From positions 1-36,764 of the IMG/VR virus record IMGVR_UViG_3300049919_000088: 36,764 nucleotides of DNA. One strand, given 5' to 3'. This DNA comes from a virus. The notes below the pieces were generated by a model. The model saw only the letters and a list, made by a program, of their open reading frames with translations. It was not told the DNA's origin and made no database searches. Position numbers and translations under genes: made by a program. Numbering within the stretch: position 1 is the stretch's first letter; each line of letters starts with the position of its first letter. Positions 1 through 36,764 of this stretch are shown one piece after another.

Positions 1-3
1 GCC

Positions 4-585
4 ATGTTCGATGCAGTTCTAGTTAAAAACTCTCAACGTGAATGGTTTCGCTTCTCCCTATGGGCGGACCGAATCTTCATTCTCGATCGAAGGGAGGAAT
101 ACCAGAACTGGGCCGACTATGATAGTGGCTTCGGTGACAACGACAAGGAGGAACTACATGAGCATTATGAGGCCCTCTACGGAAACCGTGCCCCTAAGAA
201 TGCCCACAAGGTAACGTTAACCAAAGCAATTTGGGTGAAGCTGTATTTGAAAGCGAATGACCGCAGTAAGGACTATGTACGTGGAGGCTCTAAAGACCCT
301 GTAACCGGGGAAAAGGAACGCAAGAGAAACCTTAACGGACGCCGATACAAGGTCGTACAGGGTCTTTCTGAGGCACACCTGCAGGATCAAGCACTGACGA
401 TACATCGCGAGCTACTCAAGTATCAGGCTCAGGCCCGTACTGAGACTATTACGGAGGCCGAGGTTGTCGATCTTATGGATCGCATCGCTGCTGCCAAGAT
501 ACTCAAGACAAAGCAAGAGCCGTTTAGAATCTTCCAATACTACCGTAGTGCTCTTATTAAGGCAGGCAAACTCGAAATGTTCTAA
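4..585 (+). CDS. early-region hypothetical protein with C-terminal winged-helix-like domain (5' end may be cut)
   Basis: Open frame of 193 aa; the first ATG lies three bases from the window edge, so the true start may be upstream. Residues 1-90 are rich in aromatic and acidic residues; residues 70-115 are strongly basic (KERKRNLNGRRYK). The last 45 residues (about 147-193) match the pattern of the 948-1337 product: an acidic helix, then RIFQYYRSALIKAGKLEMF against RILSYYQKALTEAGFFTI. Such a compact helical C-terminus would suit nucleic-acid binding, but that is inference. The next gene starts one base after its stop, so the two are probably co-transcribed. I do not recognise a named family. 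Confidence 0.7.
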   Translation: MFDAVLVKNSQREWFRFSLWADRIFILDRREEYQNWADYDSGFGDNDKEELHEHYEALYGNRAPKNAHKVTLTKAIWVKLYLKANDRSKDYVRGGSKDPVTGEKERKRNLNGRRYKVVQGLSEAHLQDQALTIHRELLKYQAQARTETITEAEVVDLMDRIAAAKILKTKQEPFRIFQYYRSALIKAGKLEMF

Positions 586-586
586 T

Positions 587-832
587 ATGCGAACCAACTA
601 CATTGGAAGTAATAGGTGTAGCAGATGTGGTGGGAATGATCCCAACTGCTACGTATGTAGAGCCCCCAAATCTACTGAGGGCCCCTCAGAGATATGTGAC
701 GTACCTTTTACTGATACAGTACTTAGGTGCCCAAACTGTGATTATCACTATATAGCACGTGAACTTAGTACTGGAGAAAAGCAAGGCCCATGCAACTGTA
801 TTATCTGTAGAAGTCAACTACCTCCTCTGTAG
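587..832 (+). CDS. small zinc-knuckle protein
   Basis: An 81-aa protein beginning at ATG 587, directly after the TAA at 583-585. The frame is open further upstream to 464, but that part overlaps the preceding gene out of frame and is rejected. It carries 10 cysteines in paired motifs: CSRC and CYVC near residues 11-24, then CPNC and CIIC near 47-75. This is the pattern of two treble-clef or zinc-ribbon sites. Such small phage proteins often bind nucleic acid or host proteins; the function here is unknown. No Shine-Dalgarno sequence precedes it. Confidence 0.7.
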   Translation: MRTNYIGSNRCSRCGGNDPNCYVCRAPKSTEGPSEICDVPFTDTVLRCPNCDYHYIARELSTGEKQGPCNCIICRSQLPPL

Positions 833-861
833 AATATATTGACCCCCCCGCAAAAAAAGAG

Positions 862-890
862 TTTACAAGAAGCACCTAGTACCCTAAGGT
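862..890 (+). promoter_or_regulatory. putative sigma70-type promoter for the 948 gene
   Basis: TTTACA (862-867), a 17-base spacer, then TAAGGT (885-890) followed by AT. Spacing and sequence parallel the two stronger elements at 1420-1448 and 7758-7786 (TTTACA/T, 17 bases, TAGAGTAT). It predicts a start near 897 and a leader of about 50 bases. The -10 box is a poor match to TATAAT, so this rests mainly on the comparison. Confidence 0.4.
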
Positions 891-947
891 ATCCTCCTAA
901 CGCAAAGCATCTCGCTAAGCGTTCCAACAAACCAACTAACCAATACG

Positions 948-1337
948 ATGGCTAAAAAAGAAACAGCACCAACTCCAGTTACCTCCTCCCCTCCATCCAC
1001 TCCTGATAAAGGTGTAGCAAAGGCAGCAGGTAAGCCTGGCCGCCCAGCAGGACAATCCACGAAGGACGGCGACGTCTTCAAGGCTAACGTCCCGCAACCC
1101 GAGACCAAAATGGCTCCTCAAGCTCTTCAGATCGCTAAGATCGTTGAAGCCTCTGGCACCACTGGCATCTCGCGCAAGGAACTCGTCGCCCAGATGGATG
1201 GCGTGGTCATCACTCGCCAGCCACAAGGCCGCATCCTGAGCTACTACCAAAAAGCTCTCACGGAAGCCGGCTTCTTCACCATCACTGCTGAAGTCGTCGA
1301 GCCCGTGAAGAACGAGGCTGCGGTTGCCAGTGCCTAA
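948..1337 (+). CDS. abundant small basic protein with AT-hook-like motif and winged-helix-like C-terminus
   Basis: 129 aa. Residues 1-45 are Pro/Ala/Lys-rich and disordered-looking, with KPGRPAG resembling an AT-hook core. Residues about 60-107 form a compact domain ending in RILSYYQKALTEAGFF, which parallels the end of the 4-585 product. The tail is Ala/Glu/Val-rich. It stands alone between a promoter-like element and a strong hairpin terminator, and its codons are distinctly more GC-rich than its neighbours (runs of CTC, GTC, CGC, ATC). That is typical of a highly expressed or recently acquired gene. A DNA-binding or nucleoid-associated role is inference. Confidence 0.75.
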   Translation: MAKKETAPTPVTSSPPSTPDKGVAKAAGKPGRPAGQSTKDGDVFKANVPQPETKMAPQALQIAKIVEASGTTGISRKELVAQMDGVVITRQPQGRILSYYQKALTEAGFFTITAEVVEPVKNEAAVASA

Positions 1338-1360
1338 TTGATATCAGGCTCATTGCACCA

Positions 1361-1392
1361 TAACCCCCACTGTAGCAATACAGTGGGGGTTA
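1361..1392 (+). terminator. strong hairpin terminator after the 948 gene
   Basis: A perfect 14-bp stem, TAACCCCCACTGTA (1361-1374) with TACAGTGGGGGTTA (1379-1392), closed by a GCAA tetraloop. It lies 23 bases after the stop. Only a weak T-rich run follows (TTAGTAT), so it may also act as an mRNA 3' stabiliser. Confidence 0.75.
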
Positions 1393-1407
1393 TTAGTATA
1401 CAGAGCC

Positions 1408-1453
1408 GAAACAATTGTATTTACACAGTTAAAACGATTTTATAGAGTATATT
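1408..1453 (+). promoter_or_regulatory. conserved 46-bp promoter element, copy 1
   Basis: Shares 40 of 46 bases with 7746-7791. It holds an 8-bp palindrome ACAATTGT (1411-1418), a -35-like TTTACA (1420-1425), a 17-base spacer and TAGAGTATATT (1443-1453). The ATG at 1458 is only 9 bases beyond the TAGAGT box, so the mRNA would be leaderless or nearly so. The palindrome may be an activator or repressor site. No phage RNA polymerase gene is visible, so host polymerase is the simplest reader. Confidence 0.65.
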
Positions 1454-1457
1454 CAAC

Positions 1458-1892
1458 ATGGCGACACCATATGAACTCCTACAGGCTCAGGTTAGAGAGC
1501 TTACGCGCGAAAAAAAACATCTCACTGATCAGTTGTGTCAAGCACACAAGGTTCACGAGCAGTATAAGATAGAGAAGCAGCAGAAACAAGACCTGTTGTT
1601 TGCTTGCCTACACACCCTAGGCCCACATGTGCAAATTGAAATCGATAGATTTCATGATTTCTTTAAGGATGCACAATTCGACGGCAATCTCCACATGACT
1701 GACGAAGGCCGGTATGTGGTTCGGCTTCAGTTCTACCAAGAAGGCATAGAGATGCACTGGCGTCGTAAGCTACTTCTTGGAGACACTTCTGTAGGGTCTC
1801 TTGCTCAGCTGCAAGCCAACTTTAATGAAGCTCTGCAACAAAATGCAACGCCACAAGAAGCCTACACACTCGCAATCAACAAACAACTATGA
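1458..1892 (+). CDS. hypothetical protein with N-terminal coiled coil
   Basis: 144 aa. Residues about 5-45 are a charged Glu/Lys/Gln-rich helix with heptad-like leucines (a coiled coil); the rest is a mixed alpha/beta domain. No catalytic motif or family was recognised. The start is the only Met before residue 79, and sits just after the conserved promoter element. The stop overlaps the next start as ATGA, so it heads an operon with the methyltransferase and the nucleotide genes. Confidence 0.75.
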   Translation: MATPYELLQAQVRELTREKKHLTDQLCQAHKVHEQYKIEKQQKQDLLFACLHTLGPHVQIEIDRFHDFFKDAQFDGNLHMTDEGRYVVRLQFYQEGIEMHWRRKLLLGDTSVGSLAQLQANFNEALQQNATPQEAYTLAINKQL

Positions 1893-2761
1893 ATGAATTC
1901 GGAAAAACAGTCGACACCACCTTCCTCTCCATCGAACAAGCAGAGAAGCGTGGATTCCTACATCGAGACTACATTGCACACTGTTTCAGGTGGTCTCATG
2001 TCATTAAGAGGCTCATGCAGAGCCAGCGACACAAGACAGCCCGCATCCTTGATATTGGGTGCGGGCGAGAACTACCTTTTGCAAAGACGCTGTACAGTTC
2101 TAAGATGGTGCCAATTTCATACGTCGGCATCGACGCAGGTAAAATCCTCCCTGAGGCGCTAGAAGCCGTAAGTAAGGGAAAAATGGGAGAGGCCACTAAG
2201 ATCTTCGCTAACACCTGCTTCTCTAGCAAATGGGCCACTGATTACGAGAAAATGTTTACTGACATCATCTGCTTCGAGTGCGCTGAGCATGTAGAACCAG
2301 AAATGCTTAAGGATATGCTCGATGGCATGCTACATGTTCTTCACCTAACAGGCCGTGTCTGGATATCAACTCCTTGCTGGGATTATAAGTCGTGCGCTGC
2401 CAACCATGTTAACGAAATGACGTACGGCGCGTTTGGTGCCATGTGCATGGAAGCTGGATTCATCATTGAGAATGTGCATGGAACATTTGCGTCCATTAGT
2501 GATTACAAGCACAAGATGTCTCCAGCGTATGCGGAAGTCTTTGAAGACCTTCGAGACTACTATGACAGTAATGTCCTCTCAGTTATCTTTGCTCCCATGT
2601 TCCCTGCTCAGTCGCGTAACGCACTTTGGGAACTGAGGAAGCCACGGCCAGGTGAGAAGCCTAATTTTGACCAACTGTGCACAATGCAGAAACCATGGGG
2701 TTCTTCAGCTCACTGGGAAAGCATGGCTCGCGAAAACTGGAAAGATAACTGGCCTCAATAA
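1889..2761 (+). CDS. class I SAM-dependent methyltransferase-like protein
   Basis: 290 aa. It shows motif I ILDIGCGRELPF (residues about 53-64), a post-I acidic residue in YVGIDAG (about 82-88), an acidic motif II/IV segment IICFECAEHVEP (about 128-139) and RVWISTPCWD. This is the Rossmann methyltransferase fold of the Methyltransf_11/23 type. The target is unknown. It lacks the (D/N)PPY motif of amino-DNA methylases and the PC/ENV motifs of C5 methylases, so it is not an ordinary DNA methylase. Its place directly before the nucleotide-modifying genes makes a base or nucleotide substrate possible, though a sugar, protein or capping target is equally open. Confidence 0.75.
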   Translation: MNEFGKTVDTTFLSIEQAEKRGFLHRDYIAHCFRWSHVIKRLMQSQRHKTARILDIGCGRELPFAKTLYSSKMVPISYVGIDAGKILPEALEAVSKGKMGEATKIFANTCFSSKWATDYEKMFTDIICFECAEHVEPEMLKDMLDGMLHVLHLTGRVWISTPCWDYKSCAANHVNEMTYGAFGAMCMEAGFIIENVHGTFASISDYKHKMSPAYAEVFEDLRDYYDSNVLSVIFAPMFPAQSRNALWELRKPRPGEKPNFDQLCTMQKPWGSSAHWESMARENWKDNWPQ

Positions 2762-2847
2762 TTTCTTGTGGATTGGCCAATGGCGGGCCACTGTTAACTG
2801 GACACCGGCAGTCGCCATCGGTGCTTGTTCTACACTTACAAAAAATT

Positions 2848-3279
2848 ATGTCAAATCCGTTTAATCAAAGTGCCGTGCTCTTTACCCCTCTAGATGATAT
2901 CGCTGCGTTTCATGAACGCTTCGGTCTTCAACAAAACAACGCAATCGTTCCAATTGGCGAAGAGCGTGATCAAATTAGTCAGGAAGAATGGGAGCTGCGT
3001 ATTACTCGTCTTGTTGATGAAGTTACTGAAACGCAGACGGCCCACGAAGAAGAAGACGACGAAGAATACCTCGACGGTCTTGTTGATATTGTCTACATCG
3101 CTCTTGGAACTGCCTATCGGCGTGGATGGGATTTCTCTGAAGCATGGGCTCGTGTTCACGGTGCCAATATGCAAAAGATCCGTGGTGAAGCCAAGAACAG
3201 CAAGTATGGCAGCAGCTATGACATCATCAAACCAGAAGGCTGGAAATCACCCTCGCACACAGACCTCGTAACCCCATGA
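2848..3279 (+). CDS. MazG-like / phosphoribosyl-ATP-pyrophosphohydrolase-like NTP pyrophosphohydrolase
   Basis: The ATG at 2848 gives 143 aa; an upstream ATG at 2773 in the same frame adds 25 unconvincing residues. The all-alpha NTP-PPase signature is visible: an acidic helix around EEWELRITRLVDEV, an acidic linker HEEEDDEE, then DGLVDIVYIALGTAYRRGWD and EAWARVHGANMQKI. These enzymes hydrolyse (d)NTPs to (d)NMP and PPi using Mg bound by acidic helices. It is followed by a dNMP kinase (4-base overlap) and a dCMP-hydroxymethylase-like enzyme. In that setting it could play the role of T4 gp56, removing dCTP from the pool, which is inference. General dNTP house-cleaning is the alternative. Confidence 0.8.
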   Translation: MSNPFNQSAVLFTPLDDIAAFHERFGLQQNNAIVPIGEERDQISQEEWELRITRLVDEVTETQTAHEEEDDEEYLDGLVDIVYIALGTAYRRGWDFSEAWARVHGANMQKIRGEAKNSKYGSSYDIIKPEGWKSPSHTDLVTP

Positions 3280-3818
3280 TCCCTCGCTTATTTATTATTG
3301 AAGGCCCAGACAACTGTGGCAAGTCCACCCTCGCACAAGCGATCGCTAATAGGTTCAATGCAGTCTATTGGCGCCTAACTTCAGGACAGGGTCTTTGTGA
3401 GCATGCGGCCATGCGACTCTATCAGTCTAATGCGCTTGATAATGCTGAGGTGAACATTAAAGCAGGTCGAAGCGTGGTGCTCGATCGTCATTGGCCATCA
3501 GATCAAGTGTACGGAACCGTCCTGCGCGGTAAACCATCCATTGATGGCGAGCTACTTGCTGCAGTCGAGCTCCAATGTAGATCAATGAATGTTGTCTACA
3601 TCAACTGCTGGCGGGATAATGCCACACTTGAGCATGCCAAGCAAAAAGACCCTGACCACCCCTATGAGGACGAGGTGTACACAAAAGTTGTTGATGGCTA
3701 TCAAGAGCTGTTTGACGAACTGGGTAAGAAAGCAATGGTGGTCCCCTACTACCTGGATTCATTCATTAAGCAGGAGAATCTTCTTCCTGCATTCCTGGAG
3801 GGCTTGAGCAAACTGTGA
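3276..3818 (+). CDS. deoxynucleoside monophosphate kinase (thymidylate-kinase-like P-loop)
   Basis: 180 aa. The P-loop GPDNCGKST is at residues 10-18 and the LID/acceptor motif LDRHWPSDQVYG at about 69-80, with the DR-plus-Ser arrangement of phage dNMP and thymidylate kinases. The C-terminal half is helical. It transfers phosphate from ATP to a dNMP. It overlaps the upstream MazG-like gene (ATGA) and the downstream ThyA-fold gene (TGATG), so the three are translationally coupled. In T4, gp1 kinase phosphorylates 5-hydroxymethyl-dCMP made by gp42; the same order of steps fits here. Substrate preference cannot be read from the sequence. Confidence 0.82.
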   Translation: MIPRLFIIEGPDNCGKSTLAQAIANRFNAVYWRLTSGQGLCEHAAMRLYQSNALDNAEVNIKAGRSVVLDRHWPSDQVYGTVLRGKPSIDGELLAAVELQCRSMNVVYINCWRDNATLEHAKQKDPDHPYEDEVYTKVVDGYQELFDELGKKAMVVPYYLDSFIKQENLLPAFLEGLSKL

Positions 3819-4621
3819 TGTATTACCCTTCAATAAACGAAGCTTGGTTAGGTACACTTAATCAGATCCTAACAACAGGTGAGCTTGTAGAGGTACGGGG
3901 AACTAGGTCGCTGGAGATTATTGGGCACTCAGTAGAATTCCCGATGGGTCAGTCGATCCTAACAATTAAGGATCGTGTAATCAACCGCGACTTCATGTTC
4001 AGAGAAGCATGGTGGATCTTATCTGGTCAGAATAGATTAGACTTATTAGAAACCCATGCTCCATCTTATTCGAAGTTCTCTGATGATGGGATTCGTCTAT
4101 CAGGGGCCTATGGGCCCAAGATTGTAGATCAGATCAGGTTTGTAGTAGATACATTAAAGCATGATCCGTATTCCCGTCAAGCGGTTATCAATATCTGGAG
4201 AGAGAATCCTCGACCTTCAAAGGATATTCCATGCACCTTATCTGTCCAGTTTCTGATCAGGGATGGGTACATTCACACTGTTGTTAATATGCGTAGTAAC
4301 GATGTGTGGCTTGGAATGCCTTACGATGTGTTTAGTTTTACCATGCTTACCTGCCAAGTAGCTTTGGAGCTTGGTGGAGACCTACAGCTCGGCATGATGT
4401 TCCATCATGCAGGATCCAGGCATATTTACTTCAAGGATTCAGATAAGGCAAAATCAAGCGTGACATCGAACATATCTGTTCAATTTGATCAGACCAACTG
4501 TATCTGTCTTAAGCAAATTAAGTCAGTAATATCTTCGACAGGATTTTTTCATCAGATATTACATGATCGTTCAGTTCAACGTTTACCACAACTACCCAAA
4601 CTACTCACATGGCTACAGTAA
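3818..4621 (+). CDS. ThyA-fold pyrimidine enzyme, probable dCMP hydroxymethylase (or methylase)
   Basis: 267 aa from ATG 3818 (GTG 3815 is an alternative). ThyA-family residues are present: E63 (REAWWILSG), SGAYGP, DPYSRQ, catalytic C139 (DIPCTLS), R159 and D162 (MRSNDVWLG), and H202/Y204 (RHIY). The Asn that recognises dUMP in thymidylate synthase (E. coli N177, LGLPFN) is Asp here: D170 in LGMPYD. In T4 gp42 and in engineered synthases an Asp at this site selects dCMP. The stretches VQFLIRDG and VVNMRSNDV also look like gp42 as I remember it. So the likely product is 5-hydroxymethyl-dCMP or 5-methyl-dCMP using methylene-tetrahydrofolate. Plain thymidylate synthase remains possible. It overlaps the ligase start by 13 bases. 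Confidence 0.8.
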   Translation: MYYPSINEAWLGTLNQILTTGELVEVRGTRSLEIIGHSVEFPMGQSILTIKDRVINRDFMFREAWWILSGQNRLDLLETHAPSYSKFSDDGIRLSGAYGPKIVDQIRFVVDTLKHDPYSRQAVINIWRENPRPSKDIPCTLSVQFLIRDGYIHTVVNMRSNDVWLGMPYDVFSFTMLTCQVALELGGDLQLGMMFHHAGSRHIYFKDSDKAKSSVTSNISVQFDQTNCICLKQIKSVISSTGFFHQILHDRSVQRLPQLPKLLTWLQ

Positions 4622-5424
4622 CCCCCATGCTTGCAAGGAATTATGACCCAACAAAGCACAATATCATCGGCTGGGACGCGTCTGAGAAACTCGATGGAGT
4701 TAGGGCTCTTTGGGATGGGTCCCGGTTCTGGACCCGTAATGGGAATATTCTGGATGCTCCTTATCGGATTACTGGTTCTCTGGCTAAAAGGTTAGATCCC
4801 CTCCAGATGGGGAGATGCCTCGATGGTGAGCTATATATCGGCCGAGGTCGTTTCAATGAATGCTCTGGAATTGTTCGGCGCCACGGTGACGAATGGATTG
4901 GTATTGAGTATCACGTATTCGACTACACTTGTAACTTCGGGCGCGATTCAGACCAGCGGCAAGACGATCTTAAAAGTATCCTTCAGCTCATTGATCTTCC
5001 GTTCGTTAAGCTTGTGCCGCAGATACGGATCAATAGTCTAGCTCACCTTACCGAACTGTATGACGAAGTAATCAGGCAAGGGGGTGAAGGTCTCATGCTC
5101 AAGAATCCCAATGCAGAATACTTAGAGTGTGGACCCACTAAGAAACGCTCTCCAAATCTACTCAAAGTAAAATCATTCCATGAAACAGAAGCTATTGTTA
5201 CTGGTTACGTTCCCGGGCTTGGCAAGTATAGGGGTCTTATCGGGGCTCTCATTTGCCGACTACCTAGCGGGAAATCCTTTAACTGTGGTAGCGGTCTATT
5301 GGATAGTGAGCGGGCTCATTATTCTTATTTTGCCGGTCAAACCATAACAGTAAAGTATTTCGAAATGAGCAAGGACGGAGTACCACGTTTCCCAATTTAC
5401 AAAGGAATCAGACACGATGCCTAA
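4609..5424 (+). CDS. ATP-dependent DNA ligase (minimal)
   Basis: 271 aa. Nucleotidyltransferase motifs: I, EKLDGVRA with the adenylated Lys at residue 27; III-like, FDYTCNFGR; IV, GGEGLMLKNP; V, LLKVKSF. An OB-fold domain covers about residues 195-271. The size is that of small phage and bacterial minimal ligases without a DNA-binding domain. It seals nicks left by the polymerase and nuclease encoded next door. The start overlaps the ThyA-like gene and the end overlaps the polymerase gene by 8 bases. Confidence 0.92.
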   Translation: MATVTPMLARNYDPTKHNIIGWDASEKLDGVRALWDGSRFWTRNGNILDAPYRITGSLAKRLDPLQMGRCLDGELYIGRGRFNECSGIVRRHGDEWIGIEYHVFDYTCNFGRDSDQRQDDLKSILQLIDLPFVKLVPQIRINSLAHLTELYDEVIRQGGEGLMLKNPNAEYLECGPTKKRSPNLLKVKSFHETEAIVTGYVPGLGKYRGLIGALICRLPSGKSFNCGSGLLDSERAHYSYFAGQTITVKYFEMSKDGVPRFPIYKGIRHDA

Positions 5425-7330
5425 GCATAAAGACATTCCAGGTCAATTACCTCTATGGGAACCTGCATCTGACTGGGTTGCACCTGATCAGTTTCCTATC
5501 TTCACTACGAAGACTCTCGGGTTTGACGTAGAATCAAGAGACCCGTACCTCACTTCTCGTGGCCCTGGATACATCCGGGGAGATGCAAGTGTCATCGGGT
5601 ATTCTCTTAGTGATGGTCAATCATCATTTTATTTCCCGTTTGGTCACGCCTATGGGGATAATCTCAATCGTGAACGGTGCTTGCGCTTCCTTAACTCAAT
5701 TACATCAGATCCTGCAATCACTCTGATCGGTGCCAATACCATGTATGAACGAGAAGCCCTATGGTCTCTCGGAATGGAAGTAAACTGTAAAATATACGAC
5801 GTACAAATAGCGGAACCGCTTATCAATGAAAACATACGAAATGGGACAGCTCTGGAGAAGCTCGGAAAGAAGTATCTAGAGCAGGGAAAAAATGAGGAAG
5901 GCTTGGTTGAGGCTGCTCGTGCTTTTGGTGTCGATCCCAAGGGTGGCCTATGGCAATTGGCACCTAAGTATGTAGGCAAATACGCTGAGTGGGACGCGTG
6001 GGCCCCTATACATATATGGGCCAAACAGATGGAAGAGATACGAAAACAAGGGCTACAGCGAATTCTGGACCTCGAATTGGAAGTGCAACCTATTCTGTGG
6101 CTCATGCGTTGTGGAGGAATACCGGTTGATGTGGAGCAAGCAAAACTGGCTGCAGATAAATTAGAACTGGAACGAGATGAACTCATTACACAGCTCACTT
6201 TGGAGTATCAAGTCGGAGGTCTACCGAGACTGGATATCTGGTCAGGTCCTATCCTTGCTCGCTACTGCGATCATCATAAAATATACTACCCTAGAACCCC
6301 TAAAGGTAACCCCTCATTCGCCAAAGACTTCCTTGAGACGTCTAGCCATCCGTTCTTCAAGTCGATTAGACACGCAAAGGAACTTGATCGTCTCGCTGGA
6401 ACGTTTATACGCAATTGGATCATTAACAATGCCATCGATGGTAGAGTCCACCCGCAATGGAAGCAACTCGCATCAGACACTGGCGGCACAAAGACAGGTC
6501 GAATGGCGGCGTCGGATCCGAACCCACAACAAGTACCAAAACGTACGAAAGCAAGCAAAGTCATCCGTCCGCTCTTTCGCGCACCAAAGGGGAAGATGTG
6601 GGCCAAACTAGATTACAGCCAGCAAGAACCGCGAATACTTCTACATTTTGCTTATCGTATGGGATTGGATGGAGCAGCAGAGGCGCGTCAGCGGTATGTC
6701 GATGATCCTGAAACTGACTTCTACAATCTCATGATGGAGATGGCTAATATCGAACGTACTCCTGCTAAGGATCTGTACCTAGGCAGGTGTTACGGAATGG
6801 GTGGAGAAAAGCTAGCAGCCAAGCTTAAATGCAATGTAGAAGAAGCCTATAAAATACTCGCCAACTTCGATGCAAAACTACCGTTCATTAAACAGTTGTC
6901 AGAGAAGTGTGAGCAACTCGCTAACTCACGTGGATTTATCAAGACCCTGTCTGGCCGGAAGCGACACTTTGACCAATGGGAGCCAGCAGACCGAAAGGCA
7001 GCTGCTCGGTTGGAGAAAGATACTTTCTCTGTCAACTCCCTGGCAGAAGCCCACGCCAAGTGGCCTGGAATTTCCATACGCAGATCAGATACACGACTGG
7101 CGCTTAACTCACTCATCCAGGGCAGTGCCGCAGATATGACTAAAGAGGCAATGGTCAGGGTCTATTCAGCTATGGGTCTCGTTCCGTGTATGCAGGTGCA
7201 CGATGAGCTCAACTACATTATTGATAATTACGATCAGGCATTAGAGATTAAACACCACATGGAAAACTGTGTGGACTTAACTGTTCCAATCAAAGCCGAT
7301 CTTGATTGGGGCGACGCATGGGCAACATAA
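5417..7330 (+). CDS. polA: family A DNA polymerase with 3'-5' exonuclease domain
   Basis: 637 aa, T7-type size. Exonuclease: ExoI FDVESR (D37, E39), ExoII ANTMYERE (Glu in place of the usual Asp), ExoIII YAEWD. Polymerase: motif A KLDYSQQEPR (D399), O-helix motif B RTPAKDLYLGRCYG (R447, K451), motif C QVHDELN (D596). The residue equivalent to E. coli F762 / T7 Y526 is Leu455, the variant found in many environmental phages and tied to altered ddNTP discrimination. No primase or 5' nuclease domain is fused. It is the replicative polymerase of the phage, within a run of overlapping replication genes. Confidence 0.95.
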   Translation: MPKHKDIPGQLPLWEPASDWVAPDQFPIFTTKTLGFDVESRDPYLTSRGPGYIRGDASVIGYSLSDGQSSFYFPFGHAYGDNLNRERCLRFLNSITSDPAITLIGANTMYEREALWSLGMEVNCKIYDVQIAEPLINENIRNGTALEKLGKKYLEQGKNEEGLVEAARAFGVDPKGGLWQLAPKYVGKYAEWDAWAPIHIWAKQMEEIRKQGLQRILDLELEVQPILWLMRCGGIPVDVEQAKLAADKLELERDELITQLTLEYQVGGLPRLDIWSGPILARYCDHHKIYYPRTPKGNPSFAKDFLETSSHPFFKSIRHAKELDRLAGTFIRNWIINNAIDGRVHPQWKQLASDTGGTKTGRMAASDPNPQQVPKRTKASKVIRPLFRAPKGKMWAKLDYSQQEPRILLHFAYRMGLDGAAEARQRYVDDPETDFYNLMMEMANIERTPAKDLYLGRCYGMGGEKLAAKLKCNVEEAYKILANFDAKLPFIKQLSEKCEQLANSRGFIKTLSGRKRHFDQWEPADRKAAARLEKDTFSVNSLAEAHAKWPGISIRRSDTRLALNSLIQGSAADMTKEAMVRVYSAMGLVPCMQVHDELNYIIDNYDQALEIKHHMENCVDLTVPIKADLDWGDAWAT

Positions 7331-7331
7331 T

Positions 7332-7739
7332 ATGTATTTACCTACTCACGAATCAGATTTTAGAACTTGGCTAACTACTGCAATTAGAGGTGCAGATGGA
7401 TTTGTCCAGACAATCGAAACCACAACAAAAGCAGGGGTTCCTGATCTTTACTTTGTTCTAGGTGGAATAGACGCCTGGTTAGAGCTTAAGGTTGGCCACC
7501 AATCAGGGCCTCTTATTAGAAAGGAGCAGCGCATTTGGGGTATGAAGCATGCTAAGTCAGGCGGTAAGTCGTTTTTCCTGTACTACAATAAGACAGCCTG
7601 TCGGCTCATGCTATATGCAAACCCAGTTGACGTGGTCTGTGTATACGGTAAATATCTGCGTATTGAAGATGCCCCAATCGATACTGCCTTACCAAGCGTA
7701 CATGAACTAAGACAGTTGCTTATTAGAAATCTAATTTAA
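7332..7739 (+). CDS. VRR-NUC / PD-(D/E)xK nuclease
   Basis: 135 aa from ATG 7332, one base after the polymerase stop; a longer start at 7302 lies inside polymerase. The catalytic core reads GVPDLYFVLGG then AWLELKVG (D38, E51, K53), the PD-(D/E)xK pattern of stand-alone phage VRR-NUC proteins, followed by a Q-containing helix (KEQRIWG). These enzymes cut branched or flapped DNA and may resolve replication intermediates or help degrade host DNA. The size is normal for the family. Confidence 0.85.
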   Translation: MYLPTHESDFRTWLTTAIRGADGFVQTIETTTKAGVPDLYFVLGGIDAWLELKVGHQSGPLIRKEQRIWGMKHAKSGGKSFFLYYNKTACRLMLYANPVDVVCVYGKYLRIEDAPIDTALPSVHELRQLLIRNLI

Positions 7740-7745
7740 TAATCG

Positions 7746-7791
7746 GAAACAATTGTATTTACTCGGTTAAATACATTTAATAGAGTATATT
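7746..7791 (+). promoter_or_regulatory. conserved 46-bp promoter element, copy 2
   Basis: Second copy of the element at 1408-1453 (40/46 identical): ACAATTGT palindrome 7749-7756, TTTACT 7758-7763, 17-base spacer, TAGAGT 7781-7786 then ATATT. It sits in the only gap of the replication block between 7739 and 7794. It should drive the 7794/7830 gene and probably the downstream helicase-primase genes. Confidence 0.65.
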
Positions 7792-7829
7792 TAATGCGCG
7801 ACCAATATCACGCAGCAACACCAAATAAC

Positions 7830-8360
7830 ATGAGCGACACAACACTAGTTAATCCCCTAACCGGGCTACCAATCGAAGATGCTTCTATCCAATCACTCTC
7901 TGAGCTTGTTGATGAACAAGCTCAGCTTGAAGAGGAGATTAGCAGCATGAATGAAATCCTTAAGAACATGGGTGCACGCATCAAATACCTTTCAGAGGTT
8001 CTTGTTCCTAATAAGTTGGACGACCTCGGCATGAGTTCTATCAAAATGGCTAATGGCCTCAAGGTTGAAGTTAAGTCGTTCTATAACTGCAAGATCCTCA
8101 ATGAGCAAGCATTTGCGTGGCTCGATGAGAACGGTCACGGCGGCTTGATTAAGACGAAGGTCGTGCAGGAGTTCTCTCGCACTGATCGTGAGAAAGCAAT
8201 TGAGTTTGTTAAGGAAAATCCGCAGTTCAAATTCGAACAAGGTATCCACTACCAAACCATCACAGCCTTTACTAAGGAAGTCTATACTCGGAATGAGACG
8301 CTCCCTGAGGAGTATTTCCAGGTATTCCAAGGTAGGAAAACCAGACTCTCACTGAAGTGA
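7830..8360 (+). CDS. phage coiled-coil protein (Gp157-like), function unknown
   Basis: 176 aa from ATG 7830, whose leader (ACACCAAATAAC) resembles the A/C-rich leaders of other genes here. ATG 7794 would add 12 residues and lie at the predicted transcription start. Residues about 20-55 are a Glu/Gln/Leu coiled coil (ELVDEQAQLEEEISS). The rest is an alpha/beta domain with LGMSSIKMANGLKVEV and WLDENGHGGLIK, seen in replication modules of many environmental podophages and siphophages and loosely like Gp157. A role in recombination or DNA protection is often suggested but not shown. Confidence 0.65.
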   Translation: MSDTTLVNPLTGLPIEDASIQSLSELVDEQAQLEEEISSMNEILKNMGARIKYLSEVLVPNKLDDLGMSSIKMANGLKVEVKSFYNCKILNEQAFAWLDENGHGGLIKTKVVQEFSRTDREKAIEFVKENPQFKFEQGIHYQTITAFTKEVYTRNETLPEEYFQVFQGRKTRLSLK

Positions 8361-8435
8361 AACAGATTCTGATCCTCTGGCAGGCTGGACAGAGCATAAA
8401 TACGCCTGCTATTTCTCCTAACATATACAAACAAG

Positions 8436-9191
8436 ATGGCTAAAAAAACAGACACACAAGAAGCAGTAGCAGCATACGACTGGGATAACTATCAGGGCAA
8501 TACTGGCCTGGAAAATCTCACTAACAAGGACCTGGGAATCCCAATTCTTCAGATCATGCAAAAAGGATCGGCTGAGGTCGATGTAGATCATGAAGACCAC
8601 GCCTCCAAGAAAATCGAAGGAGTTAAGGTCGGTGACATCATCAACAGTGTCACTCGCAAGATCCTTACTCAACCAGTAAAAGTAGTTCCCTACTTCTACA
8701 GTTTGGTCTATGTCGAATGGCGTTCCAAGCAGAATGGCGGTGGCATCGCTGCTACCCATATTGAGGAAGCCATTCTTCGTCAAACCACACGCGACGATAA
8801 GAACAACGATCTGCTTCCAAATGGAAACAGCATTGTTACAACAGCCTATCTGTTCGTGCGTATTATTCAGGATGGACTGGAACCGGAAGATGCTCTCATC
8901 GCAATGAGCAGCACGCAGCTTAAGAAAGCTCGCATGTGGCTCAACATGATGAAGAACTTTCGCGCCGGGAATGGAAACACCCTGCCGATGTTTCATCGCT
9001 GCTACTTTCTCACGACGATCCCAGAGTCGAATCAGAAGGGTACATGGCGTGGATGGAAAGTGGAGCCCGCTCCTCTACCAGTTGCTGACGCAAACCTTAT
9101 TGCTGGGCTTGTTCAAGCAGTCAGGCATGCCTCAGGAAATGCAACGGCATTAATCGGTAATTCTCCCCAAGTGGACACAGATATCGTCTAG
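8436..9191 (+). CDS. phage replication-module protein, candidate ssDNA-binding protein
   Basis: 251 aa. A flexible acidic N-terminus (about 1-35) leads to a beta-rich domain: IPILQIMQKGSAEVD, KVGDIINSV, VKVVPYFYSLVYVEW, GNSIVTTAYLFVRI, and a C-terminal AMSSTQLKKARMW helix. I associate this layout with a phage family found beside the Gp157-like protein and primase, often suggested to bind single-stranded DNA. That link is from memory and no catalytic residues are visible. A hairpin terminator follows the gene. ATG GCT AAA after an A/C-rich leader is the same start context as the 948 gene. Confidence 0.6.
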   Translation: MAKKTDTQEAVAAYDWDNYQGNTGLENLTNKDLGIPILQIMQKGSAEVDVDHEDHASKKIEGVKVGDIINSVTRKILTQPVKVVPYFYSLVYVEWRSKQNGGGIAATHIEEAILRQTTRDDKNNDLLPNGNSIVTTAYLFVRIIQDGLEPEDALIAMSSTQLKKARMWLNMMKNFRAGNGNTLPMFHRCYFLTTIPESNQKGTWRGWKVEPAPLPVADANLIAGLVQAVRHASGNATALIGNSPQVDTDIV

Positions 9192-9208
9192 GATCGGGGG
9201 GTCCTAAA

Positions 9209-9229
9209 CTACAGTCAGCTATACTGTAG
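9209..9229 (+). repeat. 7-bp inverted repeat upstream of the terminator
   Basis: CTACAGT (9209-9215) and ACTGTAG (9223-9229) are perfect inverted arms around a 7-base spacer. It could be a first RNA hairpin or a dimeric protein site. It lies between the 8436 gene and the terminator at 9242. Confidence 0.45.
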
Positions 9230-9241
9230 CAAGACGAAACG

Positions 9242-9272
9242 AGACTGGGGCAGTGTCGTGCCGCCCCAGTCT
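9242..9272 (+). terminator. hairpin terminator before the primase gene
   Basis: Perfect 10-bp GC-rich stem AGACTGGGGC (9242-9251) with GCCCCAGTCT (9263-9272), an 11-base loop, followed by TTTACCTTAACA. The T tract is short, so termination may be partial and the downstream primase-helicase genes expressed at a lower level. Confidence 0.65.
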
Positions 9273-9300
9273 TTACCTTAACAGATAATGGTCCACAGAA

Positions 9301-10842
9301 ATGTATCACCCGCACTCTTCCGCTCTCCATGCCCTCTTTGAAGGATTCACACAAGCATATGGCGTTTACTTAGTAAAACAATCAGATATAGATCGAAGTA
9401 CTGGTGGCAAAGTTAAAGGCCAAGCAGCTTCTCTAGTTGGCGAAGTAACACAGAAGCTATGGTCAGACCACCTAACCGGGAAACAGGGTCTTGGTATCAT
9501 ACCGATCAATGAACACAACTTGTGTCGCTTCGGTGCAATTGATGTAGATGATTACTCGCTTGATCCTTCAAGCCTACAAAACAAGGTTAAGCAGCTGGGA
9601 CTTCCATTAGTTGTTTGCCGAACAAAATCAGGTGGAGCACATTTGTACTGTTTCAGTACTGATTTTGTCTCTGCTGCTCTTATGCAGTCACGACTATCTC
9701 TCTTCGCCTCTGCCCTTGGTCTCGGTAACTGTGAGATCTTTCCTAAGCAGACAGAATTACTTGTCGAGCGAGGAGATGCAGGTAGTTGGATCAACATGCC
9801 ATATTTCGGTGGCAACAATACCGAAAGGTATGGACTCAGCGAACAAGGTAATCCGATTAAGGACATCGACGCCTTCATCAAGTTTGTTAGCGAGAAGATG
9901 GTCGATCCAGCAGCTCTTGCTGAGTACCAAGTAATCATACGTGAGCCACTTGGACCTGATGCACCACCCTGCCTTAATGCCTTATGTGGTCAGGGATTTC
10001 CTGAAGGTACACGCAACACCGGGCTCATGCAACTAGGTGTCTTCGCCATAATGAAGAACAAGGATCAGTGGGAACGCGACCTTGATGAGCTAAACAGTAA
10101 GTTCATGGACCCGCCCCTGTCCTCCCAAGAAGTTCTTGGTGTAGTCAAGTCCCTGAAAAAGAAAGACTATCGGTATCTATGTAAGCAGCAACCAATGATG
10201 GCATTCTGCAATAGAAACAAGTGCCGCACAGTTAGGTACGGCATTGGCCCATCAACTGGTATGCCTGCCATGGGCACACTAACTAAGTTTGATACCTCTC
10301 CACCCCTCTGGTTTGTTGACGTAGATGGTGGTGGCAGACTAGAACTAGAGACTGAGGATCTGCAGCAGCCTTTGCGCTTCCAAAAGAAATGCATGGATCA
10401 GCTTAACATCATGCCACCGATTCTGACTAGAGAGAACTGGTCTGAAATTGTAAGCAACATGCTTGAGTCAGTTAACATTGTCCGTGTCCCGCATGATGCT
10501 ACGCCGGAAGGTATGCTCGCTGACTACATATCTGATTTCCTATCTAATAAATCTAACGGTAACGAAGGTAAAGATAGAGACATCGTGCTGCTTGGACAGG
10601 TATGGATCGACCAAGGCAGATTCTACTTCCGCATTAAGGATCTCATGGACTTCCTTGTAACCAAGCGGTTTACTGAGTTCCGACAGAACAAGGTTACGTC
10701 ATACTTGAAAACCACAGGAGCTGTTCACCAGTTCTTTAACATTAAGGGCAAGGGAGTAAACCTATACTCGCTACCACTAGAAGACAGATTACAAAACCTA
10801 CCATTCAATGTCCCAACAAACTCAGGCGAATCTCCCATTTAA
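9301..10842 (+). CDS. archaeo-eukaryotic-type primase (AEP superfamily, TOTE/PrimPol-like)
   Basis: 513 aa. The AEP catalytic DxD is in GAIDVDDY (D81, D83), the sxH motif in KSGGAHLYCF (about 111-120), then EIFPKQ (about 145) and SWINMPYFGG. The C-terminal half has a PriCT-like helical region (EGTRNTGLMQLGVFAIMK) and a Cys cluster YLCKQQPMMAFCNRNKC (about 290-310) that may hold zinc or Fe-S. It should make primers, perhaps with polymerase activity, for the PolA encoded upstream. It overlaps the SF1 helicase gene by 35 bases. The dissimilarity to DnaG and T7 gp4 is clear: no TOPRIM or fused RecA helicase. Confidence 0.85.
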   Translation: MYHPHSSALHALFEGFTQAYGVYLVKQSDIDRSTGGKVKGQAASLVGEVTQKLWSDHLTGKQGLGIIPINEHNLCRFGAIDVDDYSLDPSSLQNKVKQLGLPLVVCRTKSGGAHLYCFSTDFVSAALMQSRLSLFASALGLGNCEIFPKQTELLVERGDAGSWINMPYFGGNNTERYGLSEQGNPIKDIDAFIKFVSEKMVDPAALAEYQVIIREPLGPDAPPCLNALCGQGFPEGTRNTGLMQLGVFAIMKNKDQWERDLDELNSKFMDPPLSSQEVLGVVKSLKKKDYRYLCKQQPMMAFCNRNKCRTVRYGIGPSTGMPAMGTLTKFDTSPPLWFVDVDGGGRLELETEDLQQPLRFQKKCMDQLNIMPPILTRENWSEIVSNMLESVNIVRVPHDATPEGMLADYISDFLSNKSNGNEGKDRDIVLLGQVWIDQGRFYFRIKDLMDFLVTKRFTEFRQNKVTSYLKTTGAVHQFFNIKGKGVNLYSLPLEDRLQNLPFNVPTNSGESPI

Positions 10843-12376
10843 TTGGAACCCCAAAAAGACTGAGCTAGTTCTCGGTCCTCCCGGTACAGGTAAGACTTAC
10901 CGCCTAATGGCGAAACTCGATGAAGCGCTGCAGCAGTTTGATCCTAAAAGAATCTGCTTTGTAGCCTTCACGAAAAAGGCCGCAACTGAGGCAACAACAA
11001 GAGCAGCTGATCAGTTTGGATTAACCTCAGAAGATCTGCTACACTTTAGGACACTACACAGCTTTGCCTTTCGTATGATGGGCTATTCATCTAAGCAGAT
11101 CATGGGCATAGGCGACTACATTAACATTGCCAAGAGTCTCGGCATGTTTATATCCTATCGCGGCATGAAGGAAGACGGATCGTTCCATGGCCAAACTAAA
11201 GGCGATCGCCTTTTATTCCTCAGCAATCTTGCACGTCTGCAGAATAAAACAATCGCTGATGTACATGCAGAATGGAAGGATGAGAATCTTACTAAGTATG
11301 AGATTCAGCTAATGTCAGAAACTATTGAAGCATACAAATATGAAAATGGAAAGAAAGACTTTACCGATGTTATCGGAGATTATCTCAAAGAAGGATTCGT
11401 GCCAGATTTTGATGTTCTATTCGTTGACGAAGCACAAGACCTTGCACCAATGCAGTGGTGGATGGTCGCAAAAATTGCTGAAAAAGCAGGAAACGTTTTT
11501 ATTGCTGGAGACGATGATCAAGCGATCTTCAGGTGGGCTGGTGCCGATGTGCAGCAATTCATTCAACTTCCAGTCGGCAAAACAACGATCCTTGACCAGT
11601 CATATCGTGTTCCAAGTAAGGTCGCTACTTGCGCGAACCGTATTATCAACACTGTTTCACAAAGGCACATCAAGCCATGGAAACCTCGTCTGGAACAAGG
11701 AACCGCTCGATTCATTAACGGACTCGATAGCGTCGACATGTCGAGTGGATCATGGCTGTTACTTGCCAGGAACGGATACTTGCTTGAGGAGTTTTCAACT
11801 TACTGTATGCAGCGAGGATTTGTCTTCGAGTCCTCCACTGGTTCGCCAATTGACGCCCCAGTACTGGCAGCTATCAGATATTACGAGCGACTTCGAAAGG
11901 GAAAGACCCTCACTGTTGCTCAAGCCTTGCAAGTCTATGAGTATTGTTCGACAAAGGTTGGCGTCCGATATGGGAGCAAATCAGTCCTAAAAGCAGAGGA
12001 CCCAGAGGTTATTGTAACACTATCTGATCTAAAGTCCAAGTACGGTCTGCTTGTTGATAACATCTGGCATGAAGCACTTGATCGTATACCTCTTGATCAG
12101 AAGGATTACTTGCTGGGTGCGCTGCGCCATGGTGAGAATATCAATGAAGCCCGTATCCGTGTAAGCACCATCCACGGGGTTAAGGGTGGTGAGGCAGACA
12201 ACGTAGTACTGTTTATGGATATGGCAAAGAGAACCTATGTCGAATACCAGAACAATCCAGATGATGAGGCCAGGGTCTGGTACGTTGGTGTTACGCGAGC
12301 ACGTCAGAACCTCTACATCATCTACCCCAGAACACCCAATCATTACCCTCTAGACATAATTTTACGTACACCATAA
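10808..12376 (+). CDS. UvrD/Rep-like superfamily 1 DNA helicase
   Basis: 522 aa. Motif I GPPGTGKT (residues 23-30), Ia VAFTKKAATE, motif II VDEAQD (D207-D211), motif III AGDDDQAIFRWAGA, motif IV-like LDQSYRVPS, motif V STIHGVKGGEAD, motif VI VGVTRARQNLYI. It is shorter than UvrD (about 720 aa), lacking parts of the 1B/2B subdomains, as in many phage enzymes. It unwinds DNA 3'-5' and probably serves as replicative or recombination helicase here, since no DnaB-type helicase is present. The start lies inside the primase gene. Confidence 0.92.
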   Translation: MSQQTQANLPFNWNPKKTELVLGPPGTGKTYRLMAKLDEALQQFDPKRICFVAFTKKAATEATTRAADQFGLTSEDLLHFRTLHSFAFRMMGYSSKQIMGIGDYINIAKSLGMFISYRGMKEDGSFHGQTKGDRLLFLSNLARLQNKTIADVHAEWKDENLTKYEIQLMSETIEAYKYENGKKDFTDVIGDYLKEGFVPDFDVLFVDEAQDLAPMQWWMVAKIAEKAGNVFIAGDDDQAIFRWAGADVQQFIQLPVGKTTILDQSYRVPSKVATCANRIINTVSQRHIKPWKPRLEQGTARFINGLDSVDMSSGSWLLLARNGYLLEEFSTYCMQRGFVFESSTGSPIDAPVLAAIRYYERLRKGKTLTVAQALQVYEYCSTKVGVRYGSKSVLKAEDPEVIVTLSDLKSKYGLLVDNIWHEALDRIPLDQKDYLLGALRHGENINEARIRVSTIHGVKGGEADNVVLFMDMAKRTYVEYQNNPDDEARVWYVGVTRARQNLYIIYPRTPNHYPLDIILRTP

Positions 12377-12407
12377 ATTAAATCGTTAATACCAGGCAAT
12401 TAAAGTC

Positions 12408-13883
12408 ATGAATATACCCATAGAAAATTCCCCGTTTACTTACGTTCACCCGCCTTTTGATCATCAGCGACGAGAGTTTGAGTCCACCAGAGACTTCCAG
12501 TACTTTGCTCACTTTTGGGAAATGGGGCTAGGCAAGTCAAAGGTATCAATTGATACCATACAGTGGCTGTGGATTCATGGCCGCATCGACAGTGTAATCA
12601 TCACTGCTGAGAAAGGTTACTACATGAACTGGATCACGGCAGAGTTTCCTGCTCATTGGCCTAAGCATCTACCACTTAGAATACGTAGATTTTCAGTTAA
12701 AAGCGTAGCAGATAAAAAAGCTATTGATCAAATGCTTACCCCAATACCCGGAACGCTCGATATATTGCTCATGAACATTGAAGGTATCAGCAATGTAAGT
12801 ATGAAGGGATTCGATTTCTGCAAAAAGTTTCTCAAGGCCCACGAGTCTACGATGATGGTAATTGATGAGTCTACCAGCATTAAGAATCCAGCGGCAGGTA
12901 AAACCAAGAATGCGATCCACCTAGGGACCCTGTGTACCTATCGTCGTATCCTTACTGGGACCCCTATTACGCAGTCACCGCTTGACATCTTCTCTCAGAT
13001 GGAGTTTCTCAAGAAAGGAGTTCTCGGGTTTAATAGTAAGACGTCGTTCAACTCGTTCTACTCTATCAGGCAACAGGTAAACCTTGGCCCGAATCGTTCG
13101 TTTATGCAGACGGTTGGGTATCGCGAACTTGACGATCTCGGACGTCGTCTTCAGCCAGTGTCCTCTCGCCTACTAAAGAAGGATTGCTTGAATCTGCCTG
13201 AAAAAGTCTACACGACAATCACTGTAGATATTACGCCTGAGCAGCTGGAAGCTATGACCAAACTACGGGAAGAAGCTGTACTTATTCTTGGGCGTAACCT
13301 CGTAACAATTGACAATGCACTTGGATTGCTTTCCAAAGCTCAACAGATTGCTTCAGGCCATATTCTAGATGATGAGAAAAAGGTTCACCGTATTCCAAGT
13401 AACAAGATTCAGGCACTCATAGAAATCATTGATCAGATACCTCTAGATGCAAAGGTAATCATCTGGGGCTACTTCAGAGAAGACATGCCACTTATTCAAG
13501 AAGCACTTAAAGGCAAGCTTCCAGTCTATGAAGTAAGTGGAGGAGTCTTGCAGGACGATCGGCCAATCGTAGTTAAGCAGTTCCAACAAGACCCTGGCCG
13601 ATGTGTCTTCCTAGCCTCGCCTCGTGTGGCGGGTAAATCAATTACCCTTAACGAAGCGTCGTATGTTATCTACTATTCGAATGGCTACAACCTTGAGCAT
13701 CGCCTACAATCAGAAGATCGTAATCACCGCATTGGCCAGACAAGCACAGTTAATTATTATGACCTAGTCGTTCGTGGAACTCCTGATGGTAAAGTCGTAG
13801 CTGCTCTCAAGGGTAAGAAAATTATTTCAGCCACTATCCTGCAGGAAGTAAAGAGTTACTTTGAATACGAGGACAGGGACTAG
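12408..13883 (+). CDS. SNF2-like superfamily 2 helicase/ATPase
   Basis: 491 aa. Motif I EMGLGKSKVS (K43), motif II VIDESTSIKN (D153-E154), motif III LTGTPI, motif IV-like KVIIWGYF, motif V-like GKSITLNEASYVIY, motif VI QSEDRNHRIGQ (starting at Q434). This is the compact SNF2/RapA-type ATPase common in phage replication modules. It may translocate on duplex DNA to remodel protein-DNA complexes or replication forks. It is the last plus-strand gene; its stop overlaps the convergent endolysin stop by three to four bases, and no terminator is visible between them. Confidence 0.88.
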   Translation: MNIPIENSPFTYVHPPFDHQRREFESTRDFQYFAHFWEMGLGKSKVSIDTIQWLWIHGRIDSVIITAEKGYYMNWITAEFPAHWPKHLPLRIRRFSVKSVADKKAIDQMLTPIPGTLDILLMNIEGISNVSMKGFDFCKKFLKAHESTMMVIDESTSIKNPAAGKTKNAIHLGTLCTYRRILTGTPITQSPLDIFSQMEFLKKGVLGFNSKTSFNSFYSIRQQVNLGPNRSFMQTVGYRELDDLGRRLQPVSSRLLKKDCLNLPEKVYTTITVDITPEQLEAMTKLREEAVLILGRNLVTIDNALGLLSKAQQIASGHILDDEKKVHRIPSNKIQALIEIIDQIPLDAKVIIWGYFREDMPLIQEALKGKLPVYEVSGGVLQDDRPIVVKQFQQDPGRCVFLASPRVAGKSITLNEASYVIYYSNGYNLEHRLQSEDRNHRIGQTSTVNYYDLVVRGTPDGKVVAALKGKKIISATILQEVKSYFEYEDRD

Positions 13884-14395
13884 ATGGTGAAGTGTATATG
13901 ATTACGTACTCCACTAATATGGCGCTCAGAAACTCCATGCTTATGTATTACATGAGTACCTTCGCGGGAACCTGCTGCATTGGTGTTACCTTCAACTGTT
14001 TCAAAGCGACCCTTTTCACTGGAGTCTGTGATAGCAATCCCGCAGTGAGACCAAGTAAAGATTACAATATCACCTCGCTTAATTTCTTTTGGTGAGTCCT
14101 TGGTTAGCACAGTATAATCCTGCTCTCTCGACCACTCAGCAAGCCCAAAAGCAGAGGGCGTACGAGGACGTTTGAATGTAGCTGTTTCAGTAAGACCATG
14201 CCCCTGCATAGCTAGCTGCACAATACGGCAAACAAATGAAGCGCACCAAGCATAGCCCTTGTCAGACTTGTTTGGTTTGTAGTCATCAGCAGCAAAAAAC
14301 TCCTGGATGAGCGGCCCGGAGTTGGAACCTAGTGGTTCTTCATGACGACCGACCATTGATAAAGCAATACAAGCTAGGTGATCTTGGAATTTCAT
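13880..14395 (-). CDS. endolysin with CHAP-type cysteine amidohydrolase/peptidase domain
   Basis: 171 aa. The N-terminal MVGRHEEPLGSNSGP matches the start of the TIGR02594/CHAP-like lysins. The catalytic Cys is C51 in YAWCASFVC, His is H117 in FTWSHCGIAI, and the acidic/amide residue lies in VEGNTN (E135 or N137). No signal peptide or separate cell-wall-binding domain is seen, so export depends on a holin, encoded two genes upstream. It starts with an ATGA overlap with the lipoprotein gene. Its base composition is like the rest of the phage and unlike the GC-rich genes immediately upstream. Confidence 0.87.
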   Translation of the reverse strand: MKFQDHLACIALSMVGRHEEPLGSNSGPLIQEFFAADDYKPNKSDKGYAWCASFVCRIVQLAMQGHGLTETATFKRPRTPSAFGLAEWSREQDYTVLTKDSPKEIKRGDIVIFTWSHCGIAITDSSEKGRFETVEGNTNAAGSREGTHVIHKHGVSERHISGVRNHIHFTI

Positions 14396-14583
14396 TTTTC
14401 GCGGTAGATGCGGCGGTTGACGGCGTAGTTTCCGGCGGCACTGGCAACAGCAGACACGGTGCCGGCATCCGGCCCCCTGGTGACGGTGACGGTGCGAGTG
14501 CCATCTGGCTCAGTCCGGGTGGAGGTGGAGGTGACGCAGGACGTGAGCGTGGCGGTGATGAATAGTAGCAGGATTGATTTCAT
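14392..14583 (-). CDS. small lipoprotein, candidate outer-membrane spanin (Rz1-like)
   Basis: 63 aa. MKSILLLFITATLTSC is a lipoprotein signal with a lipobox LTSC (Cys16), leaving a short Thr/Val-rich then basic mature peptide. Its place between holin and endolysin suits an o-spanin that links inner and outer membranes during Gram-negative lysis. It is less proline-rich than lambda Rz1 and no separate i-spanin is obvious, so the role is inferred. It overlaps both neighbours as ATGA. GC content is high. Confidence 0.7.
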   Translation of the reverse strand: MKSILLLFITATLTSCVTSTSTRTEPDGTRTVTVTRGPDAGTVSAVASAAGNYAVNRRIYREK

Positions 14584-14909
14584 TTTTTCAGTGCGTTTTT
14601 GACTTCTTGCAAAACTTCGCTGTTCTGCTCGATGACAGTTTGATTTTGGAGCGTCATGGTCGCGATGAGTGCCATGTTTTTCGCCCGTTCCTCGTCGCGT
14701 TGGTCGTTTTTTACCTCGGCCTTGTCAAGCCTCTCAAGGAGCCACCGGATCGCGATGAGGGTTCCAGTGAGTGCCCCCAGCGGGCCGATGAGCGGCGCGA
14801 GCCAGTCAGGTAGAGCCACTGCCTCAGCGACGAATCCCCCCGCTTTGCCGAGCACGGCGGCAGAAAGTGGGACAACGGCGACGGATATGATGTGCGTGGT
14901 GATGTTCAT
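14580..14909 (-). CDS. holin-like membrane protein
   Basis: 109 aa from ATG 14909. An upstream ATG at 14945 would add 12 residues (MALFRPLPPPSQ), but 14909 makes an ATGA overlap with the tiny ORF before it, as at every other junction of this cassette. Residues about 5-50 contain two hydrophobic segments (IISVAVVPLSAAVLG and LAPLIGPLGALTGTLIAI). The remainder, RLLERLDK-type onward, is a charged coiled coil to the C-terminal KNALKK. This fits a class II-like holin. A coiled-coil i-spanin partnered with the lipoprotein is an alternative. Confidence 0.7.
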   Translation of the reverse strand: MNITTHIISVAVVPLSAAVLGKAGGFVAEAVALPDWLAPLIGPLGALTGTLIAIRWLLERLDKAEVKNDQRDEERAKNMALIATMTLQNQTVIEQNSEVLQEVKNALKK

Positions 14910-14989
14910 TTGTGACGGTGGCGGGAGAGGACGAAACAGAGCCATATATTGCGCCGGATCTTGCGAAGAGTGCGGAGTAGGGATTTCAT
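14906..14989 (-). CDS. 27-aa basic hydrophobic ORF between fibre and holin genes
   Basis: Encodes MKSLLRTLRKIRRNIWLCFV then LSRHRHK. It starts one base after the fibre stop (TAA 14993-14991) and its TGA overlaps the holin ATG as ATGA. A positively charged amphipathic start followed by a short hydrophobic stretch suggests a membrane-active peptide, or a leader peptide that couples holin translation to the fibre gene. Because genes here lack Shine-Dalgarno sequences, such coupling may set holin level. Too short for a family assignment. Confidence 0.5.
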   Translation of the reverse strand: MKSLLRTLRKIRRNIWLCFVLSRHRHK

Positions 14990-14990
14990 T

Positions 14991-17900
14991 TTAGTTCCAA
15001 CTAGTAACGATCCATTTATTAGTTCGGTGGTTATAGGTCGCCTTGAGGATGTTAGTATCGCCGACTGCCGTTCTCCATGCGGGCGTAATGCCGTTGAATT
15101 GGAAAATCGAGTTGAACGGAACGGTGTAACTACCACTTCCTCCCTGGACGAATACCAGCGTGATCTCTGTCCACGGTAGAGGATTGAGCGGTGCCGCAAT
15201 CCCAGTGGCGGGTGTGGCGGTGAGCGTGACGTAGTGGATGCTAGCAAAGCTCATGTCGGGCGTCATGGTCGCCGCGTAGATCATTTGGAACGTGCGAGGG
15301 TCCGTGCGTGTGTTTTTGTTCCAGTCCCGGTTGAAGATTTTACTCCCCCCGCCAAGTTCGGATGCCACTGGCTCCAGGAAATTCAGGAAACTGTTAACCC
15401 GCACGCTCATGGAAAACGTATTGTTCGCGTTTGTACCGTGCTGATGGGTATACGACAGCACCACGTCGTTTTTGTCAGTCACGAGGATGTTAGGGTATTG
15501 GGACGACCGGGCCATTTCGGATTCGGTGGTGTCCGCATCGGGCGAATTGGCGTCGAAGATCGGTTTGCTCCAGAGGACTTTTCCCGTTTCATCGAGTCTC
15601 CACACGGTCATATTGCGCCGCTGGGTTGCGTGATCGGAGCCAACCAGCAGCGCTCCGCCGCCCGCTAAATTTCGGGCGTTGAGCCGTGTTCCGCTGCCAA
15701 CTGGCATGGGAAATTCCGTGCGACTTACGGGTTGCGTCCACGTCACGCCGTCATCAGTGGAGCGCGAATAATACGCTTTTCCTGTCGCCCGCATGTAAAT
15801 ACCAAGTTCTCCGTTAGCCTCTTTTGTGATCGTGGCTTCTGCTAGGTAGGTGAGAGAGTCTGGGTTGGTTCCAGAGCCCACCGCAACGGTCGCCCATGTC
15901 ACCCCGTTGTCGTCTGAGTAGGCGACTCGCGGCTTTACCAGTCCTGATCCGTTATCCTCCTGATAGGGCATGAGCAGCCGACCGCTGGAAATCTCCACGG
16001 TCTCAGAAAAGCTGATAGCGCGGGTGCCGAATCCGAGCGATACCTCTGAGCCAGCAGTGGCGGCTCCGGTAATGGCATTGATGGTTAGTTCCCGGCGGTA
16101 AATAATCCCGCCTTCGATGGACGTGGCTGCCCAGTCCACTTTTGTATAAACGAGCCAGAGCTTCCCGTTGACTGACGATAGGTGGCAAATCTGATTCCCT
16201 ATGCCGCCACTGTTAGGCCATGGAAGCAGGATCGCCGCGTCCGTCCATGATCCGTTAGCAAGACGGGTTGCATATTTGATGTCGATGTATGCTGTCAACC
16301 CGTAATGAAACCAGCCGCTATTCCATGCCGCAACCACCAAGCCCGTCTCCGGGTCTTGTTGTAAATAAGAGACGTGAATGCCTTTTTTCTCGCGATGCTG
16401 CTCAAGGCACTGTGAGCGGGGGCTTGGCGACCAGCTCGACAAAACCTTCACATCGCGGACGCGGTGAACCCCATCATTCTGCCACGAAATGAACGGATAA
16501 ACCGAGACGCCGGCGAGGTTCATGTAGGTCTCACCGAGCAAGAACCAATTATCAGACCCAACCTCGCACCCTAGCGATGTGGTGCGACCGCCCTGCATGA
16601 AATACTGCTGGTGAGTGAGTGATTTGTAATGCGTGCATACTGCGACTTCCTCGCCGGGGAGAACCATGCCATAAACCGGGTAAAGCTGTGTCTGTGCGAG
16701 CACGTTTGGCCGATTCTCTGTCGGAGGTGTCGCGTCTCCTACGTAGATGTTAGCCCGAGTAATCCCTACCTGAATCCCTTTATGCTCAGTGCCAACCGTT
16801 TGCGCCAGGCCTTGCACGGAAATTCCGCCGTGTCCGTCGTGATAGCCGTTGGGTGTCACTGAGAATCCGGTGGAAAATTGACTACTCTGCCTCGGCGTCG
16901 CCCCGACGACGAACCGCGTCTGGATCGTCAGCCCTGCCGCAGCCGCCTGCTGGGTATACACCGCGCCATTACTGCTTCCAGATGTCCCCATGTGTGTAAG
17001 GATCATCTCACCATTTTCGTATCGCAACATCGAGTGGTCGCGGATGCTCCATGCGGTGAGGGTGCCGGGACCGGGTTGCACCTCGCGGGTGCCGTTGTCA
17101 GTAATGGTTTGTGCGGTGCCGGTGCAGTCATCATGTATGATGACCGTCCGCGCGGGCGGTAGTGGCGCAGACAGGTTAGATTCCGAGGCGATGCTGTAAG
17201 GGCTGGCCGCTGTGCCTGCGCCTGAGATGGTTACGTTCGCGCCTGCGGTGAGGCGACCGTTGATGGTGGTGACGGTGCCCGCAGTGAGGTCCGCCGCCGT
17301 GCCCGTCAGCCCCGTGCCCGCGCCGATGAACTGGCCACTTATTGTCTCGATATTGCCGCCGCCACGGGCTTCGATGTTCGCGTTTGGTCCAAGGGTTTGA
17401 ATATGCGAACTTTCTCCAGCAGTGACGATTTTCGCCCCGTTACCGATGGTCTGGATATACGAATTATCACCGAAGGTTAGGATATGTGAACCTTCCCCGA
17501 AGGTGGCGATCCACGCGCCGCTTGCTGCGGTACTGAAGCCGTTCAAGGATATAACTGGCCCGGTGAATGAAGGCGCATCCCGAGGCGCGAGCAATGCCAG
17601 CGCGTCAGCCAACGGCGTGTTCAACGTCGGCAGATCCACCGTCGCGGCGTCTGTCAGTTCCGCGTAGGTGGCTTCGCTCACAGCTGCTGCAGATGCAGCT
17701 GCTGCAGCTGCACTGGCTGCTGCAGATGCTGAACTGGCTGTTGCAGATGTTGCACTGGCTGCTGCAGATGCTGAACTGGCTGCTGCAGATGCTGAACTGG
17801 CTGTTGCAGATGTTGCACTGGCTGCTGCGGATGTTGAACTGGTTGTTGCAGATGTTGAACTGGTTGTTGCAGATGTTGAACTGGCTGCTGCAGATGTTGC

Positions 17901-18590
17901 ACTAGCTGCTGCGGATGTCTGGGAGGCAAGCAGTGCAGATTCAACGTTGGCCACTGCGGAGGCCGCAGCTGTCTGTGCTGCCTGATTTGCAGATGTGGAA
18001 CTAGCTGCTGCAGATGTTGCACTAGCTGCTGCAGCATCTGCACTTACTTGAGCAGCTTCTAGAAAAGGAGTAAATGCAGATACTTTGGTAATCAGTTCCA
18101 TCTCACCAGTGTCATCGTCGAAAGCAAGAAGAGTTCCCTTTCTATTAAACCCTACAGGCAAAACAGACCCAGAAGAAAGAGGCTCCGTAATTGGAAACTT
18201 CAGAACTGGTTGCCCATATAGGTTAGAAGAATCAGCAAGCTGCTGAACCTGCTGTACAATTAGGTCCATCTGACGCTCATGTACATCAGCATCTAATCTA
18301 GCATTATTGATATAATCTGTGCGTTGCTCATATGGAACTATTCGGGCAACAGTAATACGATGATCAGAAGTAGGAGCAACAGTTAATGTAATGGTTCCTC
18401 CAGCTGGGTTGTTTAGTCCAGAAAGAGAATAGTTTGTCGTTAATACAAGCAACGAAACAGACCCTGTTGAAATAACCTCTTTCCAAATCTTAACGTGGGA
18501 ATTATCGTGGAAAACAAATGGAATAGCAAAAGCAGTTGCTATTCCATTGCCAGTATATTGAATTATGCGTTGAGTGGCTTGTAAACTCAT
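14991..18590 (-). CDS. tail fibre/tailspike with T7 gp17-like N-terminus and sialidase-like propeller
   Basis: 1199 aa. Residues 1-150 are the T7-fibre anchoring domain (IIQYTGNGIATAFAIPFVF). Residues about 177-305 are Ala/Ser/Thr heptad repeats forming a long coiled shaft. From about 310 come repeats of FGEGSHILTFGDNSYIQTIG type, a beta-solenoid-like stretch, then a jelly-roll-like region. A propeller has two Asp boxes, SDDNGVTW (about 888) and STDDGVTW (about 941). A C-terminal KATYNHRTNKWIVTSWN motif is common in phage fibres. It binds, and may cleave, a sialic-acid-like surface glycan; active-site arginines were not verified. The GC content jumps within the shaft repeats. Confidence 0.88.
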   Translation of the reverse strand: MSLQATQRIIQYTGNGIATAFAIPFVFHDNSHVKIWKEVISTGSVSLLVLTTNYSLSGLNNPAGGTITLTVAPTSDHRITVARIVPYEQRTDYINNARLDADVHERQMDLIVQQVQQLADSSNLYGQPVLKFPITEPLSSGSVLPVGFNRKGTLLAFDDDTGEMELITKVSAFTPFLEAAQVSADAAAASATSAAASSTSANQAAQTAAASAVANVESALLASQTSAAASATSAAASSTSATTSSTSATTSSTSAAASATSATASSASAAASSASAAASATSATASSASAAASAAAAAASAAAVSEATYAELTDAATVDLPTLNTPLADALALLAPRDAPSFTGPVISLNGFSTAASGAWIATFGEGSHILTFGDNSYIQTIGNGAKIVTAGESSHIQTLGPNANIEARGGGNIETISGQFIGAGTGLTGTAADLTAGTVTTINGRLTAGANVTISGAGTAASPYSIASESNLSAPLPPARTVIIHDDCTGTAQTITDNGTREVQPGPGTLTAWSIRDHSMLRYENGEMILTHMGTSGSSNGAVYTQQAAAAGLTIQTRFVVGATPRQSSQFSTGFSVTPNGYHDGHGGISVQGLAQTVGTEHKGIQVGITRANIYVGDATPPTENRPNVLAQTQLYPVYGMVLPGEEVAVCTHYKSLTHQQYFMQGGRTTSLGCEVGSDNWFLLGETYMNLAGVSVYPFISWQNDGVHRVRDVKVLSSWSPSPRSQCLEQHREKKGIHVSYLQQDPETGLVVAAWNSGWFHYGLTAYIDIKYATRLANGSWTDAAILLPWPNSGGIGNQICHLSSVNGKLWLVYTKVDWAATSIEGGIIYRRELTINAITGAATAGSEVSLGFGTRAISFSETVEISSGRLLMPYQEDNGSGLVKPRVAYSDDNGVTWATVAVGSGTNPDSLTYLAEATITKEANGELGIYMRATGKAYYSRSTDDGVTWTQPVSRTEFPMPVGSGTRLNARNLAGGGALLVGSDHATQRRNMTVWRLDETGKVLWSKPIFDANSPDADTTESEMARSSQYPNILVTDKNDVVLSYTHQHGTNANNTFSMSVRVNSFLNFLEPVASELGGGSKIFNRDWNKNTRTDPRTFQMIYAATMTPDMSFASIHYVTLTATPATGIAAPLNPLPWTEITLVFVQGGSGSYTVPFNSIFQFNGITPAWRTAVGDTNILKATYNHRTNKWIVTSWN
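17680..17925 (-). repeat. 21-bp coding repeats in the fibre shaft
   Basis: About a dozen imperfect 21-base units of the form GCTGCTGCAGATGTTGAACTG (as read on the plus strand), each encoding seven Ala/Ser/Thr residues; two further units lie near 17990-18045. They fall at the boundary between AT-rich phage DNA and the GC-rich fibre tip. Such repeats give a coiled shaft of variable length and a target for recombination. Confidence 0.8.
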
Positions 18591-21130
18591 GGTCTGTTTC
18601 TTGGATCGATAATGAACTCTTGCCCTTGCTCTTCAACTGATTCGGCCATTCGATCAATATACCCTGGTGAGGTCATCTCTTGAATGTTCCAGATAACAAA
18701 GTAATCTAAAACTGGGCGGATGTAAAACAAATTGATAAAGGGAACGTTACTTAGTATTGACTTTGAGAACTCATTAGTTGGATTTTCTCCTCTCAGGGTC
18801 TTGGACATTCCCTGTGAGAGCATATCGAGCTGGCCAACAACTGGCCCAGCGAGGGTACCGGTAAACGTGGTATAGTTACGATCGTATTCAGTGAATAGGA
18901 GGTCGCCATAGATACCTGCACCGCCACCACGTAAGAATGCTTGGTTGATTGCTTTCCAATTGGGCTCACCATCTACTACAAGTGGTTTCGGCGTTCTACC
19001 TTTAGCCGCATCTTTGACCACACCTGATAGGTATCCACCAATAGTTGTCATAGCAATCAGCTGAGCAAGACGGAACTTACCTTTGTGGTCGTTCATCATG
19101 AACTTCTTGAAGCTGTCGCTACCTCCACCATACACCTCACGCCCAGCAATCTTGCGGCTAATAGTTACTGGGAACGACTTGAACATAGTGAGCAAGCGCA
19201 GTGCCTCACCAACAGGAGTTCCAGCCTGGGATCCAAAGGTAAGGAACTTTCGCTCAGCTGCTCCCGGTGTGGGAACAGCAATGTCAATGCGGTCTACATA
19301 ATATACTCGCAGCTTTTCCTCTAAGGAATCACGCATCCTTTGTTGAGTGGCTGGAGTCACCTTTTGGTTTTTTGCGTGAATCAAGGCATCTATAGAGGAC
19401 AACGGGATGTTCTTTAATGCATTGGTTGTCATGAAATTCTCCCCGTTAGGAGCGACTTCAACTGCATACCTTAGAGCATTCCATTCTAGTTCACCAATGT
19501 CATATAGCTTCAGGGTCTTAGCGAGATCTGGATTGATCTTGTCGAAAGATTCTTTTGAATTAAAAGCTAGGTGAGAAGACATGAGCTCGCCAGCAGTAGC
19601 CTTGTGGACATCGTTCCACCAGTTCATGAAGTTCAGGTCATAGAAGCGCTGCTGAATCTTATTCAAAGTCGCCGTGCCTTGTGAGTGAATAGTGTAGCGT
19701 GAAATTGTATTGCCGATCATCGAGTCAAGAGCAATACCCATATGATGTAGCATTGCTTTCTGTTCTGTAGATCGTCCTAGCATACCAGTAACTTGTGCAC
19801 CGAGAGCCTGCAGTCCAGACATTCCTTGGAACGTCATCTCACTGTGCATGAACGCCTTGTCTCCTAGTGAGGAAAGAACCACACCCCCCATCTTGGATAA
19901 CTGCGTGACTGTGCGGATAGTGGAACTAATCTTATCTAGCGTGATATTACCTGGATATTCATGAGCCCCCGAAACTTCTGCCCATGCTGCCTTTATCTTC
20001 CAGCTCTTAAGGGATTTTTCTAGCACATCAGCATTATCACTTTCCCGTGCTTTGAATGCAAGGTCCTGAAGTACTGCTTTGAATGTTTCTTTCGGGTTAG
20101 GACCGAATGATTCCATTAGAGTAATGTTCCTTGATCTGTGCAACAGATCAGATAAGACCCCGTCAGAAAAGTTCTTTGTTCCAAACATTTGGTTATATTG
20201 GAACGCCGAGGAAGAATCTTTGAAATGGAGAACGCGATGGGCAGACGCAGACCGAGCGAGAGATCCGTGAGCAAAAAATTCTGCAATTTCAGATTCATCT
20301 GGTGGAGCACCATGCACGCCAGTATAGATACCTCCATGAACTTTTTCTAGGAAGTCCTTGGGATCGAGACCTCGGAATGTTTTTGCATGATCAAGTAAAG
20401 GCAGGATTGCTTGGAACCATTTATTGAACGACTCCCCCTTACTCAGTGATCCATCAGACTTTCTGCCTAAGGATTGGATCTGGTCTACATCATGTGTTTG
20501 CCGCATGATGTAGCCCTCAGTCGATTTAATATACGCGCCAGCGCGGTTTTGACGTGCCACCATATCCTTGTGGATATTATTGTAGGCAGTAGCAATTGCC
20601 TGTGCCTCAGCGCTACCTGACTTGCCAGGCTTACCACCAGCCGTATTCAACTCGCCAAGCTCTTGGTAGATCTTCTCATCAAGCTTACCTGATCTGAAAG
20701 CCTTAATCAGACCCTGTTTCTCGAGCTCAGCAGTAAAGCCACCAAAGTATTGGTGGTAAAGAGAGCGTGAACGGTAGTCGACGGACATGCGTGCACCTTC
20801 AACTGCTTGAAGACCACCTTCAAGGAACGCCTGCAGGCCTTCACCTGGCGTCTTGAATTTCTCAACATAACTAGCAATGTCTCGCTTAGCTTTGATAGTG
20901 AGCAGGCGGTTACGCTCATTGATCTTCTTCTCCATTTGAAGGCCACCGAGGATTTCACCTTCGATTTCCTTAAGAGCATCTTCGAGTTTGACATTCTTGG
21001 AAAGCATACGCTGGCGCGCTAGGCGATCCATACGCATAGTAATTTCATTTGCTTGGACGTCAGACAGGGTCTTATTTCTGACCATGGCTGCAATCGACTT
21101 TACGCAATCAGCTGCTCGGGAACGTGGCAT
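18587..21130 (-). CDS. internal virion (DNA-ejection) protein, T7 gp16-position
   Basis: 847 aa. Mostly helical, with basic and amphipathic stretches and a C-terminus (IRPVLDYFVIWNIQEMTSPG) that I recognise from large ejection proteins of environmental podophages. It lies after gp14-, gp15-like and the 1377-aa protein, and before the fibre, as in T7-type virion operons. No transglycosylase motif was found. It starts with TAATG on the upstream stop and ends in ATGA with the fibre. It probably enters the cell with the DNA and forms part of the trans-envelope channel. Confidence 0.75.
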   Translation of the reverse strand: MPRSRAADCVKSIAAMVRNKTLSDVQANEITMRMDRLARQRMLSKNVKLEDALKEIEGEILGGLQMEKKINERNRLLTIKAKRDIASYVEKFKTPGEGLQAFLEGGLQAVEGARMSVDYRSRSLYHQYFGGFTAELEKQGLIKAFRSGKLDEKIYQELGELNTAGGKPGKSGSAEAQAIATAYNNIHKDMVARQNRAGAYIKSTEGYIMRQTHDVDQIQSLGRKSDGSLSKGESFNKWFQAILPLLDHAKTFRGLDPKDFLEKVHGGIYTGVHGAPPDESEIAEFFAHGSLARSASAHRVLHFKDSSSAFQYNQMFGTKNFSDGVLSDLLHRSRNITLMESFGPNPKETFKAVLQDLAFKARESDNADVLEKSLKSWKIKAAWAEVSGAHEYPGNITLDKISSTIRTVTQLSKMGGVVLSSLGDKAFMHSEMTFQGMSGLQALGAQVTGMLGRSTEQKAMLHHMGIALDSMIGNTISRYTIHSQGTATLNKIQQRFYDLNFMNWWNDVHKATAGELMSSHLAFNSKESFDKINPDLAKTLKLYDIGELEWNALRYAVEVAPNGENFMTTNALKNIPLSSIDALIHAKNQKVTPATQQRMRDSLEEKLRVYYVDRIDIAVPTPGAAERKFLTFGSQAGTPVGEALRLLTMFKSFPVTISRKIAGREVYGGGSDSFKKFMMNDHKGKFRLAQLIAMTTIGGYLSGVVKDAAKGRTPKPLVVDGEPNWKAINQAFLRGGGAGIYGDLLFTEYDRNYTTFTGTLAGPVVGQLDMLSQGMSKTLRGENPTNEFSKSILSNVPFINLFYIRPVLDYFVIWNIQEMTSPGYIDRMAESVEEQGQEFIIDPRNRP

Positions 21131-24100
21131 TAGAGTATACAGTTAGAGGCTTGTTGAAGGACGGGGGCGCCAATATCTCGGACATCAGCCTTGGTCATTT
21201 TGAGAGAAGCAGGTCCGTCAATACGGTCACCAGCTTGCTTGATAGCCGTTTCGTAGCCATCGAGAAATTGTGCAAGAACAGAGTTTGGATTCTCTTCGAG
21301 TTTGAAAATAGACTTGACCATCTTCATGAATTTGCTGAGCACTGTTTCTTTCCCTGACTTGATGCTGTTGAGGTAGAGTTGGAACTGGCGGTTGGAGAGT
21401 CCCTCAGCGATGAACTCATCGAGGTTAAGTAATCCGTATTGGGGTTCCTTCACCCGCTGGGAAAAGCGTTCCCATGTTTTTACGTTTACAGAACTAGCTA
21501 GTGAGTAGCCTCCAGTATGTTGAGTGCCGTGATGCTCCACTGTTTTAAGATATGCTTCGATGATTCCACGGAATCCGTCATTCTCAGTAAGAGCAGCATA
21601 GCGCCTAAGAGATGCAAGGTAGCGTTCACCATCAAGCACAAGCCCTTTGAGCTCGCCCACACTCTCCATGTCCTTGCGCATACGACGCACAACAGATGCA
21701 TGGGTTAATTCATGCACCACAGTTGAGGGTTGTCCATAGTCCTCAGCAATAAGAATACGATCCTCAGATCCTTTATACATACCAGCAGCGTTGTGGTCCT
21801 TAAGCAAGAATGGATCGAATTCCATATTGATGTCTTTAAGCGTCGGGTCGAGTTCGAAGAATTCATCGAAGAGCTCTTTATATTCTGGAATAAATTGCTG
21901 CGTGGCATATGTGACGTCCTCAGCTTTCCATGTATGGTTGCCGGGAGGGTTCTCTGGAAGAAATGCTTTCCAGCGAGAGAATGGGACTGGGAATTCTGCT
22001 TGCCTGATACTAGTGAAGTCAGTTGGACCAGCAGCGATTTCTTGGTCAAGCTGCTTGGCTTCTTGAGTTGGAGGATCAAAAATAACCAATTCTTCGGTCA
22101 CGTCATCTGATAAGGATTCTATTTCAAATGGAATCTTATTTTTTTTTAAGATTCGAGTAAATAATTTATTTCGGCTTTGGGTAACTCCGGAGAAGGAAAA
22201 TTTAGTTCCTGGATATTGTTGTTGAATGGATGAAATAAGGTCCTCGATTTTTGGCCAAAGTTCTCGCATAACTTTAAACGCCCCTATATTTGTTTTTTGT
22301 ATATGATCGCCATTAGCAGAAAAGCTAATATCTATAGCCTCTGCCTCCAGAGAATGTCTTGCTGTTGCAACATATAAATGATCGTCAATTAAAGTAGCAA
22401 TATTTCCTAAAGTATCTTCTTCTTCTTCGTTTTTGTAGACTTTTCCTTCAATGGCCAATTGCTTATCTTCTGGAGTCAATTGATCAAAAGTATCAAAATC
22501 ACTTAATCGCCTAGTGGACGTATTTATTGGGTCTGGAGTAGCTGCTATTGGGCCAGCTACAATTACGTCGCTGCCTTCCCAATCTCCAATCTCGTCTAGG
22601 AAATCTTTTTCCCAACGAGCAACAATCTCGCTAATAGGTATGTCTGAATCTATTAATGACCGAATACCCCAGCCACCCTTTTCTGGAATCCATTCATCTG
22701 GAAAATTAGGGAAAGATGTTTCTGGATCAGGCATTAACCTATCAGTAAGGCCTTTCGTTTTCTGTGAAATAGTGTTCTTACCGAGACCGTCCCATAATCC
22801 TTCTTCCTGTGAAAAATAATTGTAGTCGTTTTTGAATCCTTCTTTACTAATTTTTCTTGGGTTTACTTCTGTTTGATGGTAGATCTTTCGCTCACCAATG
22901 GCTTCCTGGAAGTTCTTTATGAAGGGTGTTTCTAAAAGTTCTTGCAATCTGGCATTTGCAATGTTCCCTACATCACCAGTCAGCCATTGACTAAGCTGTT
23001 TTTGCCAGGCAAACCTATTGTCGATCGGTTCGTCAATAGTGAGTTTACTTAAAGCATTTTTAGGTATCTTTGTTCTGTCTGGAATTATGAAGGCAGTAAT
23101 GTCCATCAACTTTTTAAAGTTTTCAGGATCTCTATCCTTAAATCGAATCCATATGTCTGACAGTTCTTGAGCATATTTTGGATTGCTAAGTACTTCGGCC
23201 TGAAGTATAGCTCCTCGTTCCATCTCCATCATGTCGATATAACCTTCTGAATAAAAATTTTCAGTATCTACTTTTTTATTTGACCAGGTTTTTAGTTCAG
23301 AAAAAAACTGTGAGTCAGTGTATTTTGCCCAAAATCCTTCAACAAAAGTATCCCATGGGTCAATATACACAGGCACGTCGATTTTCGAAGAATCGATACT
23401 GATCCTAAAATCACCATTTTCGTAATAGGTTGAAGCTTTATTGCGTAAGTCGGACCCATGAAAGTAAATTGGGGCATTCTCAGCGCGACCTGGATCGACG
23501 AGGCCAGAATGGAATCCCACTCTTCCTCCCATATGTGAGGCAATGTTCCCTACATCACCAGTCAGCCGTGGATCAAGCTCAAACGCCAGGTCTCCAAGCT
23601 CGTCTTCAAGCGAAAGTATCTCGTCGTCCAGCGCCTTAAGTTCGTTGTTAATATGCGCAAGATCACCTGTGAAGGTATAGGGTTCGGGATCCTCTAGTGT
23701 TTTACCAGCAGCGATTTCTTGATCAAGCTGCTTGGCTTTCTCGGTAGCCTTTTGTAATTCGTGGTTCTTGTAGACTTCGAGCTGTCTATTTGCATTTGCT
23801 GTCCGTTCTTCTACACTGGTTTCCTTCATAGACCTCAGGGCTGCTTTTGCCTCCTCTTGGTCAATTTTTTCTTTTGAATTAATTGGTAAATCTGTTCTAT
23901 CAACTAGCATGAAAGAACTCTCATCCATGAGTTTTTCAAATGCTTCTGGATTTCTACTCTTAAACTCAAGAAAAATATCTGTTAGTTCTTTTCCAATTTC
24001 TGGATTTTCAAGTGTAAGTTCCTGTAGTCGCACGTGTAGTTCGCTAGCCTGATCTGCAGCTTCGTCCCCATTATCATATTTTCCATCTTTTGTAAAAGTT

Positions 24101-25263
24101 AGGTCTTCTTCTCCAGTATGTTTCAGAATGTAGTTGTGTATATCTGAATTAAGTTTTGGATCAGTATACCCATCATAAAATCCTGCATTAAGTGCAAGTG
24201 AGTCATAGGGGTCAATCAATACTGGAACATCGCGACCTTTCACAGATATTTGAAAATCTCGACGAGATCCCCATCCAGCTAGATTATTGTGTCTGGTTCC
24301 ATTAAACCAGATCGGCCCGTCAATATCTTCTGGGCCGTTGCCGTTTCCAGAATGCCAAAGCAGCCTATCATCTATTAGTCTACCCCTAAGCTGATTATCG
24401 TCAAGCAAACTTACCCGTGCTGGATCGATTTCCTGACCTTCAAGAAAATCCTCGAGAGCAGCGCCAGCCATGTTCTCATGAGTCTCAGGAGTAAGCCTGC
24501 CATGAGCGAGCTTGGCTTCTTTCATTCGACCATGGATCGTTTTACCGAGCTTCACTAGCGAATGAACACCGACACCAAAAGCGCCACCCAAAGCGACGTT
24601 AAGAGCAAAATCAGATGAGGTATATTTGGTCTGGTCCTGCTTATTTGAGATCATCAATGGAATCTCAGTGATCGCTTGCCCAACCGTTCCTTCGATAATA
24701 GCTGCAGTGTAGCCCTTCATGGCGATACCACGAGCAGCAAGAGTCTGCTCTGTAACAATACCTCGACTCAGCGCTCTACTAACTTTAGCACCAATCCCCA
24801 CTGCTTTGGCTCCAGTAGCGGCCTTAGCTCCCACACCAACAATAGGCAAAAAGTTAAGTGCCAGGTCAAGCGGACTAAGCAAAGACCCGATAAACCCTAC
24901 GCCAATAGCTCCAGCAGACCGCATGATCCCATCTGCCCCACCACTGAGAATAAGATTGCGATCACGCTCCTTGGTCTTGCGATCCATCAGAACAGTGTAC
25001 TCATCTATAGTAGGATCGAGAGTAAACTTGAGATCGACGCCTTCCTGCTGGGCATAGTGGTTCGCCTCACTAGCAGGAATTCTTGGGTTCAGGACAGGGT
25101 CTTCATCTTGGGCGATGTTATACTCGCTCATCCGGTAGAGCGACGCTGACGCCCGGTCGTGGAGACCCTGATCGAGGGCCGCACCATAGTAATCAGCGGC
25201 CCCATATGGTTGAGCTGCCTCACCAATCTTGGATGGGTTAACCTGTGAAAATATAAAGCTCAT
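21130..25263 (-). CDS. giant mosaic ejection protein ('polyvalent' type) with duplicated domain, ART-like, GNAT-like and zincin segments
   Basis: 1377 aa. Residues 1-280: virion-type N-terminus with Gly/Ala-rich hydrophobic helices (about 88-180). About 298-465 and 581-735: two diverged copies of an unknown domain, each with an HSG start, a PVLIDPYD/PVYIDPWD core and a DRT end. About 791-900: KIYHQTE and SKEGF resembling ADP-ribosyltransferase-like domains. About 965-1055: GAFKVMRELWPKIE and FSFSGVTQSR, possibly acetyltransferase-like. About 1150-1320: a metallopeptidase with HELTH (H1184, E1185, H1188) and a downstream Glu in DEFIAEGLSN. Linkers AKQLDQEIAAG and LTGDVGNIA each occur twice. 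It is injected with DNA and could modify host targets early. The HExxH is seen; the ART and GNAT calls are inference. Confidence 0.78.
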   Translation of the reverse strand: MSFIFSQVNPSKIGEAAQPYGAADYYGAALDQGLHDRASASLYRMSEYNIAQDEDPVLNPRIPASEANHYAQQEGVDLKFTLDPTIDEYTVLMDRKTKERDRNLILSGGADGIMRSAGAIGVGFIGSLLSPLDLALNFLPIVGVGAKAATGAKAVGIGAKVSRALSRGIVTEQTLAARGIAMKGYTAAIIEGTVGQAITEIPLMISNKQDQTKYTSSDFALNVALGGAFGVGVHSLVKLGKTIHGRMKEAKLAHGRLTPETHENMAGAALEDFLEGQEIDPARVSLLDDNQLRGRLIDDRLLWHSGNGNGPEDIDGPIWFNGTRHNNLAGWGSRRDFQISVKGRDVPVLIDPYDSLALNAGFYDGYTDPKLNSDIHNYILKHTGEEDLTFTKDGKYDNGDEAADQASELHVRLQELTLENPEIGKELTDIFLEFKSRNPEAFEKLMDESSFMLVDRTDLPINSKEKIDQEEAKAALRSMKETSVEERTANANRQLEVYKNHELQKATEKAKQLDQEIAAGKTLEDPEPYTFTGDLAHINNELKALDDEILSLEDELGDLAFELDPRLTGDVGNIASHMGGRVGFHSGLVDPGRAENAPIYFHGSDLRNKASTYYENGDFRISIDSSKIDVPVYIDPWDTFVEGFWAKYTDSQFFSELKTWSNKKVDTENFYSEGYIDMMEMERGAILQAEVLSNPKYAQELSDIWIRFKDRDPENFKKLMDITAFIIPDRTKIPKNALSKLTIDEPIDNRFAWQKQLSQWLTGDVGNIANARLQELLETPFIKNFQEAIGERKIYHQTEVNPRKISKEGFKNDYNYFSQEEGLWDGLGKNTISQKTKGLTDRLMPDPETSFPNFPDEWIPEKGGWGIRSLIDSDIPISEIVARWEKDFLDEIGDWEGSDVIVAGPIAATPDPINTSTRRLSDFDTFDQLTPEDKQLAIEGKVYKNEEEEDTLGNIATLIDDHLYVATARHSLEAEAIDISFSANGDHIQKTNIGAFKVMRELWPKIEDLISSIQQQYPGTKFSFSGVTQSRNKLFTRILKKNKIPFEIESLSDDVTEELVIFDPPTQEAKQLDQEIAAGPTDFTSIRQAEFPVPFSRWKAFLPENPPGNHTWKAEDVTYATQQFIPEYKELFDEFFELDPTLKDINMEFDPFLLKDHNAAGMYKGSEDRILIAEDYGQPSTVVHELTHASVVRRMRKDMESVGELKGLVLDGERYLASLRRYAALTENDGFRGIIEAYLKTVEHHGTQHTGGYSLASSVNVKTWERFSQRVKEPQYGLLNLDEFIAEGLSNRQFQLYLNSIKSGKETVLSKFMKMVKSIFKLEENPNSVLAQFLDGYETAIKQAGDRIDGPASLKMTKADVRDIGAPVLQQASNCIL
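22027..22060 (-). repeat. linker repeat A, copy 2 (34 bp)
   Basis: Identical at 33 of 34 bases to 23704-23737; encodes AKQLDQEIAAG at about residue 1070. The two copies are 1677 bp apart, exactly 559 codons, so loss of the segment between them would keep the reading frame. Confidence 0.85.
22958..22985 (-). repeat. linker repeat B, copy 2 (28 bp)
   Basis: Identical over 28 bases to 23540-23567; encodes LTGDVGNIA at about residue 760. Spacing between the copies is 582 bp, 194 codons, in frame, and frames the second copy of the unknown domain. Confidence 0.85.
23540..23567 (-). repeat. linker repeat B, copy 1 (28 bp)
   Basis: Partner of 22958-22985 (28/28 identical), encoding LTGDVGNIA at about residue 566. 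A weaker protein-level echo (TLGNIATLI) occurs near residue 950. Confidence 0.85.
23704..23737 (-). repeat. linker repeat A, copy 1 (34 bp)
   Basis: Partner of 22027-22060 (33/34 identical), encoding AKQLDQEIAAG at about residue 510, just after the first copy of the unknown domain. Confidence 0.85.
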
Positions 25264-27590
25264 AGTGTGAAGTTCCAGAATAGTGCTGTTGTAGTATGTC
25301 CATCCCTAAACCTTTTAGCGTCAAATTGAAGTACATTATCCGCGTGCTCAGTTCCGTCGCTATCTCTTTTGCTATAAGCTGGAAGCTTGTCAATAGGGAG
25401 CTGGAATAGTTTTCCATCTTTGTTGCGCAGGTCGATCTGTTTTCCTGTAACTGCACTAGCCACGGTTACTCGGTAAGTAAGTCCTCCTGGATCAGGGTAG
25501 TATTTGGCTGTCTTAGTGATCTGTTGGCTGATCATTTTCCTGCGTACTTTTGGATCACTTTGTTTGGAGTAGTCAGGAAACATATCTGGATCAATATCGT
25601 CTGGATGTATCTCAGTAAGAGCTATGCCCATACGTCGGCCGTAGTCTTTTAGGTCATCATCATCGTGGATCTTTCCGAACATCTCACGAGGCATCCAGAG
25701 TTCTTGCTTATATCCACTAAATGAGGTTGTATCGCGAACCTTTACTGGCGTCATGGTTGAAGTTAGGATCTGTGCGACAGCCTGTTCTGCAGCAACAGAG
25801 GCAGTTACACCGGTAGTAGCCATCTTATCTTTTGCATAGGTTTCTATTGCCCTGCGATAGCCACTAAGTTCAGCAGAGCGCTGGCCCTGTGGACCACCTA
25901 TTGAGGCAACAAACGAGGCCCATGTTGGGTTGCGATTGACCTCTCCATTTAATTTTACCCCATCGATAATACTCATTTCAGCAGTATCTTTTGCTCCACG
26001 GATTGCTCCAATATAGTCAGGCAACCAGCTTTGCTTAGCATTCTGAAAGGCAATCTGATACTCTGGCTTTACTTTTTCGACTGGAAGAGTGGTGAGATCA
26101 CTGATAGCATGGGCGCGTAATTCATCATTGGGGTACTGGTGCAAAATACTCCTAATAGTTTCTACTGCATCGTCAATAGTGCCACTATTGATCTGACCTG
26201 AATAGGTATTAGCTTGCTGCTTAGTAAGTAACAATCGTTGACCTGGAGGTTTATTCATAAAGCGAGTAGGATTTCCACCTTCGACAGTGTAGCCTTGATA
26301 CTTTAGAATCGTATTGTAGTACTGCTCACGAGTTCCAGCAGAGGCATCGACATCTGGAGGGGCATCTTGCCGCGGTGGAAGAACTCCAGGTCCATTATCT
26401 ATTCCAGTATTGGCTGAGTCCTCAATAGCTGCAATTTCTTTGGCGAGCAATTGAACTTGCTCATTGTTTTCAGTAAGCCATTGGACGCTATCTGTATCAA
26501 ATAACTTCTGATCGCGTACTAGGGCTGGTTGAATAATGGTGCTGAAAGCACGCATCTTATCTTCAGTATCTAATGTTGCTTCAAAATCAGTTGCTTTTTG
26601 CTGCTTAACCCCTGGGAGTTCTCCAGTAACAGAGCCTAGGAACTGGTGAGAAGAAACAGAAGCAAAAATAATGGCATCATCGCGCTGTTTCATAACAGCC
26701 GCTTGCTCCCCCTCGTATACCTGCTGGTAATCAGAAAGAGGGATAGATGCTTGGGCGCCAGTCTTCTGAGAAGCAATAACAGTTTTCTCACGCGCCAAAT
26801 TAAAGTCCTCCTTCAGAATGAGCGAACCTTCTTCTTTCTTTTTCTCTAGTTTGCCTAGGAGAACTTGTCTGGATTGCTCATCAAGAACTTCGCTTCCGAT
26901 AACTAATTTTTTTGCTAGTTCTGGATTCTTGTCTACCAGTGCTAGGGCAATATCTTCAGTTCTTTTTGCTACTAGTTTGCGAGCAAGCTCAGGCGCGACT
27001 TGCCCATATAGCTCCATAATAGCGATGGAATTATTTGTAAAGTTAGTGCCTAGATCTGTTGCTGCTGCTGCTGCATCTACTCCAACTGCTTGGTGGTAAG
27101 AACTTAGTGCTGTGCCCCAAGTTGTTTCCAAGCTATTGAGATCCATACCCATTTCATTTTGGGCAGTCTTCTCTGCGTTCCTGGCATATCTGCTGTCAAC
27201 AACGCCTCTAGCTTTTTCTCGAAACTGTGCAGCTGCTTCTGGGCTAGGGGCTCCTTCAGTTATAGCCTCAGCATTGGACCCGGCGGTTTCTATAAACGAT
27301 GGAAGTAATTCAGGACTAACTTGGTTGACAGGGTCTACCTCGAAGTCTGTTAGCTTACGAGCATATTCAGATAGTGCCCGATCCGTCCAAAGAATGTCTT
27401 TGCGTTCCTTTTCTGCATCTGCAATGGCATCAGCTGTTTTTTTATTTACTGCCACTCCAGTAGCTAGGTCTCCAATACCTTTTGCGAGCATGTCTAGCCC
27501 TGAATTTCCAAAAGCAGATATTCTAGCACTGGAAAGAATTGAGCCAGTTGTGGCTTCAGCAGATGAAAAGGCTTGTTGAATCTTTGCCAT
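25260..27590 (-). CDS. internal virion protein, T7 gp15-position
   Basis: 776 aa, largely helical and Ala/Glu/Lys-rich, starting MAKIQQAFSSAEATTGS. No lytic transglycosylase or other enzyme motif was seen. Size and position (after a gp14-like membrane protein, before larger ejection proteins) fit the gp15-type ejection component that forms the periplasmic part of the DNA channel. The start is joined to the upstream stop as TAATG and its own stop overlaps the next gene as ATGA. Confidence 0.72.
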   Translation of the reverse strand: MAKIQQAFSSAEATTGSILSSARISAFGNSGLDMLAKGIGDLATGVAVNKKTADAIADAEKERKDILWTDRALSEYARKLTDFEVDPVNQVSPELLPSFIETAGSNAEAITEGAPSPEAAAQFREKARGVVDSRYARNAEKTAQNEMGMDLNSLETTWGTALSSYHQAVGVDAAAAATDLGTNFTNNSIAIMELYGQVAPELARKLVAKRTEDIALALVDKNPELAKKLVIGSEVLDEQSRQVLLGKLEKKKEEGSLILKEDFNLAREKTVIASQKTGAQASIPLSDYQQVYEGEQAAVMKQRDDAIIFASVSSHQFLGSVTGELPGVKQQKATDFEATLDTEDKMRAFSTIIQPALVRDQKLFDTDSVQWLTENNEQVQLLAKEIAAIEDSANTGIDNGPGVLPPRQDAPPDVDASAGTREQYYNTILKYQGYTVEGGNPTRFMNKPPGQRLLLTKQQANTYSGQINSGTIDDAVETIRSILHQYPNDELRAHAISDLTTLPVEKVKPEYQIAFQNAKQSWLPDYIGAIRGAKDTAEMSIIDGVKLNGEVNRNPTWASFVASIGGPQGQRSAELSGYRRAIETYAKDKMATTGVTASVAAEQAVAQILTSTMTPVKVRDTTSFSGYKQELWMPREMFGKIHDDDDLKDYGRRMGIALTEIHPDDIDPDMFPDYSKQSDPKVRRKMISQQITKTAKYYPDPGGLTYRVTVASAVTGKQIDLRNKDGKLFQLPIDKLPAYSKRDSDGTEHADNVLQFDAKRFRDGHTTTALFWNFTL

Positions 27591-28072
27591 TATGGTCCTT
27601 TCTGAAGAGTTGGATATTTTGCAACAGCATCTGCACTTCCAGAAAGTAACGAAGTAGCTACTCCGAATTTTGCTGCTGTCCTTGCTTGCTTGCCTTCCAT
27701 TAGACCAAGGGTTCTTTGCTGCTCTGAGCTGGTCATGTTTAACTTTGCTTTGTAAAGAATACTTAGCTCGTCCAGGTCTTCTTGGAAATTCGTATCCTGC
27801 AGTAAGTCATTTAGCGATCCACCTGTAAGTAATCCTGAGGCAGATGCTGCTGCTTTTTGACTTGCCCGAATTCTACGGTATTTTTCACGTGTGCGGTCAA
27901 CGTCATGATCAGCCTGCTGGGACATAGCAGCCTGATTGTTTCGCTCCACTTTTGCATTGTAATCAGCCTGGTCTTCAGCTGCCTTACCTGCTTGATGAGA
28001 ACTATAGGCTGAGACCCCTACACTGACTGCGGTCAGAGCTAGGTAGATAAGTGTTGATGCTTCTAGAGCCAT
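27590..28072 (-). CDS. internal virion protein, T7 gp14-like
   Basis: 160 aa. An N-terminal hydrophobic helix (STLIYLALTAVSVGVSAY, residues about 6-23) is followed by a long Gln/Ala/Asp-rich helix (EDQADYNAKVERNNQAAMSQ) and SGLLTGGSLNDLLQDT, the usual gp14-type pattern. These proteins insert into the outer membrane as the first ejection pore. It overlaps the GNAT-like gene by 10 bases. Confidence 0.82.
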   Translation of the reverse strand: MALEASTLIYLALTAVSVGVSAYSSHQAGKAAEDQADYNAKVERNNQAAMSQQADHDVDRTREKYRRIRASQKAAASASGLLTGGSLNDLLQDTNFQEDLDELSILYKAKLNMTSSEQQRTLGLMEGKQARTAAKFGVATSLLSGSADAVAKYPTLQKGP

Positions 28073-28500
28073 TTTGCGTAAATTGCATTGTCTCGACCAT
28101 CGATCGAGTGGTTGTGTAGGATTCCCTCAAAAGTAAAACCAAGTAGCCTTGCCCACTTGTTTAGCTGATCGGTATTGTTAACATAGATCTGTATGCGCTG
28201 CATACCTACGCTAAGCAATTGGTTAGTGAGATCACGTAGAACCTTGATAACACTTAGCGAATACTTGTGTAGTTCAGGGCTTCCCATCAGCCAGCATTCG
28301 CCAACCCCTTTCCAAAGTGTAAATAGACCGAAGCAAGCAATTGGAACGTTATTGACCAGGAAAACATAAGAATAAGTTGACATGTCAAGTAACCCCTGGT
28401 TATATCCAGGCGTGTCCTCGTTTGAGATAAAATAATACAGGGATTGAAATTGATCAAACAATTCCTGTGTTAATCTTTCGACTTTAAGTGGACTACTCAT
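28063..28500 (-). CDS. GNAT-fold protein, T7 gp13-like
   Basis: 145 aa from ATG 28500; the longer reading would need a TTG start at 28506. Features: a VNNVPIACFGLF beta pair, a GVGECWLMGSPELHKYS turn in the acetyl-CoA-loop position and a C-terminal NKWARLLGFTFEGILH motif, typical of the acetyltransferase fold. Phage proteins of this sort sit between tail tube B and gp14 (T7 gp13, DUF2833). Whether it acetylates anything is unknown. It overlaps tail tube B by 8 bases. Confidence 0.78.
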   Translation of the reverse strand: MSSPLKVERLTQELFDQFQSLYYFISNEDTPGYNQGLLDMSTYSYVFLVNNVPIACFGLFTLWKGVGECWLMGSPELHKYSLSVIKVLRDLTNQLLSVGMQRIQIYVNNTDQLNKWARLLGFTFEGILHNHSIDGRDNAIYAKWL

Positions 28501-30988
28501 TGACAATAACTGTTGGCATCAGTGAGAGTATAGTACAAGGGTAGCATTGATCTTGTACAATACAAAATTGCCCATCGTAATTAAAACCTGCGTCATCTCG
28601 AAGTTGTACAAAGCCACTAAATAGATTAGGGGACTGGCCTAGAAAGGGCTCTGATTCTACGAATGAAAGTGTGTCACCTGTTTCAGGATAATTTCTCCCA
28701 TACTTCAATCCAATTGTTGCATGTAATTGAATATCTAATCGCTGGATTTTTTTAAGTTTACCTATTGATGTTCCAAATTGTGAGCCACCCTCAAGAGACA
28801 GTGTCTTAATATATGAGGTATACTTTAATCCTACATGGACAATAGATGCGGCCCATTCCAGGGTAATAGCTCCTCCAGTTACTACACGCTCAGGATGCTG
28901 AGATCCGTCTGCCATGATAGAAACCGTCTGGCCTTCTAAGTGCGTAAGACCTGTTATCGCAGTTGTAGGGGCTCCGGAATATGATTTACAGGAATCGAGA
29001 TAGATCATTCCTACCTTATCTGTATTAGATGAAGGTTGGAACTCTGGAGCAAGATATTCGTGGTAGCGCTTGGTTACTCCATTTATTGTTCGCTTAACTA
29101 TCATGTAAACCGAATCTTTATTTATAGCATTATTTGGTATGCGACAAATAGATTCAATAAACCCGCCAGGTAGCTCGTGTTGTGCCCAAGCAAAAACTTG
29201 GTGGTCTTTTTCGTAAGTAAAAGAAAGTAGTTTACCATTTGAACAACATACCCAAACAATACTGTTTGGAATTTGCTGATAGCACATAGCTACAGCGTAT
29301 CCATTATCACGAATAATGTGCTCTGCTACGACAGTTAAGTCTGAAGCAGTAAAGGAGTCTATTTCAAAGCTATAGGTCATCTCCCGCACAGATACTCCAT
29401 GCTTCTGGACAAACAGTGTGGCTGGACCAACCTTAATTGGTTGGATATTTTTACGACCCCCATAGGGAGTTTGTTGGGTAATGGAAATGTTTGTTGGTGA
29501 AAGTGGATCAGATATATTAGAGGGTTTCACCTGGAACTCTTCTCCTTGTGTACCAATCAGTAGGACAGGGCCTGATTGCATCCATCTGATTGGGTTTACT
29601 TCTCCTGTACCAACGCTGAAGTTAATACCGCTCGTATCTAAAACTTCAGCAAATTTATTTGCAGTAGAGAAACTAACAAAGTCGTCGATCATCGACATGG
29701 CGACTCTGTTCGGTTCTGCAGGAGTTCCAGCAAAGATGAGGCGCTGCTGGTGAATTGTTACTGCTTGGGGGTAATTACCTACATACCACGCACCCAGTCT
29801 CCAGTTAGTAGATTGTCCGCCACCAATAAAGGTTGTTCGGTCCTTAGGATCGAGAGGTAGTGGAGTTCCTAAGCGTACTGCTGCAGTTTTGCTATCTGTT
29901 ACTGAAGTAATCCAGCCCCAGACATTCTTCTTTCCAATGGTCATTCTGAAGTGGCGCCCTACATCTCTGCCCGCAGAAAACAGAGCCAAAGAAGATGTTA
30001 AGGTAGCAGTGATAACATTATCGGTAACAGTGAGAACCCCAGTAGTAGGAACTACGTCTGGTGCACGGTGTGAGGCTGCGAGCATTACGTCGGCACTATA
30101 TGAATCTGGTGGCGATCCTATTTGCTCTGGATACGATTGGTGTGAAGTCATATAGTACCACGTATCCTCGATCTTAATATAGGAGTAGCTTGTTTCAGTA
30201 GACCAGATAGCTAGGCTAGAGTAGGCGCTACCTGATACCCAAGTAATAACTGCTTCCTTATCAATACCAGCAAAATCTACGATATTTTGTAAGGGAATAA
30301 TGCCTAGTTTTGTTGTGCCAATATACGAAGAAACCTTAGCAATAACAAGTAATCCTTCCTCATAGTATTCTACGTGGGGATCAGGCGTAACCCCAGTATA
30401 GGTCAAAGTACTGGCAGAAAATTCAGCAACTGTCGATGTTACTATTGCTGTGTGACTATAGTTGGTAAGCCTGAGCGTATTGTTTTTATCCAGATAGTTT
30501 ACAGCGGCATATGGGCCATCCTGTATTACTGCATCAGCAAGTACCCAATTGGTATCAGAATAACGAGCAAGAGTTTTTGGAAAATGATTCTTGTGGACAA
30601 TATAGAGCACGTCTCCAGATTGGGTATAGTCGAGGTCAGCTAGCTCTGATTCTAGATAAGTTGATGTGACTACGTACGGAATACCTACTGACAGAACTAG
30701 TTCATTATTCTTGAGGAATCTAATCTTGTTTTCACTAAATTCTATAACATAGGCTTCAGCCTCGTTAAACTCAAAAGGAATCTGCCGTGTAAATTTACTG
30801 GAGTTTTGAACCTCGGCTACATAAATTGTGCCCATTCTCCTAGTCACACTTCCGTGAGGCTGAACTACAAAGTTATGGCATTTAGCTAGCCCGTTCTGAT
30901 TGCGAGAAATATCTGTACGCCCATAAACAAGTGGGCTAACCTCCCCTGAGGAGAAATTAGTTTTTAGTAGATTTGCTTTCTGTCCCAT
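28493..30988 (-). CDS. tail tubular protein B (nozzle), T7 gp12-like
   Basis: 831 aa. The N-terminus has NFSSGEVSPLVYGRTD and NFVVQPHGSVTRRMGT, hallmarks of the nozzle protein of podophages. Later come IYDD-type motifs such as RVAMSMIDDFVSF and YGGRKNIQPIKVGPATLFV. Length is normal for the family. It forms the hexameric tip of the tail that contacts fibres. It follows tail tube A with a 2-base gap. Confidence 0.92.
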   Translation of the reverse strand: MGQKANLLKTNFSSGEVSPLVYGRTDISRNQNGLAKCHNFVVQPHGSVTRRMGTIYVAEVQNSSKFTRQIPFEFNEAEAYVIEFSENKIRFLKNNELVLSVGIPYVVTSTYLESELADLDYTQSGDVLYIVHKNHFPKTLARYSDTNWVLADAVIQDGPYAAVNYLDKNNTLRLTNYSHTAIVTSTVAEFSASTLTYTGVTPDPHVEYYEEGLLVIAKVSSYIGTTKLGIIPLQNIVDFAGIDKEAVITWVSGSAYSSLAIWSTETSYSYIKIEDTWYYMTSHQSYPEQIGSPPDSYSADVMLAASHRAPDVVPTTGVLTVTDNVITATLTSSLALFSAGRDVGRHFRMTIGKKNVWGWITSVTDSKTAAVRLGTPLPLDPKDRTTFIGGGQSTNWRLGAWYVGNYPQAVTIHQQRLIFAGTPAEPNRVAMSMIDDFVSFSTANKFAEVLDTSGINFSVGTGEVNPIRWMQSGPVLLIGTQGEEFQVKPSNISDPLSPTNISITQQTPYGGRKNIQPIKVGPATLFVQKHGVSVREMTYSFEIDSFTASDLTVVAEHIIRDNGYAVAMCYQQIPNSIVWVCCSNGKLLSFTYEKDHQVFAWAQHELPGGFIESICRIPNNAINKDSVYMIVKRTINGVTKRYHEYLAPEFQPSSNTDKVGMIYLDSCKSYSGAPTTAITGLTHLEGQTVSIMADGSQHPERVVTGGAITLEWAASIVHVGLKYTSYIKTLSLEGGSQFGTSIGKLKKIQRLDIQLHATIGLKYGRNYPETGDTLSFVESEPFLGQSPNLFSGFVQLRDDAGFNYDGQFCIVQDQCYPCTILSLMPTVIVNE

Positions 30989-30990
30989 AA

Positions 30991-31581
30991 TTACGTTCCT
31001 GGGTCTCGAACATAGCGGCCTAAACTTGTGCGAGCACCTATTAAGTCATATGATTCGAAAGTAGGTTGTGAGTTTTCTGTTGACTGCACAAATTTTGCCA
31101 TTGGCATCGTATTCTTGAATCCTTGAAAAGCCTCTGCTCTCGCTGTTTCAGATTCAGTTAAATACCTAGCAAGCATATAGCCAAGATACCACTCAAGAGC
31201 TTCTGTGAATAGGGAATCTGCGTTAGTAATGTCTATAGTGTCTTCTACGTACTTCAGATAAATAATATCTGAATTAGCAAGCAAGACGCTACCTTCAACT
31301 TTATGTGGACCTGAATAGTCAACAAGCTCAACGATCCGAAGAAGATTGGATGGGAGCTGTAATTGGTAGTCATACTCAAAGGCAGGAGCTTCTGGAAGGG
31401 GGGCGAGGATGGTTCTACGAGATGCGAATCCCCAAGGGTATAGCCGCAAAACATATTGTCGAGCCTTACTGAATTCTGAATTGCAAGCCTTAGCTTCCCT
31501 AGTCCCTTCGCTTAGAGACTGTATTGTTGGAACTCCAATTTTTAGGAGTGCTCCATTGCAGATTGAAAGGTCAGTTGGCAT
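30991..31581 (-). CDS. tail tubular protein A (gatekeeper/adaptor), T7 gp11-like
   Basis: 196 aa. It starts MPTDLSICNGALLKIG and contains RQYVLRLYPWGFASRR and a YDYQLQLPSNLLRI segment, standard for gp11-type proteins that ring the portal and attach fibres. Length is typical. It is preceded by a hairpin that separates it from the capsid genes. Confidence 0.92.
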   Translation of the reverse strand: MPTDLSICNGALLKIGVPTIQSLSEGTREAKACNSEFSKARQYVLRLYPWGFASRRTILAPLPEAPAFEYDYQLQLPSNLLRIVELVDYSGPHKVEGSVLLANSDIIYLKYVEDTIDITNADSLFTEALEWYLGYMLARYLTESETARAEAFQGFKNTMPMAKFVQSTENSQPTFESYDLIGARTSLGRYVRDPGT

Positions 31582-31598
31582 GGTCTAAAAGGGAAAGC

Positions 31599-31632
31599 CA
31601 TGCACGACCAGGGCGACATCCGATCGTGCATG
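31599..31632 (-). terminator. hairpin between head and tail genes
   Basis: 9-bp perfect arms CATGCACGA (31599-31607) and TCGTGCATG (31624-31632) with a 16-base loop. On the minus strand it is followed by CTTTCCCTTTTAG. It lies in the 82-base gap after the small head protein and probably reduces read-through from the abundant capsid mRNA into tail genes. Confidence 0.6.
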
Positions 31633-31663
31633 ACAGGTTTCTCCTAAGCGATGGCAAGAGAAA

Positions 31664-32149
31664 TTAGTCGACGACGTAGAGAATCACCCCTTGGATCTCA
31701 ACAGAGTCAGAAGGATTAGCTCCCTCAAACAATGCGTAGACTTCGAGTTCTTTCTCAGTTTCGTAGTACAGGTAGGGGGTCTCTTCAAAAAGATCGACCT
31801 TACCAGCAGCAGCAACATCCAAATTGGTTGCAAGAGCATCTGGATCATCAGCCACTGTCAGTGCTTTGTCAAGATAGCCGGATCCGTCCAAAGCACGGAG
31901 ACCGACATCAAGAGTCACTGCGGCACCAAAGGCTCCGAATTTTGCATATCCGCTAATGAGGCGAGCCCCTGCTGGAAGCTGACAGAGACGGACATCGTCG
32001 TTCTGAGCAACCACCGCTGCCACAGCATCTCTCGATGCAAGGAATTGGAAGAAAGCCATACGAACACGTCCGTAAAGTTCATTCGATTTTAGAGGCGCGT
32101 GTCCTTGCGCTTCCCATTGCTTAACTTGTTTAGAATCGTGGCGAGCCAT
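31664..32149 (-). CDS. small head protein (putative capsid decoration or stabilising protein)
   Basis: 161 aa. It starts with a basic helix (MARHDSKQVKQWEAQGH), then beta-strands with Gly/Ala (LISGYAKFGAFGAAVTLDVG) and an acidic C-terminus (SDSVEIQGVILYVVD). It is directly downstream of the major capsid gene, 32 bases away, the place for decoration or head-fibre proteins in related podophages. No enzymatic motif. The family link is from position and general look. Confidence 0.65.
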   Translation of the reverse strand: MARHDSKQVKQWEAQGHAPLKSNELYGRVRMAFFQFLASRDAVAAVVAQNDDVRLCQLPAGARLISGYAKFGAFGAAVTLDVGLRALDGSGYLDKALTVADDPDALATNLDVAAAGKVDLFEETPYLYYETEKELEVYALFEGANPSDSVEIQGVILYVVD

Positions 32150-32181
32150 GATATTGATTTATGTGTTGTTTATTGTTGCGA

Positions 32182-33084
32182 TTACTTAGTTTCGTCGCAG
32201 AGAACGCGAACGACTTGCTCTTCCCACATACGCGTGGCGCCGAAAGAACCGCACACATAGACTTGCGTCGAGTTGCGCTTATCACGACGAGGTCCGATGT
32301 CCGTCATGACCTCATCAGCCACGCCGAGTAGCAGACCTTGGCGTGTCCAAACAGGACAGGAACGGATGTCTCCGGTCTTGGGGAGGATGGAAGGATGGAC
32401 GCGGATGAACTTGATCCCCATGAAGGTATCGATGGTGCCATTGACTAGAGCCTTAACAGCAGCAGTATCGATGTCAGTCATCTTGTCTTGGCGGAGCATC
32501 GAGTTGATCTGCCAGGCGGTAACCGCCATGTAGAGCTCCTCAGCAGCGTCCCAGTCAACTGCTTCCTCAAGATCGAACATGAGACGGATTTTCCGCAGCT
32601 TGTCGATGGTGAGGTTGTGATTACCAGCCCCGCCAGTATCAGTATAGGTAACTGCTACATCCTGGGTTGCAGGGAAGAGGATGCTGGTTTGACCAGTCTT
32701 GCCTGAATAGGCTGTCGCAAAGGCCGCACGAACAATCTCCTTGTCCATCGAACGACCAAGCGCAAACACTGCGTTGGTAGCATAAGAGGAGGTTGGATCT
32801 GCGAGCATGCGCAGTTTGTCCTTGCGGTCGATGAGATCTGCCCAGTCATAATCTTCCGTCGCATTGCGCCGGCGATCATGAGGAGTGGAGATGAGCGGAG
32901 TATCGCTGTGGCGATTCTTGACTTTTACCGCTTCGGTAGGCCCGATGCGATCGAAGAAATCAAATTCCGAATTTTGGGATTCGACGCGCACAAAAGGGCG
33001 AAGACGAGAACCACGTTGTTGGAACTTGATTTGGATATTGGAATGGTAGCTGTTGACCAGCGCGGTGTCTACTTCGTAGGACAT
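32182..33084 (-). CDS. major capsid protein
   Basis: 300 aa from ATG 33084 (MSYEVDTALVNSYHSN); a further upstream ATG at 33138 adds 18 residues that look like leader sequence. Core motifs RHSDTPLISTPHDRRR, YDWADLIDRKDKLRML and DPTSSYATNAVFALGR are those of the HK97-fold capsid protein of many podophages. An A/C-rich leader (ACCACACCACATCAA) precedes the start and two RNA hairpins lie upstream. Located between scaffold and decoration genes. Confidence 0.92.
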   Translation of the reverse strand: MSYEVDTALVNSYHSNIQIKFQQRGSRLRPFVRVESQNSEFDFFDRIGPTEAVKVKNRHSDTPLISTPHDRRRNATEDYDWADLIDRKDKLRMLADPTSSYATNAVFALGRSMDKEIVRAAFATAYSGKTGQTSILFPATQDVAVTYTDTGGAGNHNLTIDKLRKIRLMFDLEEAVDWDAAEELYMAVTAWQINSMLRQDKMTDIDTAAVKALVNGTIDTFMGIKFIRVHPSILPKTGDIRSCPVWTRQGLLLGVADEVMTDIGPRRDKRNSTQVYVCGSFGATRMWEEQVVRVLCDETK

Positions 33085-33190
33085 TTGATGTGGTGTGGTT
33101 GTGGAATGAATAAACGTTCCGGCTCCAATAGTCCACACGCGTGGGTCTTCGCCTCGCTCTTACGTCAGCTAGCGTACGGCCTGCACCGTA

Positions 33191-33232
33191 ATAGATTGGG
33201 CTCATCAGAGTAATCCAATAAGACCAATCTAT
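33191..33232 (-). other. hairpin in the capsid leader
   Basis: Perfect 9-bp arms ATAGATTGG (33191-33199) and CCAATCTAT (33224-33232) around 24 bases. It lies in the 195-base gap between scaffold and capsid, the longest gap of the minus arm. It may be an RNase processing or mRNA-stability site for the abundant capsid message. Confidence 0.45.
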
Positions 33233-33244
33233 GTTGGAGGTGTG

Positions 33245-33272
33245 CGGGTGTAAAATACTTTTTTACGACCCG
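33245..33272 (-). terminator. hairpin directly after the scaffold gene
   Basis: CGGGTGTAAAA (33245-33255) pairs with TTTTACGACCCG (33261-33272) with a one-base bulge and a 5-base loop, starting 8 bases from the scaffold stop. There is no T tract after it on the minus strand, so partial termination or processing is as likely as full termination. Confidence 0.45.
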
Positions 33273-33279
33273 TGAAAGA

Positions 33280-34203
33280 TTATTCTTTCTTGCCAGGGAA
33301 GGCCTTCTGGTGAAGTGCCAGCCATGTATCGACAGCTCCTTTGTGGCCGGGGTGTGAAGCAGTATTGAGAGCATCTTGGAAGTCCTTGTCCATTTTGACA
33401 CGCTCAATTTCTTGTTGCGCAGCCATGGATGTACCCCCAAATTGGCTCCCACCGTTTTCTCCGCCGATAGCGTCGTCATCAAGAAGCTTGATTCCGAGGT
33501 TGTGCATCAGCTTAATAAAGTCAACATCATTACCAAGACCTGCCTCATCAATTTTGGCCATAAGTTCTGGGCTGCCATATTGCGTAACAGTAAGCTGTGC
33601 TGTCTTAACATTGTTGTCGAATTTGGGACCCCACTCTTGTTTGAGAGTGGCGATACCTTGTTGCTTCGTAGCATCAACCTGCGCTTGTTGGATATCATAT
33701 CCGGAGTTTACTTGACCAAGATACGCATCAAGAACACCTTTGCCCTGAGCCTCAGACAGGCCCAGTTTATGGAGTTCGCCTTGCATGAAGCTAAGAACAT
33801 TTGAATCGACTAGGCCTTCAGATTTTACAGCAACTGTTGGAGCATAGGCAGTGGCCTCAGCAGGGCGACCTAATTTCGTAAAGAACTCAGTGCGTTCTGC
33901 ATCAGTTGCTTTCTCGCCAGGGAGCTTAATAACATTCGCACCCACAAGCGACTTAGTGTCGATCGCAGATTTGACGAAGCTATTGATGTCTTTAGACTGG
34001 GCAACATAGGGGTTTGTCTGGTATTCTGGTGCAAGAGTGGAGTACCAGGGTTTGTTTTCTTCACTGCTCGCTAATCCTCCAAGGATGCTTTCACCTCCAA
34101 GGATGCTTTCACCTCCAAGGATGCTTTCACCTCCACCTGAGCCTCCACCTGAGCCTTCGTCTTCAGGTGCGCGAAGAAATCTATTCCATCGGTTAATTAT
34201 CAT
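33280..34203 (-). CDS. scaffolding protein
   Basis: 307 aa. Acidic/Gly-rich N-terminus (EDEGSGGGSGGG) with three copies of GGESIL, a central helical region (TDAERTEFFTKLGRPAEATAY, typical of podophage scaffolds) and a basic C-terminal end (WLALHQKAFPGKKE) suited to binding capsid protein. It sits between portal and capsid genes, as expected. It overlaps the Bbp19-like gene by 11 bases. Confidence 0.87.
   Translation of the reverse strand: MIINRWNRFLRAPEDEGSGGGSGGGESILGGESILGGESILGGLASSEENKPWYSTLAPEYQTNPYVAQSKDINSFVKSAIDTKSLVGANVIKLPGEKATDAERTEFFTKLGRPAEATAYAPTVAVKSEGLVDSNVLSFMQGELHKLGLSEAQGKGVLDAYLGQVNSGYDIQQAQVDATKQQGIATLKQEWGPKFDNNVKTAQLTVTQYGSPELMAKIDEAGLGNDVDFIKLMHNLGIKLLDDDAIGGENGGSQFGGTSMAAQQEIERVKMDKDFQDALNTASHPGHKGAVDTWLALHQKAFPGKKE
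34076..34129 (-). repeat. three tandem 18-bp repeats in the scaffold gene
   Basis: Unit CCTCCAAGGATGCTTTCA (plus strand) repeated exactly three times, encoding ESILGG units. Two 12-bp CCTCCACCTGAG units (34130-34153) encoding SGGG follow. Perfect copies imply recent slippage. Confidence 0.9.
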
Positions 34204-34456
34204 GTGCGTTTTCTATTTCTTGTTCTAGTTCAGTTTCGTCCTTAAACGTCGCCTTGACGATTGAGAGCACGAGTCGTTGTGCGCCAGTATTGCGCAAAGT
34301 TTCTTTGTCATCTGAGGAAGCAACAGGTGTAGTCACACATCCTTTTTTCATAAGATAGCGGAGCACTTGTTTTCCCTGATCAGATGTGAAAATGATTTTG
34401 CAGTTACGCTTGAAAGCAAGGTAATCTGAAACTTCTGAGATTGGGTTACGTCTCAT
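34193..34456 (-). CDS. Bbp19-like structural protein
   Basis: 87 aa. The segment from about residue 15, FKRNCKIIFTSDQGKQVLRY, to RLVLSIVKATF fits the Bbp19-like phage domain (a small helical protein first described in Bordetella phage BPP-1), which lies between portal and scaffold in many podophages. The N-terminus is basic. ATGA overlap with the portal gene. Confidence 0.7.
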   Translation of the reverse strand: MRRNPISEVSDYLAFKRNCKIIFTSDQGKQVLRYLMKKGCVTTPVASSDDKETLRNTGAQRLVLSIVKATFKDETELEQEIENAHDN

Positions 34457-36051
34457 AGTCCAAGAGCTTGTGGTGAGATTCCAGCATCAGAGAGATTCTT
34501 GATTGCCTTGGAAGCAGGTTCCGCCATTTGAGTAACTTGAGCTGCTTGCTCTTGTTGCGCCTTGGCCTCATTGTTTGCTTGCATCTCTTCTGGTGAGAAG
34601 AGAATCTTCTGGGTAGTGCCCATTGCATCGGCAAGTTCTCTCGAATATGCTTCCCAGTTAACGATGTCCATAACTGCGGGATTGATTTGTGCAGAAGGAA
34701 TAAGTCGTTGGATGTAGCGATCCATTGCGAATGCACGCATACCGGTCTGGGCGCGGGCAGCTGGGGAGGTATATTCTAGCTTTAGTTCGCCAAAATTCTT
34801 TGGTGGGGGTGGGAGTAGTCCGTTGCGGCCAAGCAGCATATAGGACAAAGCAAGTGAAGGTCCAAGTAATTCGGCTTCCTGTCTACCAAGCATTGGTGCA
34901 ACAAGTCGCAACTTCCGCTCACTGCGGTCCTGAGCTTCGTACGCTGTCATCTCGACGTTCTCTTTCTCCAACTTCATTAAGTCGTTGTAGAAATACTTAC
35001 GGATGGCCTCGCGCTTTTGCTCCGCCTTATTCTCAGGAATTTGAAATCCGCGTGAGACCTCAAGAGTTTCCACCGGATCGGAGCCAGGCTCCTTGTAGTT
35101 AACTGCACCTGGGCCAGTCTTCAGTGGAACAAGAAAGGCCTCAGAGGAAACGATGAGTGGGGGATCAGTGGCCTTGCTGACAGCCTTAAGCAGCTGATAC
35201 TCGAGGCGATTAAGCATCTTGATATCTGGCAGTGCCTTAAGCGCAGGAGAGCGACCCCACACTTCTGTAGACATCTTCACCCAACGTGGGCAGTGGTATG
35301 GGAACCAATCATACCCGCCTAGGCGCAAAGTCTCCTTAGTATTCTCGCATACCCAAATAGATGCGTAATTCTTAACTGGGCGTACGTGCTTCAGGAACTG
35401 CTTATCCTCGCGCGGAAAGACAAGGTGCACAATCGTAAACTCTTTGTCTGCGCCTTTTTGAAGTAATTCTGAAAGCTTGGGTGGAATCTTATCAAATTCT
35501 TGGGAAACTTGCCGACCAGTCATTAGGACCCGGCGAATAACAGTGTCAACCATCCGCTCCGAATTCTCCTTGAGGTAACAATCAGCAAGAGCAAACGTCT
35601 TAAACCGCAATCCATCTTTCCAGTATTGGTACACCACAGATGTACCAAAGGATCCGAGATCCAAATAAGCTTCATTGAGTGCTTGGGTATACCCAGAAGA
35701 AGAAGAGGAATAGTGGTGGTAAATGATGTTGCTTACTTCTTCACACCACAGATTTACTTCGCGATCGTGAGAATATCTGGAATCTAGTGGACGCAGCTCA
35801 AACCAACGATCTGTTGGATTTGTGAGAAACGAATGAAGGAATGAACTGAATTCTTCCAAAGCATCGATAGCCGTAGAATCGTAGATCTGATTGGAGCGAT
35901 CCTGACCTGGAGACTTGCGTCCAGTAAAGTCATCGGCATTAGGCCGCACGTAATCAACGATCTGTTGGAATTGACTATCCCACGTTGACCGCGTGTTTTT
36001 CGCGGAACTATACAACTGAAGGCATTCAGTAGCTACGTTGTCTTCTGGCAT
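34453..36051 (-). CDS. portal (head-tail connector) protein
   Basis: 532 aa. The N-terminus has RSTWDSQFQQIVDYVRPN and IYDSTAIDALEEFSSFLHSF, followed by PTDRWFELRP. Later comes GRSPALKALPDIKMLNRLEY, the usual core of T7-type connectors. A C-terminal Gln/Ala-rich helix follows, with MGTTQKILFSPEEM. Length is normal. It forms the dodecameric ring for DNA packaging and tail attachment. It starts as TAATG on the stop of the preceding small gene. Confidence 0.93.
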   Translation of the reverse strand: MPEDNVATECLQLYSSAKNTRSTWDSQFQQIVDYVRPNADDFTGRKSPGQDRSNQIYDSTAIDALEEFSSFLHSFLTNPTDRWFELRPLDSRYSHDREVNLWCEEVSNIIYHHYSSSSSGYTQALNEAYLDLGSFGTSVVYQYWKDGLRFKTFALADCYLKENSERMVDTVIRRVLMTGRQVSQEFDKIPPKLSELLQKGADKEFTIVHLVFPREDKQFLKHVRPVKNYASIWVCENTKETLRLGGYDWFPYHCPRWVKMSTEVWGRSPALKALPDIKMLNRLEYQLLKAVSKATDPPLIVSSEAFLVPLKTGPGAVNYKEPGSDPVETLEVSRGFQIPENKAEQKREAIRKYFYNDLMKLEKENVEMTAYEAQDRSERKLRLVAPMLGRQEAELLGPSLALSYMLLGRNGLLPPPPKNFGELKLEYTSPAARAQTGMRAFAMDRYIQRLIPSAQINPAVMDIVNWEAYSRELADAMGTTQKILFSPEEMQANNEAKAQQEQAAQVTQMAEPASKAIKNLSDAGISPQALGL

Positions 36052-36308
36052 TAGCCTCCGAGGATAGATGTTGAGCCGAAGCCAGTATCGAGTCCTGTGC
36101 TTAAGATTGTTGATCCCGCTCCACGAGTACGTTTGTTTGGGTTCCGCTCTATAGAAGAGGCAACACTAGTGGCAAGAGCCCCTTTACGTGAAGGTGGAAT
36201 TGGTGGTGGTGGTGGATCTTTTTGCTTGGCTCCTTTGTGGAGTCGAGCAAGTTTGCCATTTGGCAGGAAGAGGTCTCTGTCGAAATGTGGTCCGTATTCA
36301 AAGTCCAT
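36051..36308 (-). CDS. small proline-rich pre-portal protein
   Basis: 85 aa. A poly-Pro stretch (KDPPPPPIPPSRK) is followed by a basic region (NPNKRTRGAGS) and a tail TILSTGLDTGFGSTSILGG. Small proteins with a proline run and an RG-STIL-type tail commonly sit between terminase and portal in podophages. The final SILGG echoes the ESILGG repeats of the scaffold, perhaps a shared binding motif. The first 160 bases overlap the preceding gene in another frame. Confidence 0.72.
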   Translation of the reverse strand: MDFEYGPHFDRDLFLPNGKLARLHKGAKQKDPPPPPIPPSRKGALATSVASSIERNPNKRTRGAGSTILSTGLDTGFGSTSILGG

Positions 36309-36646
36309 CGTCGTAGGTGATTGAGATTATAGGAGCGGGGTACGTTGTTTCTTTCCCATCCGATAAATTCGAGAGGGTAAGGGAGAAGTGAGAAAAGAAA
36401 CTTGAAATCGCCAACAAGCAAATATACCCACCAACAATTAGGATTGTTTGTGTTATAGCCAGGGTTAGTAAGGTGAACATAATTGTCAGCCCTATTAACT
36501 GGTCGCAACATTGCCAGATTGGATGCATCTTTGTAGACAATAGCATGTGGGTTATTCAGATGTAAATAAAAATCTTCATCAAAGCTGCGAGCACACTCTT
36601 CTTGTAGATAAACTTGTTTGGCGCGCCAGACAGGGTCTTTATCCAT
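36149..36646 (-). CDS. pre-portal hypothetical protein
   Basis: 165 aa from ATG 36646, which overlaps the terminase stop by 8 bases; ATG 36664 is an alternative. Recognisable motifs are EDFYLHLNNPHAIVYKD, AMLRPVNR, WWVYLLVGDFKFLFSLLPYP and LEFIGWERNNVPRSYNL, a small protein regularly found before the portal gene in phages of this type. Function unknown; a host-reception or packaging accessory role is possible. The last 50 or so residues run through the next gene in a different frame and look low-complexity (HHHHQFHLH), so they may be a read-out rather than conserved sequence. Confidence 0.72.
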   Translation of the reverse strand: MDKDPVWRAKQVYLQEECARSFDEDFYLHLNNPHAIVYKDASNLAMLRPVNRADNYVHLTNPGYNTNNPNCWWVYLLVGDFKFLFSLLPYPLEFIGWERNNVPRSYNLNHLRRWTLNTDHISTETSSCQMANLLDSTKEPSKKIHHHHQFHLHVKGLLPLVLPLL

Positions 36647-36764
36647 TGAGGTAGTCGTATTCATCTTGAGTTTGAGTTTCTCGCTTTTCCTTCCTTCCAC
36701 GTGAACTATCCTTAGATCGCCAAGCAAAGTAGCGGAACATGTCAGCAGGGTGAGAAGACCAGTC
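36639..36764 (-). CDS. terminase large subunit, C-terminal end (partial)
   Basis: The last 41 residues of a protein cut by the window edge: DWSSHPADMFRYFAWRSKD and then a charged tail. The S/H-ADxFRY motif is the final part of the RNase H-like nuclease domain of large terminases. It is the first gene of the minus-strand virion operon in this window, and the rest of the ATPase lies beyond base 36764. Confidence 0.82.
   Translation of the reverse strand, partial: DWSSHPADMFRYFAWRSKDSSRGRKEKRETQTQDEYDYLNG

What the first reader, a model, noticed from the sequence alone, without database searches (positions are those of the whole stretch)
2848..4621. Likely cytosine-modification cassette: NTP pyrophosphohydrolase, dNMP kinase and Asp-substituted ThyA enzyme
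The sequence shows three coupled genes: MazG-like, P-loop dNMP kinase, and a ThyA-fold enzyme whose dUMP-selecting Asn is Asp (D170, LGMPYD). In T4, gp42 (dCMP hydroxymethylase) has an Asp at the equivalent site, gp1 phosphorylates its product, and gp56, an all-alpha NTP pyrophosphatase, removes dCTP. The same three activities sit in one small podophage operon. Inference: virion DNA carries 5-hydroxymethyl- or 5-methyl-cytosine as a defence against restriction. No glucosyltransferase was seen, so a free or differently decorated base is expected.
Basis: partly seen in the sequence, partly recalled or inferred. Interest (0 to 1): 0.82.

Follow-up and report, generated by a model that had tools for sequence, protein, structure and literature searches.

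The report
Phage cytosine-modification cassette with methyltransferase
A small bacterial virus carries a block of neighbouring genes that very probably makes a chemically altered form of the DNA letter C as an armour against bacterial DNA-cutting enzymes; the block is of a known kind, but it holds a fourth gene, a methyltransferase, that travels with it almost without exception and may add a further decoration not yet described.

Summary
Window 2848-4621 encodes, in overlapping genes, a MazG/PRA-PH pyrophosphohydrolase, a TMPK-like kinase and a ThyA-fold enzyme with all catalytic residues and Asp at the dUMP-selecting position (D170, from the ATG at 3818). The Asp is present in every readable ThyA-like gene of 67 IMG/VR loci. 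The enzyme keeps folate- and deoxyribose-binding residues. It lacks Trp80, has Asp at position 143, has no DHFR neighbour, and its best structural match is the CMP hydroxymethylase MilA. I therefore favour a dCMP hydroxymethylase over a dCMP methylase (Xp12 type) or a flavin 5-hydroxy-dCMP synthase. Cultured phage AXL3 has the same block; its DNA resists 35 of 37 restriction enzymes, among them two (KpnI, Eam1105I/AhdI) that cut 5mC DNA. Of 80 viral loci chosen by that gene alone, 74 contigs carry the Asp-type ThyA gene and the other 6 break off first. It sits where one related cassette has a carbamoyltransferase of the 5hmC type. My reading: a hydroxymethylcytosine cassette whose further decoration may be O-methylation (unproven). 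A known kind of system in a new variant. No chemistry was measured.

The parts
1889..2761 (+). class I SAM-dependent methyltransferase (PF13489; Hen1/UbiG/CmoM-like), proposed decorating enzyme of the cassette
   Evidence: PF13489 30 bits, cut-off 27; profile hits Hen1 structures; E130, E133, H134, H173 invariant in 81/81; Asp-type ThyA gene on 74/80 contigs found by this gene, the other 6 truncated; 12 synonymous vs 1 non-synonymous difference from sibling L016
2848..3279 (+). MazG/PRA-PH-type NTP pyrophosphohydrolase, proposed to turn dCTP into dCMP
   Evidence: PF01503 34.3 bits, PHROG_671 2.1e-23; on one reading frame with the kinase in L028 and L169
3276..3818 (+). P-loop, TMPK-like deoxynucleoside monophosphate kinase, proposed to phosphorylate the modified dCMP
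   Evidence: PHROG_761 1.7e-12; TIGR00041 1.1e-8, below its cut-off; profile hits yorR and thymidylate kinases; 38% identical over 142 residues to the kinase at the same place in ct3Et533
3818..4621 (+). Asp-type ThyA-fold enzyme (alternative GTG start at 3815), proposed dCMP 5-hydroxymethylase; catalytic Cys139 and Asp170 counted from the ATG
   Evidence: PF00303 95.1 bits; residue tables; AlphaFold model pLDDT 88.5; best structural match MilA Z 28.8
4609..5424 (+). ATP-dependent DNA ligase in the slot where most relatives carry dCMP deaminase
   Evidence: PF14743 and PF01068; both families are associated with cytosine-modified contigs in PMC8670742; no PF00383 in the window
5417..7330 (+). 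family A DNA polymerase that would incorporate the modified nucleotide
   Evidence: PF00476 8e-53; near the cassette in most relatives

Best explanation
The genes at 1889-4621 are a cytosine-replacement cassette. Proposed steps: (1) the MazG/PRA-PH enzyme cleaves dCTP to dCMP, removing normal C and supplying substrate; (2) the Asp-type ThyA-fold enzyme adds a one-carbon unit from methylene-tetrahydrofolate to C5 of dCMP and releases 5-hydroxymethyl-dCMP; (3) the TMPK-like kinase makes the diphosphate, a further kinase (host or unspecified) the triphosphate; (4) the phage DNA polymerase incorporates it in place of dC; (5) the linked SAM methyltransferase decorates the product, most plausibly by O-methylating the hydroxymethyl group, before or after incorporation. 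The result protects phage DNA from restriction enzymes with C/G in their sites. Shown here: gene identities, order, active-site residues and linkage. Inferred: every activity, the hydroxymethyl outcome, and all of step 5. The confidence refers to steps 1-4 with hydroxymethylation of dCMP, not to step 5.
For: Asp at position 177 in all readable ThyA-like genes of the 67 IMG/VR loci and of those linked to the methyltransferase. Asp at this site switches ThyA-fold enzymes to cytosine and is enriched on cytosine-modified contigs, with PRA-PH, DNA ligase and dCMP deaminase as co-enriched or co-occurring families (PMC8670742; PMC5175136). Ser167/Arg126 are the deoxy-type pair, unlike ribo-preferring MilA. 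Folate-pocket D169, L172, G173, Y209 are kept, and are changed in RB69 5-hodCMP synthase. W80 is replaced, as in SPO1 dUMP hydroxymethylase and MilA; D143 is shared with T4 gp42, SPO1 gp29 and MilA, while ThyA has Leu and the Xp12-like enzyme Asn. No DHFR in 38 of 38 other records, one in the Xp12-like DLP4. Best fold match MilA. One relative (L060) has a carbamoyltransferase (PF16861/PF02543) in the cassette, an enzyme type shown to act on 5hmC. Same four-gene order in AXL3, whose DNA only AATT/TTAA cutters digest (PMC7504290); KpnI and Eam1105I fail on it, whereas KpnI and AhdI fully cut 5mC Xp12 DNA (PMC7653180). AXL3 and PW916 also carry ThyX. Pyrophosphohydrolase and kinase share one frame in L028 and L169.
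Against: No chemistry was measured on this phage. T4 gp42, a true hydroxymethylase, keeps Trp80, so its loss is not required for hydroxymethylation; position 143 rests on few characterised enzymes and may only track ancestry. The tree's deep forks are weakly supported. A phage can use the host DHFR, so absence of DHFR is weak evidence. The window lacks dCMP deaminase and, as far as found, a terminase, so the record is probably incomplete and a further modifying gene may lie outside it. AXL3 is only about 39% identical in the ThyA-like protein and 30% in the methyltransferase. TS differences from sibling L016 are too few to show strong constraint (3.5 synonymous, 6.5 non-synonymous).
Confidence: 0.72

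Rival explanations
1. The enzyme is a dCMP 5-methyltransferase (Xp12 type): it reduces the methylene intermediate with tetrahydrofolate and the virion carries 5-methylcytosine.
For: A single Asn-to-Asp change turns ThyA into a dCMP methylase (literature cited in PMC8670742); the Xp12-like phage DLP4 has NTP-PPase, Asp-ThyA and dCMP deaminase genes side by side.
Against: Trp80, kept in ThyA and in the Xp12-like enzymes, is missing; the Xp12-like enzymes group with ThyA (100/97), not with the window enzyme; DHFR lies next to the DLP4 enzyme but in none of 38 other records; AXL3 DNA resists KpnI and Eam1105I, whereas KpnI and AhdI cut 5mC DNA.
Confidence: 0.13
2. The enzyme is a flavin-dependent 5-hydroxy-dCMP synthase (RB69/AfhB type), and the virion carries a decorated 5-hydroxycytosine.
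For: Such ThyA-superfamily enzymes exist (PMC13390438) and 9iqc/9iqu are among the top structural matches (Z 24.9 and 24.3).
Against: RB69 has Asn, Val, Val and Phe at positions 169, 172, 173 and 209, where the window enzyme keeps Asp, Leu, Gly and Tyr like the folate enzymes; MilA fits better (Z 28.8).
Confidence: 0.06
3. A plain nucleotide-supply operon: a thymidylate synthase with changed specificity, thymidylate kinase and a house-cleaning pyrophosphatase, with no modified base in the DNA.
For: Database names are thymidylate synthase and thymidylate kinase.
Against: Asn177 is replaced by Asp in every readable relative of the 67-locus set; AXL3 and PW916 carry ThyX as well; AXL3 DNA is restriction-resistant; near-obligate linkage to a methyltransferase.
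Confidence: 0.06
4. A rival to step 5 only: the methyltransferase is not a decorating enzyme but acts elsewhere (for example on RNA 3' ends like Hen1, on tRNA like CmoM, or on a small molecule) and is co-inherited for another reason.
For: Its nearest sequence relatives among solved structures are Hen1 chains and the top fold match is the tRNA enzyme CmoM. One strong relative in a bacterial MAG (L167) has no ThyA gene nearby.
Against: It stays with Asp-type ThyA genes across 25 clusters at 60% identity and in two gene orders; two other gene families that occur with this cassette are not found in any of the 80 methyltransferase loci.
Confidence: 0.45

Closest known systems
Phage T4 gene 42 dCMP hydroxymethylase pathway (gp42, gp1, gp56)
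   Same: Asp at the ThyA N177 position, catalytic Cys, an NTP pyrophosphatase plus a dNMP kinase plus a ThyA-fold enzyme
   Different: Different sequence clade, TMPK-like kinase, PRA-PH/MazG pyrophosphatase, genes contiguous, no glucosyltransferase found, a SAM methyltransferase present
MilA, CMP 5-hydroxymethylase of mildiomycin synthesis
   Same: Closest solved structure (Z 28.8, 34% identity over 250 residues); Thr after the catalytic Cys, Asp at 177, Asp at 143
   Different: MilA prefers ribo-CMP through Ala176/Lys133; the window enzyme has the deoxy-type Ser/Arg pair
Stenotrophomonas phage AXL3 (gp31-gp30-gp29-gp28) and Pseudoxanthomonas phage PW916
   Same: Same order methyltransferase, NTP-PPase, kinase, Asp-type ThyA; AXL3 DNA resists enzymes with G/C in the site (PMC7504290)
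   Different: dCMP deaminase follows instead of a ligase; siphovirus-type phages; also encode ThyX
MetaGPA contigs with 5hmC carbamoyltransferase (PMC8670742)
   Same: Asp-type thymidylate synthase, PRA-PH, DNA ligase and deaminase families linked with cytosine-modified phage DNA; a carbamoyltransferase sits in the same slot in relative L060
   Different: The proposed decorating gene in the window is a SAM methyltransferase
Xanthomonas phage Xp12 / Stenotrophomonas phage DLP4 5mC pathway
   Same: NTP-PPase, Asp-type ThyA and dCMP deaminase adjacent (DLP4)
   Different: ThyA-like clade with Trp80, adjacent DHFR, no kinase or SAM methyltransferase of this family found next to it

Membership tests
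Folate-dependent dCMP hydroxymethylase (function class) | ThyA fold with catalytic Cys, Glu58, Tyr94, Arg126, Ser167, Asp169 | tested here: met
Folate-dependent dCMP hydroxymethylase (function class) | Asp at the ThyA N177 position (cytosine selection) | tested here: met
Folate-dependent dCMP hydroxymethylase (function class) | Product is 5-hydroxymethyl-dCMP, not 5-methyl-dCMP | not testable with these tools
   only indirect: loss of Trp80, Asp143, no DHFR neighbour
T4 gp42 clade | Groups with T4 gp42 in the ThyA-superfamily tree | tested here: not met
   T4 gp42, L080 and L078 form a 100/100 clade without the window enzyme
Canonical thymidylate synthase ThyA | Asn177 | tested here: not met
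   Asp
Xp12-type dCMP methylase | Groups with DLP4/DoCa6, keeps Trp80, DHFR adjacent | tested here: not met
   (Xp12 itself is not in the collection; close relatives were used)
Flavin-dependent 5-hydroxy-dCMP synthase (RB69 type) | Changed folate-pocket residues (Asn169, Val172, Val173, Phe209 in RB69) | tested here: not met
   one reference sequence only
Pfam PF01503 PRA-PH (all-alpha NTP-PPase) | Score over the curated cut-off | tested here: met
   34.3 vs 21.3 bits
Pfam PF02223 thymidylate kinase | Score over the curated cut-off | tested here: not met
   23.3 vs 27 bits; PHROG_761 thymidylate kinase 1.7e-12
T4 gp1 dNMP kinase | Detectable sequence kinship to T4 gp1 | tested here: inconclusive
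   Not among the 60 best PDB chains shown for the kinase profile; no fold comparison was made
Pfam PF13489 Methyltransf_23 | Score over the curated cut-off | tested here: met
   30.0 vs 27 bits
Bacterial Hen1 (TIGR04074) | Score over the curated cut-off | tested here: not met
   window protein not listed; AXL3 homologue 28 vs 340 bits
Bacterial Hen1 | Metal-ligand set ExxEH plus a downstream His | tested here: met
   E130, E133, H134, H173 invariant in 81 of 81; from my own knowledge UbiG-type enzymes share much of this motif, so it is not specific

The most novel reading that the evidence does not exclude
The cassette makes a cytosine modification not yet described in DNA, as far as I could find: the linked SAM methyltransferase O-methylates the 5-hydroxymethyl group of hmdCMP, hmdCTP or hmC-DNA to give 5-methoxymethylcytosine, as the methyl counterpart of the glucosyl and carbamoyl decorations of 5hmC. 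It would be widespread (374 methyltransferase relatives in IMG/VR, of which 80 were inspected).
Probability: 0.3. Interest if true: 0.8.

Novelty: new variant of a known kind. Interest (0 to 1): 0.58.

Why it matters
Phage DNA bases decide which bacterial defences work, and 5hmC-modifying enzymes are used in epigenetics. The report ties a restriction-resistant cultured phage (AXL3) of unknown modification to a defined four-gene block and names one gene whose product can be assayed in a tube. If the methyltransferase acts on 5hmC, it adds a third kind of decoration of phage 5hmC after sugars and carbamoyl, with a large natural family already in hand.

Tried and rejected
Palindrome avoidance in the window: only GTAC is clearly low (0.61 of expected), six-base palindromes 0.88 of expected; no control genomes were run, so it says nothing. 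A Hen1 identity for the methyltransferase: the metal-ligand motif fits, but the NCBIfam Hen1 model is not reached and the structural aligner ranks many class I methyltransferases alike (CmoM Z 19.1, HEN1 Z 16.1). A C5- or N4-cytosine DNA methyltransferase identity: no such Pfam family hits and the Cys of the STPC motif is not invariant. The ~340-aa PHROG_14998 protein found in other cassettes could not be named. Xp12 itself (MT664984) is not in the phage collection, so DLP4 and DoCa6 stood in. The preprint on 5-hydroxycytosine synthesis is not held, and supplementary restriction tables for 5hmC DNA could not be read. A text search for 5-methoxymethyl, cytosine and phage found no paper.

Full report
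The observation. Three ORFs lie at 2848-3279, 3276-3818 and 3815/3818-4621 with stop-start overlaps. Pfam gives PRA-PH for the first and thymidylate synthase for the third; the second is a P-loop kinase that matches the PHROG for thymidylate kinase.

Active site. In an alignment with E. coli ThyA, T4 gp42, SPO1 gp29, MilA and relatives, the enzyme keeps E58, Y94, R126, C146, R166, S167, D169, H207 and Y209 (E. coli numbers), has Thr at 147 and Asp at 177. The Asp is present in every readable ThyA-like gene of the 67 IMG/VR loci found with the window protein. Positions 177 and 147 are the two that best separate modified from unmodified contigs in the MetaGPA study (PMC8670742). Ser167 and Arg126 are the pair that favours deoxynucleotides over ribonucleotides (PMC5175136).

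Methyl, hydroxymethyl or hydroxyl. Three Asp-type chemistries are known, so I compared all. The Xp12-like methylase (DLP4, DoCa6) groups with ThyA and keeps Trp80, and in DLP4 it lies near a DHFR gene; the window enzyme does none of these, and DHFR is absent from all 38 other records tested. The flavin 5-hydroxy-dCMP synthase of RB69 has changed the folate-pocket residues that the window enzyme keeps. With hydroxymethylases it shares Asp at 143, and its best structural match is MilA (Z 28.8 against 24.9 for the flavin enzyme and about 24 for ThyA). T4 gp42 keeps Trp80, so that residue alone does not decide. In a second alignment the region of Trp80 was gapped, so the residue there depends on the alignment; what is stable is that the Trp-containing motif is replaced by an FSDDG-type motif. 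I put hydroxymethylation first, at 0.72.

Surroundings and relatives. The same block recurs in many phages, mostly with dCMP deaminase and a family A polymerase downstream. In L028 and L169 the pyrophosphohydrolase and the kinase lie in one reading frame, which supports their coupling. In the window and in its 97% sibling L016 the deaminase slot holds an ATP-dependent ligase; the window and its nearest relatives show no deaminase at all, though the records may be incomplete. Both ligase Pfam families are associated with cytosine-modified contigs in PMC8670742.

The missed member. The gene at 1889-2761 is a SAM methyltransferase (PF13489). I searched IMG/VR with its own profile, without reference to the ThyA-like gene: of 80 loci, 71 have an Asp-type ThyA gene within the flank (70 readable as Asp, one cut off before that position), three more (L105, L136, L139) have one elsewhere on the same contig, placed as if across the start of a circular sequence, and the other six contigs end soon after the methyltransferase. 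The gene order varies (before the pyrophosphohydrolase, or right after the ThyA gene), and the loci fall into 25 clusters at 60% identity. In 84,980 bacterial and archaeal genomes only five strong relatives were found; three have the ThyA gene nearby, one contig ends too soon, and one (L167) is an exception. The gene is under purifying selection (12 synonymous to 1 non-synonymous change against L016). The AlphaFold model (pLDDT 84) has the class I methyltransferase fold; sequence profiles point to Hen1, the structural aligner to CmoM, which methylates a C5 side chain of tRNA uridine (the function is from my own knowledge). The Hen1-type metal ligands are invariant in 81 of 81, but such a motif is not specific.

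The decorating slot. In L060 a carbamoyltransferase with both Pfam domains lies directly before the pyrophosphohydrolase, where the methyltransferase lies in the window; an enzyme of that kind carbamoylates 5hmC (PMC8670742). Other cassettes have a ~340-residue PHROG_14998 protein of unknown function, in several of them between pyrophosphohydrolase and kinase. None of the 80 methyltransferase loci has either of these. In the 67-locus set two loci (L021, L022) carry PHROG_14998 together with a distant methyltransferase of another subgroup. This pattern suggests interchangeable decorating enzymes on a shared hmdCMP core. It is descriptive; the loci are related and no formal test was made.

Experimental anchor. 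Phage AXL3 has the same four genes in the same order. Its DNA was cut by only two of 37 enzymes, both with A/T-only sites (PMC7504290). KpnI and Eam1105I failed; KpnI and AhdI (same site as Eam1105I, own knowledge) fully cut 5mC Xp12 DNA (PMC7653180), and KpnI and Eam1105I partly cut DNA of the Xp12 relative AXL1 (PMC9206674). So the AXL3 base is probably not plain 5mC. Whether it is 5hmC or larger cannot be told from what was readable.

What is shown and what is not. Shown: gene identity, residues, order, linkage, conservation. Inferred: all activities, the hydroxymethyl product, the role of the methyltransferase, and protection of this phage. The window is a virus record without measured DNA chemistry.

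Noticed in passing
window 4609-5424 and L016, L084: ATP-dependent DNA ligase occupies the place between the ThyA-like gene and PolA where most relatives have dCMP deaminase; no PF00383 hit in the window group.
   Followed up: partly
L052:4182-5213, L059:1167-2174, L021:4381-5421: A ~340-aa PHROG_14998 protein of unknown function in Asp-ThyA cassettes that lack the methyltransferase; many of these loci also carry a PF00145 C5-cytosine DNA methylase.
   Followed up: partly
L060:3410-5095: NodU-like carbamoyltransferase directly before the pyrophosphohydrolase of an Asp-ThyA cassette, like the 5hmC carbamoyltransferase of PMC8670742.
   Followed up: partly
L028:2864-3853 and L169:6896-7948: Pyrophosphohydrolase and kinase matches lie in one reading frame, an apparent gene fusion.
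   Followed up: no
window 31000-36764: No terminase was recognised (PF03237 search empty, though that family also misses it in complete relatives), so the right end of the record may be truncated.
   Followed up: partly
window, whole: GTAC is found at 0.61 of its Markov expectation, the lowest of the 16 four-base palindromes; no control was run.
   Followed up: no
window 7794-9191: Two neighbouring genes match the Pam3 phage gp33- and gp34-like families (PF23984, PF23977).
   Followed up: no
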